NCBI GenBank assembly: GCA_028696165.1
Contig: JAQVHQ010000009.1
Span: 1 to 64,000 of the forward strand
Direction of reading: 5' to 3'
DNA from: Lachnospiraceae bacterium
Lineage (GTDB): Bacteria; Bacillota; Clostridia; Lachnospirales; Lachnospiraceae
DNA: 64,000 nt
This document shows positions 1 through 64,000 of this stretch, piece by piece. The notes beneath the pieces were generated by a model that did not search any database, had not been told where the DNA came from, and saw nothing but the letters and a program-made list of their open reading frames with translations. The position numbers and the translations under genes were made by a program. Each line of letters begins with the position of its first letter. The stretch's first letter is position 1.

Positions 1-8
1 GCGTATGA

Positions 9-368
9 TTTCATTATAAGACATTTATATTTAAATGGTTTCCAACACCGGAATGTTGGTTTCCTTTAAACCGGAATCACGGTTTCCATAGTCCGGACAG
101 GCGGTGTAATCAGCCCCGGATTACTCAACGGTGTAAAACTCTACTACAAATCGACCCATATCGTATCAAAGCATATCAGTTTAATCGAAATACAGAGCAG
201 TATGATTACATAACAGAATATGAAAACCCAGTTCAAAACTTGATTTTACTGAGTACTGAAGAAATGAAAAATGCTGAAGAAATGGATTCATTCTTGAGTA
301 TGACCCCAATAAAGCATATAAAAGGTTTGAATCTACAAAAAGAAAGTGACAAACTACCATTTGAATAA
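9..368 (+). CDS. possible 3' end of an unidentified gene (open frame, no start seen)
   Basis: A reading frame stays open from an in-frame TGA at 6-8 to a TAA at 366-368, about 119 codons. Its second half reads like real protein, with a charged stretch around LSTEEMKNAEEMDSF and the ending ESDKLPFE. The first half is rich in Trp, Pro and Arg and less convincing, so a frameshift or an upstream part outside the coding gene is possible. There is no good ATG with a ribosome site. I do not recognise a family. It lies just upstream of hairpin-rich DNA of mobile-element style, so it may be the tail of an integrative-element gene. Confidence 0.25.
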   Translation, partial: FHYKTFIFKWFPTPECWFPLNRNHGFHSPDRRCNQPRITQRCKTLLQIDPYRIKAYQFNRNTEQYDYITEYENPVQNLILLSTEEMKNAEEMDSFLSMTPIKHIKGLNLQKESDKLPFE

Positions 369-576
369 AATATATAAAAATAGGTGGAAAAGTGGAAATT
401 ATACAGTACCAAATTCTCAAACCCCCATAAATCAAAACCTTTTCGCACGGAGATTAGGGCTTGTCAAAATCTCCGTGAAGGTGGAAAAGAGTGGAAAAGG
501 TGGAGCAAACACCTTTTCTTCGCTCTTCCACCTTGAAAGAATTTTTGGAAGAAGAGGGAAGAAAGAAGGGACTTAC

Positions 577-609
577 AAAAAGGTTATCGGCGTAGCCGGT
601 AACCTTTTT
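577..609. terminator. terminator-like hairpin (bidirectional)
   Basis: Arms AAAAAGGTTATCGG and CCGGTAACCTTTTT pair at 13 of 14 positions around a 5-nt loop. A-tract and T-tract flanks mean it could act on either strand. Confidence 0.6.
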
Positions 610-650
610 GTCCTTTATCTGGCTTGTCAACCATCCACTGAAAAGCAAGG

Positions 651-696
651 AAAATGCAAGGGTGCGAAGCACTTGTCTTGCCCTTGCATTTTTTTT
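651..696. terminator. terminator-like hairpin
   Basis: AAAATGCAAGGG (651-662) pairs perfectly with CCCTTGCATTTT (681-692), followed by more T residues to 696. It stands 40 nt after the previous terminator-like hairpin, so the two form a tandem pair. Confidence 0.6.
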
Positions 697-1065
697 GCTT
701 GGAAGTACACTTTATTATGCCAGATAGATATAAATTAATGTAGAAAATCTATAATGTAATGTAGATTATTTGGTTGAATCATCTGATTCAAAAGGTTGCG
801 AGGTGTTCAGCTTGGCAACCAATGTTATATCTTGTCAAATGTAGCAGATAAGAACATGACAAATTTTACTTATAAAGAGTAAGAAAGGTTCGCTGTAATG
901 GCGATTAGGTGGAGGTGCATAATAACAGGAGGATTTTTAACTGGAGAACAACATTTAAACAACAAGGTCATTTTTGTAAGAGCCTGATATGTGTAAGTGG
1001 TTTAGTATTCGGAACAAAATGCTTCTCTTCTCTGATATTTAGAGTGAAGCACAGAACGAGGGAGG

Positions 1066-1144
1066 GGAACGGCAATGCATTGATGCAGAGCGGGTGGTGG
1101 GGATTTGCCACCACTTAGCGAGCAAAAGCAGGCATTGTCGTTCC
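1066..1144. other. nested inverted repeat, possible remnant of a transfer origin
   Basis: GGAACGGCAATGC (1066-1078) pairs with GCATTGTCGTTCC (1132-1144) at 12 of 13 positions. Inside it, GTGGTGG (1094-1100) pairs with CCACCAC (1108-1114). A further small palindrome, CCAAAAT/ATTTTGG, follows near 1143-1164. There is no gene here. Nested palindromes of this type precede relaxase genes in integrative elements, so a transfer origin is an inference. No relaxase is present in the window. Confidence 0.3.
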
Positions 1145-1307
1145 AAAATAGTAACCCATTTTGGGGTATGACCTATCGAGCGAAGCGAGATCGTCAAGCT
1201 ATGTTGGAAGAAATCGGGGTCAATCAGTATTCAAAACTGATAATGTACAGTTTCGTAGTGGAACTGAGAGTAGCTTGAATATATTTTTTTTGACGACCAA
1301 GTGAATA

Positions 1308-1376
1308 ATGTAATAATTAACCACCCGAAAAGGTCTTTTTTGTGTGCAAAAAAGGCAGGGTGGTTAATTATTACAT
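1308..1376. repeat. perfect 19-bp inverted repeat with 31-nt loop, just upstream of the integrase
   Basis: ATGTAATAATTAACCACCC (1308-1326) is exactly complementary to 1358-1376. The loop contains a second stem, CTTTTTTG/CAAAAAAG, so the whole could fold as one long cruciform or RNA hairpin. The right arm ends 18 nt before the likely integrase start. It could be an attachment or recombinase-binding site, or a structure that controls integrase translation. Confidence 0.75.
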
Positions 1377-1393
1377 GGAAATACAGAAAGGAA

Positions 1394-2347
1394 GTGGTAT
1401 CTATAGGCGGTACATTAAGAAGCCAATTAATTAATGCCATTAAACGGCAATCTACTTTTGGAAGAGATAAACACTCTGACAAAAAAATGGGGAAAGCAGG
1501 CAGGCACAACACGGCAGGGAGAGTATACAGTTACACATCATCAAGAAACCGCGAAGCTACAGCAAAAGACTTTGCACAATACATGAAAGAAAATTATCCT
1601 AATATTAAAAATGCCTATCAGCTAACAAGTGAACATTGTCAAGAATGGTTAAACAGTAAGGCAATAAGTGGTAAATGTAGTACGGACACACTCAAAACAT
1701 ATCGTCAGAATCTGAACGATTTAGAAAAGAATATTAACAGTACATACTCTAAAGCTTGTGTAAATCTACATGAAACAAAGACACCGTCGGGCTATAATAC
1801 AAGCAAGGTACGATGTCAAGCTATGTCGCAAGTGCATCAAGAAGCTGTTAAAGCAACCTATCAGCCCTATAGTACAGGCTATAATGCAATAACGATAGCA
1901 CAAGCTTCTGGCTGTCGATGTGCAGAAATTGCTAAAATGCAAAATCGTGATATAACTATAAATAAAGACGGAACTCAAGCCATTGTGCATGCAATAGGAA
2001 AAGGTGGCAGGGAACGAGATATAATTATCACGAATCAACAAGATGTACAGAATTTGCAAGACATTAAGGCTCATGTGAGTGCGGAAACGAGCAGATTTTG
2101 TCCATGCAAATCTGAAAGTCTGCAAGTTAATATCCAAAGGCATATTGAAAAGGCAGGCTTGAAAGATAAATATTCAAAATCAACATTTCATGCCATACGA
2201 AAAAATTTTGCTCAAAGGCAATACAACCAATGCCGAACAGCAGGTATGACGAAACAAGAAAGCCTTGATTTTACATCAAATCAAATTGGTCACGGATGCG
2301 ATAGGGATGCAACAACTATGACAGCTTATGTAGCAAATCAGTGGTAA
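1394..2347 (+). CDS. tyrosine recombinase / integrase
   Basis: Site-specific recombinase of the phage-integrase family. The N-terminal part (GGTLRSQLINAI) resembles a SAM-like core-binding domain. The catalytic domain shows the first Arg in ASGCRCAEI, a Lys-containing GKGGRERDI beta-hairpin, the HxxR box in HAIRKNFAQ, a GHG motif, and the nucleophilic Tyr in TAYVANQW at the very C-terminus. The frame is open back to a GTG at 1301, but that part is translated across a perfect inverted repeat. The protein therefore more likely begins at GTG 1394, behind AAAGGAA. The spacing there is tight, so the start is uncertain. It is the only recognisable gene of the decayed element and lies against the broken deacetylase gene, as expected for an integrase beside its attachment site. 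Confidence 0.85.
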   Translation: MVSIGGTLRSQLINAIKRQSTFGRDKHSDKKMGKAGRHNTAGRVYSYTSSRNREATAKDFAQYMKENYPNIKNAYQLTSEHCQEWLNSKAISGKCSTDTLKTYRQNLNDLEKNINSTYSKACVNLHETKTPSGYNTSKVRCQAMSQVHQEAVKATYQPYSTGYNAITIAQASGCRCAEIAKMQNRDITINKDGTQAIVHAIGKGGRERDIIITNQQDVQNLQDIKAHVSAETSRFCPCKSESLQVNIQRHIEKAGLKDKYSKSTFHAIRKNFAQRQYNQCRTAGMTKQESLDFTSNQIGHGCDRDATTMTAYVANQW

Positions 2348-2364
2348 AATATATCTTTACTTAA

Positions 2365-2619
2365 GTAACAGATGATGATTCTCTCGATTGGAAAGATTAT
2401 GGAGTGGACAGCATCATCGATACGGTATGCAATCATAAAGATTTGAAAAATGGTTCTATCATTCTCTGCCACAATGGTGCAAAATACACTGCGGATGCCT
2501 TAGATACCCTGATTACCAATCTAAAAGAGAAAGGGTATACTTTCGTACCCCTTTCTCAGTTAATTATCAAGGAAAACTATCACATGGAAGTTGATGGAAC
2601 ACAAGTAGCCGACATATAG
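2365..2619 (+). pseudogene. polysaccharide deacetylase (NodB family), C-terminal fragment
   Basis: About 84 codons with no start of their own. The sequence begins abruptly with DSLDWKDYGVDS and continues through GSIILCHNGAKYTADAL and GYTFVPLSQLI. These are the last strands of the NodB homology domain of peptidoglycan/chitin deacetylases, where the His of ILCHNG belongs to a conserved late motif. An ATG at 2401-2403 is internal and not a plausible start. The whole N-terminal catalytic half, including the Asp/His/His metal site, is missing to the left, where the integrase lies. The simplest reading is that the mobile element inserted into this gene. The rest may lie beyond the left window edge or be lost. 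Confidence 0.8.
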
Positions 2620-2641
2620 TTTTTATATTCAGTATGTTATC

Positions 2642-3502
2642 CTACTCCGCCGGCTTCTGATAAAATCTTCCCGACAACTGCTCCGTCCTCATCACATTGA
2701 TAAAGGCAGTTGGATCCGCCTCTTTGATGGAATTTATCACATGTTTACTCTCTGCCCTGGACACTACGGAATAAACCACCTTTCTCTCACAATGTCCATA
2801 TGAACCTTCCCCGTCTAAAATGGTTGCGCTGTGATTGCTTACCATTGTAATTGCCCGGCATACATCACTGGCATTATTCGTTACGATAAGCAGTGTCTGC
2901 TGCTGAAACTTCTTGTACAGCATATGCAGCACCTGCGTAGATGCATACTGAAAAATTATAGAATACAAAGCTTTATCCCAACCGAACAGGAACCCCGCTA
3001 TGGCAAGAATAACAACGTTCATTCCAAAAATCATATTCCAGGAATCCATCCCTTTTCGTTCTGACAGGAAAATAGCAATGAAGTCTGTTCCACCGGTAGT
3101 TGCACCCATCACCAGACAAAGACTGACTACAGCTCCATTAATCATACCGCCGAAGATACTGATTAACAGTGTATCATAGGTAATCGCATAACCGGGAATC
3201 AAATCCGTAAAAATACCTGTAAGAAAAATCATCAGACAGGAATACAGCGTAAACTTCTTTCCGATAAATCGAAATCCAATATACACCGGAATAGCATTTA
3301 AAATCACATTGACTACTGTATATGGAATCTCTATATGAAAATACAGTTCTGCCACTCTCTGAATAAGAATAGTCAACCCTGTCGCTCCTCCCGGATACAA
3401 TCCTCCTGTTCGTACAAAAGTTTTGATATTAATGGCCAGCAAAAACGCTGCAGCACAAAGCACCAGAATCCTTTTCCCGTCTTCCTTAATAGTGAACTTC
3501 AT
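2642..3502 (-). CDS. YitT/DUF2179 family membrane protein
   Basis: 286 aa, the usual length for the family. The N-terminal two thirds is an integral membrane domain of about five to six helices. It carries two glycine-rich signatures, GGLYPGGATGL (33-43) and ATTGGTDFIA (134-143), which mark the YitT fold. The C-terminal 80 residues form the soluble DUF2179 domain, with TLLIVTNNASDVCRAI at its start. The family is widespread in Firmicutes and its transport role is not settled. It ends 23 bp from the deacetylase remnant on the opposite strand. It starts at an ATG behind GGGGGATG. It seems to be a single-gene unit. Confidence 0.85.
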   Translation of the reverse strand: MKFTIKEDGKRILVLCAAAFLLAINIKTFVRTGGLYPGGATGLTILIQRVAELYFHIEIPYTVVNVILNAIPVYIGFRFIGKKFTLYSCLMIFLTGIFTDLIPGYAITYDTLLISIFGGMINGAVVSLCLVMGATTGGTDFIAIFLSERKGMDSWNMIFGMNVVILAIAGFLFGWDKALYSIIFQYASTQVLHMLYKKFQQQTLLIVTNNASDVCRAITMVSNHSATILDGEGSYGHCERKVVYSVVSRAESKHVINSIKEADPTAFINVMRTEQLSGRFYQKPAE

Positions 3503-3597
3503 TGTTCATCCCCCATTCCAACACACATTTCCCTATGTATCACACTGGTTTCTAATTTACACTCTATGCCACTTTTTTCACATCTGTTTTGTGTCCG

Positions 3598-3663
3598 CAC
3601 CGCTCCTGTTTTATATTTTCACCGCGCCTGTTTTATATCCTCACTGCGCCTCTGTTTTCACCC
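3598..3663. repeat. three 22-bp imperfect tandem repeats
   Basis: Units begin at 3598, 3620 and 3642 with CACCGCTCCTG, CACCGCGCCTG and CACTGCGCCTC. The first two also share TTTTATAT. They sit in the divergent intergenic region between yitT and the AEC transporter gene. No gene overlaps them. Confidence 0.6.
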
Positions 3664-3772
3664 TCATTCTACCTGCATTTATCGTATAAATCAAGGATAT
3701 TATATTTGCATGATATACTAGCCAATCCCAAAATACTCTGCTATAATACCTCCATACAACAAGGAGGCAATA

Positions 3773-4717
3773 ATGAGTAATTTTATCTTCAGTTTAAATG
3801 CCACCATCCCCATCTTCCTGGTCATGGTACTAGGGTGGATTCTGATGCGTCTTGGCTTATTCAACCAAAATTTTAATGCAGTTGCAGACCGGTATGTCTT
3901 TAAAGTGGCCCTTCCTATTCTTCTGTTCGTAGACATCGCTACGGCGGATATCTATGATATCTTCACCTGGAAATTTGTAATTTTCTGTATTATCGTTACC
4001 ACAATTATGTTCATGGGAACCTGGGGTCTGGCTAATCTATGGATGAAGGATAAATCCATGGTAGGGGCCTTCTCACAGGCGGCAGTCCGTGGAAGCGGAG
4101 CCATTCTGGGAATTGCTTTTGTGGAAAATATCTACGGCGGAGCCGGATGTGCACCACTTATGATTATTGCTGCTATACCGCTGTATAATATCTATTCAGT
4201 TATTATTCTGAGTTTTGGTTCTAAGGATCGTAAATCAGGAAAAGGATTGTTAAAAACCACCTTGAAAAATATTATAACCAATCCTATCATTATCGGAATC
4301 CTGTTAGGAATGCCTTTTGCTTTTCTTCGTATTTCTATTCCGGAGATTCCCTTAAAGGCACTTTCCAGTGTGGCTAATACAGCTACACCGCTTGCACTTC
4401 TTATGGTTGGCGCGGAATTTGAGGGGAAGAAGGCTGTCAAGAAGATTAAACCGACTGCTGTGGCTACTTTTGTAAAGCTGGTGCTGCTTCCAGTTTTGAT
4501 TCTTCCGGTTGCTTATGTACTGGGATTTCGCAATAGTGAGATGGTTTCTATTTTGATTCTTGCGGGGTCTCCTACTACTGTTAGTTGTTATATAATGGCT
4601 AAAAATATGGGGAATGATGAGGTGCTGACTTCCAGCATTGTGGTTTGCGCTACTTTACTTTCTTCGGTTAGTTTGACGGGGTGGGTTTTTGTTTTGAGGT
4701 GTTTGGGGGCTATATAG
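3773..4717 (+). CDS. AEC family transporter (auxin efflux carrier type)
   Basis: 314 aa with about ten predicted membrane helices arranged as two five-helix halves. Features of the family include GWILMRLGLF in the first helix, a polar loop with MKDKSMVGAFSQAAVRG (the usual R-G-N-like site, here RGSGA), and the late helix ILAGSPTTVSCYIMAKNMG. Bacterial members export or import small carboxylates such as malate or malonate. The substrate cannot be read from sequence. AAGGAGG lies 5 nt before ATG 3773, and a TATAAT box lies at 3742-3747 without an obvious -35 box. It is monocistronic and ends before a strong bidirectional terminator. Confidence 0.85.
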   Translation: MSNFIFSLNATIPIFLVMVLGWILMRLGLFNQNFNAVADRYVFKVALPILLFVDIATADIYDIFTWKFVIFCIIVTTIMFMGTWGLANLWMKDKSMVGAFSQAAVRGSGAILGIAFVENIYGGAGCAPLMIIAAIPLYNIYSVIILSFGSKDRKSGKGLLKTTLKNIITNPIIIGILLGMPFAFLRISIPEIPLKALSSVANTATPLALLMVGAEFEGKKAVKKIKPTAVATFVKLVLLPVLILPVAYVLGFRNSEMVSILILAGSPTTVSCYIMAKNMGNDEVLTSSIVVCATLLSSVSLTGWVFVLRCLGAI

Positions 4718-4757
4718 AAAATTTAAAAGATAAAGATAAAAGAATCGGGGACACGGT

Positions 4758-4800
4758 AAAACGGACAAAAACAGCGGTATTCGCTGTTTTTGTCCGTTTT
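4758..4800. terminator. bidirectional terminator between AEC and pfp
   Basis: A perfect 19-bp stem (AAAACGGACAAAAACAGCG at 4758-4776 with 4782-4800) around the loop GTATT. A shorter GGGACA/TGTCCC pairing outside extends it to about 4748-4810. It serves the converging AEC gene (+) and phosphofructokinase gene (-). Confidence 0.85.
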
Positions 4801-4856
4801 ATCATGTCCCGCTGGCCACGTTTGAAGCAACTGGGCGGATACTTCTTTTAACTTTT

Positions 4857-6080
4857 TTAGTAGAGAGTGATGTGTTTGGGGAGACCGTTTTCGTAGACTA
4901 CACGGTTTTCGCCCTGGATTAGTGGGGTTAAGTAGTCCATCATCTTCTGGGTTACGTCATTGCCTTCTTCGTTGATATAGGATTCCGGTACTGTTTTTTC
5001 TTTGTTGGATACTTCACATACCGAGATGGCATCGAAGGTCACTTCGTATGGAGCATCACTCTTGCGAATGATTGCTGCCATCATGCCGCCCATGCCGTCG
5101 ATAGCACACTGGCAGGCTTTCATTCCAAGCATTCTCGATTCTGCGATATCTGTTGCACTGGCAATATGTCCGCCACAGCGCTGCATAAGATTCAGTTCTA
5201 TAGAGCGGACTTTGCAGCCAATCTGTTCTCTTACCATATCTTCTAATACTTTGGCTGAACCTGCGATATAGCTGTGTCCAAACGCATCTACTGCTCCGCT
5301 TTGTACCTGTTCGGATACATAGACACCTTCTTTATTCTTGATACCCTCGCTGATTGCTACCAGCACAGAATCATTGGTTTCTAACTGTTTTTTTACGTCC
5401 TGGATAAATTTCTCATTATCAAAGGCAGGCTCACACAGATAAATCAGATTAGGACCTTTTGCGCCATTGACTCTGGCAAGTGCAGAAGCTGCTGTCAGCC
5501 ATCCTGCATTTCTTCCCATTACTTCTACTATGGTAACTGCTTTTGTTGCATATACATGACAGTCTCTCTCTAGTTCAGCGAAAGTCACTCCCATATATTT
5601 TGCTGCAGAACCAAATCCCGGACAATGGTCTGTTCCGACCAAATCATTATCTATGGTCTTTGGAGCACCTACTACTGTGATATCGGTGATACCCTGTTTT
5701 GCGCAGTATGCAGACAGTTTGTCCACGGTATCCATGGAATCATTACCGCCAATATAGACAAAATAAGCAATCTCGTGTTTGCGGAATACTTCTATAATGC
5801 GCTCAAACTGAGCCTTATCTTTATCTAAGTCTTTCAGTTTCAATCTGCAGGAGCCCAATGCAGCTGCCGGAGTCTGGCACAGTGTCTCCAAATCATCTGT
5901 ACTCTTGATTTTTTCCCGAAGGTCAATAAATTTCTCATCCAAGACACCCTGTATACCATTTACTGCTCCATAGACACCATCCACTTTACTGCTCGCATAA
6001 GCTGCGGTGATAACGCCTGCAACTGTTGCATTAATAGCGGCGGTGGGTCCTCCTGATTGTGCTACCATTAGATTTTTCAT
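4857..6080 (-). CDS. pfp: 6-phosphofructokinase, probably pyrophosphate-dependent
   Basis: Phosphorylates fructose 6-phosphate in glycolysis in the cytoplasm. ATG 6080 is chosen because GGGAGGAAGCAGT precedes it; an upstream in-frame start adds five residues without a site. The product is 407 aa, longer than the 320 aa of bacterial ATP-PFK. The phosphoryl-donor site reads GGND (111-114), with Asp where ATP enzymes have Gly104 of GGDG. The catalytic loop reads PKTIDND (140-146), with Lys where ATP enzymes have Gly. Both changes are the established marks of PPi-using enzymes, and the second one also makes the reaction reversible. The gene stands alone behind its own promoter with paired repeats. 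Confidence 0.85.
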   Translation of the reverse strand: MKNLMVAQSGGPTAAINATVAGVITAAYASSKVDGVYGAVNGIQGVLDEKFIDLREKIKSTDDLETLCQTPAAALGSCRLKLKDLDKDKAQFERIIEVFRKHEIAYFVYIGGNDSMDTVDKLSAYCAKQGITDITVVGAPKTIDNDLVGTDHCPGFGSAAKYMGVTFAELERDCHVYATKAVTIVEVMGRNAGWLTAASALARVNGAKGPNLIYLCEPAFDNEKFIQDVKKQLETNDSVLVAISEGIKNKEGVYVSEQVQSGAVDAFGHSYIAGSAKVLEDMVREQIGCKVRSIELNLMQRCGGHIASATDIAESRMLGMKACQCAIDGMGGMMAAIIRKSDAPYEVTFDAISVCEVSNKEKTVPESYINEEGNDVTQKMMDYLTPLIQGENRVVYENGLPKHITLY

Positions 6081-6129
6081 ACTGCTTCCTCCCAAATTTT
6101 ATACATTTTATATGGTTTATTACATATAC

Positions 6130-6159
6130 ATTATACTGTCCCAGAATTCCTGGATACAA
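6130..6159 (-). promoter_or_regulatory. pfp promoter
   Basis: Read on the minus strand: TTGTAT (6154-6159), an 18-bp spacer, then TATAAT (6130-6135), 50 bp before the pfp start. The -35 box overlaps a TACAATTGTA palindrome that is part of the paired direct repeats described next. Confidence 0.55.
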
Positions 6160-6238
6160 TTGTAGTATCACGATGTTCTTCCTCGAATTATATACATTTC
6201 AAAGAGATAATTCCTGAATACAACTGTAGTATCACAAT
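6145..6238. repeat. two 30-bp direct repeats upstream of pfp
   Basis: Copies at 6145-6174 and 6209-6238 both run AATTCCTG-ATACAA-TGTAGTATCAC and differ at four positions, with start points 64 bp apart. Each contains a TACAA(T/C)TGTA near-palindrome, like a regulator half-site pair. The first covers the presumed -35 box of pfp. Confidence 0.65.
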
Positions 6239-6293
6239 TACCACACCTCTAGCTGCGAGTCTATCTATTTATGATCATACATACTCCCGAAAT

Positions 6294-7352
6294 CTACGCT
6301 CCCACAATACCTGTCAATTTTTCAATCAGAACCTTCATCTCTTCCGGTGTTCCTATGGTAATTCTCAGATAATTGTCAATTCTTGGTTTTGCAAAGTAAC
6401 GCACGAAGATATTGTCCTTTCGAAGTTCATCGAATATCTTCTTAGCCGGACAGCTCTCATGTGTAGCAAAGATGAAGTTCGACTTGGAATCCTCGAAGGA
6501 AAATCCCAGCTTGTGAAGTTCTGCTTTTGTCCATTCTCTGGTCTCTATGATTTTATTAATCGTCTCTTCAAAATACTTCTGGTCGCGTACCGCTTCCACA
6601 CCTATCTGAAGCGTGATACTGTCCATTGTATAAGAATTAAAAGAATACTTCACATCATTTAAGTATTTGATAAGTACCGGATTACCCATGGCAAAGCCGA
6701 TTCTGGAGCCAGCCATAGATCTGGACTTAGAGAATGTCTGAACGACTAAAAGGTTCTCATACTTTTCAATTAACTCCAGCGCACTATGTCCGCCAAAATC
6801 TACATATGCCTCATCCACGATTACAATTACATCCTGATTATGTCTGATAATATCCTCGATCTCATCTAAAGGCATCTCCACACCGGTAGGTGCATTCGGA
6901 TTCGGGAATACCACTCCGCCATTCTCTCTGTAATAGTCTTCCTTCACGATATGAAAGTGCTCGTCCAGAGCTTCCGTTTCAAAAGGAATTCTCAGCATAT
7001 CTGCCCACACATCATAGAAAGAATATGTGATATCTGGAAATAGAATCGGTTTCTTTGAATTAAAGAAAGTCATAAAACACATGGCCAGCACGTCATCTGA
7101 GCCAACGCCCACAAACACCTGATTGAATTTTAGTCCATAATAATCTGCCAATGCATTTACCAGCGATTCACAGGTTGCCTCCGGATATAAGCGAAGTTTC
7201 TCGCAGGAAAAACTATTCAAAGCCGCCTGTACTCCCGGAGCCGGTGGATAAGGATTTTCATTGGTATTTAACTTAATCATATCCGTCGCATTTGGCTGTT
7301 CTCCCGGCACATAAGGAACTACCTTGCGGATATTCTCTTCCCATTTTTTCAT
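6294..7352 (-). CDS. hisC: histidinol-phosphate aminotransferase
   Basis: PLP enzyme of fold type I, 352 aa, the usual length. It catalyses the transamination step of histidine synthesis. Visible signatures are the N-terminal LNTNENPYPPAPG (28-40), NPNAPTG (151-157), DEAYVDFGG (180-188) and the PLP-binding Lys209 in FSKSRSMAGSRIG. No other his genes are nearby, so it may serve histidine synthesis from a detached position or act on other amino acids as HisC-like enzymes sometimes do. It follows the next aminotransferase by 40 bp on the same strand and is probably co-transcribed with it. GAGGAG lies 11 nt before ATG 7352. Confidence 0.85.
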   Translation of the reverse strand: MKKWEENIRKVVPYVPGEQPNATDMIKLNTNENPYPPAPGVQAALNSFSCEKLRLYPEATCESLVNALADYYGLKFNQVFVGVGSDDVLAMCFMTFFNSKKPILFPDITYSFYDVWADMLRIPFETEALDEHFHIVKEDYYRENGGVVFPNPNAPTGVEMPLDEIEDIIRHNQDVIVIVDEAYVDFGGHSALELIEKYENLLVVQTFSKSRSMAGSRIGFAMGNPVLIKYLNDVKYSFNSYTMDSITLQIGVEAVRDQKYFEETINKIIETREWTKAELHKLGFSFEDSKSNFIFATHESCPAKKIFDELRKDNIFVRYFAKPRIDNYLRITIGTPEEMKVLIEKLTGIVGA

Positions 7353-7392
7353 AATAATATATTCTCCTCTTCATTCAGCCATTAGATAAATA

Positions 7393-8583
7393 TTACTTAA
7401 CACCATACTCTTCGGCAAGTTTAGCAAACCCTGCCATAGAATTCTGAATCGTTTCCGGTGCTACACAATATGCAATTCTCACATATCCTGCACAAGCAAA
7501 AGAGGAACCCGGTACAAGTAAGATATGCTGCTTTTTAGCTGCTGCACAAAATTCCTTCTCATCTGCTACCGGTGATTTCATGAATAGATAAAATGCACCT
7601 TCCGGTTTTACACATTCAAATCCCAGGTTTGTCAAACCTTCATATAACATCTTACGGTTTCTGTCGTAGAATGGCACATCAACCTGAGCATCTACACATT
7701 TTGCAACAACTCTCTGCATCAGAGATGGAGCATTTACAAAACCTAAGATTCTGTTGGCAACATTTGCTGCTCCTACAAATTCTTCAAAATCTTTCATTTC
7801 ATTTGGAATTACCAGATAGCCAATACGTTCCCCTGGCAGTGATAATGATTTGCTGTAAGAATAACCTACGATTGTATTATCATAATACTTTGTCAGATAT
7901 GGCACTTCCACTCCATCATATGCCAGTTCACGATAAGGTTCGTCAGAGATTAAATAAATCTCAGTTCCAAACTCCTTCTGTTTTGCTTCCATGATTTCTG
8001 CCATCTTCTTGATGGTTTCCTCTGAGTAAACAACTCCGGTAGGATTGTTTGGATTATTTACGATAACCGCTTTTGTCTTTGCTGTGATTTTTTCTGCAAA
8101 TTCAGTAAGATTTGGCTGAAAATCCACAGTATTAGGAGAAACTTCAATGAGTTTTCCACGATAATTTGACACATAACTGCGGTATTCTACAAAGTAAGGA
8201 GCGAAAGTCAACACTTCGTCGCCATCTTCTAAGATTGTCTTTAATACAACATTTAATCCACCTGCTGCGCCTACGGTCATGATGATATTATTCTCTGTAA
8301 AAGAGGTCTGATGCAGCTTATTCAGATGTGCTGCAATTACTCCGCGAACATCCTCATAACCGGAATTGCTCATATATCCATGAACCATGACAGGATCTTC
8401 TTCATTTAAGATTTCCATTACAGCTTCCTTAACTTCCTTAGGTGCTGCTACATTAGGATTTCCCAGGCTGAAATCATACACATTCTCTGCTCCGACTTCT
8501 GCTGCCATCTTCTTGCCATCCTCAAACATAGCACGAATTGCAGAACCATTTTTTACATAACTAACCATTTCTTTTGCAATCAT
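7393..8583 (-). CDS. PLP-dependent aspartate-type aminotransferase (class I/II)
   Basis: 396 aa from ATG 8583, which has AGAGGA 7 nt upstream; an in-frame start 11 codons earlier has no site. Fold-type I motifs are GYMSNSGYEDVR (69-80), NNPNNPTG (176-183), DEPYREL (214-220) and the Schiff-base Lys245 in YSYSKSLSLPGERIGY. This subgroup is common in Clostridia and annotated as pyridoxal phosphate-dependent aminotransferase; the natural amino-acid pair is not fixed by sequence. It is first in a probable two-gene unit with hisC, so a general role in amino-acid transamination is likely. Confidence 0.8.
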   Translation of the reverse strand: MIAKEMVSYVKNGSAIRAMFEDGKKMAAEVGAENVYDFSLGNPNVAAPKEVKEAVMEILNEEDPVMVHGYMSNSGYEDVRGVIAAHLNKLHQTSFTENNIIMTVGAAGGLNVVLKTILEDGDEVLTFAPYFVEYRSYVSNYRGKLIEVSPNTVDFQPNLTEFAEKITAKTKAVIVNNPNNPTGVVYSEETIKKMAEIMEAKQKEFGTEIYLISDEPYRELAYDGVEVPYLTKYYDNTIVGYSYSKSLSLPGERIGYLVIPNEMKDFEEFVGAANVANRILGFVNAPSLMQRVVAKCVDAQVDVPFYDRNRKMLYEGLTNLGFECVKPEGAFYLFMKSPVADEKEFCAAAKKQHILLVPGSSFACAGYVRIAYCVAPETIQNSMAGFAKLAEEYGVK

Positions 8584-8693
8584 TTTTTGTCCTCTTTTCT
8601 TTGTTGTTTTATACATTTATTGTTTTATATTTGTTGTTTTGTATATTTGCTATTTTATATATTTGTTATTTATGCCACCTTGATTATAACAAT

Positions 8694-9683
8694 TTACTCT
8701 CCGCAAAAAGAATCATGCCACACCTGAGAAGAATCCAATTCCACTTCCGCTATCTCCGCATCCTTATTCTCCAGTATATCCATCATCTTCCGTGCACCCA
8801 GTACACCGCAATCCCGATAATGATGACTGATAGTGGTAAGGGATGGGGATGTAACTTTGGCCAGTGCAGAATTGCCATTTCCAGCCATAGCGATTTCTTC
8901 AGGTATCTTAATCTTTTCTTCCTTTAGATATAACATCGCGCCTACAGCTATGGTGTCTGTGGCACATAAGATACCATCCAGATTACGGTTCTTTTCTAAG
9001 AGTTCTTTTGCCTTCTCATGCCCTGACTCCATAGTAAAGTCTGCGATGACAAAATTATCTGCATTTTCCTCTGCTCCGTATTCCTTCAGCGCATCACAAA
9101 ATCCCTGATAACGGGCTGCTCCTGCGGCCTTATCCTCCAGAGTTACCCCGATATATCCAAGCTTTTTTCTTCCCTTTTCAAGGAACATCTTTGTCATCTC
9201 ATACTCTGACTGATAATCATTATGATAGTAACAATTGTAGCCCTCCAGACGCTGTCCTAAAATTACAACCGGCACCTTCATATGATTCAGTGCTTCCAGA
9301 TGTTTCTTCGTAAAAACAGTAGCTATAAAAATAACTCCGTCAACCTGCTTTTCATTAAAAATTGACAGATATTCCAATTCCCTCACTGGTGTGTTCTGTG
9401 TATTAGCTAATAACATCTGATAATCACTTTCATTGATCACAGAACTAATCCCACCAACCATTCCACCGATGGATTCTGAAGTAATTTTGGGTAAAATTAC
9501 ACCAATCATCTTTGTCTTTTTTGTTCGCAGTGTCTGTGCTTGAGCCGAGGGCCTATATCCAGTTGCCTCCACCACTCTTTGAATGGCCTCTTTTTTTTCT
9601 TCTGAAATATAGCCTTTATTAAAATACCTGGACACGGCTGCTCTGGACACTCCCGCCATTTTCGCTATTTCACCAATGTTCAT
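8694..9683 (-). CDS. LacI family transcriptional regulator
   Basis: About 329 aa. The N-terminal helix-turn-helix and hinge are clear (IGEIAKMAGVSRAAVSRYF, then GYRPSAQAQTLRTKKT). A periplasmic-binding-like effector domain follows, with MIGVILPKITSESIGGMV, VDGVIFIATVF and LDGILCATDTIAVGA. ATG 9683 puts the helix-turn-helix at the N-terminus, as usual. A TTG at 9707 would add eight residues. Neither has a strong ribosome site. It starts 28-52 bp after the chagasin-like gene on the same strand. Proteins of this group usually sense sugars, but the target genes are not evident; no classic LacI palindrome stood out next to it. Confidence 0.85.
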   Translation of the reverse strand: MNIGEIAKMAGVSRAAVSRYFNKGYISEEKKEAIQRVVEATGYRPSAQAQTLRTKKTKMIGVILPKITSESIGGMVGGISSVINESDYQMLLANTQNTPVRELEYLSIFNEKQVDGVIFIATVFTKKHLEALNHMKVPVVILGQRLEGYNCYYHNDYQSEYEMTKMFLEKGRKKLGYIGVTLEDKAAGAARYQGFCDALKEYGAEENADNFVIADFTMESGHEKAKELLEKNRNLDGILCATDTIAVGAMLYLKEEKIKIPEEIAMAGNGNSALAKVTSPSLTTISHHYRDCGVLGARKMMDILENKDAEIAEVELDSSQVWHDSFCGE

Positions 9684-9734
9684 TCTTGAACTACCAAATC
9701 TTTCCAACCCAGTATGGATTTATTCTTATTCTGC

Positions 9735-10196
9735 CTACTCGCTGTCATTCGTAGCTTCTGCATCTGCTGCATCACTTTCTGCTGTATCTTCACTCGCTGG
9801 TGCTTCACTTGCAGCTTCTTCTCCGGTCACATTACCATTCGCATCTACAGTAAGGATATAGCTTTTTGTATCTTCCGGTGCAACATTTTCTTCCCAGCTT
9901 CTTGCATAGCTGAAATCAAGCTGAACCTGTCCTTCCTTCTCGCCCTTAAACTCAAAGATAAAGGTTCCGCCGCCACCGGCGATATCTTCCCCGTCTTTAT
10001 CTTCATAGACATTCTCAACTTCTTTTACAATTCCCTCTTCTCCCATTGTATACGTCCATGCATAGCCGGTAGTCATATTCCCATCCAGCTTCACCTGATA
10101 ATTTACAGCTTTCTTTCCACATCCAGACATACACACCATAGCTCCCATGGCCATACAAAGAAATACTGTTTTGATTCTATTTCTTTTTCTATTCAT
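9735..10196 (-). CDS. lipoprotein with chagasin-type (I42) protease-inhibitor domain
   Basis: 153 aa. The N-terminus is a lipoprotein signal: KR-rich start, hydrophobic segment, lipobox MSGC near residue 25. The mature part carries the marks of the chagasin/I42 cysteine-protease inhibitor fold. These are DGNMTTGYAW (the NPTTGY loop), GGGGTFIFEFKG (the GxGG loop) and a YARSWEE that matches the RPW loop. The last 30 residues are an acidic Ala/Glu/Asp/Ser tail without repeats. Anchored outside the membrane, it could protect the cell from host or self cysteine proteases. AGGAGC precedes the ATG. It sits between the flavodiiron and LacI genes, with short gaps on the same strand. Confidence 0.7.
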   Translation of the reverse strand: MNRKRNRIKTVFLCMAMGAMVCMSGCGKKAVNYQVKLDGNMTTGYAWTYTMGEEGIVKEVENVYEDKDGEDIAGGGGTFIFEFKGEKEGQVQLDFSYARSWEENVAPEDTKSYILTVDANGNVTGEEAASEAPASEDTAESDAADAEATNDSE

Positions 10197-10213
10197 ATTC
10201 TGCTCCTGTGCTG

Positions 10214-11416
10214 TTATAGATAAGAATCTGTAATTAACTGGACAAATGCTGCCATCTGCTCTTCTTTATCAGCTTTTAAGGCAGACTTCACAGATAAGGT
10301 ATCTCCGAGGATTTCCATATTCTTCATGTTGCCCAGCATCTCCACCATCTGCTTTCCTGCTGCCGGTGCCCAGGTTCCATTATCTAAGAGAGCCACTTTA
10401 CGATTCTGTACATTTAAGGCTTTCATATCTGTTATAAAGTTCTCCATTGGAGGATAAATACCGCCATTGTAAGTCGGGCATGCCAACACCAGATGACTGC
10501 AGCGGAAAATCTCTGCGATAAGTTCTGATACATGAGTTGTGGATACATCATATACTGCGATTTTGCTCACACCCGCATCACCTAAACGGGAAGCCAGTGC
10601 ATTTACCGCACTTTCGGTATTGCCATACATAGAGCCATAGACAATCATCACGGATTTGTCTTCCGGTTCGTAGGTACTCCATTTTATATATTTGTCAATT
10701 AAAAATCCGGGGTCTTTGCGGATAATCGGACCATGAAGCGCACAAATCATGGCGATGTCCAAACCGGAAGCTTTCTTTAAAAGATTCTGAACCTGAACAC
10801 CATATTTTCCTACGATATTGGTATAATAGCGTCTTGCATCTGCCAGCCAACGGCTGTCATAATCAATTTCATCCATAAAGATATTGCCGTTTAAAGTTCC
10901 AAAGGTTCCAAAAGCATCTGCGGAGAAAAGAATCTTTTCTGTCTTTTCATAAGTAACCATAGCTTCCGGCCAATGCACCATAGGCGCAAATACAAACTGT
11001 AAGGTATGTTTTCCGATACACAGCTCGTCTAATTCATTGACCAGCAACATTCTGTCAGAAAAGTCCATGTCAAAAAACTGGCTCATCATCTGTGCAGTCT
11101 TTTTATTACCCACCAACTGCATCTTCGGGAAACGTTTTGCAAGATTCTCTATGTTCGCACAGTGGTCTGGCTCCATATGGTTGATTACAAGATAATCAAT
11201 CTCCTTTCCCTGAAGCACATAATCTATATTCTCCATAAACTGTCTCGTCACAGAGAAATCAGCGGTATCCATCAAAGTCACTTTCTCATCCATAATCAAA
11301 TAGGAATTATACGAAACCCCATTTGGTATAGGAAAAATATTTTCAAATAAATGCAGTCTGCGGTCGTCTGCTCCCACCCAGTAAATATCTTCTGTTACTT
11401 TTCTAGTACAATGCAT
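10214..11416 (-). CDS. flavodiiron protein (FprA type, O2/NO reductase)
   Basis: 400 aa from ATG 11416, which has AAGGTGG 8 nt upstream; a GTG four codons earlier lacks a site. Residues 1-250 are a metallo-beta-lactamase-like diiron domain with the ligand set HMEPDH (80-85), a later His in MVHWPEAM, the bridging Asp in SADAFG and a His in ALHGPI. Residues 255-400 are a flavodoxin domain with the FMN loop YGSMYGNTESA and a second loop PTYNGGIYPP. Such enzymes reduce oxygen to water or NO to N2O and protect strict anaerobes. There is no fused rubredoxin, so the electron donor is separate. It is followed by the chagasin-like gene with an 18-bp gap. Confidence 0.9.
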   Translation of the reverse strand: MHCTRKVTEDIYWVGADDRRLHLFENIFPIPNGVSYNSYLIMDEKVTLMDTADFSVTRQFMENIDYVLQGKEIDYLVINHMEPDHCANIENLAKRFPKMQLVGNKKTAQMMSQFFDMDFSDRMLLVNELDELCIGKHTLQFVFAPMVHWPEAMVTYEKTEKILFSADAFGTFGTLNGNIFMDEIDYDSRWLADARRYYTNIVGKYGVQVQNLLKKASGLDIAMICALHGPIIRKDPGFLIDKYIKWSTYEPEDKSVMIVYGSMYGNTESAVNALASRLGDAGVSKIAVYDVSTTHVSELIAEIFRCSHLVLACPTYNGGIYPPMENFITDMKALNVQNRKVALLDNGTWAPAAGKQMVEMLGNMKNMEILGDTLSVKSALKADKEEQMAAFVQLITDSYL

Positions 11417-11436
11417 GTCATCTTCCACCTTTCTTT

Positions 11437-11622
11437 TTATAAGCCTTGTTTCCTAACTACTGCATATTCATCATCCAGGCGATAATAAGGACACCCTTCC
11501 AGGCTTCCACTTAAAAAGCGGACCATCTCATCTTCGTCCAGATTTACTTCACAGATATACTCTTCGTAATCTTCATCATACAGGTAATGTACGCATTCTT
11601 CACAATAACTTTTCTGACTCAT
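11437..11622 (-). CDS. small four-cysteine protein, DUF6472-like
   Basis: 61 aa, very acidic, with a probable metal-binding set of CEEC (7-10), Cys24 and Cys44. The pattern CEECVHYLYDED...EVNLDEDEM...GCPYY is one I recognise from small conserved proteins of Lachnospiraceae labelled DUF6472; this is recall, not a search. GGAAGGA precedes the ATG. It lies 20 bp upstream of the flavodiiron gene and 58 bp after the rRNA methyltransferase gene, all on the same strand. Function unknown; a zinc-ribbon or rubredoxin-like role is possible because of the neighbour, but no classic rubredoxin CxxCG pair is present. Confidence 0.75.
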   Translation of the reverse strand: MSQKSYCEECVHYLYDEDYEEYICEVNLDEDEMVRFLSGSLEGCPYYRLDDEYAVVRKQGL

Positions 11623-11680
11623 AGGTTATTCCTTCCTATAGTATAATTCCTTTTGTCTAATTATTAAAGAGCTAATTTAA

Positions 11681-13063
11681 TTAAGCCTTTTTTCGATTCA
11701 GTTTCTTTCTCAGGCCTTTTGGATAGTGATTCTTCATGGTATTTCCCGTAAGTTTTCCCCATCCTGTACTTAAATTCTCTATGTTCACCAGATACCAGCC
11801 TTTCTCACCTTCCCAGGAAAATGTCTCTCCATTTAAGTATCCGTAGATCTCATCTTTCTCAAGTGAGAGGTTGCATGAATACTTCACCTGATTCGAAGTT
11901 AATGCCAATGCCAGCGCATGGGAAGGTTCAAAACGGTTCTTCTTCAAAGTTCCAAGATGAAGCCCGGGTCTAAGTACTTTCAGGCCTTTTAAAGAAGGGG
12001 TATCCTCTGGCACCAGATAGAGCTGGTCTCCAAACCGGATTAAGTTCCCCTGTGGCTCTTTAATGAGATAATCATGACAAAAATCAAAGTATTCTTTGCA
12101 TTCTTTTTTAGAGATTCCCCGTTCTGTGGCCATCCTGCCTGAATGTTCTTCTGTGAGCCTATCTTTTTCTAAAACAGCCAGATAATGTCCCTCTCCGTGA
12201 AGTTTGTGAGGCCACAGACGGATGGTATCCTCCAGATTTTCACAAGGATTATCCCACCACTTAGATACACCTTCTGACATTCCCGGTTTCTTCTCAACTG
12301 AAACGATATGAAATTCCGGATGTCTTTGGATAAATCTGCTGATACTTCCCTCATTTTCTACCGGAGCAAAGGTACAGGTAGAATACACAATTCTTCCTCC
12401 AGGGCTTAACATACCCGCCGCACAGTCGAGAATGCCATCCTGTCTGCTGCCGCAAAGATTTACATTCTCTACACTCCACTCACTGCAGGCTGCATCATTT
12501 TTACGAAACATCCCCTCACCGGAACAAGGTGCATCCACCAGGATTCTATCAAAATATTCTTTAAAAACTTTTGTCAGTCTCTCCGGAGATTCATTGGTTA
12601 CCAATGCATTCTTAATTCCCATACGTTCCACGTTTTCAGACAGAATCTTCGCCCGTGCCGGATGAATCTCATTACAGAATAAGATTCCCTGGCCCTGCAT
12701 ATACCCGGCAATCTGGGTTGATTTCCCCCCGGGTGCTGCACATAAATCCAGTATTTTATCTCCCGGTCTGACTCCCAGATACTCCACCGGTGCCATGGCA
12801 CTGGGTTCCTGTATATAGTAAGCACCTGCCTCATGGAAGGGATGCTTACCCGGAGTGTCCGCATCTTCATAATAAAAACCGTAACTGGCCCAGGGAATCT
12901 TCTTTAAATTAAATTCTGTCTTTGACAGAAATACATCCCTGTCCACTTTGAGCGGATTTAACCGCAGTCCCTGATGTTTTTCTTCTTCAAAACACTTCTG
13001 AAATTCTTCGTATTCATCCTGAAGCATCTCTTTCATTCGCAGTTGAAATTCTATCGGTAACAT
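11681..13063 (-). CDS. rRNA cytosine-C5 methyltransferase (RsmF/RsmB-like)
   Basis: 460 aa from ATG 13063, which has GGAG 7 nt upstream. The N-terminal two thirds is a NOL1/NOP2/Sun RNA m5C methyltransferase. The SAM loop is LCAAPGGKST (107-116). The motif-IV DAPCSGEGMF has its catalytic-cycle Cys at about 180, and the motif-VI YSTCTF has the nucleophilic Cys at about 230. The C-terminal part (from about 300) resembles the RsmF C-terminal and PUA-like RNA-binding region (LIRFGDQLYLVP, LRPGLHLGTLKKNRFEPSHALA). It acts on 16S rRNA or possibly tRNA. It is likely the first gene of a minus-strand run through the DUF6472-like and flavodiiron genes. Confidence 0.85.
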   Translation of the reverse strand: MLPIEFQLRMKEMLQDEYEEFQKCFEEEKHQGLRLNPLKVDRDVFLSKTEFNLKKIPWASYGFYYEDADTPGKHPFHEAGAYYIQEPSAMAPVEYLGVRPGDKILDLCAAPGGKSTQIAGYMQGQGILFCNEIHPARAKILSENVERMGIKNALVTNESPERLTKVFKEYFDRILVDAPCSGEGMFRKNDAACSEWSVENVNLCGSRQDGILDCAAGMLSPGGRIVYSTCTFAPVENEGSISRFIQRHPEFHIVSVEKKPGMSEGVSKWWDNPCENLEDTIRLWPHKLHGEGHYLAVLEKDRLTEEHSGRMATERGISKKECKEYFDFCHDYLIKEPQGNLIRFGDQLYLVPEDTPSLKGLKVLRPGLHLGTLKKNRFEPSHALALALTSNQVKYSCNLSLEKDEIYGYLNGETFSWEGEKGWYLVNIENLSTGWGKLTGNTMKNHYPKGLRKKLNRKKA

Positions 13064-13159
13064 ATATATCTCCATTTTCTATAATTGCCAACAGACATCT
13101 TATAACCTTTTCTGTCAGCATACCCTTATCAAAAATGTTGGGCAACTAAAAATATAATA

Positions 13160-13192
13160 CCAAAAAACCAGCCAAAAAGAAAGTGGCTGGTT
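13160..13192 (-). terminator. terminator of the HAD phosphatase gene
   Basis: On the minus strand, AACCAGCCA (13184-13192) and TGGCTGGTT (13166-13174) form a stem followed by TTTTT. The stem begins inside the stop codon of the HAD gene. Confidence 0.75.
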
Positions 13193-14021
13193 ATATTAGA
13201 CCATATTTCATAAATGCATAGTATATCCCATCAGCAGTTACTGCCGGACAGATATCGTCTGCCATCCTTTTAATCTCTGATGCACCATCCGCCATGCATA
13301 CACTGATTCCGGCGCTCTCCATCATGGCACGGTCATTCATGCTGTCACCAAATGCTATGGTGTCTTCCATGGATTTATCCATAAGTTCGCAGATTTTCTC
13401 CATTCCCTGTCCTTTATCAAACTTGCGGTTAATAAGTTCTCCATTTAGGATACCATTTCCATAAGATGGCTGTATACAGAATTCAAACTCTGATTCCAGA
13501 ACCGCTCTTGGCTCTATCAGCTGTTTTTCATTCTCACACATAAATACAATTTTATAAACCGGCTGATTCTCATACTGTGACATAGGAAGAATATTCAGTT
13601 CCTTTTCAACCATCTCTCTCCATCGAAGCAATTCGCTGGAACCAGGCTGATTCTTCATATTCCGAAGATACTCTTTGAAAGATTCATCTGTATAGGAACC
13701 ATCCAGGCACTCTATGGTCCGGAAGATGTCATGTTCCTCAAAGATGTCCATTGCCATCCTCTGCTGTTTTGATGTCATCGGGCAATCATAGATCACCTCA
13801 TCTTCATAACGTACATAGCCACCTGCACTGGCCACTACGCCGTCAAATCCATACTGTAAAAGCGGCTTTAGCATATCGTAATTTCGTCCTGTACACAGGA
13901 AAACTTTATGTCCTCTCTTCTGTGCTCTTTTCACTGCCGTCAGGGCTGAATCCGGCGGGACATTACATCCCGCCTCTGTTAAAGTCCCATCAATATCCAA
14001 AAATATCAATTGTTGATCCAT
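13191..14021 (-). CDS. HAD hydrolase, Cof/YidA-like sugar-phosphate phosphatase
   Basis: 276 aa from ATG 14021 (MDQQLIFLDIDGTL). An earlier ATG at 14060 lies directly after the amylosucrase stop and would add 13 residues. The HAD nucleophile pair is Asp9/Asp11 in FLDIDGTLTE. Motif II lies in FLCTGR and motif IV in TIAFGDSMNDRAMM. The large cap between them marks the Cof (IIB) subgroup, which dephosphorylates sugar phosphates or flavin precursors. It is probably co-transcribed with the amylosucrase upstream, so a sugar phosphate from sucrose or glucan metabolism is a reasonable but unproven substrate. Confidence 0.8.
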   Translation of the reverse strand: MDQQLIFLDIDGTLTEAGCNVPPDSALTAVKRAQKRGHKVFLCTGRNYDMLKPLLQYGFDGVVASAGGYVRYEDEVIYDCPMTSKQQRMAMDIFEEHDIFRTIECLDGSYTDESFKEYLRNMKNQPGSSELLRWREMVEKELNILPMSQYENQPVYKIVFMCENEKQLIEPRAVLESEFEFCIQPSYGNGILNGELINRKFDKGQGMEKICELMDKSMEDTIAFGDSMNDRAMMESAGISVCMADGASEIKRMADDICPAVTADGIYYAFMKYGLI

Positions 14022-14060
14022 GGTACTTTTCTCTCCATTTCCCTCTTCCACACTTATCAT

Positions 14061-15914
14061 CTAAGCCAACTTCTGGAGTGCCCACACATAAGAGTATGGT
14101 TTCACGACCACTCTATTAGCTTTGATATTCTTCCCTGTCATAAGATTTACAGATTTGTAATCGGCAGGAATTGTAATCTCTCTGTCCTCGCCCCCAAAGT
14201 TAAAGTATCCAAAGAGCTGCTCTCCTTCATAATAACGTCCGATTCCAAGGACATCATTGTGATAAGTATCTACCGTCCACACATCTGCTTTGCCGTTAAA
14301 TACCGGATGTTCTGCACGCAAAGTCTCCATTTTTCTAAGTTCATAGAAGAATTTTCCCTGCCATGAACCTTTTTTATCAACCTGAGCAGCTTCTTCCCAA
14401 TTAAAATCTCCTCTGTGAAGATAGCGGCTGTCAGAAGCCTTATGAATATCATAGTGATAGTCATAATCATTCACCTGAGCGATTTCATCCCCGCTGTATA
14501 TTACCGGTATTCCACTCTGGGTAAACATATATGCATGAAGCATCTTGTCGAGATTCAGACATTTCTCTAATTTTTCTTTATCCTGTTCAAATAATGCAGC
14601 TTCTACACCACATAAGCTGGCAGTGGTTCCACACAGTCTGGCATCTCCAAGGGTCGGGTCATCATTGTAAAGTTCTCCTCTGCTGTCACTGCCTTCCCAG
14701 GCTCCTGTCAGATAATCATTTAGATATTTCTTATGGGCTACTTCGTCTATTCCAAACTGTTTCAGCCATGGATAGTCTAATCCCCATCCGATATCATCAT
14801 GACATCTCAGATAATTCAGGAACACATAATCTTTCGGGAGAACAGACACCTGATCCATCTGTCTTCTCAAAAGGCGGACATCTCTGGTCGCTACCGTATG
14901 CCATGTACTTGCCATGGTGGTAACATTATAAAGCATATGGCATTCCGGCTTTTCTACACTTCCAAAGTAAGGAACTACTTTTGCCGGTTCCATAACGACT
15001 TCACCTAAAAGCAGGGTTCCCGGACACACGATTTCGCTGATAATACGCATCATACGAACTAAAGTGTGTACTTCCGGTTGATTTCTACAGTCTGTACCAA
15101 TTCTCTTCCATATATAAGGAACTGCATCCAAACGGATGATGTCGATTCCACGATTTGCCAGATAAAGCATATTTCCAACCATATCATTAAATACCACTGG
15201 ATTGGCATAATTTAAATCCCACTGATATGGATAGAACATGGTCATAACAATCTTCTTGCAATCATCACGCCAGGTAAAATTGCCAGGTGCTGTTGTTGGG
15301 AATACCTGTGGAACCGTCTTTTCATACTGATTCGGAATATCCCAGGTATCATAGAAGAAATATCTCTTTCTTGCTTCTTCATCTCCTGCAATAGCTGCTT
15401 TTGCCCATTCATGATCCTCGCTGGTATGATTCATAACAAAATCCAGGCAACAGCTGATGCCTCTCTTATGGCAGGCTGCAGTCAGGCTGTCTAAGTCCTT
15501 CATCGTTCCAAGCTCTGGCTGTACTTTTCTAAAATCAGCAACCGCATATCCGCCGTCACTTTTTCCCTCCGGGCTCTCTAGCAGCGGCATAAAGTGCAGA
15601 TAATTTGCTCCGCTTTTTTCCACATAGTCTAACTTTTCCTTTACACCTTTTAAGTTTCCGGCAAAAGCATTGGTATACATCATCATACCCACCATATCGT
15701 TTTGCTTATACCAGTCCGGATTGCTAACTCTTTTTCTATCTAATCTTTTTAAGGTTTCTTTTCTGTCTGTATAATATCCATATAAAGAATTGCACAGCCA
15801 CTCATAAGCAGCCTCATCATTTTTATAAATCTCACAATATAACCACTTTAACTCATCTTGTCTCTCATCAAATCTTTTTGCAAATTCTGGTTTCCAAGAC
15901 TCTCTTTCAATCAT
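14061..15914 (-). CDS. amylosucrase-like glycoside hydrolase (GH13_4)
   Basis: 617 aa, close to the 630-650 aa of amylosucrases. These cytoplasmic or surface enzymes split sucrose and pass the glucose to a glucan chain. Subfamily signatures are LHFMPLLESPEGKSDGGYAV (106-125) and DFVMNHTSEDHEWA (158-171). The GH13 catalytic triad is present: nucleophile Asp263 in IIRLDAVPYIW, acid/base Glu305 in LLGEVVM, and stabiliser Asp in RCHDDIGWG (370-378). There is no signal peptide, so it acts inside the cell. GGGAGG precedes the ATG. It leads a probable two-gene unit with the HAD phosphatase. Sucrose hydrolase activity is the alternative. Confidence 0.85.
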   Translation of the reverse strand: MIERESWKPEFAKRFDERQDELKWLYCEIYKNDEAAYEWLCNSLYGYYTDRKETLKRLDRKRVSNPDWYKQNDMVGMMMYTNAFAGNLKGVKEKLDYVEKSGANYLHFMPLLESPEGKSDGGYAVADFRKVQPELGTMKDLDSLTAACHKRGISCCLDFVMNHTSEDHEWAKAAIAGDEEARKRYFFYDTWDIPNQYEKTVPQVFPTTAPGNFTWRDDCKKIVMTMFYPYQWDLNYANPVVFNDMVGNMLYLANRGIDIIRLDAVPYIWKRIGTDCRNQPEVHTLVRMMRIISEIVCPGTLLLGEVVMEPAKVVPYFGSVEKPECHMLYNVTTMASTWHTVATRDVRLLRRQMDQVSVLPKDYVFLNYLRCHDDIGWGLDYPWLKQFGIDEVAHKKYLNDYLTGAWEGSDSRGELYNDDPTLGDARLCGTTASLCGVEAALFEQDKEKLEKCLNLDKMLHAYMFTQSGIPVIYSGDEIAQVNDYDYHYDIHKASDSRYLHRGDFNWEEAAQVDKKGSWQGKFFYELRKMETLRAEHPVFNGKADVWTVDTYHNDVLGIGRYYEGEQLFGYFNFGGEDREITIPADYKSVNLMTGKNIKANRVVVKPYSYVWALQKLA

Positions 15915-16249
15915 TTCCTTTTCCTCCCGCTCTTCTTCCCTATGAATGCATCTATCGTATACTTTTCAACGTGTAATCGATTTCATATAAATATTAGCAC
16001 GAAATCCCGCTTAAGACAAGGAATTCCATTTACTCCAAAGCTTATATATTGCACAAATTTTCTTTTCTGTTTTTGTCTATTTTTTTCGTATCTGATGAAA
16101 ATATTATATTTTATCGAAAACAAAATATTCATTAGATTGCAGAATGGAAATACTTCGTTTTCGAGTCAATATTTTCCTACTACTAATTTTCTGTAAATCA
16201 TTCAAAATAATGTAAATTATACGCATGTTGTCTCTCTCTCGAGGTTTAC

Positions 16250-16278
16250 TTGCAACAATTTTAAAATTGGCTTATAAT
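16250..16278 (+). promoter_or_regulatory. promoter of the hybrid histidine kinase gene
   Basis: TTGCAA (16250-16255), a 17-bp spacer and TATAAT (16273-16278), 54 bp before the start at 16333. The rest of the 420-bp gap back to the amylosucrase gene is very AT-rich, and I see no other feature in it. Confidence 0.6.
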
Positions 16279-16332
16279 TAAGTGAATCTTATGACATATT
16301 TCTCATTATTTATAACGAAGAGGAATTGCTTT

Positions 16333-19116
16333 ATGAAAATAAATTTACGCAAAGTTATCTATGTGTTCATCCTATTTGTTCTTTGTATCATATTCTCTGA
16401 TTATAAAACCTACGCAGACTCTGAGCAAACTTCTGATTCCATCACTTTAAAAGTCGCCTTCTATGAACTTGACGGCTTTTTTGAGTATGATAAAAACGGA
16501 CAGGAATGCGGCTATGGCGTAGACTATCTGAATGAACTTTCCAAATATAAAAACATACACTTTGAATATGTCCCCGTAGATTCCTGGGAAGCGATTGGTG
16601 ATATGATGGCCTCTGGTGAAGTCGATATCCGCATGCCCGTGACAGAACCATCGACACCTTCTGCAAAGTATAGTTACACTTCTGAAGATATCTTAACCAG
16701 CTATCATGCCATTATGACTTTGAAATCCCGCGACGATTTATATTATGAAGACAACAGTACACTTTCCAATCTGAAGGTCGCCGTCACAGAAAATCTGATT
16801 GAAAAAAATGGGGCTACTGACTACTTAAATTCCATCGTTGTCTATGATAATCTAGTCTACTATCCGGAATATAATGACTGCTATCAGGCCTTGATAAACG
16901 GAGATGTTGATGCGCTTATCAGCAATATCATGGATCTTACAGATGATATGAAGATATTAAGTAAGTTTTCCATCAAAAATAATTACATCACCATGCGTAA
17001 AGGCGATCCTGCTTTTGCTACCGTTAATGAAGCCGTTATTTCTATGAAATTGACAGAGCCTTCTTTTCAGTCAGACCTGTATGCCAAATATTATCCAGAA
17101 CGTTCCATAGAGCCTTTTACCAAAGAGGAATCTGTCTATATTCAAGATATCAGCCAGTTCACTGTTGCAGTAAATACTGATCAAAATCCCGTCTGCTATT
17201 ACAACAACGATACTGCTTCCTTTGAGGGAATTGCTGTAGATGCCATAAAACTGCTCTTTCATAAGATTGGTATTCCTGTTACTTTCACTGCCATAACTAC
17301 TGAAAATGCAAAAGACATGATTACTTCTGGTAAGGCCGATTTAATATTATCCGGTACTTCACTCGACACTGATTCCAAAAATTTCTTTACAAGTGACAAC
17401 GTATTTGACAGCCTCTTTAAATTTACTGTCATTACAGGTACCGGAGAACAATTAGCGGATAATGCCATTATTGGTATTCCAACTGCCAGTCCTTCTTTAG
17501 AAAATCTACTCTTGCAGTATAACGATGATTTTCGTATTTCCTGTTTTGATACCAATGCAGAAGCTCTGGATGCTTTGAAATCTGGAGAAATCAATGCTTT
17601 TTTCAATTCAGAATATGTATTAGATAATCTTTTGGAAAATCCTCGTTATGATGGATTCAGTATGCTTTCTTCCCCGGCTCTTGAGGGAGAGATTGGTCTA
17701 TGCGGATATAATAATCCACTATTACTTTCTATCATAAACAAGGGAATTACACAGGTCACTTCCTCGGAAATAGATAATCTTATCACCAAAGATACTCTTT
17801 TTAATTGGAAAGATCTCTCCCTCAGTGACAGGCTGTATGTATATTATCCTGTATTTATCACTGCATTAATCTTTATCCTGCTGCTTGCTCTTTGTTTCAT
17901 CTATTATACCTATAAACGATATTTATATACCAAACAGATTGAGCAAAAAAGTTTAGAATTAGAAACTGCCAATCATGCAAAAACAGACTTTCTCTCCCGC
18001 ATGAGCCACGAACTTCGTACTCCAATGAATGCAATACTGGGCATGTCTGCACTGGCCAATGACAGTAACTCACTGGATGAATCCAAGTCATATGTTCACC
18101 AGATTCAGGAATCCAGTCATTATCTGCTTCAAATCATCAATGATATTCTGGATATGAGTCGAATTGAAAGCAGTCGGATTAAGCTTAACTATGAAGTAGT
18201 AGATGGACCTGCATTTCTCCAGGGAATTGTAGATATGATTCAGCCTTTGGCCGATGCCAATCAAGTAAACTTTCATACGGAATTTCAGAATGCACAGACT
18301 CCATGGGTGGAAATGGACACCATTCGTTCTAAACAGATTTACGTAAACCTGTTAAATAATGCGATTAAATTCTCACCACCTGGCAGCACCGTCTCATGGA
18401 TAATTAAAGATACCCCTGTGGATTCTACTCATATGCGTATGGTCTGTACGATATCGGATGAAGGCTGCGGAATGAGCAAAGAATTCCTGACTCATATGTA
18501 TGAACCATTTGAGCAGGAACGTAATCCTTACAGCGACCGTGTGGCAGGAACCGGTCTTGGACTTCCTATTGTCAAAAATCTGGTGACATTAATGGGTGGA
18601 ACTATCACCTGTCACAGTGAACTGGGCAAGGGCACCACCTTTACCATAAATATGATTCGAAAAGCTCCGTCTTCCCTTCCTCAGGTCAAAGAAAAGAATG
18701 CTATAAACCTGGATGTGCTGGCCGGCAGTCATATCCTGTTAGTAGAAGACAATGCTATCAATGCCAAAGTTGCCAAAAAGCTTCTGGAGAAACAGGACAT
18801 CCTTGTTACCTGGGTAACGAATGGTCAGCTTGCGGTAGATACTTTTTCAGATGAACCTGCCTATACCTATGATTTAATTCTTATGGATGTACGTATGCCG
18901 GTAATGGATGGGCTGGAAGCCACAAGACGCATACGCGCTGCTGATAAAGAAGATGCGAAATCTATACCAATTCTCGCCATGACTGCTGATGCATTTATAG
19001 AAGACCGGACCCGCACTATAGATGCAGGGATGAACGAACATCTCTCAAAGCCAATTGACCCGAAGGTTCTATATCAGGAATTAAGCCGGTATTTAGAAAA
19101 GAGATCCCATATATAA
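16333..19116 (+). CDS. BvgS/EvgS-like hybrid sensor histidine kinase with two solute-binding domains
   Basis: 927 aa from ATG 16333, which has GAGGAA 7 nt upstream. The order is: signal segment (1-25); two tandem SBP_bac_3 (amino-acid-binding type) sensor domains outside the membrane (about 40-270 and 285-500); one membrane helix (about 503-528); HisKA with phosphorylated His559 in SHELRTPMN; HATPase with LLNNAIKFSPPG and GTGLGLPIV; and a receiver domain with Asp852 in LILMDVRMPVMDG. No HPt domain follows, and no response regulator is adjacent, so the phosphoryl group must leave through partners elsewhere or the protein acts by another route. Presumably it senses an amino acid or similar small solute. 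Confidence 0.9.
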   Translation: MKINLRKVIYVFILFVLCIIFSDYKTYADSEQTSDSITLKVAFYELDGFFEYDKNGQECGYGVDYLNELSKYKNIHFEYVPVDSWEAIGDMMASGEVDIRMPVTEPSTPSAKYSYTSEDILTSYHAIMTLKSRDDLYYEDNSTLSNLKVAVTENLIEKNGATDYLNSIVVYDNLVYYPEYNDCYQALINGDVDALISNIMDLTDDMKILSKFSIKNNYITMRKGDPAFATVNEAVISMKLTEPSFQSDLYAKYYPERSIEPFTKEESVYIQDISQFTVAVNTDQNPVCYYNNDTASFEGIAVDAIKLLFHKIGIPVTFTAITTENAKDMITSGKADLILSGTSLDTDSKNFFTSDNVFDSLFKFTVITGTGEQLADNAIIGIPTASPSLENLLLQYNDDFRISCFDTNAEALDALKSGEINAFFNSEYVLDNLLENPRYDGFSMLSSPALEGEIGLCGYNNPLLLSIINKGITQVTSSEIDNLITKDTLFNWKDLSLSDRLYVYYPVFITALIFILLLALCFIYYTYKRYLYTKQIEQKSLELETANHAKTDFLSRMSHELRTPMNAILGMSALANDSNSLDESKSYVHQIQESSHYLLQIINDILDMSRIESSRIKLNYEVVDGPAFLQGIVDMIQPLADANQVNFHTEFQNAQTPWVEMDTIRSKQIYVNLLNNAIKFSPPGSTVSWIIKDTPVDSTHMRMVCTISDEGCGMSKEFLTHMYEPFEQERNPYSDRVAGTGLGLPIVKNLVTLMGGTITCHSELGKGTTFTINMIRKAPSSLPQVKEKNAINLDVLAGSHILLVEDNAINAKVAKKLLEKQDILVTWVTNGQLAVDTFSDEPAYTYDLILMDVRMPVMDGLEATRRIRAADKEDAKSIPILAMTADAFIEDRTRTIDAGMNEHLSKPIDPKVLYQELSRYLEKRSHI

Positions 19117-19136
19117 TGTGTTCTTCTTGCAAGATA

Positions 19137-19182
19137 AACCCCGGGTATCGACTGCACTGTGTCTCAGCCGATACCCGGGGTT
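19137..19182 (+). terminator. terminator of the histidine kinase gene
   Basis: A perfect 14-bp GC-rich stem (AACCCCGGGTATCG at 19137-19150 with 19169-19182) followed by TATTTTT. It lies between convergent genes and could also serve nudC. Confidence 0.85.
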
Positions 19183-19202
19183 ATTTTTCCAATATTTATG
19201 TA

Positions 19203-20063
19203 TTATGAATTTTTGAATTTCTGCATCATGGTGTAAGTCAGGCTTAAATTATTTTCCTCATCATCCGGAATCTCATCCTTGGAAAACCAGCCGGCCTCTG
19301 CCAGTTCACTGGTATCTAATGTGATATCTTCCTCTCCATCAAGTTCTGCGAAGAAACCTACTAAAAGACTTTCAGAAAATCCCCATGGCTGACTCTTATA
19401 GTATCGGATATTCTTTACCTTGATTCCAACCTCTTCCATAACTTCCCTGCGAACGGTATCCTCCAGAGTTTCTCCTATTTCGCAAAATCCTGCAAGTAAA
19501 GCGTATCTGGTAAAACTGCGGTTTGCATATTTACTCATGAGTATCTTATCTTTGTTAATCACGGCCACAATAACTGCAGGACATATCTTTGGATAATCTA
19601 TAAATCCACACTCCTCACAGACCATCGCTCTCTCATCTTCACTGGGCTTCATCGGACTTCCACATCCTCCGCAGTAACGATTAGTTGCATACCATTTTGC
19701 CAGATGACTTGCAGTAACTCCTGCAAATGCCAGCCATCTTGGTTCATAAGTGCGGAAAGTACGCAGACTCTGAAATTCCATATCCGGAATTAATTCCAGT
19801 TTTCTGTTCTCCAGCCGCTCTGCGCGTTCAACATCCTGCAGCAAAAAAATCCCATAATCATCAATGGTAAAAAGGTAAGTAAGTGTCTGGCTTGCCATAG
19901 GCAGACGCAAGTTTATGTCTTTATAGGTAGGGATTTCGTATCCATTCTCCCTTTCTATCATCCATGGCTGATTTTCGAAGAAAACCAGTACGTAATCAGT
20001 GTCTTTTGGTGCTCTTGGTGTGAAATTGTTATTGTATATACGTGGTGCTATGTCTTGTATCAT
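19203..20063 (-). CDS. nudC: NAD(H) pyrophosphatase (Nudix)
   Basis: 286 aa, the usual length. It hydrolyses NADH to NMNH and AMP and can remove NAD caps from RNA. A zinc ribbon lies at Cys131, Cys134, Cys149 and Cys152 (YCGGC...CEEC). The Nudix box runs 192-214 (GFCEIGETLEDTVRREVMEE). The NADH-specific signature follows as SQPWGFS (224-230), matching the SQPWPFPxS of the family. AGAGGA precedes the ATG. It is a single-gene unit facing the kinase gene. Confidence 0.92.
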   Translation of the reverse strand: MIQDIAPRIYNNNFTPRAPKDTDYVLVFFENQPWMIERENGYEIPTYKDINLRLPMASQTLTYLFTIDDYGIFLLQDVERAERLENRKLELIPDMEFQSLRTFRTYEPRWLAFAGVTASHLAKWYATNRYCGGCGSPMKPSEDERAMVCEECGFIDYPKICPAVIVAVINKDKILMSKYANRSFTRYALLAGFCEIGETLEDTVRREVMEEVGIKVKNIRYYKSQPWGFSESLLVGFFAELDGEEDITLDTSELAEAGWFSKDEIPDDEENNLSLTYTMMQKFKNS

Positions 20064-20341
20064 AATTATCCTCTTTTCACTTTATCAATTATTAAATTGT
20101 TCCCTAAAACTATATTGCAGAATAATACTTTTCCTACGTATCAGTTTTATTCTCATAATTCGTATTATATCATACTTTCCATGAAACTCAAGAATACTCT
20201 CATTCTGCCTATGATTGTTGATTGCTTCTTTTGGCAGGAACCTATATAATATAAATATGCATATAACTTAGGTATTTATCCGAGAAAAGATAAGTACTCC
20301 GGCGAATTGCACATTATATTACTACAAGGAAGGAACTATCC

Positions 20342-20830
20342 ATGAATGTTTTAATTCGAAATGCAAAACCAGAAGAAATCGAGACTTTAATTTTCATCGA
20401 GCAAACCTGTTTTCCTGCAGCGGAAGCCGCAGAACCTGAACAGATGAAACTGCGTATGAAAGCATTTCCAGAGAAGTTTTTTGTTGCGCAACAGGGGGAT
20501 ACTTTAGCAGGCTTTATCAATGGAGGGGTAACTGATGAGCCTTATCTGCCAGATGCTATGTATCACGATATCTCCCTTCACAAACCTGATGGTGCTTATC
20601 AGACTTTATTTGGCTTAAATGTCCTTCCAGACTACCGCAGGCAGGGTATTGCAGAGAAATTGCTGCAGGCACTGATTGAATCTGCAAGAGCAGAAGGCAA
20701 GACAGGGGTTATCTTAACCTGTAAGGATCACATGGTACACTATTACACCAAGGCCGGATTCAAAGATTTCGGTATGGCAGATTCAACGCATGGTGGTCAA
20801 TCATGGCATGACATGCGCTTAATTTTTTAA
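20342..20830 (+). CDS. GNAT family N-acetyltransferase
   Basis: 162 aa, a single GNAT domain. The acetyl-CoA motif A is LNVLPDYRRQGIAEKLLQAL (R-R-Q-G-I-A is the phosphate loop). A following strand has VILTCKDHMVHYYTKAGF, whose YYTKAGF is the usual late signature. The acceptor is unknown. The family includes acetylators of amines, antibiotics and ribosomal proteins. AAGGAAGGA precedes ATG 20342. It ends 21 bp before the PurF-like gene on the same strand, so the two are probably one transcript. Confidence 0.8.
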   Translation: MNVLIRNAKPEEIETLIFIEQTCFPAAEAAEPEQMKLRMKAFPEKFFVAQQGDTLAGFINGGVTDEPYLPDAMYHDISLHKPDGAYQTLFGLNVLPDYRRQGIAEKLLQALIESARAEGKTGVILTCKDHMVHYYTKAGFKDFGMADSTHGGQSWHDMRLIF

Positions 20831-20851
20831 ACAATACGGAGGAAAAATGGT

Positions 20852-22255
20852 ATGGGTGGATTTTTTGCAGTAGCTTCAAAGGAAGACTGTGTCTTTGATT
20901 TATTCTTTGGGACGGATTATCATTCCCATCTGGGAACAAGACGCGGTGGAATGGCTGTCTATGGGAAAGACGGTTTTGACCGGTCTATACACAATATTGA
21001 GAATTCACCTTTTCGAACAAAGTTCGAGAAGGATGTTAATGAGATGAAAGGCTATATGGGAATAGGCTGTATCTCCGATTATGAACCGCAGCCTCTGCTG
21101 GTACGCTCTCACCATGGCACTTACGCCATCGCAACTGTGGGAAAAATCAGCAATGCGGATGAGATCGTAAAGAGAATTTTTAAAGCTGGAAATACACATT
21201 TTCTGGAAATGAGCGGCGGTGATATCAATGCCACAGAATTAGTGGCTTCTATCATTAATCAAAAAGAAAATCTTGTGGAAGGTCTGCAGTTTGCGCAGGA
21301 AGTCATCGAAGGCTCTATGACCATGCTGTGTATGACTCCCAAGGGTATCTATATCGCCAGAGACCGACTGGGACGCACCCCTGTTGCCATCGGTAAAAAG
21401 GACGGCGCTTTTTGTGCAAGTTTTGAATGCTTCGCTTATCTGAATCTGGGCTATCAGGACTATAAGGAATTGGGACCAGGCGAAATCGTTGTCATGACTC
21501 CTGAAGCTGTAACTACACTGTCTGCACCCGGGCAGGATATGAAAATCTGTACTTTCTTATGGGTGTATTATGGATATCCATCTTCGGCATATGAAGGTGT
21601 CAGTGTGGAGCAGATGCGATATAAATGTGGTGAACTCCTGGCCAGCAGAGACGATGCTGCTCCAGATATTGTCGCTGGCGTACCTGATTCTGGTATCGCT
21701 CATGCTATCGGATATGCCAATGCCTCCGGGATTCCATTTTCCAGACCATTTATCAAATACACACCGACCTGGCCCCGTTCCTTTATGCCAACGATACAAA
21801 GCCAGCGTAACCTTATCGCAAAGATGAAATTAATACCTATCCATGAATTAATCAAGAAGAAAAATCTGTTATTAATTGATGATTCCATCGTGCGTGGAAC
21901 CCAGCTTCGTGAAACCACAGAGTTCCTGTATCAAAGTGGAGCCAGACAGGTTCATATCAGAACAGCCTGCCCTCCGATTATATATGGATGTAAATTCTTA
22001 AACTTCTCCCGCTCTACTTCCGAGATGGATCTGATTGCCCGGCGGGTAATCAAAAGGCTGGAAGGAACGGATTCTGAGAAATACCTGGATGAGTACACAG
22101 ACCCACAGACTGACCGGTATCAGGAGATGACTAAGACTATCGGGCGGGAATTGAATTTTTCTTCTCTGCTTTATCATCGTCTGGATGATATGATTGAATC
22201 TGTAGGTATTGAACCTTGTAAATTATGTACTTATTGTTGGAATGGTAAAGAATAG
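20852..22255 (+). CDS. amidophosphoribosyltransferase-like protein lacking the catalytic cysteine
   Basis: 467 aa, PurF size. PurF makes phosphoribosylamine in purine synthesis from PRPP and glutamine. The glutaminase half (LGTRRGGMAVY; SHHGTYAIATVGKI in place of the GHNGN region) and the PRPP half (LLIDDSIVRGTQL near 340) are both recognisable. A late CKLCTYC echoes the iron-sulphur ligands of Bacillus-type PurF. The N-terminus reads MGGFFAV instead of MCGIFG, so the nucleophilic Cys that should follow Met is Gly. Glutamine cannot be hydrolysed in the normal way. The protein may use ammonia, act as a regulator, or have a new transferase role. GGAGG precedes the start, which argues against a mis-called start hiding a Cys. 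Confidence 0.85.
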   Translation: MGGFFAVASKEDCVFDLFFGTDYHSHLGTRRGGMAVYGKDGFDRSIHNIENSPFRTKFEKDVNEMKGYMGIGCISDYEPQPLLVRSHHGTYAIATVGKISNADEIVKRIFKAGNTHFLEMSGGDINATELVASIINQKENLVEGLQFAQEVIEGSMTMLCMTPKGIYIARDRLGRTPVAIGKKDGAFCASFECFAYLNLGYQDYKELGPGEIVVMTPEAVTTLSAPGQDMKICTFLWVYYGYPSSAYEGVSVEQMRYKCGELLASRDDAAPDIVAGVPDSGIAHAIGYANASGIPFSRPFIKYTPTWPRSFMPTIQSQRNLIAKMKLIPIHELIKKKNLLLIDDSIVRGTQLRETTEFLYQSGARQVHIRTACPPIIYGCKFLNFSRSTSEMDLIARRVIKRLEGTDSEKYLDEYTDPQTDRYQEMTKTIGRELNFSSLLYHRLDDMIESVGIEPCKLCTYCWNGKE

Positions 22256-22288
22256 GTTAACACGATTATTTAAATTTCTTAACAGAAT

Positions 22289-22353
22289 AAGAAAGCGGCA
22301 GAATATTCACCAGTGTGTCGATTACATACCGGTGAATATTCTGCCGCTTTCTT
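22289..22353. terminator. bidirectional terminator, perfect 23-bp stem
   Basis: 22289-22311 is exactly complementary to 22331-22353, with a 19-nt loop. The stem ends AAGAAAG/CTTTCTT. It separates the convergent PurF-like (+) and GNAT (-) genes. Confidence 0.8.
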
Positions 22354-22362
22354 TGATAGCTT

Positions 22363-23049
22363 TTAAGAGATATTATCTTTTTTCAAGATAATGCGTTCCA
22401 TTCCTCCATATTTTTCTTTGCGAAGCACTTCTTTGTAGCCATTTTTCAAGAAGCACCGCAGACTTGCAGGATTATCAGGAGAGACTGTAGCCATATAATA
22501 TGCATGAACTTCCCGCTTATCCTGCTGCTTTTGCATATGCTCTTCCTGTTTGCTCTGCTGCTTTTCTATCTGACCTTCCTGGCTGTTCTGCTGCTTTTCT
22601 ATCTGACCTTCCTGGCTGTTCTGCTGCTTTTCTATCTGCTCTTTCTGTTTACTCTGCTTCTCTTGTAGCTGTTCTTCCGCAAACTGCAGCATGCGTCGCT
22701 GTAGACTATGTCCTCGATGCTGTGGTAAAACCACTGCAGATTCCATATGCACTACTTTAGGTAATTCCCACCGACGCATCCCGATATCATATCCCAGATT
22801 ATCTTCTTCCATCCCTGGAAATCTCACTATGAAACTTCCAGCAATTTTTTCTTCCTTATCCACGGCAACTACGCCAAATCCTGATTCGCTATGACTTAAA
22901 TGATGCTGAACATATTCCAACGAATCACAGACAAACAAATCTTTATTATCCAAATCATTGTATACAACATTCATGATATTATAAATGCTTTCTGCCTCTG
23001 AAGGCTGAGCCAGACGTATTGTATATTCTTTACCTTCTTTATATTCCAT
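22363..23049 (-). CDS. GNAT acetyltransferase with a Gln/Glu/Lys repeat inserted in the domain
   Basis: 228 aa from ATG 23049, preceded by GAGGG. Residues 1-126 are the first half of a GNAT fold, ending in the acetyl-CoA loop QHRGHSLQRRM (110-120). Residues 183-228 hold the rest (AYYMATVSPDNPASLRCF, then LKNGYKEV). Between them, residues about 127-180 are a highly charged Q/E/K stretch containing 11-residue repeats (QIEKQQNSQEG). It probably forms one long helix or coiled coil protruding from the enzyme. GNATs normally have a short loop here. The substrate is unknown. The next gene on the strand, 99 bp upstream, is the repeat-bearing lipoprotein. Confidence 0.7.
   Translation of the reverse strand: MEYKEGKEYTIRLAQPSEAESIYNIMNVVYNDLDNKDLFVCDSLEYVQHHLSHSESGFGVVAVDKEEKIAGSFIVRFPGMEEDNLGYDIGMRRWELPKVVHMESAVVLPQHRGHSLQRRMLQFAEEQLQEKQSKQKEQIEKQQNSQEGQIEKQQNSQEGQIEKQQSKQEEHMQKQQDKREVHAYYMATVSPDNPASLRCFLKNGYKEVLRKEKYGGMERIILKKDNIS
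22555..22642. repeat. 33-bp coding minisatellite inside the GNAT gene
   Basis: Two exact units (22555-22587 and 22588-22620) and a partial third (from 22621) of a 33-bp sequence starting CTGCTGCTTTTCTATC on the plus strand. It encodes 11-residue units on the minus strand, so length changes keep the frame. Confidence 0.85.
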
Positions 23050-23148
23050 ATACAGCCCTCGTATTTCTTCCGATTTTTTAATTGCAGACAAATGACAAAA
23101 CCACCCACGTTCATAAAAAACTGAGAAGCGGATTCCCACTTTCTTATC

Positions 23149-23883
23149 CTAAGCTCTGGATATTTCCGCTGTAATGTTTCCATTTCCAAGAATCTTTTTC
23201 AAATCACTTGCAGATACATCATCAAACTTTCCAAGTCTGGTGTATCTCCAGGAGTTGGATCCATAGAACATCACAATCTGATTACCGGAATATAGTACAA
23301 TATCACCTGCACTTGTAGTAGTCTGTACGTCATTGCTGGGAAGTCTTGTACCTAAGTCTCCTACCTGTTCAAATCCACCATACTGGGAGAAATGAATAGT
23401 TAACGGTTCTTCAATTAACATTTCTGACAGTGCGGATGCTGACTCATTGTCCTCTAGGGTTGCGGTAAGTTCTGTGGTACCTATTGTGATTTTTATTTTG
23501 CTGTTCTGCATGGTTTCTTCCTCCTCTTTCGGTTTGTTGGTTTCATCTGGCAAACTTGTTGCATCCTTTGTATCGGACTCATCTGATGCAACTGACTCAT
23601 CCGTTGCGATTGGCTCATCTGATGCAACTGACTCATCCGTTGCAATTGGCTCATCCGTTGCAATTGGCTCATCCGTTGTAATTGGCTCATCCGTTGTAAT
23701 TGGCTCATCCGTTGTAATTGTATTCTCTACAATATTGCTATTAGTCTCATCTATATTTTGTGTACCTTCCTGAATCATCGCGAGTTCACCTATTTCATTT
23801 ATCTGTAATTCTGATACAATTCCACAGGCAGGTATACAACTGCATAGGACCAGTATCATTATAATTTCTTTCATTTTTCGCAT
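23149..23883 (-). CDS. lipoprotein with acidic repeat stalk and cyclophilin-like fold domain
   Basis: 244 aa. The lipobox IPAC has the lipidated Cys at 20. Residues 57-104 are a stalk of eight 6-residue units of the type TDEPIT / TDEPIA / SDESVA. Residues 128-244 match the cyclophilin-like family PF18050 (Cyclophil_like2): KITIGTTELTATLEDN, FSQYGGFEQVGDLG, SAGDIVLYSGNQIVMFYGSN and SWRYTRLGK. The family is small and bacterial; it lacks the classic active-site Arg context of proline isomerases, and its function is not established. The lipoprotein plus stalk would display the domain above the cell wall. AGAGGA precedes ATG 23883. Confidence 0.8.
   Translation of the reverse strand: MRKMKEIIMILVLCSCIPACGIVSELQINEIGELAMIQEGTQNIDETNSNIVENTITTDEPITTDEPITTDEPIATDEPIATDESVASDEPIATDESVASDESDTKDATSLPDETNKPKEEEETMQNSKIKITIGTTELTATLEDNESASALSEMLIEEPLTIHFSQYGGFEQVGDLGTRLPSNDVQTTTSAGDIVLYSGNQIVMFYGSNSWRYTRLGKFDDVSASDLKKILGNGNITAEISRA
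23572..23715. repeat. 18-bp coding tandem repeats inside the lipoprotein gene
   Basis: Eight 18-bp units (for example GGCTCATCCGTTGTAATT on the plus strand). The units nearest the 5' end of the gene are almost identical and the rest are diverged variants, a pattern typical of slippage or recombination growth. Open frames seen in other phases here are shadows of the repeat. Confidence 0.85.
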
Positions 23884-24012
23884 CGTTTGTCCTCTACGTT
23901 TTTCTTACAAACACAATTATTTCCTGCTTTTATTATAGATGACCAAACTCGCTTAATCCAATATCTATAATCTATAATAATCTATAGGTAAAAGATATAA
24001 TATTACTGTTCA

Positions 24013-24260
24013 CGTAGCATATTGACCCGTAGCATATTGACCCGCGAGGCATATATCCAACAAAATTTTATTCCTGCCTCATGCGGACTCCAAAACCCAT
24101 CTCATAATTAATCTGCGAGGCATATAATCAAAATTGATTGATTTCTGCCTCACAGAACGGCTTCCAGCGAGGCAAAAACAGGAAATAGCCTGCTATATGC
24201 CTCATTTCTTATATAATTTACTCTTCAAGAGGGGAAATGAGGCAAAAAATAGATATAACC
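24013..24260. repeat. intergenic repeat cluster with GAGGCA / TGCCTC units
   Basis: The 468-bp gap 23884-24350 has no gene. It begins with an exact 15-bp tandem pair (CGTAGCATATTGACC, 24013-24042). Units with GCGAGGCA then occur at 24044, 24115 and 24167, each followed 30-35 nt later by TGCCTCA (24075, 24146, 24198). A fourth variant TGAGGCA (24238) is followed by a CCTCAT. Each pair could fold as a hairpin with a 5-6 bp stem. The remainder of the gap up to 24350 is an A-rich run. Confidence 0.6.
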
Positions 24261-24350
24261 TCATATATACCCCGCAAAACTTTTTTGAAAAATCATAAGC
24301 AACAAAAAACAAACAACAAAAACAAAAAACAATACAATAAGTGAAAACCT

Positions 24351-24974
24351 CTATACGCCTTTTCTCCTATATATTCTGTAAAACTCCCGCACCTGTTTAT
24401 CCAGTATTTCCAATGCTTCCTCCTCATGTTCTACATCACTGGCATACTTATTTAAGAGAAAGAAAATAGGAGTATAGAAATAAACAGCCATTACCTGGGG
24501 ATCCGCCTGAATAAATATATCCTGCCTGCTCAGTTCTGCAAATAGTGTTGTCTGATAGGCTATGCTGTCTTCCAGAAAAAGCTTTTTGAAAACTCCATAT
24601 ACTTCTGGATTCTGAAACTGCTCTATGGTTCCCATACGCCAGAATCTGGATACAAATGAATCATTTAAATAAAAGAGAAAAATCTTGTTGCTGAGTTCCA
24701 CCAGCATTTTTTCATCAAACGCAGCATATACGGCAGCAGCCTCTTCTATATTATCGTCTGCAGGCAAACCAAATTCGCAGGATATATCTTCGATGTGCTG
24801 TCGCATGGTATCTACAATCGTATCCAGAATTTCCTGTTTGCTCTTGAAGTGCTTGTACAGTGAGCTGTCTTTTATTCCAACTGCATCGGCTATACGCTTA
24901 ACGCTGGTTCCCTTATATCCATTTACAGAAAACAGACTTAAAGCTTCATCTACTATGCGTTCTTTCGTTGTCAT
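24351..24974 (-). CDS. TetR/AcrR family transcriptional regulator
   Basis: 207 aa. The N-terminal helix-turn-helix is textbook: IVDEALSLFSVNGYKGTSVK, then IADAVGIKDSSLYKHFKSK. The C-terminal ligand domain is not assignable to a named subgroup. Its ATG overlaps the radical SAM stop as ATGA, with GGAGGAG in front, so the two genes are translationally coupled. Two identical-armed palindromes around the promoter of the pair are the likely binding sites, which would make it an autorepressor released by some ligand. Confidence 0.88.
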   Translation of the reverse strand: MTTKERIVDEALSLFSVNGYKGTSVKRIADAVGIKDSSLYKHFKSKQEILDTIVDTMRQHIEDISCEFGLPADDNIEEAAAVYAAFDEKMLVELSNKIFLFYLNDSFVSRFWRMGTIEQFQNPEVYGVFKKLFLEDSIAYQTTLFAELSRQDIFIQADPQVMAVYFYTPIFFLLNKYASDVEHEEEALEILDKQVREFYRIYRRKGV

Positions 24975-26083
24975 CTGGTCTCCTCCGCAAGCAATCTCCT
25001 TACCTGCTCTTCCTGTTCAAATAAAACACACCCGCCATTATGTTCCTGAAGCAGATTTCCGTGCTTCTGTAGTTTATGAAACAGTGGGGAGTTCAAGCAT
25101 TCTTTTAATGATGTTTCTGCAACATTCATATCTGAATATGGAGAGAATGGACAAGGTTCTGCACCGCCATGAGCATTGATGTGGAAAAATCCTCTTCCCG
25201 CCGCCAGGCAGCCACCGGACGTCTTCTCATCCCCTGGAAATGCGACGAAAACCATTTCCGAGATTTTTTCTCTCATTTTGTTCAATTGTTTCATCATCGT
25301 ATCTCTGCTTTGATCATCCAGCGCCAATCCTTCACTCCCATGATCAACAGGAACATATTTTACATATACAATTGCTTTTGCGCCATTTTCCTTTAATTTA
25401 CAGACAAACTCATCTGCAAAAACTTCCTGCATATTGTTCTTATTCACAGTAACTGATGCACCAAACAGGATTCCTTTCTTATGTAACTGCGCCATTGTGT
25501 CTTCCAGTTTTTTATAAACACCAGGCCCACGCCTCATATCTGTAGTTTCCTGTTTTCCTTCAATACTAAGTACCGGCATAAGATTACGATTTGCGTCCAG
25601 TATGCTCATATAGTCAGCATCAATCATGGTGCCATTTGTAAAAACAGGAAATATCATCCTGGTGTGATTTCCTGCCTCTTTTAGTATATCTTTTCTCATA
25701 AATGGCTCTCCGCCTGCCAGCAGGATAAATTCAATTCCCATATTTTCTGCCTGTGAGAAAATATCTCCCCAGTTAGTACTTGTCAATATTCCATTGTTCT
25801 TTCCATCGCTGCATATATCATGACAACTGTTATTTGCTCTGGCATAACAGCCTTTGCAATGAAGATTACATTGTTCTGTGATGCTTGCAATCAGGAAAGG
25901 TGGGACATGTTCACCCAGAATTTCTGCCTGTTCTCTTTTCGCTCTGGCTTTTTTACTTTGGAGGGCATATTGAGCCATGAAGATACTTGCTTTAGGATTT
26001 GTCAAAGATGCCTTCCATATTCCTTTGATAATATTCGCAACTCCGTTGCTTAGATACTCTTCCAACTTTTTACCTGACTCCAT
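24971..26083 (-). CDS. radical SAM protein (SPASM-like), partner of TetR
   Basis: 370 aa from ATG 26083, behind AGAAGG with 7-nt spacing; an in-frame ATG six codons earlier has no site. The radical SAM cluster is Cys72, Cys76 and Cys79 (TEQCNLHCKGCYA). Following motifs are LLAGGEPFMRKD (the GGEP SAM loop) and FVFTNGTM-like PVFTNGTMID. The C-terminal part has further cysteines (GGCLAAGRGFF, AEPCPFSPY, KEC, GGCVLF), as in SPASM domains holding extra iron-sulphur clusters. The N-terminal 60 residues are helical and unassigned. No small peptide substrate gene is adjacent, so a RiPP role is not supported. Its tight TetR control suggests an inducible, perhaps detoxifying or cofactor-modifying, reaction. 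Confidence 0.85.
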   Translation of the reverse strand: MESGKKLEEYLSNGVANIIKGIWKASLTNPKASIFMAQYALQSKKARAKREQAEILGEHVPPFLIASITEQCNLHCKGCYARANNSCHDICSDGKNNGILTSTNWGDIFSQAENMGIEFILLAGGEPFMRKDILKEAGNHTRMIFPVFTNGTMIDADYMSILDANRNLMPVLSIEGKQETTDMRRGPGVYKKLEDTMAQLHKKGILFGASVTVNKNNMQEVFADEFVCKLKENGAKAIVYVKYVPVDHGSEGLALDDQSRDTMMKQLNKMREKISEMVFVAFPGDEKTSGGCLAAGRGFFHINAHGGAEPCPFSPYSDMNVAETSLKECLNSPLFHKLQKHGNLLQEHNGGCVLFEQEEQVRRLLAEETR

Positions 26084-26103
26084 AAATAAACCTTCTTTCA
26101 TCA

Positions 26104-26160
26104 GCTAGTATTCACTAGCTTGTTTGATTTTATTATAGGCTAGTATATACTAGCTGTCAA
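26104..26160 (-). promoter_or_regulatory. consensus promoter with two palindromic operators
   Basis: On the minus strand, TTGACA (26155-26160) and TATAAT (26132-26137) are both perfect, with a 17-bp spacer. That spacer is filled by the 16-bp perfect palindrome GCTAGTATATACTAGC (26139-26154). A second site with the same arms (GCTAGT....ACTAGC, 26104-26119) lies just after the expected transcription start. The two centres are 35 bp apart. This is the arrangement expected for tight repression by the TetR encoded in the same operon. Confidence 0.85.
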
Positions 26161-26322
26161 TATGTATATCTACATATTGACAGAATATATCATACAAATT
26201 TCTGATTGTTTTGGGTTTACCTAGTGCATTTAACCTCATCAAGTAAGTCCCCCCGCTCCAAATACAAAGAGCATTGAGCTGTGGGTGTGGACTTTTCTTA
26301 TTTTTGTCTCAATTAGTATAAG

Positions 26323-26422
26323 ATATGAAAAATGGCGAAAGTACCATGAATTTTTTGCAGATATTGAACATCTGCGATTTGTAAATTCACTATGGCACTT
26401 CCACCATTTGTTATCAATCATT
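26323..26422. repeat. interspersed palindromic repeat, copy 1
   Basis: About 100 bp that recurs at 44569-44668 in the same orientation. Outer arms AAATGGCGAAAGTACC (from 26330) and GGCACTTCCACCATTT (to 26409) pair imperfectly. The inner hairpin GCAGAT/ATCTGC (26357-26375) and the following CGATTTGTAAATTCACTAT are identical in both copies. The rest of the gap from 26161 to 26571 shows nothing else I can name. An open frame across the repeat is not a gene. Confidence 0.8.
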
Positions 26423-26570
26423 TTATAAACTTATTTGTTGTCTGCAATATATTATTCCAAATAGGCAATCCTGTCATTATAATCAATCCCATCGATATGA
26501 TAATAATCAAAATAATAATAATTCGGCTGTTCCCTGTACTCAGACAATGGAGAAAAGAAATATTGTGATT

Positions 26571-29117
26571 TTACAGGGATAAAGTTCTTGTGTGATTACC
26601 AACTTCAAGTTTCTCTTTTGTGCCATCTGGTAAAATCACTTCTGCTTCTATATTGGCTGGAATCTGAACCGCAAAAGTAATCTGACCACCTTCATATCTC
26701 CAGCCGCTCACAATCTCACCCACTGGTGATTCGTAAGTGGCTTTTGCATGCTGCAATAACTTGTTTGGCATTGGTTTGATTGTAACCTTATTATTTTCCA
26801 AATGGATTCCACATACTCCCTGGAACAACCATCCACAGATTGCGCCATACGAATAGTGATTCAGTGATTCTTTTGGTTTGCCATTCTCGTCAATTCCATC
26901 CCAGGTCTCCCAGATTGTCGTTGCACCCTTCTTTACAGCGTAGAGCCAGCTTGGCATCGTGTCCTGTAAAAGTAACTTATATGCTGTCTCAAGATATCCG
27001 TATTCAGCTAACACCGGGCAGAGTGACGGGGTTGATAAGAATCCGGTATTCAGATGATATCCATTCTTGATAACCAGCTGATTCAAATCAGCTGCTGCCT
27101 GCATCTTCTCATCTTCACTTAATAAGTCGAACGAAATTGCGCGGACATATTCTGCCTGTCTGTCAGAATTAATTTTTCCATCTTCTGTTGCGATATGTCG
27201 AAATGCTTTGTTCGCATTTTTTGCTATCTTACGATAATTCTCTGCATCTTCCGCTTTACCTAAGATATCAGCAACCTCAGCGAGTAATTGTCCGGAACGA
27301 GCAAAGTAAGCTGTCGCAACTTTTCCCTGCGGCGTTCTCATAGCCATCGTGCTTTCCACATCCGGTTCGCACCATTCGCCGTAATCTACACCGGTTTCAA
27401 TTGTATACTTGCGATATGGATTTCGTTTTAATCGTTTGATTGGATTGAGTGGTTTCTGTTTTGCTCTGCCTTCCAGGAAGGTGTACCACTTCTGCATCAT
27501 TTCATAGTTTTCTTCCAAAATGCGCCTGTCCCCGAATCGTTTGTACATTGCATATGGGACGATAATGCTGGCATCACCCCAGCCGACTGATCCGGCAAGC
27601 ATTCCCGATAAGAAACTTGGATTATTGTTTTTTGGTGCAATGTTCGATACTTTTCCATCATCGTGCTGGCTGACTCTACATTCACTAAGCCACTTGCGGA
27701 TGACCGGGTAGCAGTCTTCCAAGAAGATTCCTGTATCGACGAACACGCCCATATCACCTGTCCACGCTGCACGTTCTCTGGTTGGACAGTCTGTCGGTAC
27801 ATCACAGAAGTTGGACTTCTGGCTCCAGATACTATTTTGAACAAGTTTATTTACAGATTCATTAGAGCAGGTAAAGGTTCCGGTCTGTTCCATCTTGGAA
27901 TAAACCGCAATTGCTGTAAATGTTGCATCGGTAAGGTCTATGTTCGTTTCAACTTTCGCATATCGGAATCCCCAAATTGTAAATCTAGATTTATAATGAT
28001 TCTCTCCTTCTTTGCAGGTGAACACAACTTCCTGTTTTGTACCGCCCTCTTTGTGGCGTTTTCTATCCTGGAAGTTCTCGGCTGTAAAGTTGCCGTTTTC
28101 ATCAAGTGATTCTCCATGCGTCAGCGCAATCTTATCTCCTGCATGACCATTTACCTGAAACTCCACATATCCAGCCATGTTCTGTCCATAGTCAATCACC
28201 GTCTCTCCATTTGGAGTCTTGATGATTGTACCAGGGAATCGTTCCATTTCCACAATTGGAAGACTATTCGAGCACTCAAAATTAGCTGTACCGAACTCCT
28301 CTATCTTCACTTCATGATAATTGCTGATTTCTTCCATTGTCGCATCGTAGATTTCCCCTTGTTGCATATCATTCTCACGCAGCGGTCCGTCCTGGGATGC
28401 CTTCCAGTTTTCATCGGAAATGCATACTGGCTCTCCATCTGCTTCCAACTGGAAATATAACGCAATATCTTCTCCGTACAAGTTTCTATCTCCGTCAACA
28501 CCAGAGCAGCTGCGATACCAGCCATCTCCAAGGATGACAAGCACATCATTATCACCTTCATTCAGCAGTTCCGTCACATCGTAAGTCTGGTAAGTCAGCT
28601 TTTTATCGTAGGTGCAAGTTCCTGGTGCAAGAACGAATTCGCCAACTCTCTTGCCATTCAGATAAGTCTCATACAGACCGTGTGCTGTCACATAAAGTCT
28701 CGCATGTTCTGTTTTTTCTGCCTGGAAAGATGTCTTCAAATAACTTGCCGGTTTATGAACGGCCGGGTCACAGCTCAGCTCTGGATTAATCCATTTTGCG
28801 ACAAACTCCTCCGCATTCAGAATTCCCATCTCAAAGGAAGCTGTCTCGCTCCATTCCCCTTCTTGATTCTTCTCATCCCAAAGGCGAACTTTCCATGTTA
28901 CGCATTGCTTACTTGCAGCATCCACTCCAAGAAATGTATTCATCTGATCCGTTGTTACTTTGCCACTCTTCCAGATGCTGATCCCATCTGCGGATGCTTC
29001 TATCTCATATGCAGTCTGCTTGATTCCGTCCTGACATGTCCATGACAGATATGGCCTTACAATATCAATTCCAATTGGATTTTTTAAGTGTTCTGTTCTT
29101 AAATTGACCGCTCTCAT
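26571..29117 (-). CDS. alpha-L-rhamnosidase (GH78)
   Basis: 848 aa with no signal peptide, so probably cytoplasmic. It removes terminal rhamnose from plant glycosides or pectin fragments. N-terminal beta-sandwich domains (LKNPIGIDIVRPYLSWTCQD; the carbohydrate-binding YVTAHGLYETYLNGKRVGEF) are followed by the alpha/alpha barrel. Typical GH78 catalytic motifs there are DCPTRERAAWTGDMG and TTIWETWDGI. Its start overlaps the GH43 stop as ATGA, so the two are coupled. It is the last gene of the minus-strand run MATE, isomerase, GH1, GH43, GH78. A second, larger and divergent GH78 lies at 51-54 kb. Confidence 0.9.
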   Translation of the reverse strand: MRAVNLRTEHLKNPIGIDIVRPYLSWTCQDGIKQTAYEIEASADGISIWKSGKVTTDQMNTFLGVDAASKQCVTWKVRLWDEKNQEGEWSETASFEMGILNAEEFVAKWINPELSCDPAVHKPASYLKTSFQAEKTEHARLYVTAHGLYETYLNGKRVGEFVLAPGTCTYDKKLTYQTYDVTELLNEGDNDVLVILGDGWYRSCSGVDGDRNLYGEDIALYFQLEADGEPVCISDENWKASQDGPLRENDMQQGEIYDATMEEISNYHEVKIEEFGTANFECSNSLPIVEMERFPGTIIKTPNGETVIDYGQNMAGYVEFQVNGHAGDKIALTHGESLDENGNFTAENFQDRKRHKEGGTKQEVVFTCKEGENHYKSRFTIWGFRYAKVETNIDLTDATFTAIAVYSKMEQTGTFTCSNESVNKLVQNSIWSQKSNFCDVPTDCPTRERAAWTGDMGVFVDTGIFLEDCYPVIRKWLSECRVSQHDDGKVSNIAPKNNNPSFLSGMLAGSVGWGDASIIVPYAMYKRFGDRRILEENYEMMQKWYTFLEGRAKQKPLNPIKRLKRNPYRKYTIETGVDYGEWCEPDVESTMAMRTPQGKVATAYFARSGQLLAEVADILGKAEDAENYRKIAKNANKAFRHIATEDGKINSDRQAEYVRAISFDLLSEDEKMQAAADLNQLVIKNGYHLNTGFLSTPSLCPVLAEYGYLETAYKLLLQDTMPSWLYAVKKGATTIWETWDGIDENGKPKESLNHYSYGAICGWLFQGVCGIHLENNKVTIKPMPNKLLQHAKATYESPVGEIVSGWRYEGGQITFAVQIPANIEAEVILPDGTKEKLEVGNHTRTLSL

Positions 29118-30952
29118 AGTTTTGTAACCTTTCCTTTTGTAATACCATTTTCATTGTATGAGTCAACACGCACAAAATAATTGTGTTCCTTTACCAACGC
29201 ACCTATTCTCTTTTCGATCATTGCGTCTTTCTGATTTTTCACGTCATTTGCATCACGGTAAATCTGATAACTATGATATAACTTATCTTCTTGGTGTCCC
29301 CAGAGGATATTATATCCTATTGCATCTTTTTGTCCATTAATTGACACCTGCAAGTCTAATCTATCTTCACTTCTGCTGATAGTGTATTCCGGTACTTCTG
29401 GCTTTTCGCCCTCTCCGACTCCAAACACACGAAGACCTGAGATACATGGATCTACGCCGTATGGGATTTCGATAATTGTGAGACGAACATATCTTACCTT
29501 GATTCCATCTTCTCGCACGATAAAATCATGTGGAAGATCTGTTGTCACATCTGACTTATCTTCGATTACAAAATACTCTTTGCCATCCAGAGAACCTTCC
29601 AGTTTCCATCTTGTAATCAGGTTTCTCTCTTCGATATATCGTGGCTGCGTATCAGAGCCCTGTATCTTACCTGGCGACTCGATTGGAAGTGCATCATCTG
29701 CAAAATTAATCTGGATTGCTCTGACATCCATTGCCTTTTCCAAATCTACTTCCAGCCATTCTCCTGATTGGTTCGTTGCAGCTCTCCACCATGTTTTCGA
29801 GTCCTCATTGACTGCTTTCTCAGCACCTTTTCCTTCTACTGCGGAAGATGCTTTTGCTGGTTTTGCATAGCTTAGAAGATACCAGTCCGGATTTCTAAAT
29901 GAATCACATTTCCCCTCGTCCACAGCAATTGGCCAGTCTCCGTAATTCTGATTACAGAAGAGTTCACCGTCCTTATCATAGCCTGCCGGCCAGATTCCAA
30001 CACGTCTCTCAAACTGATGATTGACACTGATTCGCATGGTCGATGTATGCCATATGTTTTCTTCTCTGTCTTTCATTGTCGAACCGTGACCTGCCCCCGG
30101 CATAAAACCGCCCGGGTGATAAGAGAATGGATTGTTCGCTGCTAATGTGAATGGTCCAAGTGGTGAAGCACCCACATAAACACCATCAGCATAAGTATTG
30201 TACTCAGCACCAGGGCATGCGTATTGTAGATAATATTTCCCATCATGTTTATCCATCCAAGGTCCTTCAATAAATGGGCGACGCGTGAACATACCACGAA
30301 TCTGTGGGGCATATTCTTTGGGAAGCTGTTCTGCCGTCATCCCGCTCTGTTTCAAGAATCCCTGGAACATCATCTCTATCTCTTGCTCACTGCGTGGAAA
30401 TTCACAATTGTCGATTCCCATTCGCTCATAGCCTCGCTGATAAGGATCTCCTTCTACCACCACGATTCGCTCTGTCTTTGGAAGCATCGTCTCTGGCTCC
30501 AGTTCGACACCCCACACTGGTGTAATATTCGAGCATCCCCAGTAGAAATACACTTTGCCATCATCATCGAAGAACAGATTTGGATCCCAGAAGTCAAATG
30601 TTCCTTTGATTTCCTCATATGGTCCCTGGATAATATCTTTTGTACGATAGTAGTTGCAGACTTCTCCTTTTTTAGAAGCGCAGAAATACACATAGTCTCC
30701 ACACGCTCTTGCATCTGGCGCATAGTCATATAGTGGGAGATTTTCAGGGAGCGTATGTGACTCCCAGTTCACCATGTCTTCTGATACCCACACACTTAAG
30801 TTCATGGATGCGAAAATGTAGTACTTCCCTTTGAACATAATCATGGACGGGTCAGCTGCTTCTCTGTCTATCTGCAGTTTTCCATGGGAACGTGGATCCA
30901 TATTGAATTGATAGTGATATGGTACGTTGATTGGATTGCAATAATATTTCAT
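29114..30952 (-). CDS. GH43 glycosidase with F5/8-type C-terminal domain
   Basis: 612 aa from ATG 30952 (AAGGGGTG 6 nt upstream). The five-bladed propeller occupies about 1-370, with DREAADPSMI (base Asp), FWDPNLFFDDDGKVYFYWG (pKa modulator Asp) and later acidic residues such as FIEGPWMDKHDG (acid). Residues about 375-500 are a discoidin-like carbohydrate-binding domain (WWRAATNQSGEWLEVDL, KVRYVRLTI). The last 100 residues look like a fibronectin-III-type domain. GH43 enzymes cleave arabinose or xylose; the exact bond is open. There is no signal peptide. It is coupled to GH78, which suggests joint removal of arabinose/xylose and rhamnose from one branched glycoside. Confidence 0.85.
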   Translation of the reverse strand: MKYYCNPINVPYHYQFNMDPRSHGKLQIDREAADPSMIMFKGKYYIFASMNLSVWVSEDMVNWESHTLPENLPLYDYAPDARACGDYVYFCASKKGEVCNYYRTKDIIQGPYEEIKGTFDFWDPNLFFDDDGKVYFYWGCSNITPVWGVELEPETMLPKTERIVVVEGDPYQRGYERMGIDNCEFPRSEQEIEMMFQGFLKQSGMTAEQLPKEYAPQIRGMFTRRPFIEGPWMDKHDGKYYLQYACPGAEYNTYADGVYVGASPLGPFTLAANNPFSYHPGGFMPGAGHGSTMKDREENIWHTSTMRISVNHQFERRVGIWPAGYDKDGELFCNQNYGDWPIAVDEGKCDSFRNPDWYLLSYAKPAKASSAVEGKGAEKAVNEDSKTWWRAATNQSGEWLEVDLEKAMDVRAIQINFADDALPIESPGKIQGSDTQPRYIEERNLITRWKLEGSLDGKEYFVIEDKSDVTTDLPHDFIVREDGIKVRYVRLTIIEIPYGVDPCISGLRVFGVGEGEKPEVPEYTISRSEDRLDLQVSINGQKDAIGYNILWGHQEDKLYHSYQIYRDANDVKNQKDAMIEKRIGALVKEHNYFVRVDSYNENGITKGKVTKL

Positions 30953-31002
30953 AGTTGACACCCCTTCTTTTGAATTCTCAATTATCGGATTACTCTGTGA
31001 TT

Positions 31003-32319
31003 TTATTTTGCAAGACTTCCCAAATAATTCAAACTTGGTTTTGCAATTCTCTTCTGCTCACTTCGGTCAACAGCAATTAAGCCAAATGTCATTGAGAATC
31101 CTTTCTGCCATTCAAAGTTATCCATCAGAGACCAATACATATATCCCTTTACTGGAATTCCGTCTGCAATGCAGTTTGCAACGCCATCCGTCGCTTTCTC
31201 AATAAAGTCAACTCGCTTTGTATCGTCATCAACTGCGATTCCATTCTCTGTTACCATGATTGGCATCTGAAGTTCCTTGTATGCTTTTCGAATACATGCC
31301 TCCAGTGCTTGTGGATAAATTTCATAATCCATCTGCGTCAGCTCTGCGCCTTCCGGTATCGGGCAGATTCCATTTGCATCATAGACCGAGCGTGTATAGT
31401 TCTGAAGACCGAAGAAATCATCTTCTTTGATGTATGACACGTAGTGTAAGAATTCCTCATCCCACTCTTTTGCCGCCTGCTCTTCTCCGCCTTCTTTTGC
31501 CTGAATGTCATGTAACGATAATGTGATACCGACCTGAAGGGAATCGTCAACTTCTTTGATTGCTTTCTTTGCAGCTTGATGTGCCTTCATTACAAGGATA
31601 TCACCCTCTGGTGTTCTGCCGCTCACAAAAATCTGAGGTGTTGCCACGCCAAAGACTTCCATGTTTTCCTGTGCCTGCTTTTGCATGTTTTCCATCATCT
31701 TCTGCATGTTGAGACCGACCTGAACCGTTCCTTCTGTACTCTTGGCTGCATCTTCACTTGCATTTTCTGTTGCTCCCTGCTGCATTCTCGCCATCATCTG
31801 TGCTTTGTATCTTGCAGAAATAGCTGCAATCTGAAGTCCCATATTTGCCTCATTGATGGTACAAATATAATGCATGTAAGAACCTAATTTCTCAACAACA
31901 TATTTTGCATATCTTGCAAATAATTCAACTGTCGCTTCATTCTCCCAGCCGCCTTCTTCAATCAGCCATTTTGGTGATGTGAAATGTAATAATGTGACAA
32001 CCGGCTCGATTCCATTTGCCTTGCAGCACTCTAATACTTTGCGGTAGTGTTCGATTTCATTCTCGTCGAATTCACCTTTTTTCGGCTCAATTCTTGCCCA
32101 TTCAATTGAGAAACGATAGGCGTTAAGTCCCGCTTCTGCCATCATCTTAATGTCTTCCTCGTAACGATTGTAATGGTCGACTGCGTCCATGGATGGTTCT
32201 GTAAATGAAGTGTATGTCATGTGCTCCATTGTCCAATAATCACTATTTGTATTGTTTCCTTCTACCTGGTGTGCTGCTGTTGCTGCTCCTACTAAAAAAT
32301 CCTGTGCGAATTTACTCAT
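31003..32319 (-). CDS. GH1 beta-glycosidase with a Met/Gln-rich insertion
   Basis: 438 aa. The GH1 barrel is clear: FLVGAATAAHQVEG at the start, acid/base Glu157 in CTINEAN, nucleophile Glu358 in MVTENG, and GYMYWSLMDNFEW near the end. It hydrolyses beta-glucosides or related sugars in the cytoplasm. Between about residues 172 and 222, after the acid/base strand, there is a low-complexity helix-like insertion rich in Met, Gln, Ala and Glu (KAQMMARMQQGA, QKMMENMQKQAQENM). It is not part of the classic fold. GGAGA precedes the ATG. Its neighbours are GH43 and the isomerase. Confidence 0.88.
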   Translation of the reverse strand: MSKFAQDFLVGAATAAHQVEGNNTNSDYWTMEHMTYTSFTEPSMDAVDHYNRYEEDIKMMAEAGLNAYRFSIEWARIEPKKGEFDENEIEHYRKVLECCKANGIEPVVTLLHFTSPKWLIEEGGWENEATVELFARYAKYVVEKLGSYMHYICTINEANMGLQIAAISARYKAQMMARMQQGATENASEDAAKSTEGTVQVGLNMQKMMENMQKQAQENMEVFGVATPQIFVSGRTPEGDILVMKAHQAAKKAIKEVDDSLQVGITLSLHDIQAKEGGEEQAAKEWDEEFLHYVSYIKEDDFFGLQNYTRSVYDANGICPIPEGAELTQMDYEIYPQALEACIRKAYKELQMPIMVTENGIAVDDDTKRVDFIEKATDGVANCIADGIPVKGYMYWSLMDNFEWQKGFSMTFGLIAVDRSEQKRIAKPSLNYLGSLAK

Positions 32320-32361
32320 TTTTGTCTCCTTTTTTCCGAAAAAAAATTTACTATGTTGTAC

Positions 32362-33210
32362 TTATACGTACTGATTTAAATATTTACTGCTTACTTCCAA
32401 TGATTTAACCGGTGACTTATCAATCCAATTTTTGTGGCTTTCCAATATGATTGCATCTACATTAACGGCTAAAGCCTGATTAATCAGTTCTTCCAGGTTC
32501 ATATTGCCTGTTCCAAGTTCCATGCTGTCTGACTTTAAAATCGGTGTCATCGATGGTCCGACCACTTTGCTTCCTCGGTCATTGATGTGATAGAGTTTCA
32601 TGCGGTCTCCCAGTTTTTTCATAAGTTCAATCGCCGATACACCTGCCTCCGTTGGCCAGTAGGAATCTAATTCGAAGTTCACATATTCAGGGTTCGTCTC
32701 CTCGATAATAATGTCATACGCAGTCCTACCCGGTTCCACTTTTCGGAATTCACAGTTATGATTGTGATATAAAAGTTGAATTCCTGCTTTCTTTAAAACC
32801 TCTCCCGAATGGTTCAGATCTTCTATCAGCTTTTTCACTGCCTCTTTATCGGAATAATCAAATCGATACATGCCTGTAATGACAATCTTATCAGTCCCGA
32901 ATTTTTTTGCCTCAGCAATTACATTTTCCGGTTCTCTTTTGATGGTTCCAAGGTCCTCGTGAACACTCACACAACAAAGTCCCGACTTATCAAGTAATTT
33001 CCTCCAGTCAAACTTTCCACCTTTTCCAACTGGCATTCCCGCTGCCTTTGTCATCATGCGTACCATCAATGACGATGGACGAATCATAAAACCATTTAAT
33101 TCAATTCCATCATATCCGGATGCCTTGATTGCTTTTAGCGTTTCCAATGCCTGTGTCTCATTCGTTGTCACGGTTCCAAGCATAATCTGTTGAACTGCTT
33201 TTTTTATCAT
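32362..33210 (-). CDS. sugar phosphate isomerase/epimerase (AP-endonuclease-2-like TIM barrel)
   Basis: 282 aa from ATG 33210, which has AAAGGA upstream; an in-frame start 17 codons earlier is unsupported. The xylose-isomerase-like barrel shows the metal site: a Glu in SGYDGIELNGF or nearby, His in LLYHNHNCEF, Asp in FELDSYW, His in KLYHINDRG and Glu in IILESHKNW. Members isomerise or epimerise free or 3-keto sugars, or act in beta-elimination of keto-glycosides together with an oxidoreductase. No Gfo/Idh oxidoreductase is adjacent, so the keto-glycoside route is only a possibility. It is embedded in the glycosidase operon. Confidence 0.8.
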   Translation of the reverse strand: MIKKAVQQIMLGTVTTNETQALETLKAIKASGYDGIELNGFMIRPSSLMVRMMTKAAGMPVGKGGKFDWRKLLDKSGLCCVSVHEDLGTIKREPENVIAEAKKFGTDKIVITGMYRFDYSDKEAVKKLIEDLNHSGEVLKKAGIQLLYHNHNCEFRKVEPGRTAYDIIIEETNPEYVNFELDSYWPTEAGVSAIELMKKLGDRMKLYHINDRGSKVVGPSMTPILKSDSMELGTGNMNLEELINQALAVNVDAIILESHKNWIDKSPVKSLEVSSKYLNQYV

Positions 33211-33311
33211 TTTATCCGATCCTTTCTTCATATCGAAATGCTTTTGTTCGCTTCTTCTCATGTTACATACTCTTATTGTAATGTGAGTTTACTTTTCTTG
33301 TGTTACTTTTT

Positions 33312-34679
33312 TCACTTTTCTGTTACTTTTTTCATGTTCCTTAGCTTTTTGAACTGCATATAGAATGCCAGCACAGCAATTCCCGTTGATATTCCATCTG
33401 CCAATGTATGTGCCAATGCGATTCCCAAGAACCCAAAGAAATAATCCATGATAAATACTGCCGGGATGAGCAATGCTCCTTGTCTTAGCAGCGAGACAAC
33501 TGTTGCCGCCATCGCATTTCCAGAAGCCTGCAGGAAATTTGTTCCCAGATAATAGAATCCGATAATCGGACTTGCCAGCACCAGATATACGACTAGTTGC
33601 TCTCCCATACTTTGTGCCGCCACATCTTTTAAGAACATTCCAATCAATGCATGGCGAGCAAAAATGCAACCGAGTGTTGCAACCAGTCCCAAGACAAATG
33701 TCAGTATACTCAGCTTTTTCATCACTTCTTTTAATCTTGCCACGTCCCTAGCACCATAGTTATACGCAAGCATTGGCTGCACGCCCATGCAGATTCCCAT
33801 TTGAATCATCGTAATAATCATCGTCGCTTTTCCGGCTGCGCCCATTGCCGCCAGTGCATTGGTTCCGTAGTTTTCTAACAGATTATTGGAGAACGTAGCC
33901 GCTAATCCGGATAAGATACTGCTGATTCCATTTGGCAAACCAACCGCTGTTATATGGAAAATTGCAGTTGGCTTTTTCAGTGCTAATGCTGGTTTGATAC
34001 TGAGCGTCTGTGCTTTTTTCAATATAAACCATATGTAAAAAATGGTACTGACCGCATTTCCAATCAGTGTCGCAATGGCTGCTCCCACAACTCCCATATG
34101 TAATCCCAAAATGAAAATTGGATCTAAAACAATATTTAAAACGGTTCCAATCATATTTCCAATTAAGCCTTCTTTGATTGCTCCGTCTGCTCTTAAGAGA
34201 GCCGACAAAGTTGTGGATAGCAAGAGGACCGGTGCGCCAACGGCCAGCGTTCTCATGTAGTCACCTGCATACACAAGAATTTCATCGTTCGCGCCCAATA
34301 ATCCTAAGATTGGTTTCGTTGCTGTAAGCATGACTATTGCTGCAATCACACCAAAAATCGTCGCTGCATAAAAGCAAAGACTGCTGTAAGCTTTTGCACC
34401 TTCAATTTTCCCCTCCCCGGATGTTTTTGCGATGACCGAACATCCACCAATTCCAAGCATCGTTGCTGCAGCCGTAACAATGGAGAATACTGGTCCAACG
34501 ACAGAAACTGCTGCCACCTGTGCTGTGTCCCCCAGCTGCCCAATAAAAAACATATCTGCCATGTTGTAAAACACCATGACCAAAATCGTAATACAGGATG
34601 GAATTGCCATGGAGAATATTGCCGTCCATACTGGTTTGTCCCGAAATAGTTCCTGACTTTTTGATTTTTCCTGATTCAT
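33312..34679 (-). CDS. MATE family efflux transporter
   Basis: 455 aa with twelve membrane helices in two halves. The family opening PVWTAIFSMAIPSCITILVM and the FYNMADMFFIGQLGD segment of helix 2 are clear. It exports organic cations or hydrophobic compounds by Na+ or H+ antiport. As first gene of a glycosidase operon, its likely job is to remove an aglycone released inside the cell by the GH1, GH43 and GH78 enzymes; that is inference from position. GGAGGAG precedes the ATG. The AraC gene diverges from it across a 187-bp gap. Confidence 0.85.
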   Translation of the reverse strand: MNQEKSKSQELFRDKPVWTAIFSMAIPSCITILVMVFYNMADMFFIGQLGDTAQVAAVSVVGPVFSIVTAAATMLGIGGCSVIAKTSGEGKIEGAKAYSSLCFYAATIFGVIAAIVMLTATKPILGLLGANDEILVYAGDYMRTLAVGAPVLLLSTTLSALLRADGAIKEGLIGNMIGTVLNIVLDPIFILGLHMGVVGAAIATLIGNAVSTIFYIWFILKKAQTLSIKPALALKKPTAIFHITAVGLPNGISSILSGLAATFSNNLLENYGTNALAAMGAAGKATMIITMIQMGICMGVQPMLAYNYGARDVARLKEVMKKLSILTFVLGLVATLGCIFARHALIGMFLKDVAAQSMGEQLVVYLVLASPIIGFYYLGTNFLQASGNAMAATVVSLLRQGALLIPAVFIMDYFFGFLGIALAHTLADGISTGIAVLAFYMQFKKLRNMKKVTEK

Positions 34680-34866
34680 CGTACTCCTCCCGCCGTAGCT
34701 GTTTTCTTCTATTCTTAATTTGAATTGTATCGTTGTTTTCTAAAAGATGTGTTTAAAAATTCGTCACGATGTGTTATGATTTGTTCATGCTAATCATCCT
34801 ATTTAATTTTGAAACATCTACAGTAAATTCCTAACGTTCATATCACAAATGAGGAGGCCATTTCCT

Positions 34867-36078
34867 ATGAAAGCACCAGACAATTTATCCTTTTATCTAG
34901 AGTTAATTAACTGCAATTACGAGTTGTATATATGGGAATATGATACGAAAATGCAGCTTCTTCACACAAACTGGACGCAGAACATTTTTTCCGGGAATTT
35001 TCTTTCTTATACGGGACTGACCAGACTTGTGGAAGAACACATTGCTTCCGGCAAGCACACTCCGGTCGTTCTAGAAGCAGAAGCCAATCTATTGTGGATT
35101 GCAGGATTTAGTTATGATGATACGAATTTTAATAACTGTTATATCATCGGTCCCATTTTTAATGGACGTGACTCCCATATGCTTCTGCGTAAACATATGG
35201 ACAAATATACGCTATCAGTAAAACTTCGTTCTGAGATCACCAAAACATTTGACCAGATTCCTGCTATCCCAGGGAATATTATTAACCAATACGCAGTTAT
35301 GCTGCATTACTGCCTGAACAAAGAGAAAATAACGATGAATGAGCTCACCTATCTGAGTGTTGTTCCAACTTCACCAAAAAGAAGTCCTCATGCTGGTTCA
35401 CAAGAACATGCCGGGATTTGGTATTCCGAGCAGCAGCTTTGCAAGATGCTCGCGGATGGTGATCCTCGATATAAAGAAGCTTTGGCAAAATCCTCTTCTT
35501 TAAGTTCCGGTATGAAAACAGATCCAAAAGACTCTGTCCGTAATCACAAAAACAACTCGCTTATACTCTTGACACTTTGTTCCAGAGCGTGTATCAATGG
35601 CGGTCTTAGTCCGTCTGTTTCCTATGATTTGAATGACTTCTATGCAACACGCTTCGAGGAATGTAATTCTCTTACTGAAATAGCCAAGCTAACTGAAACG
35701 ATGCTTGCCGACTACGTATATCGCGTACAGCAAGCAAAGAAATATTCTCATATATCAACTCCAATCCAAAATGCGTGTGCTTACATTAAATCCAATATCG
35801 CAAGTCCTTTATCCATCCAGGAACTGGCAGAAAAAAACGGTTATTCCGAATATTACTTTTCTCACAAATTCAAGAAAGAAGTTGGAATGAGTATCAACGA
35901 CTTCATCTTGAATGAGAAGATCGAACAGGCAAAACTACTTCTAGCCGGAACAGACGATAACATTCAGACTATCAGTGATGATCTCTCTTTTGGAAATCGA
36001 AGTTACTTCTACTCATGTTTCCAAAAAGCAACTGGTATGTCTCCAAGCGAATACCGCACAAGGAACCGAAAAGTATAA
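34867..36078 (+). CDS. AraC family transcriptional regulator
   Basis: 403 aa from ATG 34867, with GAGGAGG 9 nt upstream. The N-terminal 290 residues form an unassigned sensor (GRDSHMLLRKH, EKITMNELTYLSVVP). The C-terminal 100 residues carry two helix-turn-helix motifs: IQELAEKNGYSEYYFSHKFK, then IQTISDDLSFGNRSYFYSCF, ending in the usual GMSPSEYR. It lies between the divergent MATE-led operon and the GPH/GH2 genes and is the natural candidate to activate both in response to a plant sugar. Confidence 0.88.
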   Translation: MKAPDNLSFYLELINCNYELYIWEYDTKMQLLHTNWTQNIFSGNFLSYTGLTRLVEEHIASGKHTPVVLEAEANLLWIAGFSYDDTNFNNCYIIGPIFNGRDSHMLLRKHMDKYTLSVKLRSEITKTFDQIPAIPGNIINQYAVMLHYCLNKEKITMNELTYLSVVPTSPKRSPHAGSQEHAGIWYSEQQLCKMLADGDPRYKEALAKSSSLSSGMKTDPKDSVRNHKNNSLILLTLCSRACINGGLSPSVSYDLNDFYATRFEECNSLTEIAKLTETMLADYVYRVQQAKKYSHISTPIQNACAYIKSNIASPLSIQELAEKNGYSEYYFSHKFKKEVGMSINDFILNEKIEQAKLLLAGTDDNIQTISDDLSFGNRSYFYSCFQKATGMSPSEYRTRNRKV

Positions 36079-36249
36079 ATGTTATATTTTTCATCTTCAA
36101 GTTGTAGATTTCGTCTTTTTGCCAGATTATAAAGATATATTTAACATTTTCACGAATTATTGAACCATGTATAAACGCAATCTCCAATATAGTAATCTCA
36201 TAAGACAACCAGATTACAAATCAAAAAACAAACGGAGGATTTATTTATC

Positions 36250-37731
36250 ATGGAAAAAGCAAAAAAACTCACACAAAGTGAAATTGACGGTGTACAGTAT
36301 CGTCGTGCAAAACTCTGGCAAATCATTTTAGTTGCATGTAACGCATTCATCGGAATGAGCGTATACTCACTGATTGGTTTGGCAAGTTATAGTGCCAGCC
36401 TTGGATTCGGTATTGCTACTGCAGTCGTTGGTGTCATCCTGACATGGACGCGAATCTTAGACGGCATCACAGATCCAATTCTCGCATTCATCTATGACCG
36501 AGTTAACACAAAATACGGTAAGATTCGTATCTTACTCGTAATTGGTTATGCAATTGAGGCTCTTGCACTCTTAGTCATGTTCGTCTGGGGGCCTGGCAAA
36601 GGACTTGGTATCATCGGTTTTACTTTGATCTATATTGTCTATGTTATTGGTTATACAATTGCCAACATGACAGCTCTTACAATTAATCCAATCATCAGCA
36701 ATGACCCAAAACAGCGTCCAACCATCAGTGTATGGTCAACGGCGCTCAACTATGTTATCCCAATGGCTTTGAGTATTGTCTTGAATGCAGTATTGCTTCC
36801 AAAATTCGGTGGCACTTATACCTTAGATTTTTTAGCTGCTGCTTGTATACTTTGTCTCGTGATTGCCGGTATCGGTGTTGTACTTGTATGTATTGGTGTA
36901 TCTGAATATGACAAACCTGAAAACTTCAAAGATTTCAGAGAAAAGAAAGAAAAGCTGAAAATGAAGGATATGTTGGAAATTTTGAAACACAACAAACCAC
37001 TTCAGTGCTACATCGTCTCTGCTGCATCTGATAAAATTGCTCAGCAGACAACTTCACAGGCAGTTATCGTGACCATGATGAACGGTATTCTGATTGGTAA
37101 CATGGGACTTGCTACAATTCTTAGCGTAATCGGAATGCTTCCTTCCATTCTCTTTGCCGTTGCAGGTGCAAAATATGCCGGAAAGCATGGTAGCCAAAAC
37201 ACCATCGTTACATGGACTCGAATCTGTATTGGAATCAGTGTTGTGATGTGGATTTTCTTAATTGTAATCGACCCAAAGAAGATAGCAAAAGCAGGAATCT
37301 GTATGATTCTCTATGTTGTACTGACATTATTAAAAAATGGAGCAAATATGTGCGTAACTACTGCTGATACCGCTTTCATGTCAGATATCATTGACTATGA
37401 GCAGGATCGCAGTGGCCGATATGTTCCTGCTGTTATCACAGGTCTTTATAGCTTCATCGATAAAATTGTATCATCATTCTCAGCTTTAATCGCAACTGGA
37501 GCCGTTGCACTTATTGGTTATACTTCATCTATGCCTCAACCAACCGACGCTTCTACACCAGCTATTTTCTGGGTTACTACAATCATTATGTTCGGACTTC
37601 CAATCCTTGGTTGGATCTGTACTCTTGTATCAATGCATTTCTGTCATTTAAACAGAGAAGACATGGTTGAAGTACAAAAACGAATTGCTGAAAAGAAAGC
37701 TGCTAATACATCCGAAAGCGAGGCTGAATAA
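36250..37731 (+). CDS. GPH-family sugar:cation symporter (MFS)
   Basis: 493 aa with twelve membrane helices. The glycoside-pentoside-hexuronide family marks are visible: TWTRILDGITDPILAFIYDR after helix 2 and a D-x-x-D-Y-E-like FMSDIIDYEQDRSGRYVPA in the second half. It imports a disaccharide, glycoside or uronide with Na+ or H+. GGAGG lies 11 nt before ATG 36250, slightly long spacing. The GH2 gene follows after 2 bp, so imported substrate is probably a beta-galactoside or similar GH2 substrate. A second GPH protein is encoded at 54.4-55.7 kb. Confidence 0.87.
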   Translation: MEKAKKLTQSEIDGVQYRRAKLWQIILVACNAFIGMSVYSLIGLASYSASLGFGIATAVVGVILTWTRILDGITDPILAFIYDRVNTKYGKIRILLVIGYAIEALALLVMFVWGPGKGLGIIGFTLIYIVYVIGYTIANMTALTINPIISNDPKQRPTISVWSTALNYVIPMALSIVLNAVLLPKFGGTYTLDFLAAACILCLVIAGIGVVLVCIGVSEYDKPENFKDFREKKEKLKMKDMLEILKHNKPLQCYIVSAASDKIAQQTTSQAVIVTMMNGILIGNMGLATILSVIGMLPSILFAVAGAKYAGKHGSQNTIVTWTRICIGISVVMWIFLIVIDPKKIAKAGICMILYVVLTLLKNGANMCVTTADTAFMSDIIDYEQDRSGRYVPAVITGLYSFIDKIVSSFSALIATGAVALIGYTSSMPQPTDASTPAIFWVTTIIMFGLPILGWICTLVSMHFCHLNREDMVEVQKRIAEKKAANTSESEAE

Positions 37732-37733
37732 TC

Positions 37734-39935
37734 ATGACTAGAATCATTACACCATTAAAAGACAATTGGACCTTTGTGAAAAATGCTGAAAATGAGGTTG
37801 CTGCAAAAGCTGCTTCTGGGGAAGCAATCACACTTCCTCATACATGGAATGCCATTGACGGACAAGACGGTGGCAATGACTACCACAGAGGAACCTGCTA
37901 TTACGTAAAAGAATTACATAAGCCTGAATTAAATGCTGGTGATCAAGTTTACCTTGAATTTTTAGGTGCCGCAATGATTGCCGATGTATATGTAAATGAA
38001 AAGAAAATGGCGCATCATGAAGGTGGATATTCAACCTTCCGCATCAACATTACTGATGAACTAGCAGATGAAAATACAATTGTGGTTGCACTAAACAACG
38101 ATGACAATACTATCTGCTATCCACAAAAAGCTGACTTCACATTCTATGGCGGACTCTACCGCATGGTAAATCTGATTGTTGTCCCAGGATCACACTTCGA
38201 TTTGGATTACTGTGGAACGCCAGGAATCAAAGTGACTCCTTGCGTGAACCTTTCCGAAAAGGCAGCTTCCATCCTTGTGGAAGCATGGACAACGACAGAG
38301 TCAGACGTAACATTTACAATTGATGGACAGTCTCAGACTGTCTTCACAGATCAACATCATGCAGAGGCTGTATTTACAATCGAAAATGTACATTTGTGGA
38401 ACGGCTTAGACGATCCATATCTCTACACTGCCACCGCCCAATTAACAAGTGGTGATAAGGTGAGTACCCGTTTTGGATGTCGTGAATTTCATATGGACTC
38501 ACAGAAAGGTTTCCTCTTAAACGGACGCTCTTATCCACTCCGCGGTGTATCACGTCACCAGGATTTTAAAGATGCAGGAAATGCACTCACAATCGAACAT
38601 CATAAAAAGGATATGGAAATCATCCGTGAATTAGGTGCAACAACACTTCGTCTTGCTCATTACCAGCACGCACAGGAATTCTATGATTTATGTGATGAGA
38701 ATGGACTGATTCTCTGGGCAGAGATTCCATACATCACAATGCACATGACGGATGCTCGCGCCAATACATTATCACAGATGGAAGAACTGGTCGTTCAGAA
38801 TTATAATCATCCTTCTATCGTAACTTGGGGACTTTCCAATGAAATCACAGCTGCAAGTACGGTGGATGAAGATTTATTAGAAAATCACAGACAGCTGAAC
38901 GACTTATGTCACAAACTGGATGCAACACGTCCAACAACAATGGCAAATGTATTCATGCTGGACATTGAAAGTCCAATATTAGAGATTCCGGATATCAACA
39001 GTTACAATCTCTACTTTGGCTGGTATCTTGGTGACTTGGAACAGAATGACGAATTCTTTGATGAATATCACGAGAAATATCCAGACCGAGTCATTGGCTT
39101 CTCAGAATACGGTGCTGATGCCAATCCTCAGTTCCAGTCAACGACTCCTGAAAAAGGTGATTATACCGAGAGTTATCAGGCCGTATACCATGAACATATG
39201 CTAAAAATGATTGAGGCTCGTCCTTATCTGTGGGCTACTCATGTATGGAACCTGTTTGACTTCGCTGCTGACGGGAGAGACGAAGGTGGCAAACACGGCG
39301 AGAACCAGAAAGGTCTTGTGACCATTGATCGTAAGTTAAAGAAAGATGCCTTTTATCTGTACAAAGCTGCTTGGAATAAGACAGAGAACTTCGTTCATAT
39401 CTGCGGTAGTCGTTATATTGATCGCATGGAAGATGTTACAGAAGTGAAAGTTTATTCAAACCAGTCCGAAGTCACTTTATTCGTAGATGGTACAGAATTT
39501 ACTACTGAATCTGGTAAGACAGTATTCACCTTCCAGGTTCCGATTACTGGAAGTCATACCATCACTGCAAAAGCTACTGATTGCACAGACTCAATCACAA
39601 TTAAAAAAGTTACAGAAGAGAATCCAAGTTACACCTTCATCAAACGCGCACCAGTCACGAACTGGTTCGACGCAGACGATTTGGATCCAGAATGTTTCTC
39701 AATCAACGACCGCTTAGGCGATATCCGCAAGAACGCTCAGGCCGGTGCAATTATCGACCAGATGATGTCTCAGGGTGCATCCGAGCGGGGTGATGTCGCA
39801 GATGCTGTAAAGGATAATCCTGCGCTTCAGAAAATGATGGGCCGCATGACACTCATCAGTCTCTTAAAGCAAGGTGGCGCTGACGAAGAAAGTATTAAAC
39901 AGGTTAACCGCGTATTACAGGGAATTAAAAAGTAA
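37734..39935 (+). CDS. GH2 beta-galactosidase-type glycosidase with helical tail
   Basis: 733 aa. The sugar-binding jelly roll (1-165; LPHTWNAIDGQDGG, then YHRGTCYYVKE) is followed by an Ig-like domain and the TIM barrel. The acid/base Glu370 lies in WGLSNEI and the nucleophile Glu458 in IGFSEYGADA. A DUF4982-like beta-sandwich follows (about 575-630). The last 90 residues or so (from APVTNWFDADD) are a Met/Gln/Asp-rich helical tail unusual for GH2. There is no signal peptide. It hydrolyses beta-galactosides, or beta-glucuronides or other sugars, in the cytoplasm. It is the second gene after the GPH importer. Confidence 0.87.
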   Translation: MTRIITPLKDNWTFVKNAENEVAAKAASGEAITLPHTWNAIDGQDGGNDYHRGTCYYVKELHKPELNAGDQVYLEFLGAAMIADVYVNEKKMAHHEGGYSTFRINITDELADENTIVVALNNDDNTICYPQKADFTFYGGLYRMVNLIVVPGSHFDLDYCGTPGIKVTPCVNLSEKAASILVEAWTTTESDVTFTIDGQSQTVFTDQHHAEAVFTIENVHLWNGLDDPYLYTATAQLTSGDKVSTRFGCREFHMDSQKGFLLNGRSYPLRGVSRHQDFKDAGNALTIEHHKKDMEIIRELGATTLRLAHYQHAQEFYDLCDENGLILWAEIPYITMHMTDARANTLSQMEELVVQNYNHPSIVTWGLSNEITAASTVDEDLLENHRQLNDLCHKLDATRPTTMANVFMLDIESPILEIPDINSYNLYFGWYLGDLEQNDEFFDEYHEKYPDRVIGFSEYGADANPQFQSTTPEKGDYTESYQAVYHEHMLKMIEARPYLWATHVWNLFDFAADGRDEGGKHGENQKGLVTIDRKLKKDAFYLYKAAWNKTENFVHICGSRYIDRMEDVTEVKVYSNQSEVTLFVDGTEFTTESGKTVFTFQVPITGSHTITAKATDCTDSITIKKVTEENPSYTFIKRAPVTNWFDADDLDPECFSINDRLGDIRKNAQAGAIIDQMMSQGASERGDVADAVKDNPALQKMMGRMTLISLLKQGGADEESIKQVNRVLQGIKK

Positions 39936-39967
39936 AGATTACTCAAAATATAAAGTTGTTCCAAAAT

Positions 39968-40023
39968 AAAAAGCCTCACCTAAGTCCATAGCATCATGAC
40001 TATGAATGATTAGATGGGGCTCT
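39968..40023 (+). terminator. weak terminator-like hairpin after GH2
   Basis: AGCCTCACCTAA and TTAGATGGGGCT pair with two G-T-type mismatches around an inner CATAG/CTATG stem, followed by CTTATTGT. It lies between GH2 and the TetR gene on the same strand. Confidence 0.45.
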
Positions 40024-40063
40024 TATTGTACTATATGAAATTCATTTGTAAGGAGTGAGTCAC

Positions 40064-40621
40064 ATGAAAACAGATGCACGTGTACGCTATACACAAAATA
40101 TAATTCGGGATACATTTCTTGATTTGTTGAAAGAAAAACCAATCCATAAAATCACAATAAAAGAAATCTGCGAGATAGCTGAGATTAACCGTGGAACCTT
40201 CTATAAACATTATGAGGATATCTATGATCTCATGCAAAAACTTGAGGATGCTGCATTAAAACAATTTGATATACTGTTAGAAGCATCGCACCAGAAGGGC
40301 AATTTGCCTGTCCTTGTCTCCCTGTTGTCCTCGCTCCAACGTTATCAAGACCTAATCGAACCGCTTACTGCCAATTCCCTAAATAGTAATTTCATGAAAC
40401 GAATGACTGACCTGTGTTCGAGATATGCATTAAATTATTTCTCTGCTGACAACTCGAATTACGATTTTCCTGCTGATAAGCAATATTTGTACAGTTATCT
40501 GGCAGGCGGAACAACGCAATTAATTGAACACTGGATAAAAGCAGGGGCTCATGAAGCACCTGCTGCTATTGCTGAAAAGATAGAACACCTGAATCAGTTG
40601 GTTTTATCATCTTCACTCTAA
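40064..40621 (+). CDS. TetR family transcriptional regulator
   Basis: About 185 aa from ATG 40064, with AAGGAG 8 nt upstream. The helix-turn-helix is KITIKEICEIAEINRGTFYKHY, typical of the DhaS/RutR-like short TetR proteins. The C-terminal domain is not assigned. Its 3' end overlaps the 3' end of the SDR gene by 9 bp on the opposite strand. The SDR promoter carries a TCACACA....TGTGTGA inverted repeat, which is a possible target, but nothing in the sequence proves the link. Confidence 0.82.
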   Translation: MKTDARVRYTQNIIRDTFLDLLKEKPIHKITIKEICEIAEINRGTFYKHYEDIYDLMQKLEDAALKQFDILLEASHQKGNLPVLVSLLSSLQRYQDLIEPLTANSLNSNFMKRMTDLCSRYALNYFSADNSNYDFPADKQYLYSYLAGGTTQLIEHWIKAGAHEAPAAIAEKIEHLNQLVLSSSL

Positions 40622-41437
40622 TATCTCTGGATGTTTCCACTGTGATACATTTTTACTTCCGGCGGAAAGTGCACCGTCCACTGGAATTGCTGCACCAGTA
40701 ATGTAGCGAGCCATATCACTTGCAAGGAACAGCGCAAGATATGCGCATTCTTCCGGGGCGCCCATACGACCAGCCGGACAATCTTTTGTAAAGAATGCCA
40801 TTGCCTGCTCCGGCGCATTTCCGAAGATGCTTGTTTTTGTATAGCCTGGGCAGATCGCATTGACCGTGATGTTGTAAGATGCATAGTCTAACGCTGCGGC
40901 CTTCGTCATACCGACCACTCCGAATTTTGTAGCAGTATATAACGACTGACCACGCTGTGCCATGATTCCGGCAATTGATGCAACATTAATCAGGAATCCT
41001 CCTTCGCTGTGTGAACGCAAAATTGCTTCTGTACCGTATTTCATTCCTGCAAATATACCCTTACTGTTCAAATCGAAAATCTGATCATATTCTTCTGTTT
41101 CGTACTCATGTAAAGGTGTTCCGCCTTGACCGATTCCTGCATTATTTACGATTCCATCTAATCTTCCGAAATAAGCGACTGTTTCATCGACAAGGTGTTT
41201 GATTGCTTTTGCATCACTGCAGTCTGTCTGAATAAAAATTGCTTCTCCACCTTCTTCACAAATCTTATCTGCAACAGCTTGGCCTTGCTCCTGGCTTCTG
41301 GCAGCACATACAACCTTCATTCCATTTGCGCCATATATTTCCGCAATTGCCTTTCCAATTCCACGGCTTGCTCCTGTTACAATTGCAACCTTTCCTTGTA
41401 CGGAATCAAATGATAACGCTTTGTTTTCTTTCTTCAT
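40613..41437 (-). CDS. short-chain dehydrogenase/reductase (SDR)
   Basis: 274 aa. Classical SDR: NAD(P) loop TGASRGIGKA (about 20-29), NNAG near 95, catalytic Ser in INVASIAG, Tyr and Lys in YTATK, and a C-terminal ITGAAIPVDGALSAG. It oxidises or reduces an alcohol/ketone; the substrate could be a sugar, a steroid or an acyl group. It lies at the edge of the glycosidase locus, so modification of a released aglycone is possible. Convergent with TetR. Its promoter is annotated below. Confidence 0.85.
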   Translation of the reverse strand: MKKENKALSFDSVQGKVAIVTGASRGIGKAIAEIYGANGMKVVCAARSQEQGQAVADKICEEGGEAIFIQTDCSDAKAIKHLVDETVAYFGRLDGIVNNAGIGQGGTPLHEYETEEYDQIFDLNSKGIFAGMKYGTEAILRSHSEGGFLINVASIAGIMAQRGQSLYTATKFGVVGMTKAAALDYASYNITVNAICPGYTKTSIFGNAPEQAMAFFTKDCPAGRMGAPEECAYLALFLASDMARYITGAAIPVDGALSAGSKNVSQWKHPEILE

Positions 41438-41488
41438 TTTCGTTCTCTCCTCTTCTACATAGCATGGTAATGAATTGCTTCATTTATC

Positions 41489-41562
41489 ATTATATAGAAG
41501 ACGTAAAGTATCTCAATCAGCAATGTTTTCACACATGTTACATAATCAACAGTAGTGTGTGA
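41489..41562 (-). promoter_or_regulatory. SDR promoter and upstream inverted repeat
   Basis: On the minus strand, TTGAGA (41511-41516), 16-bp spacer, TATAAT (41489-41494). Directly upstream, TCACACA (41529-41535) and TGTGTGA (41556-41562) form an inverted repeat with 20 bp between arms, a possible regulator site. Confidence 0.5.
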
Positions 41563-41708
41563 TTTGTTGAAAAAAAGAACAAAAAAGCGAAAAATGCTTT
41601 TTCATATGCAAAATCATGTGGTTGTTTTTTTCATAAAATCTCCTTGACTTAAGCCATTTTTCCGTGTATAGTTTTAATCAAGAAATGGGGTTTTTGTCAG
41701 GTAGATTC

Positions 41709-41819
41709 TTAGGAATCGAGTGGGTTGCTCGTTTCTTTTTTTATGTCTATAATATCATACAAGTACAGTTTTCCATCACTATCATGCCTGATTAGCATAG
41801 ATGCATGAAAGATATTATA
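41709..41819 (-). pseudogene. 3' remnant of the 43.995-44.537 kb gene
   Basis: 36 codons plus stop on the minus strand read YNIFHASMLIRH, then DGKLYLYDIIDIKKETSNPL. This matches the last 36 residues of the full-length protein encoded at 43995-44537 (YNVFRMELLIRH, DGKLYLYDAVNIKKETSNPL) at about two thirds of positions. The DNA past the stop (around 41640-41708) also resembles that past the full gene. The 5' part is replaced by the IS605-type element, and no continuation is visible on its far side. It is a diverged partial duplicate, not a gene cut in two by this insertion. Confidence 0.8.
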
Positions 41820-42000
41820 AGTGACCTACTCCCACCACTTAACTTCTAAAAGTTTGAAGTGGGGGCTTCCTGTTCAATAGCACCAACGTGCCAAGTTTAT
41901 GCAGGCTATCCCCGTGGGTCCCACGGTTTATCTTTTTCGCCGGATACGGCTGTATTATCCCAACGCAGCTATGCGCATTCTTTTGATTCTGACAAAATAC
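41820..42000 (-). ncRNA. probable TnpB guide RNA (omega RNA), right end of the IS
   Basis: In IS605 elements the TnpB guide RNA spans the 3' end of tnpB and the right end, and its guide is the flanking DNA. Here that region holds the stem formed by the CACTT-rich arms around 41830-41862. The inferred guide would be the first 16-20 nt outside the element, TTATAATATCTTTCATGC on the minus strand. This follows from family knowledge; no RNA evidence is available. Confidence 0.45.
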
Positions 42001-43099
42001 GTATTCCTTCTTCCCTGATGTTTATCGCTGCATTGACATCCCTGTCCATATGATTTCCACATACACACCGGTATGTCCGTTCTGAGAGCAGAAGTTCCTT
42101 TTTAACTCTGCCACAGACACTGCAGGTTTTGCTGGAAGGAAAGAATCTGTCCACGTAAATGAGCTTTTTCCCTTTTTCTGTCAGTTTGTATTCCAGCATC
42201 TGCTGGAACATCCCATACCCGTTATCCATGACCCCTTTTCCAAAATGATGTGCTCTGCTCATCTCTTTCATATCCAGTGTTTCCACACTGACGGCATCAT
42301 AGGTATCTGCAATTCCACAGCTCAGTTTATGCTGAAAATCTTTCCTCTGGTTTCGTATCTTTTCATGACATTTGGCTACTTTTAGTTTCTGCTTCCGGTA
42401 GTTGCTGCTTCCCCTTACACAGCGGGACAATGCCCGCTGTTCCCTGGCCAGTTTTTTCTGTGCAGTTTTGTAGAACATAGGATATTCTGCCTTTGAACCG
42501 TCCGAAAACACAGCCATTCCATACAGGGCAAAATCTATTCCCAGCACCTTGTCTGTTCCCACATGTTTCTCTGCTTGGTTCTCGCAGAGAAACAGAATAC
42601 TGGCATAATATTTTCCGGATGGCTCCTGGCTGACAGTCACTGATTTAAGTCTGTAATCTGCCGGAATCTTCCTGTGCTGTTTCATCCGGATACTTCCCAG
42701 TTTGGGCAGTTTTATTTTTCCTTTATTTATAACGATATTTCCATTGACCAGATTTGTGGTGTAACTTTTTCTGCTGGTATGCTTTGATTTATACTTTGGA
42801 TACCCGGACTTTGGGTTTTTGAAAAAGTTCTTATATGCTTTTTCAAGATGCAGCTGTACATTTGCAAGAGCAAGAGAATCCACTTCTTTCAGCCATGGAA
42901 ATCTGCCTTTGTACATGGCCGGAGTTGTCAGAAGCATCTTTTTATCTTTCTCATATGCAGCAATCTTGTCACTCAGCATCTGATTGTAGATAAAACGGCA
43001 GCTTCCGAATGTCCGGGCCAATAATCCCTGCTGTTCTTTATCCGGATATATCCGAAACCGATAGGCTCTGTTCACGTTTTTTCTCACCCTGACTTTCAA
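41969..43099 (-). CDS. tnpB: TnpB, RNA-guided nuclease of IS605 type
   Basis: 376 aa. N-terminal YRFRIYPDKEQQ and FGSCRFIYNQML open the family. The split RuvC nuclease keeps all three acids: Asp in LGIDFALYG, Glu in VSVETLDM and Asp in HMDRDVNAA. A zinc ribbon lies between the last two (CSVCG and CVCG). TnpB cuts DNA matching the guide next to the target-adjacent motif and thereby helps keep the element. The tnpA frame overlaps its 5' end by 62 bp, which points to coupled translation. Confidence 0.92.
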   Translation of the reverse strand: MKVRVRKNVNRAYRFRIYPDKEQQGLLARTFGSCRFIYNQMLSDKIAAYEKDKKMLLTTPAMYKGRFPWLKEVDSLALANVQLHLEKAYKNFFKNPKSGYPKYKSKHTSRKSYTTNLVNGNIVINKGKIKLPKLGSIRMKQHRKIPADYRLKSVTVSQEPSGKYYASILFLCENQAEKHVGTDKVLGIDFALYGMAVFSDGSKAEYPMFYKTAQKKLAREQRALSRCVRGSSNYRKQKLKVAKCHEKIRNQRKDFQHKLSCGIADTYDAVSVETLDMKEMSRAHHFGKGVMDNGYGMFQQMLEYKLTEKGKKLIYVDRFFPSSKTCSVCGRVKKELLLSERTYRCVCGNHMDRDVNAAINIREEGIRILSESKECA

Positions 43100-43487
43100 T
43101 ATAAGAACGAATCACTTCAACCGGGGCTCCTCCGGTACTCAGCAGGCAGAAACTCTGGCTCCAGAAAGCATCTTTCCAGAGTTTTTCCTTAATCTGAGGA
43201 TATTCTTTCTTTAGGAGACGGCTGCTGGCACTTTTATATGCATTAATAAACTTGCTGATTTCACTTTTGGGTTCTGCACGAAACATCACATGGACATGAT
43301 CCCTGTCATGGTTCCACTCTTCCAGCGTTATCCCATACTTTGGTGCAATATACGTAAAGATATTCTCTGCACGGTCTGAAATAACATCATCAATCACTTC
43401 TTTCCGGTACTTTACGACCATAATCAGATGATAATAAAGCAGATATACTGAATGCGCATTATGATCCAGATCATTCATTTTCATCAC
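43038..43487 (-). CDS. tnpA: TnpA, Y1 transposase of IS200/IS605 type
   Basis: 149 aa, the usual length for the single-strand Y1 transposases. The HUH metal motif is HVHVMF in NHDRDHVHVMFRAEP. The catalytic Tyr is in VIRSYIESQ near residue 134. The opening SVYLLYYHLIMVVKYR is typical. It excises and inserts the element as single-stranded DNA by recognising the end hairpins. The C-terminal end runs into the tnpB reading frame. Confidence 0.92.
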   Translation of the reverse strand: MMKMNDLDHNAHSVYLLYYHLIMVVKYRKEVIDDVISDRAENIFTYIAPKYGITLEEWNHDRDHVHVMFRAEPKSEISKFINAYKSASSRLLKKEYPQIKEKLWKDAFWSQSFCLLSTGGAPVEVIRSYIESQGEKKREQSLSVSDISG

Positions 43488-43751
43488 TCTTTTCTTTTAT
43501 CGACTGATTATATTATAGCATATTCCTCCATTCAGAACAAGTGTTCGTTTTGCTATTTTTCGAAAAGCAACAGAAACAACCTGACAGGAGATTTTTATAT
43601 TATGTTCTAACCGATGTCGCCGATAGGCTTATTGCAATTCATCCCCCACCTAAGAGGAAGGGAAATTCTTGCTTGTAACATGTTAAATATTTTTTCAGAT
43701 TGATAATTCGGTCTTATATAGACAGACTATCCCTCATGCATAATGCGCCCG

Positions 43752-43920
43752 AGGACGTCAAGTCATTGTCACAAACTTTTTCAAGTTTTTTCTACCAATT
43801 TTCCCATAAAATCGTTGGTCTAAGACAGTGGATGTTATATTGTTGCTATAAATCATGGGGAGAGGACGTTACGTTATTGTCACAAGGTCATTCATAGCGG
43901 ATGTTATATTATGGTTACAA
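43752..43920. repeat. four iterated 22-bp direct repeats
   Basis: Degenerate copies of GGA(C/T)GTTA..TTATTG..ACAA occur at about 43752, 43829, 43864 and 43899. The last three are spaced exactly 35 bp apart. Copies 1 and 3 share GGACGT and ATTGTCACAA; copies 2 and 4 share GGATGTTATATT. They lie in a gene-free stretch (43679-43990) on the 3' side of the gene at 43995-44537. Confidence 0.65.
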
Positions 43921-43994
43921 TCCTCAAATTAGCTCTTGACGAATCGCCCGGCTTTTGCTATTCTAAGGATGGAAATGGGTTTGTTACCGTACAG

Positions 43995-44537
43995 CTAATG
44001 CTCAAGCGGGTTGCTTGTTTCTTTTTTTATGTTCACAGCATCATATAAATATAATTTTCCATCATACGAATGTCTAATTAACAATTCCATTCGGAAAACA
44101 TTATATCTCTCAACTTCTCCTGTATCACCGAACACTGGAATCCCCACTCTCGTATCATATCTGTACCATCCAAATTTTGCGTCCATCCTATGCTTATCAT
44201 TGAAATTTTCTTTGTATTTTTTGTTAGAAGCAATTTCGATCATTTGCGGAATGCACTGAGCAGTATTCGCTTTAGCTTTCGCACTTGTTCCTCGCAGATT
44301 ATGCGTGTCTTTTGACCCTGCAAACTCATCCGGAAAATCCTTGTCAATAAAAACGATATCCTTTGTATCGCCAATTTCATAAAATTCCCCAATATACTTT
44401 CTCACATATGATTCTACATCTTGCCAATCAATACGTCGTTTCCCCTTGAAGATAATATCATTTACAATTACAATGCTATTCCCCGCCGGATCTTTTACCA
44501 CATATAATTCGGGTTTCTTTTGCTCCTCAAGTTGCAT
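43995..44537 (-). CDS. uncharacterised protein with phage-type C-terminal motif
   Basis: 180 aa from an ATG with AGGAGG 7 nt upstream. It begins with a KPELYVVKDPAGNSIVIVND strand pair. A middle part carries EFAGSKDTHNLRGTSAKAKA. It ends with RHSYDGKLYLYDAVNIKKET. From memory, this last motif ends many phage and mobile-element polyvalent proteins and their PBECR-like nuclease domains; I could not verify that here. A 36-residue diverged copy of the C-terminus survives at 41709-41819, so the family has been duplicated locally. There is no signal peptide or membrane helix. An RNase-toxin-like or phage-associated role is a guess. Confidence 0.6.
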   Translation of the reverse strand: MQLEEQKKPELYVVKDPAGNSIVIVNDIIFKGKRRIDWQDVESYVRKYIGEFYEIGDTKDIVFIDKDFPDEFAGSKDTHNLRGTSAKAKANTAQCIPQMIEIASNKKYKENFNDKHRMDAKFGWYRYDTRVGIPVFGDTGEVERYNVFRMELLIRHSYDGKLYLYDAVNIKKETSNPLEH

Positions 44538-44568
44538 TCAGTATCCTCCTTTGTGTCTTCTTTTCTAA

Positions 44569-44668
44569 ATATGGAAAAATGGCGAAAGTGCCACGAATGA
44601 AATGCAGATATGAACATCTGCGATTTGTAAATTCACTATAGCACTTTCTCCATTTATTGACAATGATT
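44569..44668. repeat. interspersed palindromic repeat, copy 2
   Basis: Same orientation as 26323-26422. Outer arms AAATGGCGAAAGTGC (44577-44591) and GCACTTTCTCCATTT (44641-44655) pair at 14 of 15 positions. The inner hairpin GCAGAT/ATCTGC (44604-44621) is identical to copy 1. It sits between the uncharacterised gene and the 3' end of the subtilase gene. The better pairing here than in copy 1, with changes in both arms, suggests the fold matters. Confidence 0.85.
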
Positions 44669-44707
44669 ATTATAATAGTTTTCCAGTTCCTGTTAGATGA
44701 TTCAGTC

Positions 44708-46438
44708 TTACACTGGCAGACTTTCTCTCGCACACAGTGCACCCCACCCAGTCAGCGGATTCGGTGTATCCACCCCTGGCAGCTGCCTTGCACCACGAAC
44801 CAGATAAGCCTTTACCTTCTCTCCATAAAGATACGCATCATTTCCATTTATAATCCCCCACTCCATCAATAGAGCCGCAGCCCCAGTGACATATGGAGTA
44901 GCGAAGGATGTTCCCGTATAGGATTCATATCCTCCGCCTGCCTTCGTACTGACAATATCTACTCCCGGTGCCACCAGCTCCGGTTTAATCTGATTCGTTC
45001 GCCTGGTAAAACCTCTGCCTGAAAATGGTGCATAAGACATGGTTCTGGAATCATATGCACCCACTGTGATTGCAGATTGGCTGGCTGAGGGAATGGTCAG
45101 CGTTGTATCCGGTACCGGTCGATAGAATCCTGTGTTTGCATTTAATATTCCACCTCCTGGCAGCCACAAATCAATTCGTCCATTCACAATTCGCCTGGGC
45201 TGAATCCGAATAATCCATAATCCTTCCGTCAAAAAATCTTCTATCGGAAGGAAATCCAGATAGATTTCCTGAGCGATACTGTAGGGAGAAGGCTTTCCGT
45301 AATAAACAAAAAGTTCCTCCTTATTCAGAAGAAACCGCTGTACTCCCAACTGTTCCTGAAAGGGTCCCGTGCTATTGCCCTCCGGATTAATCAGTTCGAT
45401 GGTAAATATATCACTATAGTCTTTCCATATTTGCAGATTCACAGCACTTTCATAAGCACCAATAGAAAATTGTATATCCAATCCTGCACCCTGAACCAGC
45501 TGCCCTTCATAATGTCCTCTGGCACTGCCCTCGTTGCCGCTTCCAATGCATATGACACACCGGCCAATCTGAGATACCTGATTAATATAGGTTTCCACCA
45601 GCGACGTTCCGTCATGGGAACCGTAAGAATTCCCGAAACTAATATTTAATGCCAACGGCTGGTTTCTGGATGCTGCAAATCTTACACAATAATCAATTGC
45701 CTGCATTAACTGCGTAGTCCTGGGAAATGAATCAGGCTGTGATGCTCCAAGTTTTACAACCACTAATTCACTCTCATAAGCAATTCCCCTGTATACACCA
45801 TTACTCTCCCGTCCATTCCCTGCTGCAATTCCTGCTACCCCGGTTCCATGTCCACTTAAGTCCCTGCTGGGTACAATGCTATACCTCTCTGCATTAGAGG
45901 ATGCCTGCAAAGCCTCATTAATATCTTCCTGTGTATAAAGACTCCCAATATTATAACCTTCCGGCGACCCACCTGGAATTGTCTGGTCCCATAACCTTAG
46001 AATCCTGCTTGTTCCATCCGTCCGTCTGAAATCTTCGTGCGCATAATCTACACCAGAGTCAACAATTCCAACCAGAATTCCCCTCCCTGTCAGATTAAGA
46101 TTAGAACTTTGAACTGCACCAATACAGGATGCCGCCTTCCCCTGCAATATGGCGAAATGAAGCCTCTTGGGTTTTTCAATAAACTCCACTTCAGGCTCCC
46201 TTGCAAATTCATCCAGTAGATTCTGTGGCAGTACAACGATTGCATATTGACCGCTGAGTGGCGTAATCTGAATCTGGTCACTGCGAAGCCGCTCCAGATT
46301 ACCGGAATATTTCACAATAATCTCCCAAGTACGTTCACGCTCATCAAATCCCACATCCAAATCTAAAGAGCGTTCTCTCTCCTGTGGGGTCAGTTCTACT
46401 GCCAGATTCATCTGGTTATCTGCTTTTTGAGTTTCCAT
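44708..46438 (-). CDS. S8 subtilase, CspB/CspC-like
   Basis: 576 aa. A 110-residue prodomain-like N-terminus (WEIIVKYSGNLERL, YAIVVLP) precedes the protease domain. The triad is complete: Asp127 in VGIVDSGVD, His197 in LSGHGTGVAG and Ser511 in YTGTSFATPY. A large insertion (about 330-440) forms an extra jelly-roll-like domain, as in the Csp germination proteases of Clostridia. There is no signal peptide, as with Csp proteins. Many gut Firmicutes carry several such subtilases of unknown role. No sleC or germination neighbours are present, so a germination role is unproven. Confidence 0.87.
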   Translation of the reverse strand: METQKADNQMNLAVELTPQERERSLDLDVGFDERERTWEIIVKYSGNLERLRSDQIQITPLSGQYAIVVLPQNLLDEFAREPEVEFIEKPKRLHFAILQGKAASCIGAVQSSNLNLTGRGILVGIVDSGVDYAHEDFRRTDGTSRILRLWDQTIPGGSPEGYNIGSLYTQEDINEALQASSNAERYSIVPSRDLSGHGTGVAGIAAGNGRESNGVYRGIAYESELVVVKLGASQPDSFPRTTQLMQAIDYCVRFAASRNQPLALNISFGNSYGSHDGTSLVETYINQVSQIGRCVICIGSGNEGSARGHYEGQLVQGAGLDIQFSIGAYESAVNLQIWKDYSDIFTIELINPEGNSTGPFQEQLGVQRFLLNKEELFVYYGKPSPYSIAQEIYLDFLPIEDFLTEGLWIIRIQPRRIVNGRIDLWLPGGGILNANTGFYRPVPDTTLTIPSASQSAITVGAYDSRTMSYAPFSGRGFTRRTNQIKPELVAPGVDIVSTKAGGGYESYTGTSFATPYVTGAAALLMEWGIINGNDAYLYGEKVKAYLVRGARQLPGVDTPNPLTGWGALCARESLPV

Positions 46439-46627
46439 GATTATCCCTCTTACACATTATATAAACTCTCCAAATTTCTTAATCAAATAACTAATTGAGT
46501 CTTTAACATATTATTCTACTATATTCAATTGCTCTTGACATGTTCACAAAGTCTGGTTGTTGTTGTATATCATGGCAATCGCATAAGGGAAAATCATAAT
46601 GGTAGTCCTACAAATAGTATTCACCTC

Positions 46628-47521
46628 TTACCAATTTTCTTTTATGAAATCAATAGTTCTGTATACTTCTCTCTCCATACTTCCATCCCGTATGGCTTTG
46701 ATTTCATCTTCCGCTAAATACTCGTTTTCTCCCTGGAAAAATGTCTCAGAATATCCATGCTGCATTTTGGCCGCAATATGGGACACCACATTTACACCTG
46801 CTCCACGAAGTTTGTTGATATATCTCGCTCCTTCCGGAAGTAATGGGTCATTTTCTGCAAGTGAGATAATTGCTCTTGGCATGTTCGCGAGGTCTTCTTC
46901 TTTTGCAAACACGGGTGATACCAAAGGGTTGTTTAATTCTTCCGGCTTACAATAATCATCGATAAATATCTGATACATATATCTTTGATTTTCAGTTTGT
47001 CCCTTTTCTTTTGGTATTGTATAAAGGTCGCAGTATGGATAATTCAGAATTTGTCTCTTTATCTTTAATTTTCCACCTCTCTTTGTATCCAGCATACATA
47101 CATTCGTTACAAGATTTGCTCCTGCACTGTTGCCATATACAGAATAGTCATCACTCTCTATACCGAATTCTTCTTTGTTATCTTCCACATATGCGATTAC
47201 ATCATACATATCATTTAACCCACATGGGAACTTGAATTCTGGTGCTCTTCGATATCCAATTGAAACTAATGTGACATCCAACTTGTCGTGTATCGTATTC
47301 CAAAGCATATCATCCAATGCACATCCACCAAATACGAATCCACCACCGAATCCACAAAATACGACTGGTGCATCAGGGCGTTTCAGATATACTACAATTT
47401 CTATATTTCGTCCTTCCAATGGAATTTCATATCGTTTTCCATGTGTTTCACATGTTTTGTTCATCTCTGCCTGCCAGGCTGCCATTTGCATGATTCCTTC
47501 TTTAAACTCTTTATATGACAT
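46628..47521 (-). CDS. alpha/beta hydrolase, HSL-type esterase
   Basis: 297 aa. The hormone-sensitive-lipase family signature is present: the oxyanion loop GFGGGFVFGG (57-66, Phe in place of the usual His), nucleophile Ser132 in YGNSAGANL (Asn replacing the usual Asp of GDSAG), Asp in SLAENDPLLPEG and His in MQHGYSE. It hydrolyses acyl esters, for example acetylated sugars or plant aromatic esters. It starts after AGGGAG and ends the minus-strand pair with the GH3 gene 34 bp upstream, so de-esterification and deglycosylation are likely linked. Confidence 0.82.
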   Translation of the reverse strand: MSYKEFKEGIMQMAAWQAEMNKTCETHGKRYEIPLEGRNIEIVVYLKRPDAPVVFCGFGGGFVFGGCALDDMLWNTIHDKLDVTLVSIGYRRAPEFKFPCGLNDMYDVIAYVEDNKEEFGIESDDYSVYGNSAGANLVTNVCMLDTKRGGKLKIKRQILNYPYCDLYTIPKEKGQTENQRYMYQIFIDDYCKPEELNNPLVSPVFAKEEDLANMPRAIISLAENDPLLPEGARYINKLRGAGVNVVSHIAAKMQHGYSETFFQGENEYLAEDEIKAIRDGSMEREVYRTIDFIKENW

Positions 47522-47554
47522 CTTGTTTTCTCCCTCTCAAATATAAAGATAATT

Positions 47555-49255
47555 TTAATATGCCAGATATTCTTTTCCGCAAAACGGATCTACTGGACTT
47601 ACACCTTTAAATTCACTCTTTCCTAATATTTTATCAACTACAGCATCAATAACTGCATCATGGTTCGAGTAAGCATTGATATAGGTCTTTACCATCGGGA
47701 CATCCAGCAAATGATACGGATTCTGTAATGATATAAACATAGTTGGAACAACATCTACGAACCAGGGAATGTTGTTTCCAGCTCCATACGGTGCATGCCA
47801 GTTCAAGCGGTTCGTCGTTTTATTCGAAGCATTTTCTACATTTCCAATATAAATCACTAAATCGTACTTGTCACGGAATTCCGTAACGCTTTCAAATTTC
47901 ATTGGCTTTGAAAAATCAAAATACTCTTTTTCGTAAGGAATCATCTCAAAACCTTCAGCTTCCATTTTTTCAAAAAATCGTTTTGTAACTCTTGATTCTG
48001 ATTCACATTCCCCCATAATCTCATAGAGTACTCTCTTGTGCTTCTGCGGATTGATTGGGAGTAAATTCTGTGTGTCTTTTACAAGCGTAACTGACTTATC
48101 TGCACATTCTTTCGCCCACTGCAAGTGTTCATCACATCCGATGATATTCATATCTTCCTCTTTCGGAATCAAGGTACCATTTTCGCGTTTTGTATGTAAC
48201 TTCATCGCCGCTTTTGTTGCAAGGATTCTTGTAAGTGCCTCATCCAAACGTTCTTCTGAAAGGATTCCTGTCTCATATCCTTTTTTCATGAATGCAAGAT
48301 CTTCATCGTATTCTTTATTAAAAAGTATCATATCACATCCAGCTTCAATGCAATATGGAACTGACTTTTCTCGGTCCATGGCGCATAAGAATCCAACCAT
48401 CGGTGATGCATCTGTAATAATCATACCATTAAATCCAAGTTGTTCTCTTAACAGATTTTGTAATAACTCTGGAGAAAGTGATGCTGGCATTAGTTTATTC
48501 GGATGTTCTGGATTAAAACGTTTCTGATATGCCGGCATTGCGATATGTCCAATCATAGTGGTCAATGCACCCGCATCGATTAAGGTCTTATATACATCTC
48601 CGAATGTTTCATCCCATTCTTCACATGATAGAGAATTGACACTTGTCAATATGTGCTGATCCGTTTCATCCACTCCGTCTCCCGGGAAATGTTTGATAGA
48701 GACAGCCAGTTCGCATTCTTTTGCTGCTCGCATATACTCAAGCCCACAACGTTTGACCATCTCTTTATCTGAACCATAAGTACGAACATTTGTTATTGGG
48801 TTATGATAATTCATGTCAATATCTACCACAGGTGCAAATGCATAGTTTCCGCCAACTGCTCTTGCCTCTCTGCAAGATATGAGTCCCAAGCGATACGCTT
48901 CTTGTGGATTCCCGGTTGCTGCTACTTGCATCTGTTTTCCAAAGGCAGTTCCTTCTACAATCAGACCATCTCCACCTGCTTCAAGATTTGCAGATAGAAA
49001 CATTGGAACTTTTGCATTCTTTTGTAAATAACTATAAGCAGATAAAATTTCTGCTTTATTCCCTGCCCGAAACATCATTCCACCAGGACCTCGACCCAGA
49101 ATCTCATATTTCAGATAATCTTCGTTTGCAGAATAGCCAATTGGAAAAAATAATTGTTGCAATTTTTCCTCCAAACTAAGTGATTCTTTCGTTTCCATTA
49201 CCCACTGTATATCATTTTCGGATAGATAAAACGGGTTTCCTTTTAAATTGATCAT
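47555..49255 (-). CDS. GH3 glycosidase, NagZ-like
   Basis: 566 aa. The GH3 barrel has IKHFPGDGVDETDQH (187-201), where NagZ-type beta-N-acetylhexosaminidases carry KHFPGHGDT..DSH and use Asp-His as acid/base. The nucleophile is Asp282 in MIITDASPMVGF. The first domain is followed by a short C-terminal alpha/beta part (YDLVIYIGNVENAS). There is no signal peptide. The sugar may be N-acetylglucosamine or glucose. The altered PGDG loop makes the specificity uncertain. AAGGAG precedes the start, and the AraC gene at 49352 diverges from it. Confidence 0.82.
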   Translation of the reverse strand: MINLKGNPFYLSENDIQWVMETKESLSLEEKLQQLFFPIGYSANEDYLKYEILGRGPGGMMFRAGNKAEILSAYSYLQKNAKVPMFLSANLEAGGDGLIVEGTAFGKQMQVAATGNPQEAYRLGLISCREARAVGGNYAFAPVVDIDMNYHNPITNVRTYGSDKEMVKRCGLEYMRAAKECELAVSIKHFPGDGVDETDQHILTSVNSLSCEEWDETFGDVYKTLIDAGALTTMIGHIAMPAYQKRFNPEHPNKLMPASLSPELLQNLLREQLGFNGMIITDASPMVGFLCAMDREKSVPYCIEAGCDMILFNKEYDEDLAFMKKGYETGILSEERLDEALTRILATKAAMKLHTKRENGTLIPKEEDMNIIGCDEHLQWAKECADKSVTLVKDTQNLLPINPQKHKRVLYEIMGECESESRVTKRFFEKMEAEGFEMIPYEKEYFDFSKPMKFESVTEFRDKYDLVIYIGNVENASNKTTNRLNWHAPYGAGNNIPWFVDVVPTMFISLQNPYHLLDVPMVKTYINAYSNHDAVIDAVVDKILGKSEFKGVSPVDPFCGKEYLAY

Positions 49256-49351
49256 GTTGTTTCTCCTTTTATTTTGAATTCTGTTTTATTTTCTTCCCAT
49301 ATCCTTTATAATAAATTTAGATTTAAACAAGATAAATGAGAGGTAATTCCT

Positions 49352-50428
49352 ATGAATGACAGTATTTTAGAATCACTGTACACCTATAATGAACACGAAC
49401 TAATATATAAAAAAATGTATGAGTGCAAACAAGAAGGGCTCGAATCTTATCAACGATTCCTGAACACGCTTGATCGTACTTTTGTAAAAAATGAATTCCT
49501 TTGGATACCGGAACTAATGAGCGATGAAGTCAAAAAGCAAATGCAAAATATGGACGCTCCCGGTGACAATCTAAAAGAGATTCGTCATAACCTTCCATCC
49601 TCTTATGCCTATGTTTGGAAACACAATCGTTATACTCCTGCACTTTTGCATACCCACCAATTCTATGAAAGCATCTATGTCTATCGCGGGCAATGTCATA
49701 ACATCATAGATGGGAATGACGAAATTCTAGAACAAGGAGACTTCTGTATCATTCCACCCAACACACCTCACAGCATCTGGGCTGAAGATGACGGAATTCT
49801 GCTTGACATCACATTAACAAAGGATCTTTTTTTGCACACTTTTTTTGATTCATTTTCGAATATTCCAATCTTGTCTGATTTTATCTCTTATTCGCTGAAT
49901 AACGACGAAAGTCACAATTATGTAGTGATTCATTCTGGAAGTGATGAAAAGATTTCCAGTCTTATTCTGCAGATTTATCAAGAATACTACTATCATAGAA
50001 AATTTTATTCACAAGCCATTACCGGTCTTTGTCAATACTTATTCAGTCTATTATTAAGAGAATACCAACGTGATATGGAAGTATCTGTCTCTGACAAAAA
50101 GACAAAAGAAAAATCCGGAGAAATTATTTTTTATATCCAGCAGCACTTTATGGATATAGATCTCAATAGCACTGCTGAACATTTTAATTATAGTCCTTCC
50201 CACTTTAGTAAACTTATTAAGAAAATGACTGGAAAAACTTTCATAACTCTTGTCACCGAATACCGCTTAAGCCAGGGATGCCGCTTACTTTCAACAACGG
50301 ACTACTCTGTTGCAGACATCAGTGATATTATCGGCTATCCAAATGTGGAACATTTCAATCGACTTTTCAAAAAAACGTATGGTAAAACACCTTCTCAATA
50401 TCGTACGAATACTGCCTTTACTCTGTAA
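49352..50428 (+). CDS. AraC family regulator with cupin sensor
   Basis: 358 aa. An N-terminal cupin-like sensor (LLHTHQFYESIYVYRGQ, then IIPPNTPHSIW, about 95-150) precedes two C-terminal helix-turn-helix motifs: DLNSTAEHFNYSPSHFSKLI and SVADISDIIGYPNVEHFNRLF, ending in GKTPSQYR. It is divergent from the GH3/esterase pair and overlaps the 3' end of the pgmB-like gene by 11 bp. It probably activates one of these flanking sugar loci. AGAGG precedes the ATG. Confidence 0.88.
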   Translation: MNDSILESLYTYNEHELIYKKMYECKQEGLESYQRFLNTLDRTFVKNEFLWIPELMSDEVKKQMQNMDAPGDNLKEIRHNLPSSYAYVWKHNRYTPALLHTHQFYESIYVYRGQCHNIIDGNDEILEQGDFCIIPPNTPHSIWAEDDGILLDITLTKDLFLHTFFDSFSNIPILSDFISYSLNNDESHNYVVIHSGSDEKISSLILQIYQEYYYHRKFYSQAITGLCQYLFSLLLREYQRDMEVSVSDKKTKEKSGEIIFYIQQHFMDIDLNSTAEHFNYSPSHFSKLIKKMTGKTFITLVTEYRLSQGCRLLSTTDYSVADISDIIGYPNVEHFNRLFKKTYGKTPSQYRTNTAFTL

Positions 50429-51056
50429 CGGTCAGCAAATCACTAAATTTGCTCATAGGATATGTAACGTTTGTATGAGTTGCTGCCTCTCCCAATCCGG
50501 CACTTGCAAATCCACCTGCAATAGCTGCATCGATTCCTGCTATTGCATCCTCAACAACCAGACATTCTTCTGGTTTGAAATTTATGAATTGTGCAGCTTT
50601 TAAGAATACTTCCGGGTCTGGCTTGGAATTTGTAATATTGGTTCCATCACTAATCGCGTCAAAGTATCCCTCTAAGCCAAGATGTGATAAAATCAACTTT
50701 GCATTCTTGCTTGATGATCCAATCGCAAGCAGCATTCCTGCCTGACGTAATTTATCCAGTGTTTCTTTGACCTCGTGTGGCAAATCTGCCGAAGTCATAT
50801 TTTCGAGAAGACTTACATAAAGTGTATTTTTCTTTTCAGCCAATACTGCTTTTTCAACCTTTGTATATTCCTTCTCAGATTTCTCAAGTATAATGTCCAA
50901 ACTATCCATTCGGCTCACGCCTCGCAGTCTGTTGTTAATCTGTTCATCAAAATAAACTCCAATTTCATCTGCTAAATTCTTCCATGCTTGATAATGATAT
51001 TGGTCTGTAAAACAGATCACCCCATCCAAATCAAAGATGATTCCTCTATATTTCAT
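50418..51056 (-). CDS. pgmB: beta-phosphoglucomutase-like HAD protein
   Basis: 212 aa, the usual length. The HAD nucleophile pair is Asp9/Asp11 in IIFDLDGVI. The beta-PGM signature LRGVSRMDS follows at about 44-52, then SSSKNAK and SKPDPEVF (Lys and motif III), and VVEDAIAGIDAAIAGG (motif IV). It interconverts glucose 1- and 6-phosphate of the beta form, normally after a disaccharide phosphorylase. No phosphorylase gene is present nearby, so the substrate may differ. It overlaps the end of the GH78 gene upstream by 11 bp and is thus coupled to it. Confidence 0.82.
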   Translation of the reverse strand: MKYRGIIFDLDGVICFTDQYHYQAWKNLADEIGVYFDEQINNRLRGVSRMDSLDIILEKSEKEYTKVEKAVLAEKKNTLYVSLLENMTSADLPHEVKETLDKLRQAGMLLAIGSSSKNAKLILSHLGLEGYFDAISDGTNITNSKPDPEVFLKAAQFINFKPEECLVVEDAIAGIDAAIAGGFASAGLGEAATHTNVTYPMSKFSDLLTVTE

Positions 51057-54000
51057 GATTTATGTCCTTTCTGAATTCATAACATCCGCTTCCAAGTTCC
51101 TTTTTAATTTTTCCAAACTGTAAAGTCGCACTGGTATTCGCAGGAATCTCACATTGATAGATAATTTTATCTCCAATTAATTTCCACTCACTCTTTATCG
51201 TCCCGTGTGGTGTCTCTATATGCCCCTTGGCATAAGCGAATGTTCCTGTCTCTGGTCTTAATATGAAATGTTTGTACCCAGGCTTTGTTTCATCCCGGTG
51301 AATACCCAAAACATTTTCGTACAGCCAGCTAACGACACTTCCAAGAGAATAATGATTAAAACTGTTCATCGCATTATTCCCACCAAATCCATGTTCCGTA
51401 GTGAAGCTATTCCATCGTTCCCAAATTGTCGTTGCTCCTTGTGTAATTGGATACAACCAGCTAGGATACATGGTCTGTGTAATTGTTTTTTGTGCCAAGT
51501 CTTCATATCCACCCTCACTAAGCATCGGGTTTAAAGGTCCTGTTCCGAAAAATCCTGTTTGAACCGTGCAGTTGGCTTCTCTTGTCTTTCTTGCCAAATG
51601 TGCATATCCAAGTTTCTTATTTTCGTCATTATATACATCACAGCTAAGTGCAATTGCATAGCTTCCCTGTGTATCATTTATTCTGCCATCCGCAGACCGT
51701 GAATATCCTGTCCCAGCTTCCACGAAAAATTTGTTCCAATACTCTTTGGTTTCGACAGCTATCTTCCCATATCGAAGTTCGTCTTCGTCTTTTCCTAGTA
51801 TGTTTGCATAGGTTGACATGATTTTTGCGTTGCGATAATGAAATGCATTCCAGATCAGATGCGGATCTGTTTCTTCTGTTGCCAGCCAGTCCCCTAGTCC
51901 AAACTCGTTCAGCATTCCTGGAAGACCTGCTTTTTCCATCGCTTGCATCCATTGATTCATCGCATCGTAATACTCTTCTACAACCGTGATATCGCCATAT
52001 TGCTGGTAAAGTTCCCATGTCACTAAAATCATTGCACTCTCATAGACAATACCACCAAATCCACCACCAAAAGGTGCAATATCCGGAAGTCTTCCATCGT
52101 CTGACTGAAGATCTTTCATCGCTTGTAGATTACGAAGATAAAAATTCTTTGTATTGCTTTGATAAGTTGCTGTTCGACAGAATACATGTGTATCACCAAC
52201 CCATCCCATTCTTTCATTTCTTTGCGGGCAATCTGTTGGAATACTGATAAAATTACTTCTCTGACTATAGGTTACATTGGATACGAGTTTGTTCACCAAT
52301 TCATGGCTGCAAGTAAATGTACCAGTGATATTTTCAACACTCGATAATGCAATGCTCTGCACCTGTTCTATGGCTGGGGCTGTTTCTATTCCACTTATTT
52401 CGATATAACGATATCCGTGAAACGTGAATTTGGGCTGATATACTTCTAATCCTTCTCCACTACAGATATAGATATCTGTGTTTGATGCTTCACGTAGATT
52501 TACCTGAAGCATACGACCTGCAAAATCACCATACTCTTCCAACTCCGGATACAGCATTTCTCCGTATCGAAGAGTTACTCTTTCTCCTCTTTTTCCATTT
52601 AACTTTACGCATGGAATTCCGGCTACTTCCTGTCCCATATCATAAATGTATATTCCTTTTGCTGGTTCTGTCATTGATACTGCATTCAATACTTCTACTG
52701 CTTTGACAGGTGCCTGATAATGACCCACTAATTCCGGAACAGTTTCATTTACAGCAGGCCACGGCTGTGCAACTGCAATTGTTTGCAGTGATTCTGGAAT
52801 TCTAACCGGCTCAATAACTGTGACAGGCTGCAACATATCAGTATTAAATTCTGGAAGGGAAAATGCTTTGTACTGATCCGCTTTTCTGCCGTCAAACTGT
52901 TCTCCATTGAAAAATCCGGCATATCGATATGGGCCATCGTTAAAACATTTCCAATTCGTATCATCTGTGACAATCACATCTGTCGATCCATCTTCATAGG
53001 TCAGTACTAATTTTCCAAGAAAACTTACCTGGTCTCCCCAGTAATTGTAATTCGTAAGTGTATAACTAAAAGAATCCATCCACCATCCCGACGCTAAGGT
53101 ACTACTCCAGACATTCACGCCATCAACGATTTGATCTGTCACGTCATATGTCTGATAGTTTAGATGTTTATCAAACTGACTTGCACCTGGTGCAAAGAAT
53201 TGATCTCCGACCTGACTTCCATTCACACAACACTCGTAGATTCCTCTACTCGTCGCATATAATCTTGCTTTTTTCACTTCCTTACAGACTACAAATTCAG
53301 TCCTGAGCATTGGAAGTGCTCCTTTGGAAGGATCAATTGTTTCTAATTGCTCTCCTGCCATTACTTTTCCAGTATCTGTATCCAACGATATGATCTCTGC
53401 CTGTGGACTTCTCAAATTATGAACATGAAGGCCATCAAAGAAAGCTTTTGACTTGTCCCCCACATAGTATCCAATCTGACATAATCGTGGAAATGAAGTC
53501 GTGTCATTGTCACCAAGTGGATTTAATTGTCGAGGGCCTTTTTGCCTTCCCATGAAAGTCATTCGTTCTACTTCATCAACTTTCACATCATCCACATATA
53601 CATATGCACAATTGCCAGTTACTTCAATAGTAAGTTTATGTTTTTCTCTTTTATTCTCGTCTGAAAGAACTTTATTTCCGCTTTCTATATCGACAACCGG
53701 AATTACTGCAAAAGGTTCATCTTTTTTATCCTCTTTCGAATAACCAACACGATATACCTCTAATTGTGCCGGATTTGTCCCAATATTCAGGACATAGCTG
53801 ATATAATTTTCTCCTGCTAAGCCCAATTCATTTTTTTCAATGTTCAATAATCTTTCATCATTCGCACCAAATACGATTCCAGCTCTTGTGCCTTCTAAGA
53901 TTTGAATGGTACTTTCAATTACGAACACGCTCATCGTATCACTAGCCACACAGTATTCCGGTGAACCAATCCACTTTGCTCCGTTCCACGACTCGATTTT

Positions 54001-54327
54001 TCTGGTCATCATACCAGTTTCAAACCAGGTTTCCATGCTTTGCATTTGGTTGTCTTGATTCCAAACCTGTACAGTCACGAAAAATCTTGTCTCAGCTTTT
54101 AGGGGCTTTCCTTCATAAGGTACTGCTATCGAATTATCGCTTTCGCACATACTGCTATTCCAATAATCGTCAAATCCATTCTCACTTCCTACTAGGATTT
54201 TATATCTTGTTTGGTACATATCTTTTTCATCCGATATCATCTTCCATGAAAATATCGGATTTTTTAAATCTATTCCCAATGGTTCTATCATTTCATTGAT
54301 TCTGATTTCAGTAATGTTAAATGCCAT
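51046..54327 (-). CDS. large alpha-L-rhamnosidase (GH78) with inserted lectin-like domain
   Basis: 1093 aa from ATG 54327, which has AAGGAG 10 nt upstream. The layout is GH78 N-terminal sandwich (IEPLGIDLKNPIFSWKM), then an inserted jelly-roll of about 150 residues (135-290; GTRAGIVFGANDERLLNI, AYVYVDDVKVDE). The second sandwich follows (YATSRGIYECCVNGSQVGDQ), then the alpha/alpha barrel with DCPQRNERMGWVGDTHVF and TTIWERWNSF. The insertion resembles the extra domain of Streptomyces Rha78A. There is no signal peptide. It is transcribed after the GPH transporter gene, so it may act on an imported rhamnoside. Confidence 0.88.
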   Translation of the reverse strand: MAFNITEIRINEMIEPLGIDLKNPIFSWKMISDEKDMYQTRYKILVGSENGFDDYWNSSMCESDNSIAVPYEGKPLKAETRFFVTVQVWNQDNQMQSMETWFETGMMTRKIESWNGAKWIGSPEYCVASDTMSVFVIESTIQILEGTRAGIVFGANDERLLNIEKNELGLAGENYISYVLNIGTNPAQLEVYRVGYSKEDKKDEPFAVIPVVDIESGNKVLSDENKREKHKLTIEVTGNCAYVYVDDVKVDEVERMTFMGRQKGPRQLNPLGDNDTTSFPRLCQIGYYVGDKSKAFFDGLHVHNLRSPQAEIISLDTDTGKVMAGEQLETIDPSKGALPMLRTEFVVCKEVKKARLYATSRGIYECCVNGSQVGDQFFAPGASQFDKHLNYQTYDVTDQIVDGVNVWSSTLASGWWMDSFSYTLTNYNYWGDQVSFLGKLVLTYEDGSTDVIVTDDTNWKCFNDGPYRYAGFFNGEQFDGRKADQYKAFSLPEFNTDMLQPVTVIEPVRIPESLQTIAVAQPWPAVNETVPELVGHYQAPVKAVEVLNAVSMTEPAKGIYIYDMGQEVAGIPCVKLNGKRGERVTLRYGEMLYPELEEYGDFAGRMLQVNLREASNTDIYICSGEGLEVYQPKFTFHGYRYIEISGIETAPAIEQVQSIALSSVENITGTFTCSHELVNKLVSNVTYSQRSNFISIPTDCPQRNERMGWVGDTHVFCRTATYQSNTKNFYLRNLQAMKDLQSDDGRLPDIAPFGGGFGGIVYESAMILVTWELYQQYGDITVVEEYYDAMNQWMQAMEKAGLPGMLNEFGLGDWLATEETDPHLIWNAFHYRNAKIMSTYANILGKDEDELRYGKIAVETKEYWNKFFVEAGTGYSRSADGRINDTQGSYAIALSCDVYNDENKKLGYAHLARKTREANCTVQTGFFGTGPLNPMLSEGGYEDLAQKTITQTMYPSWLYPITQGATTIWERWNSFTTEHGFGGNNAMNSFNHYSLGSVVSWLYENVLGIHRDETKPGYKHFILRPETGTFAYAKGHIETPHGTIKSEWKLIGDKIIYQCEIPANTSATLQFGKIKKELGSGCYEFRKDINHEI

Positions 54328-54351
54328 AGATAGCAATCTCCTTATATCTTT

Positions 54352-55722
54352 TTATTTTGTCTTTGTGCTTAACTGAGCTTTTGCTTTGTCAATATTCATT
54401 CCACCCATGCATAAGGTCAGTAAGATGTATACAACGAGAGGTGCAACAACATATAAACCTGTGATCATGTTCAATGCTCCCGCGGTCTGAACTTCTGCCA
54501 TTCCATCAAATGCTGCTGCAGCTAATAACCAGCCAGATAAGGCTGTACCAATTCCTCCACCTACTTTAATTCCCATTGATGAGCAAGAGAACATCGAGCC
54601 TTCTACATGTACACCATCTTTTAAGAACGAATAAGTACCTGCATCTGCAATCAAAGCATTCAAAGTACCGTTCATTGGACCACCGCAGATACCTCTGATT
54701 GCTGTAAATACTAACATCATTGTTACATTTCCCTGGAATCCAAAAATCATATATGGAATACTGCATAAGGTAGATAATCCCATGGCAACCAAATTCACTT
54801 TATAGATACCAAATTTTTTAACTAAAACTGGCGTAAACAATAATCCAATAATCATTGGAACCATCTGTGCCATCATAAATGTTCCCAGCATCGCACTGTT
54901 ACCCAGAACAAACTGTGCGTAGAAAGCACCAACGGTACTGCTAACGCCTTGGTATAAGAAGAAAAGAACGTAGATTGCTAAAATAAGCAAGTAAAAACGA
55001 TTATGTAATAATGTCTTAAATGTCTTTCCAAGAGAAGCTGATGTATTGGATTCTGCTGTTTCTTCTAGGCCGCAATTGTTAGCTGCATTAATTACATCCT
55101 CTGGAAGCTCTTTTACGCCCAATACACAGATTGTGTTAATAACAATCTCTACGATAGCTGCAACAATTGCTACTTTCTTCCAGCCTTCTGCACCGCCACC
55201 GAATACATTTACTAATGCAACGGCTGATGATGTAATTACAACGATAGATGTCATTGAGAAAATATAACGGAATGTTCCAAGCTGTACTCGTTCATTCTGG
55301 TTAGTTGTCATCAGTGCTGATATCGTCGAGTACGCGATATTATTCGCTGTATATAAAATCGCATTCAAAATTGTATATGTAATAAAGAAATATACATATT
55401 GAATATTTTGTCCCATGCTAGTAGGAATACTGAACACTGCTATGATGCCAATTCCACATAAGAAGTTTGTCCAGAACATCCAAGGTCTTGCTTTTCCCAT
55501 CTTCGTATGTGTATGATCTACTAATGTTCCAAAAAACACATCTGAAATACCATCAAATATTTTTGTCACCAACATTAAGGTTCCTACAACTCCAGCATTC
55601 ATTCCAATTGCAGTCGTCAGATATAACAGAATAAATCCCCCAACAAATGTTGCTGTCATGTTCGACCCAAAATCACCGATACCATAACAAAGCTTTTCTC
55701 TGAATTTTAACTTTTTTCCCAT
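54352..55722 (-). CDS. GPH-family sugar transporter (MFS)
   Basis: 456 aa from ATG 55722, behind AGAGGA with 7-nt spacing. The frame is open for 45 more codons upstream, but that part is AT-rich and lacks a site. There are twelve membrane helices. Family marks are YGIGDFGSNM at the start and KIFDGISDVFFGTLVDHTHTKMGKARPW after helix 2. It imports a glycoside with a cation. The GH78 gene follows after 24 bp; rhamnosides are the natural guess. An 8-bp inverted repeat lies upstream. Confidence 0.85.
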   Translation of the reverse strand: MGKKLKFREKLCYGIGDFGSNMTATFVGGFILLYLTTAIGMNAGVVGTLMLVTKIFDGISDVFFGTLVDHTHTKMGKARPWMFWTNFLCGIGIIAVFSIPTSMGQNIQYVYFFITYTILNAILYTANNIAYSTISALMTTNQNERVQLGTFRYIFSMTSIVVITSSAVALVNVFGGGAEGWKKVAIVAAIVEIVINTICVLGVKELPEDVINAANNCGLEETAESNTSASLGKTFKTLLHNRFYLLILAIYVLFFLYQGVSSTVGAFYAQFVLGNSAMLGTFMMAQMVPMIIGLLFTPVLVKKFGIYKVNLVAMGLSTLCSIPYMIFGFQGNVTMMLVFTAIRGICGGPMNGTLNALIADAGTYSFLKDGVHVEGSMFSCSSMGIKVGGGIGTALSGWLLAAAAFDGMAEVQTAGALNMITGLYVVAPLVVYILLTLCMGGMNIDKAKAQLSTKTK

Positions 55723-55750
55723 TTCTTTGTCCTCTTTTCCTAATGTTTTC

Positions 55751-55772
55751 TCAATAATAGTTGTATTATTGA
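55751..55772. promoter_or_regulatory. inverted repeat upstream of the GPH transporter
   Basis: TCAATAAT (55751-55758) and ATTATTGA (55765-55772) are perfectly complementary with a 6-bp centre. It lies 28 bp before the start of the transporter gene, where an operator or leader hairpin would be expected. Confidence 0.4.
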
Positions 55773-55989
55773 TTTTTTTGGTTTCAATCTCTTTTCCTCT
55801 TTTGATTGTATATTCATTATATTTAAAAGCAAAAAAAGAATGAATTGAATAATCCATTCTTTTTTATTGATATTTTTTATTCTTTTATTGTTTAGGCTGT
55901 ATAATCTATTCCTGCAAGAAGTCACAAAACTCATACCTTACAAATGAATAATTAGAGCAAAAGGGAGAAAAGGCATATTTTGTCCCTCA

Positions 55990-56799
55990 CTATATTCTTT
56001 TCGAAATCCATGTAATATAATCAGTAAACACTTCATCTCTGCAAAATTCATGAAAGATTGCATGATGACATCCACCATATATCTTCATTTCTTTATCTTT
56101 GGATCCAACCTTTTTAAAGAAATCATATGTATCCTGAACACTCACAATCGGGTCTTCTTCCCCATGTGTCATAAAGATTGGGTAACAAACATCCTGCATA
56201 TGATCAGCAAACCAGTCAATGCCTTCGCATAACGTATATGCTAACCCCGGAGTTGAAAAGAGTGTGGACATCGGATTGCTTCTAAATTCATCTACCCGCT
56301 CTTTTACTGTACATATCTCCGTTGTAAAAGTATTTTCTAATTCCGTATGTAAGTCTAAATTTTTTTCAAGTCCTTTGAAAATTCCCTGATTATCTTCTAC
56401 AACAGCCCCACTTGTAATGACTCCTCGAATTCTTAATTTGGGATTTTTTGCAGCATATAGAGCCACCGTATAGCCCCCCATGCTGTGACCATATAAAAAT
56501 ATCGGTAGATCAGGATTTTCTTTCATTGCTAACTGTACTGACAAATCAAAATCGTCAAAGATCGCATCCACATTATCATAATATGCTCGTTCTCCCTCAG
56601 ACCTTCCATGTCCCCTATGTTCTGGACAATAAGTTGTAATTCCTGCCTGATAGAGCAAATCTGCACCATAATAGAATGAATCAGAACTTTCCCCAAGGCC
56701 ATGCATCATAACCAAAACTGCCTTTGCTTTCTCTGGTTTCCTTATATAACAATAGATATTCATGTTCTCTTTATTCTTTAAATAAACTTCTCTATCCAT
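55990..56799 (-). CDS. alpha/beta hydrolase, monoacylglycerol-lipase-like
   Basis: 269 aa from ATG 56799 (GGAGG 7 nt upstream). The fold of the lysophospholipase / Hydrolase_4 group is clear: MMHGLGESSDSFYYGA, CPEHRGHGRSEG, nucleophile Ser106 in YGHSMGGY, Asp in THGEEDPIVSV, and His in GGCHHAIFHE. It hydrolyses a small ester or amide in the cytoplasm. It follows the SDR gene on the strand after a 77-bp gap and may belong to the ABC-importer operon. Confidence 0.82.
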   Translation of the reverse strand: MDREVYLKNKENMNIYCYIRKPEKAKAVLVMMHGLGESSDSFYYGADLLYQAGITTYCPEHRGHGRSEGERAYYDNVDAIFDDFDLSVQLAMKENPDLPIFLYGHSMGGYTVALYAAKNPKLRIRGVITSGAVVEDNQGIFKGLEKNLDLHTELENTFTTEICTVKERVDEFRSNPMSTLFSTPGLAYTLCEGIDWFADHMQDVCYPIFMTHGEEDPIVSVQDTYDFFKKVGSKDKEMKIYGGCHHAIFHEFCRDEVFTDYITWISKRI

Positions 56800-56876
56800 C
56801 TTCGTTCCTCCTTTCAAAAGAGCGACATAACCATTTTGTGGCATGCCGCTCTCGCTAATAAGAAATAATCTTTATT

Positions 56877-57620
56877 TTAGCAACCAGGTCCTGTTAATGG
56901 CTCATTCATTGCTCTCATACGAATTTCCATAATTCTGCTCTGTTTTGACTGTGCACATACAAAGAGCAGTGCTTCTGCTACATCATTTGCTGTCAGCATT
57001 CCTGAATTTGCCATCTGTTCCTCTGTTCTTCCATGACCAATTGCAAATTCAGTGATTCCAGCTCCTGGACAGAATGCGCAAGACTTGATTCCCTTTTCCC
57101 GGAACTCTTTATCTAATGCCTGTGCAAATCCACGAAGGGCAAATTTTGAAGAAGTATAAATTGTTTCATTTGGATATCCATAAATGCCAGCTGCTGAAGA
57201 AATCATGATAATCTGTCCTTCTGCTTTTTCCAGCATGTGAGGAACTGTGTATCTTGTGAAACTATATGCCGAACGGACATTACTATTCATTACCAAGTCA
57301 TAATCTTCTACTGTTGATTCAAGAAGTGGTGTATATCTTCCAACACCGGCATTATTAATTAAAATATCGATTTTTCCAAAAGTTTTGATTGCCAGTTCAA
57401 CAGTTTTAGCTGCTGTTTCATCATCCATTGCGTCACCTGCGTAACATACAGCTTCTGCTCCCAACGCTTTACATTCGTCAACTACTTCCAATAATCTTTC
57501 TTGTCTTCTTGCCGTAATTACAATTTTTGCTCCTTCTTTTGCGAAGAGAAGAGCTGTTGCTCGACCAAATCCTGCACTTGCACCTGTAATTAAAGCTACT
57601 TTACCATCTAATTTTCCCAT
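56877..57620 (-). CDS. short-chain dehydrogenase/reductase (SDR)
   Basis: 247 aa from ATG 57620 (AAAGGAG 8 nt upstream). Classical SDR: TGASAGFGRA near the start, INNAGVGRY, catalytic Ser in ISSAAGIYG, and Tyr/Lys in YTSSKFALRG. The C-terminus lacks the usual D-G-G and ends in NEPLTGPGC, as in the YdfG/3-oxoacyl-reductase-like serine-type subgroup. It follows the ABC permease gene by 75 bp on the same strand, so it likely acts on what the importer brings in. Confidence 0.83.
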   Translation of the reverse strand: MGKLDGKVALITGASAGFGRATALLFAKEGAKIVITARRQERLLEVVDECKALGAEAVCYAGDAMDDETAAKTVELAIKTFGKIDILINNAGVGRYTPLLESTVEDYDLVMNSNVRSAYSFTRYTVPHMLEKAEGQIIMISSAAGIYGYPNETIYTSSKFALRGFAQALDKEFREKGIKSCAFCPGAGITEFAIGHGRTEEQMANSGMLTANDVAEALLFVCAQSKQSRIMEIRMRAMNEPLTGPGC

Positions 57621-57695
57621 GTTATTTACTCCTTTTCTCATATCTTTTATTTGTTTTTTCATTGTTTCCAAGTAATCAATATCTCTGATTGTAAA

Positions 57696-58658
57696 TTATT
57701 CCTTATCCTGATGTGCAAATTTATCAAAAATCAAAGCTAATACGATAACAATACCAATAACAACCTGATGCCATGAGGAATCTACCTTCAAAATATTTAA
57801 TCCATTTCGAATTGTAGTCATAAGTACTGCACCCAAGAGACATCCTAAGAGATTTGCATTTCCACCAGCCATGCTAGTTCCAGCAATAACAACTGCGGCG
57901 ATTGCATCTGTTTCATATCCTGATCCAGCCTCAACAACTGCGGCTTCTGATCTTGCAGTTAATAACATACCTGCTATTGCTCCAAGCACACCCATAATAA
58001 TATATACTGATGTCTTAATTCGACCAACATTAATACCAACTAACTTTGCTGCATCAATATTACTTCCAATGGTAAGAACATTTCTTCCATACTTTGTGCG
58101 ATACATTACATACCAGAAAATAATAGTCAAAATAATAACAATGATGATTGGAACTGGCAGGAATCCCACATACCCTTGTGCAATAAATTGAAACTCAGGA
58201 TAATTCAAACCAAAGATTGGTACACCTTGTGTATATACATAAATCAAACCTCTAAATATCTGCATCGTTGCTAATGTAGCAATAAATGAAGCTATTTTTA
58301 ATTTTGATACCAAGACTGCATTTAAAAATCCAATCACTGCTCCTATTAACAATGTGAGAACCATTGCCAAATAAATGTTCATTGAATAATTTTTCATCAT
58401 TGCTGCACAACACATACCTGTAAATCCGATGACCGATCCAATGGAAAGATCAATTTCACCTGTTGCAATAATAAACGTCATACCAATTGATATAATTCCT
58501 ACCCATACAGATTGTCTTAAAACTACCATGATATTACCAGCAGTAAGAAAGCTATCCGTCGAAATTGCTAATGCTATACACAGTACAATAAAAGCTATCA
58601 TAACACCCATTCCATTGATGGATAATATATCCTTTATTGTCATTTTACTCTTCTTCAT
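57696..58658 (-). CDS. ribose-type ABC importer, permease
   Basis: 320 aa of the RbsC/BPD_transp_2 family, about nine membrane helices. SVWVGIISIGMTFIIATGEIDLS carries the family's conserved GxxxxxxxGGIDLSV-like element. GSNIDAAKLVGINV is the EAA-like coupling loop, and AGTSMAGGNAN is near the end. ATG 58658 has AAGGAGG 6 nt upstream, inside the last codons of the ATPase gene; a GTG one codon earlier also overlaps it. It forms the channel for the substrate captured by the binding lipoprotein. Confidence 0.87.
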   Translation of the reverse strand: MKKSKMTIKDILSINGMGVMIAFIVLCIALAISTDSFLTAGNIMVVLRQSVWVGIISIGMTFIIATGEIDLSIGSVIGFTGMCCAAMMKNYSMNIYLAMVLTLLIGAVIGFLNAVLVSKLKIASFIATLATMQIFRGLIYVYTQGVPIFGLNYPEFQFIAQGYVGFLPVPIIIVIILTIIFWYVMYRTKYGRNVLTIGSNIDAAKLVGINVGRIKTSVYIIMGVLGAIAGMLLTARSEAAVVEAGSGYETDAIAAVVIAGTSMAGGNANLLGCLLGAVLMTTIRNGLNILKVDSSWHQVVIGIVIVLALIFDKFAHQDKE

Positions 58659-60193
58659 CACATACCTCCTTGATCTGCGGCTTTACCAAATTTTGTGATT
58701 GTCTTTAGACCTTCAATATCTATGTCACTTCTATTGATAATACCGGTAGTCTTACCGTTATGAATAACAACTATGCGATCACATATTCCCAGAATTTCTT
58801 CTTCCTCTGAAGAAACCAGAATCACCCCTTTATCTTGTGCCAAATATTCCATAATCAAATTGTATACCTCTGTCTTAGCATTTACATCAATACCTCGAGT
58901 AGGTTCTTCCAATATCAAAATATCAGGATCTGTTAAAAACCATCTTGCAAGAATTACTTTTTGTTGATTTCCACCTGACAGACTGGCGATTGGCTGTTTC
59001 TGATTTGTTACTTTAATCTTTAAATTTTCTATGTAATCAGCGGTAATTTCTTTTTCTTTTGAAAGACTCAATCCTTTTTTTGTGTTTATATGATCAATGC
59101 CTGCTATTGTCGTGTTCCAGCTCACTTCACGGTTTGGGAAAATACTTTCCGTTTTTCTTTCAGCTGGAATAAATGCGAATTTATTATTTATTGCCTCATT
59201 GATAGTTCTATTTTTAATTTTTTTACCATCTTTTATAATTTCTCCACTATCATAGGCATGAGCACCAAATAACGCTCTAACTATTTCATATTTTCCACAT
59301 CCTGCAAGTCCTATAATTCCAACAACTTCTTTTTTATGAACATCGAATGAAATATTTTGGAAAACTTTTCCACTAGACAGATTGTTAACACTAAGAATTT
59401 TTTCTCCTGGCTGATACGCAACTTTTGGATAATAATTATCAACATTTTTACCAATCATGGCTTTTACAAGTTCTTGTTGTGTAAGATTGGCTGTTTCTTT
59501 TTCTAATACTGCATATCCGTCTCTGAGTACAATTGTCCTCTCACAGTTTTCAAAAATTTCATCTAAATGGTGCGAAATAAAAATAATCGTTTTGTTCTGT
59601 GCCTTTAAATCTTTAATAATTCGGAACAACGTTTTCTTTTCTTTATCTTCAAGAGCTGTCGTTGGCTCATCCATGAAGATGATTTTGCTGTCAGCTAAGA
59701 CCGCTCTGCCAATTTCAACCATCTGTCGTTGTGAAAATGGAATGTCTTTTACTTTCGCATTCACATCAATATCTACATTTAATTTATCGTGTAAAATTTC
59801 TTTCGATTTTTCTTTCATTGCTTTGATATCAAGCGGCTTTAAAAAACCGTCTTTTTTTGTTTTATGCAGTTCACTATTCGTGAACATATTTTCATATACT
59901 CTCATATCCGGGAAAAGACTCAATTCCTGATAAATTACACTAATACCAAGTTTTTTTCCGTCTTCAGCACTTGTAATATTTTGCTTTTCTCCATAAAGGA
60001 AAATATCGCCTTCATCTTTTGTGTATACGCCACAAAGGATTTTAATTAATGTTGATTTTCCAGCACCATTTTCACCAATTAAGCTAATACATTCTCCTTC
60101 ATAAAGCTTCATATCAATACCTTTCAGCACAGGAACTCCATAAAAACCTTTTTTGATTCCTTTTACCTCTATAACGGGTATTCTTTCACTCAT
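58658..60193 (-). CDS. ribose-type ABC importer, fused double ATPase
   Basis: 511 aa, two ABC domains in tandem as in RbsA/MglA. The first has Walker A GENGAGKSTLIKI, the atypical signature PFSQRQMVEIGRA and Walker B KIIFMDEPTTALE. The second has a degenerate Walker A (GLAGCGKYEIVRALFG), a good LSGGNQQKVILARW and LILEEPTRGIDV. This asymmetry is normal for the family. It drives import through the downstream permease. Its start follows AGAGGT, and the gene is separated from the binding-protein gene by a hairpin. Confidence 0.9.
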   Translation of the reverse strand: MSERIPVIEVKGIKKGFYGVPVLKGIDMKLYEGECISLIGENGAGKSTLIKILCGVYTKDEGDIFLYGEKQNITSAEDGKKLGISVIYQELSLFPDMRVYENMFTNSELHKTKKDGFLKPLDIKAMKEKSKEILHDKLNVDIDVNAKVKDIPFSQRQMVEIGRAVLADSKIIFMDEPTTALEDKEKKTLFRIIKDLKAQNKTIIFISHHLDEIFENCERTIVLRDGYAVLEKETANLTQQELVKAMIGKNVDNYYPKVAYQPGEKILSVNNLSSGKVFQNISFDVHKKEVVGIIGLAGCGKYEIVRALFGAHAYDSGEIIKDGKKIKNRTINEAINNKFAFIPAERKTESIFPNREVSWNTTIAGIDHINTKKGLSLSKEKEITADYIENLKIKVTNQKQPIASLSGGNQQKVILARWFLTDPDILILEEPTRGIDVNAKTEVYNLIMEYLAQDKGVILVSSEEEEILGICDRIVVIHNGKTTGIINRSDIDIEGLKTITKFGKAADQGGM

Positions 60194-60217
60194 CAGCCTA
60201 CCTCTTTTCTTGAAAGG

Positions 60218-60252
60218 ATCCGATTCCGACCGATTTCAAGTCAGAATCGGAT
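60218..60252 (-). terminator. intercistronic hairpin between binding-protein and ATPase genes
   Basis: ATCCGATTC (60218-60226) and GAATCGGAT (60244-60252) pair perfectly. It begins 8 nt after the binding-protein stop and lacks a strong T run. Such stems usually protect or limit transcripts so that the binding protein is made in excess. Confidence 0.5.
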
Positions 60253-60259
60253 AAATATT

Positions 60260-61348
60260 TTACTGCTCTACTTCTTTTGATTTCTTTTGCTCTGTATATG
60301 AGTAGTTATCTGAAGGAATTAAATCAGTGTTTGTAGAATCTATAACTGTCAATTCATTCATGATTGCGCGTTCAACTTCTTTTCCCTCTAAATCATGAGC
60401 GATAATGGTATCAATCATATTGCTTCCCATTTGTTTTGCATCCGTATTTACAGAAGCTGCCATTTCACCATTTAAAATTGCATTGTAGCCGTCTTCTGTA
60501 CAGTCGTAACCTACTACAGTCGTTCCATCTAATTTCCCGGCATCTTTTAATGCAACAATTGCACCAAGTGGCATTTCATCATATGGGCCATATATACAAT
60601 TGATTTCAGGATTAGACTGTAATGCATTTTCTGTTACTTCCTGTCCGCCTTGACGAGTCCAGTCAGCCGGCTGAGATACTACAATTTCAATGTTATCTGC
60701 ACCCTCAATACCTTCCATAAATCCTTCTGTTCTAATCGTGTTATGTGATCCTTCCTGACCTTCCAGATAAAGCATCTTTACAGCCTCATCCTTTAGGTTA
60801 TCTTTAATCCATTGTCCTGCAAGTCTTCCCGCTTCGGTGAAATCATAACTTACAAGCGATACATAATATTCATTTGATACATCCTGGGCTGGCATGTTGA
60901 AAAGATATACCGAAACTCCTTTTTCACAAAACTGTTTTAAATATGGAATGAATTCCGTGTCATTATGTGTTGAAAAGCAAAGAACATCTAGTGTATCATC
61001 TTGAAGTAATGTTTCAAGGAAACCAATCTGCTCTTCAACCATCTTAGAAACATTGGTTGGCGAATAAACATCAATTGTTCCCACTTCTTCATTTCCGTAT
61101 CTTTCAAGTTCTTCCTGCATACCATTTAAGATAAGTGAGTAGTAAGTATTCATACCTGCGTTAACATATGCAATGTGAAGAGGCTTTTCCCTCTTTTGCG
61201 GCTCTGGAACCAGATCAGACACTGCGGCTTCTCCTGTTGTGTTCGCTGTCGCCCCTGCATCTGCTGCCGACTGATTACTTGTTGCACAACCTGTCATTCC
61301 TAATACCATTACAGCTGCCAATACTAAAGATAGCACTTTCTTTTTCAT
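60260..61348 (-). CDS. ribose-type ABC importer, substrate-binding lipoprotein
   Basis: 362 aa. The lipoprotein signal ends in MTGC (Cys21). The mature protein is a Peripla_BP_4 binding fold: LHIAYVNAGMNTYYSLILNG, LDVLCFSTHND, INCIYGPYDEMPLGAIVALK and TTVVGYDCTEDGYNAIL. The classic members bind ribose, xylose, galactose or AI-2, but the pocket residues here are not enough to name a ligand. GGAGG precedes ATG 61348. It is the most upstream of the three importer genes and follows the dipeptidase gene by 40 bp. Confidence 0.87.
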   Translation of the reverse strand: MKKKVLSLVLAAVMVLGMTGCATSNQSAADAGATANTTGEAAVSDLVPEPQKREKPLHIAYVNAGMNTYYSLILNGMQEELERYGNEEVGTIDVYSPTNVSKMVEEQIGFLETLLQDDTLDVLCFSTHNDTEFIPYLKQFCEKGVSVYLFNMPAQDVSNEYYVSLVSYDFTEAGRLAGQWIKDNLKDEAVKMLYLEGQEGSHNTIRTEGFMEGIEGADNIEIVVSQPADWTRQGGQEVTENALQSNPEINCIYGPYDEMPLGAIVALKDAGKLDGTTVVGYDCTEDGYNAILNGEMAASVNTDAKQMGSNMIDTIIAHDLEGKEVERAIMNELTVIDSTNTDLIPSDNYSYTEQKKSKEVEQ

Positions 61349-61388
61349 TTCTCTTCCTCCTTGAATTCGGATTATTTCTCAAAGACCT

Positions 61389-62858
61389 TTAATCTTTTAA
61401 GTTCTTCATCATTTCCTTGAAAATCTTCCATACTTTTCCTACAGACTCAATTCCCAGTTCTTCTGAAGGGGTATGTACACCATGAGTCACTGTTCCTACT
61501 GATACAATGTCCAAACCTTTTACACGATCCTGGAATAAACCAAGCTCTAAGCTGGCTGGCATAGCATATACTTCCGGCTCTTCGCCTGTAACTGCTTTAT
61601 AAGCCTCAGTAGCAATTTTTAACATATATGAATCCGGATTATAAATCCATTCTGGAGCATCTGTACCAATTTGCTCAGCTTTTACACCATCTCCAACTAA
61701 ATCTGCTAATGCAAGCATCTCTTTCACTACTTCATGCTTTCTGGTTGTCACAATACTTGTAATCGTAGAAACAATTTCTACTGCATTCTCTTCTGTTGTC
61801 ATGATTCCAATATTGTTAGAGCACTCACTGATTCCTTCAATTTTAAAGCTCATGCTAATGACACCATTCGGTAGAAGCATAATTGATTTCACGAGTTTTT
61901 CTGTCATTTTCGCTGTAAATACTTGTTCAAATACTTGATCAGATTCCGTTAATTCCATCTTCACATCTGGATCTGTAATGTTGTATTCATCTTTTAACTC
62001 TGCATATGTGCTCAAAACAATTGCTTTTACAGTTTCAAATTCCGAATCCTTTATCGCAAGAATCGCATTCGCCTCAGACGGAATAACGTTGTTCTGAACT
62101 CCACCTGAAATAGTTGCTACTCTAACTTCGTTTGTTGCACTTAAAATATTATTTAATACTCTTGCAAGTAATTTAATAGAATTTCCTCTTTCAAGGACAA
62201 TGTCAAATTCGCAATGGCCACCGATTAAGCCCAAAATATCCAATGAGTAAAACTTTGCGTCGGCAACTGCTTCTCTCTCAAGAAAAACGCTATATTTTAC
62301 AGAAACGTCACCGCCGCATCCAGCAAGAATGTGATCATCCATATGCCAGTTCATATCCAACATGCGAGTTCCGGTTAATTTTTCCGTATGAAAGCCTTCT
62401 CCACCGACTTTTCCCATCTCCTCCATGACTGTGATAGCCATTTCAATTGGTGGATGTGGAATTTCTTTTGAATCTAATAATGCAAGGAAATAAGAAATAC
62501 CAATTCCATTATCCGCCCCAAGTGTCGTTCCCTTTGCTCTTACAAAACCATCTTCTGTGTATAATTTCAAACCCTCATTCAAGAAATCATGTTCTACATC
62601 TATTGTTTTCTTGCAAACCATATCCATATGACCATGGAAAATCAAAGTTGGAGAATTCTCATATCCTGGTGTTCCTGGTGCCTTGATTAAAATATTATGT
62701 AAATCATCCTGAAAAACTTCATATCCTCGCTCGTTTGCAAATTGAACAAACCAATCACTGACCTTTTCTTCATGGCTTGATCCACGTGGGATATCACTTA
62801 AAGTTTCAAAAAATTGAAATACTTCTTTGGGTTCAAGTTGCGATAAAACTCCACTCAT
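61389..62858 (-). CDS. M20C (PepD-like) peptidase homologue with altered metal site
   Basis: 489 aa, the length of aminoacyl-histidine dipeptidases. Present are His77 and Asp79 in IFHGHMDMV, bridging Asp116 in LGADNGIG, Glu146/Glu147 in TVMEEMG, and Asp168 in MLDMNW. The C-terminal motif that should read like IHAGLECG reads AMPASLELG, so the second metal's His is Pro434. The late HGVHTPSEE is kept. The neighbouring paralogue at 63785 keeps its His. Activity may be reduced, changed, or provided as a partner of the paralogue. GGAGG precedes the ATG. It follows a cupin gene by 15 bp and precedes the importer genes. Confidence 0.82.
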   Translation of the reverse strand: MSGVLSQLEPKEVFQFFETLSDIPRGSSHEEKVSDWFVQFANERGYEVFQDDLHNILIKAPGTPGYENSPTLIFHGHMDMVCKKTIDVEHDFLNEGLKLYTEDGFVRAKGTTLGADNGIGISYFLALLDSKEIPHPPIEMAITVMEEMGKVGGEGFHTEKLTGTRMLDMNWHMDDHILAGCGGDVSVKYSVFLEREAVADAKFYSLDILGLIGGHCEFDIVLERGNSIKLLARVLNNILSATNEVRVATISGGVQNNVIPSEANAILAIKDSEFETVKAIVLSTYAELKDEYNITDPDVKMELTESDQVFEQVFTAKMTEKLVKSIMLLPNGVISMSFKIEGISECSNNIGIMTTEENAVEIVSTITSIVTTRKHEVVKEMLALADLVGDGVKAEQIGTDAPEWIYNPDSYMLKIATEAYKAVTGEEPEVYAMPASLELGLFQDRVKGLDIVSVGTVTHGVHTPSEELGIESVGKVWKIFKEMMKNLKD

Positions 62859-62873
62859 TTTAATTCCTCCATT

Positions 62874-63284
62874 TTATAATTCCGGTGCGACCGCAAATAT
62901 TGCTCTTGCTGTTTTACCATAATAATTGATAATTTTATAAGTTTCGCCTTCTGGAATAAACATGTAGTCCCCTGGCTGAACATCATAAGTTTCTTTACGA
63001 TCTTTGATAAAAAATGTTAATGGTCCATCAAGCACAAAAAATACTGCATCGCCTGCATGACTATCGAATTCTGTCTGTTGCGGTTCTGGACCTCCGGTTA
63101 AAATCTTCACTGTTCCGAACTGCATCACATCATTGCTGCACCATACAGAAAGAAGAGCTGGTGTACGTTCTCCACTGATCATTTTAATGCTTTCTGCATC
63201 ACTTAATTTGTAGAATACTGCCTCTTCTCTTGATTGTGGTCCTGATGCAGGAAAAGCACCGAGGTTATTTATCGTAATTGCCAT
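62874..63284 (-). CDS. cupin-domain protein
   Basis: 136 aa, one cupin barrel. The first motif is partial (TEFDSHAGDAVFFVLDG). The second lacks its usual His (FIPEGETYKIINYYG), so the metal site is incomplete. It may be an isomerase/epimerase-like sugar-binding protein, a sensor or a structural partner. GAGGAG precedes the start. It lies 2 bp after the other cupin gene and 15 bp before the M20C gene; the three are surely one transcript. Confidence 0.78.
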   Translation of the reverse strand: MAITINNLGAFPASGPQSREEAVFYKLSDAESIKMISGERTPALLSVWCSNDVMQFGTVKILTGGPEPQQTEFDSHAGDAVFFVLDGPLTFFIKDRKETYDVQPGDYMFIPEGETYKIINYYGKTARAIFAVAPEL

Positions 63285-63286
63285 GA

Positions 63287-63760
63287 TTATTCTCCTCTCT
63301 CTTCAAATTTATAAAGTTTCATAGCTCCTGTATATTCATCCGGAATAGGATTTTCATCATCCCATGCTTTTGGAGCAATCACATAAAGCATACGCGCTTC
63401 TGTTTCGCCAAAGTTATATCCGATATGTGGGCATCCTTTTGGCATCAAAATTCCATCGCCCTGATCAACCACCATTACCTGACCTGTTTCCGGCTGGAAC
63501 ATGGTAACCTGTCCTTTTAATACATAGTAAATTTCATCTCCCGCATGTACGTCTGCTGGCGAGAAATGAGATCCCGGACTAAGCTGATACTCACCTACCG
63601 TCATTGAGTCTGTACTTGCGATCAGCCAATTCAAATCGCTTGTCTCTGGTGCTTCTTCCGTGTACAAATACTGCATTAAATCACCGTGTTTCATTACGCA
63701 AGGTCTTTTTTCTTCTTTTGGAAATGGATACTTGCAAAACCAATCTTGTGTGTTTGCCAT
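63287..63760 (-). CDS. cupin-domain protein with complete-looking metal site
   Basis: 157 aa. The double-stranded beta-helix carries SHFSPADVHAGDEIYYVLKG (first cupin motif with two His and a Glu) and MPKGCPHIGYNFG (second motif with His), as in metal-bound cupin enzymes. An N-terminal 45-residue extension is unassigned. AAGGAG precedes the start. Its neighbours are the M20C gene 24 bp upstream and the second cupin gene 2 bp downstream, so the pair may form a heteromer. Confidence 0.8.
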   Translation of the reverse strand: MANTQDWFCKYPFPKEEKRPCVMKHGDLMQYLYTEEAPETSDLNWLIASTDSMTVGEYQLSPGSHFSPADVHAGDEIYYVLKGQVTMFQPETGQVMVVDQGDGILMPKGCPHIGYNFGETEARMLYVIAPKAWDDENPIPDEYTGAMKLYKFEERGE

Positions 63761-63784
63761 TTTCTTTGTCTCCTTTTTTTGAAT

Positions 63785-64000
63785 TTAGTCATCAAGTTCC
63801 TTTAAAATTTCTTTGATATGATCCCATACCATCTGAACGCTGGTCCAATCGAGTCTTTCTTTTGGTGTATGAACATCGTACGCTTTGGGTCCGAGCGAAA
63901 TACACTCAAGCCCTGGTATCTTTGAGCAAAACAGTCCTAATTCCAGACTGGAATGCGATACTTCAACATTTGGTTCTTCCCCATATAACACTTTAAATGC
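63785..64000 (-). CDS. M20C (PepD-like) peptidase, C-terminal part (runs off the window)
   Basis: The last 71 codons of a gene whose start lies beyond the right edge; the frame is open to 64000. It reads VLYGEEPNVEVSHSSLELGLF, with the His expected as metal ligand, then CISLGPKAYDVHTPKERLD, matching the C-terminal end of PepD-like dipeptidases and of the paralogue at 61389. It is presumably the active member of the pair. The first gene of the operon cannot be determined from this window. Confidence 0.8.
   Translation of the reverse strand, partial: AFKVLYGEEPNVEVSHSSLELGLFCSKIPGLECISLGPKAYDVHTPKERLDWTSVQMVWDHIKEILKELDD

Follow-up and report, generated by a model that had tools for sequence, protein, structure and literature searches.

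A gene pair in a gut-type Lachnospiraceae bacterium raises the question of whether the palindromes at its promoter are the operators of the TetR-family protein that it encodes. The pair, a radical SAM gene followed by a TetR gene, lies on the minus strand of the stretch of 64,000 nucleotides that was analysed as a whole (the window). Its features are the following:

24971..26083, minus strand: radical SAM enzyme, 370 aa, with the cluster motif CNLHCKGC and C-terminal Cys; the reading frame can start at 26101
24351..24974, minus strand: putative TetR-family repressor, 207 aa, with the recognition helix DSSLYKH (residues 36-42)
26155..26160, minus strand: -35 hexamer TTGACA, 6/6 consensus
26132..26137, minus strand: -10 hexamer TATAAT, 6/6 consensus, after a 17-bp spacer
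26139..26154, either strand: putative operator O1, the perfect palindrome GCTAGTATATACTAGC, occupying the -35/-10 spacer
26103..26120, read on the minus strand: putative operator O2, AGCTAGTGAATACTAGCT (AGCTAGT-GAAT-ACTAGCT), about +6 to +23, 35 bp from O1
26091..26096, minus strand: probable ribosome-binding site AGAAGG, as read from the sequence
26154..26183, either strand: third inverted repeat, CTGTCAATATGTA-gata-TACATATTGACAG, perfect, with 13-bp arms and a 4-nt loop; the right arm contains the -35

Gene products and promoter architecture

The radical SAM reading frame (24971-26101) overlaps that of TetR (24351-24974) by 4 nt, ATGA, and TetR is the second gene of the putative operon, an order that the preliminary description had given correctly. 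Because AGAAGG lies 7 nt upstream of it, the ATG at 26083 is the likelier start of the radical SAM gene, and O2 would therefore fall within the 5' UTR.

The N-terminus of the 207-aa protein matched the TetR_N helix-turn-helix domain (Pfam PF00440, E=2.9e-14, 53 bits versus a cut-off of 24). Its predicted structure (pLDDT 92.6) placed the helices of this domain at residues 25-32 and 36-42, and a fold search with the model ranked TetR structures at the top, with the all-helical fold and C-terminal ligand/dimer domain of the family. The palindromic operator at the protein's own promoter, a further mark of TetR proteins, is attributed to it by comparative evidence (see below). At the subfamily level, its scores were below every named NCBIfam cut-off.

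The radical SAM protein matched Pfam PF04055 (E=3e-11, 44.2 bits versus a cut-off of 29.5) and carries an invariant CX3CX2C motif. Six cysteines (C72, C76, C79, C292, C311, and C352) were invariant in 42 sequences, the relatives being 76% to 45% identical. The SPASM/twitch signature (CX9-15GX4C plus a further Cys) was found as C292-x18-C311, containing GX4C, together with GGC352, and this pattern suggests an auxiliary cluster of the twitch type (3 Cys), not a full SPASM domain. The nearest folds to the predicted structure (pLDDT 83.7) were SuiB (Z=25.8), SkfB (Z=25.2), and anSME (Z=21.6). As modelled, the protein has a SPASM/twitch-type fold, which does not by itself imply a particular reaction; the protein scored under the cut-off of every NCBIfam model, in agreement with the earlier view of it as an enzyme without a named reaction.

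The promoter, TTGACA-17-TATAAT at 26160-26132 on the minus strand, matches the consensus at 12/12 positions and is the sole 12/12 promoter with a spacer of 15-19 bp across the 64-kb window; its spacing would put the start site at about 26125. The 17-bp spacer reads GCTAGTATATACTAGCC on the minus strand. From 5' to 3', the minus strand at 26083-26183 consists of CTGTCAATATGTAGATATACATATTGACA (the end of the third inverted repeat and the -35), GCTAGTATATACTAGCC, TATAAT, 11 nt, AAGCTAGTGAATACTAGCT, and GATGAAAGAAGGTTTATTTATGG. O1 is the sole perfect 16-bp palindrome in the window. By itself this is unremarkable, because ~1.35 such palindromes are expected by chance per 64-kb window; its coincidence with a promoter spacer is the notable part, with a chance of ~4e-5 (pair probability 0.26 to the 8th power, two possible registers). 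O2 shares the arms of O1 and is imperfect, with 7-bp arms around a 4-nt centre that lacks symmetry. When as many as 3 mismatches were allowed, the 16-mer matched 2 sites in the window, as against 0.05 expected.

These results bear out a good part of the preliminary description: the fully consensus promoter and its coordinates are correct, and the perfect 16-bp palindrome within the spacer is real. The second palindrome after the start site does have the same arms, but it is interrupted and hence not equivalent to O1. The search for the 16-mer elsewhere that had been proposed found GCTAGTNNNNACTAGC, with up to 1 mismatch, only at O1 and O2 in the whole 3.77-Mb genome. The third inverted repeat had been overlooked.

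This third repeat occurs once in the genome and was absent from the promoters of relatives, so that a conserved element or a part of a wider regulon was rejected. A divergent promoter arising from it was also rejected, as the sequence offers no -10 at the proper distance. It is possibly the site of a second regulator.

Elsewhere in the window, the protein encoded at 23149-23883 (minus strand) carries a signal-like stretch at its N-terminus, a series of TTDEPI/ATDEPI/ASDE repeats, and a domain of the cyclophilin-like type (PF18050); its in-frame repeats also yield spurious reading frames on both strands. A GNAT-family protein at 22363-23139 (minus strand) contains an internal repeat insert of the EGQIEKQQNSQ type, and a terminator-like perfect inverted repeat with 20-bp arms and a 5-nt loop is located at 4757-4801. 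An Rfam search of the window gave no matches.

Conservation of the operators and their link to the TetR type

A scan of named genomes with a TetR alignment yielded 80 loci, of which the 63 relevant ones were counted. The peptide DSSLYKH, which selects the helix class and not the operator, served as the seed of the genome scan; a family-wide TetR search was carried out without that seed. When the window's own promoter is counted, 55 of the 63 TetR-homologue loci place the operator between TTGAC and TANNNT; the spacer is exactly 17 bp in 43 of these 55, and the full TTGACA is present in 52. The remaining eight lack a pattern-matching spacer site, with two cut by a contig end (L101 and L117) and three retaining a good site after the -10 (L072, L104, and L123). 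No operator-in-spacer match was found in reversed sequence. When the promoter and operator pattern was sought in 295 genomes of the order, only the window matched, and the background of the pattern is therefore near zero. A second operator copy lies 25-38 bp away in 50 related loci. Both gene orders occur (L062-L122), and the O1-O2 spacing is 26-38 bp in the operons in which the radical SAM gene comes first; where TetR comes first, it is invariably 25 bp.

The loci span Lachnospiraceae, Oscillospiraceae, Christensenella, Acetobacterium, and spirochaetes, in ~50 species, with Eisenbergiella, Roseburia, Blautia, Faecalicatena, Dorea, Oscillibacter, and the spirochaetes Brucepastera and Breznakiella among the genera. 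This recurrence argues that the on/off switch is genuine and of an established type. The unit comprises two genes: the members of the pair are found in 58 and 55 of 62 loci, the next commonest family in 10, and no conserved third gene accompanies the pair across these 62 loci.

Among 44 radical SAM orthologues drawn from 250 Lachnospiraceae genomes, both operators were present in all seven with a linked TetR orthologue, and neither was present in any of the 37 others (Fisher P=2.6e-8). Where the enzyme adjoins another TetR type, it bears the operator of that type (GCTAA-type in L188 and L193, GTKAAC-type in L176 and L195). TetR relatives gathered by protein similarity and by the genome scan were then compared by recognition helix. 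D(S/A)S-YKH helices were accompanied by GCTAGY half-sites in 50 cases and by GCTAAT in none, and APS-YKH helices by GCTAGY in none and GCTAAT in 14, the classes having been partly defined after inspection of the data and the counted rows being related by ancestry, for which the Fisher test on these counts makes no correction. Further classes were YNH types with ACTAAC, ESA-YRH with GTKAAC, KGALY with GTAAAC, and K-ALY mostly with GTTACC; GTRAGC half-sites also occur. On a TetR tree from which the helix columns were left out, ~10 operator and ~12 helix changes were counted.

As judged from these comparisons, the operators track the TetR and not the enzyme, and the half-site shifts with the recognition helix across TetR paralogues. 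Sequence comparison establishes the position of the sites, their conservation, their exclusive link with this TetR type, and their change with the helix. Both tests support the earlier proposal that TetR, presumably co-transcribed with the enzyme, has the palindromes as its operators in an autoregulated operon.

Two observations on related promoters were made in addition. Upstream of a radical SAM orthologue linked to a divergent TetR (L059/L012, G165:C16), a perfect inverted repeat of 45 bp, with 21-bp arms and a 3-nt loop, extends from the -35 region to beyond the -10, which amounts to a pair of opposed operators. A Lachnospiraceae clan of local TetR proteins (L164-L233 and L142-L161) has the operator-in-spacer design with helix-dependent half-sites.

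Proposed regulation and alternative readings

Autorepression of the two-gene operon by TetR through O1 and O2 is, on this comparative evidence, the best reading and a highly probable one; physical binding, repression, co-transcription, and ligand release with induction are steps that we infer. The product of the second gene would bind, as a TetR dimer, to O1, between the -35 and the -10, and to O2, just past the start site. When bound at O1 it would cover the spacer and both hexamers and so keep RNA polymerase off a strong, full-consensus promoter, with O2 adding a further obstacle at the start site. A ligand entering the C-terminal pocket would cause TetR to leave the DNA, and the radical SAM enzyme and TetR would both be made; once the ligand is gone, the newly made TetR would re-establish repression.

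The palindromes could instead serve another regulator, with the TetR gene as a passenger. The third inverted repeat, different from O1 and O2 and overlapping the -35, indicates that another factor may also bind here, but the sites are present only with this TetR type (7/7 versus 0/37), their letters shift with its recognition helix, and they are kept regardless of which gene comes first; we consider the passenger account very improbable. O2 might also work at the RNA level and not as a DNA site, by forming a hairpin in the 5' leader that affects mRNA stability or masks the start site. The leader does fold into an O2 hairpin (-9.1 kcal/mol), but with a stability no greater than that of shuffled sequences (z=-0.89), which leaves the hairpin unsupported. 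In TetR-first loci, O2 begins 3 nt past the -10, so that the expected start lies inside it and a full hairpin is impossible, yet the site is still kept; the letters of O2 also change along with O1 and the helix. The hairpin accordingly deserves hardly any weight. That TetR activates, or both activates and represses, has precedents, since some TetR-family proteins do activate, for example DhaS and FasR (both in the NCBIfam list). A protein bound in the spacer of a sigma-70 promoter, however, prevents polymerase from touching either hexamer, and a full-consensus promoter needs no activator, which makes activation at this site scarcely credible.

Another alternative concerns the enzyme, which could be a RiPP maturase of the sactipeptide type under a density or peptide signal. 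Its nearest solved structures, SuiB and SkfB, would fit such a role. Against it, the 700 bp flanking each side contained no conserved short reading frame or peptide in the 59 loci compared, and the SkfB, StsB, and AlbA models score far under their cut-offs. Membership among these sactipeptide maturases was rejected, and we regard a RiPP role in general as unlikely.

Relation to known systems and possible role of the enzyme

TetR operons that regulate themselves, including ones with two operators, are familiar (Snowprint operator finding, PMC10858194; MtrR structures, PMC8053128), and the recognition helix alpha-3 of MtrR enters the major groove (PMC8053128). The proposed mechanism is therefore ordinary. 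Tn10 TetR, QacR, and MtrR share with the present system an N-terminal helix-turn-helix, palindromic operators over the promoter, and an autoregulated regulator beside its target gene; here, a radical SAM enzyme takes the place of an efflux pump as the target, and O1 fills the entire -35/-10 spacer. MftR-MftC of mycofactocin also joins a TetR gene to a radical SAM gene, but both proteins fall far under the curated cut-offs (41.8 of 224.9 bits and 44.7 of 265 bits), and a precursor peptide or other mft-like gene is lacking here; this identity was rejected. The mobile pair of radical SAM and MarR (NCBIfam TIGR04472) is likewise a small, self-contained unit of radical SAM and one-component regulator in unrelated neighbourhoods. 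In the present case, the regulator is a TetR with a single radical SAM gene, and TIGR04472 appears as a weak match of MarR proteins beside some orthologues. SkfB, SuiB, and anSME, although closest in fold, are only ~17-22% identical and differ in their N-terminal helices, and no peptide gene is nearby here. The radical SAM core is shared with prokaryotic viperin (E=4e-16 to PADLOC pVip), but our protein is longer, with an extra C-terminal Cys cluster region, and the viperin identity was rejected (47.9 bits versus an NCBIfam cut-off of 180). A search of the open literature found nothing direct on this pairing of TetR with a radical SAM enzyme, on the operator, or on the reaction of the enzyme family; the pair is an uncharacterised example of a known regulatory type.

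The neighbours in relatives offer a lead to the role of the enzyme. Radical SAM orthologues without TetR adjoin flavodoxins (L006, L007, and L023), nitroreductase-family proteins (L031 and L041), and MarR regulators (L016, L035, and L039), two of the last being close to OhrR (E=1e-47 and 1e-39, under the equivalog cut-off). Together, these neighbours suggest that the enzyme acts during stress from electrophiles, peroxides, or xenobiotics, which we take as a lead only; flavodoxin may be the electron donor. The OhrR-like regulators of L016 and L035 lie downstream of the radical SAM gene, which apparently comes under peroxide-type sensors there. The L016 promoter, TTGACA-17-TATAAT, has the inverted repeat TATATTGCACGCAATATA across the spacer and -10. 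Sister TetR units with the operator-in-spacer promoter, including the clan mentioned above, control NADPH-dependent FMN reductase-like flavoproteins, membrane alpha/beta hydrolases, flavodoxin, and DUF998 proteins. The radical SAM protein itself is probably a twitch/SPASM-type enzyme that stands alone; that it is induced by chemical stress or for a xenobiotic is the weak step. A wider reading would join these strands into a broad local-TetR clan of anaerobic Firmicutes and spirochaetes, with an operator in the spacer, a second operator after it, and a readable helix-to-half-site code (DSS with GCTAGY, APS with GCTAAT, YNH with ACTAAC). The clan would drive one-enzyme stress modules that include a new, oxygen-sensitive detoxifying enzyme of the radical SAM superfamily with several TetR/OhrR regulator swaps. 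As a whole, we hold this reading to be possible though doubtful.

What began as an observation on a single sequence is now a regulator-operator pair ready for testing, with the prediction that helix residues 36-37 and their neighbours set the operator bases. To our knowledge, inducible and tight promoters are scarce for gut Clostridia, and a full-consensus promoter with both candidate operators defined would be of use in this respect. The pair also marks a conserved radical SAM family, and its inducer, if found, would point to the substrate.
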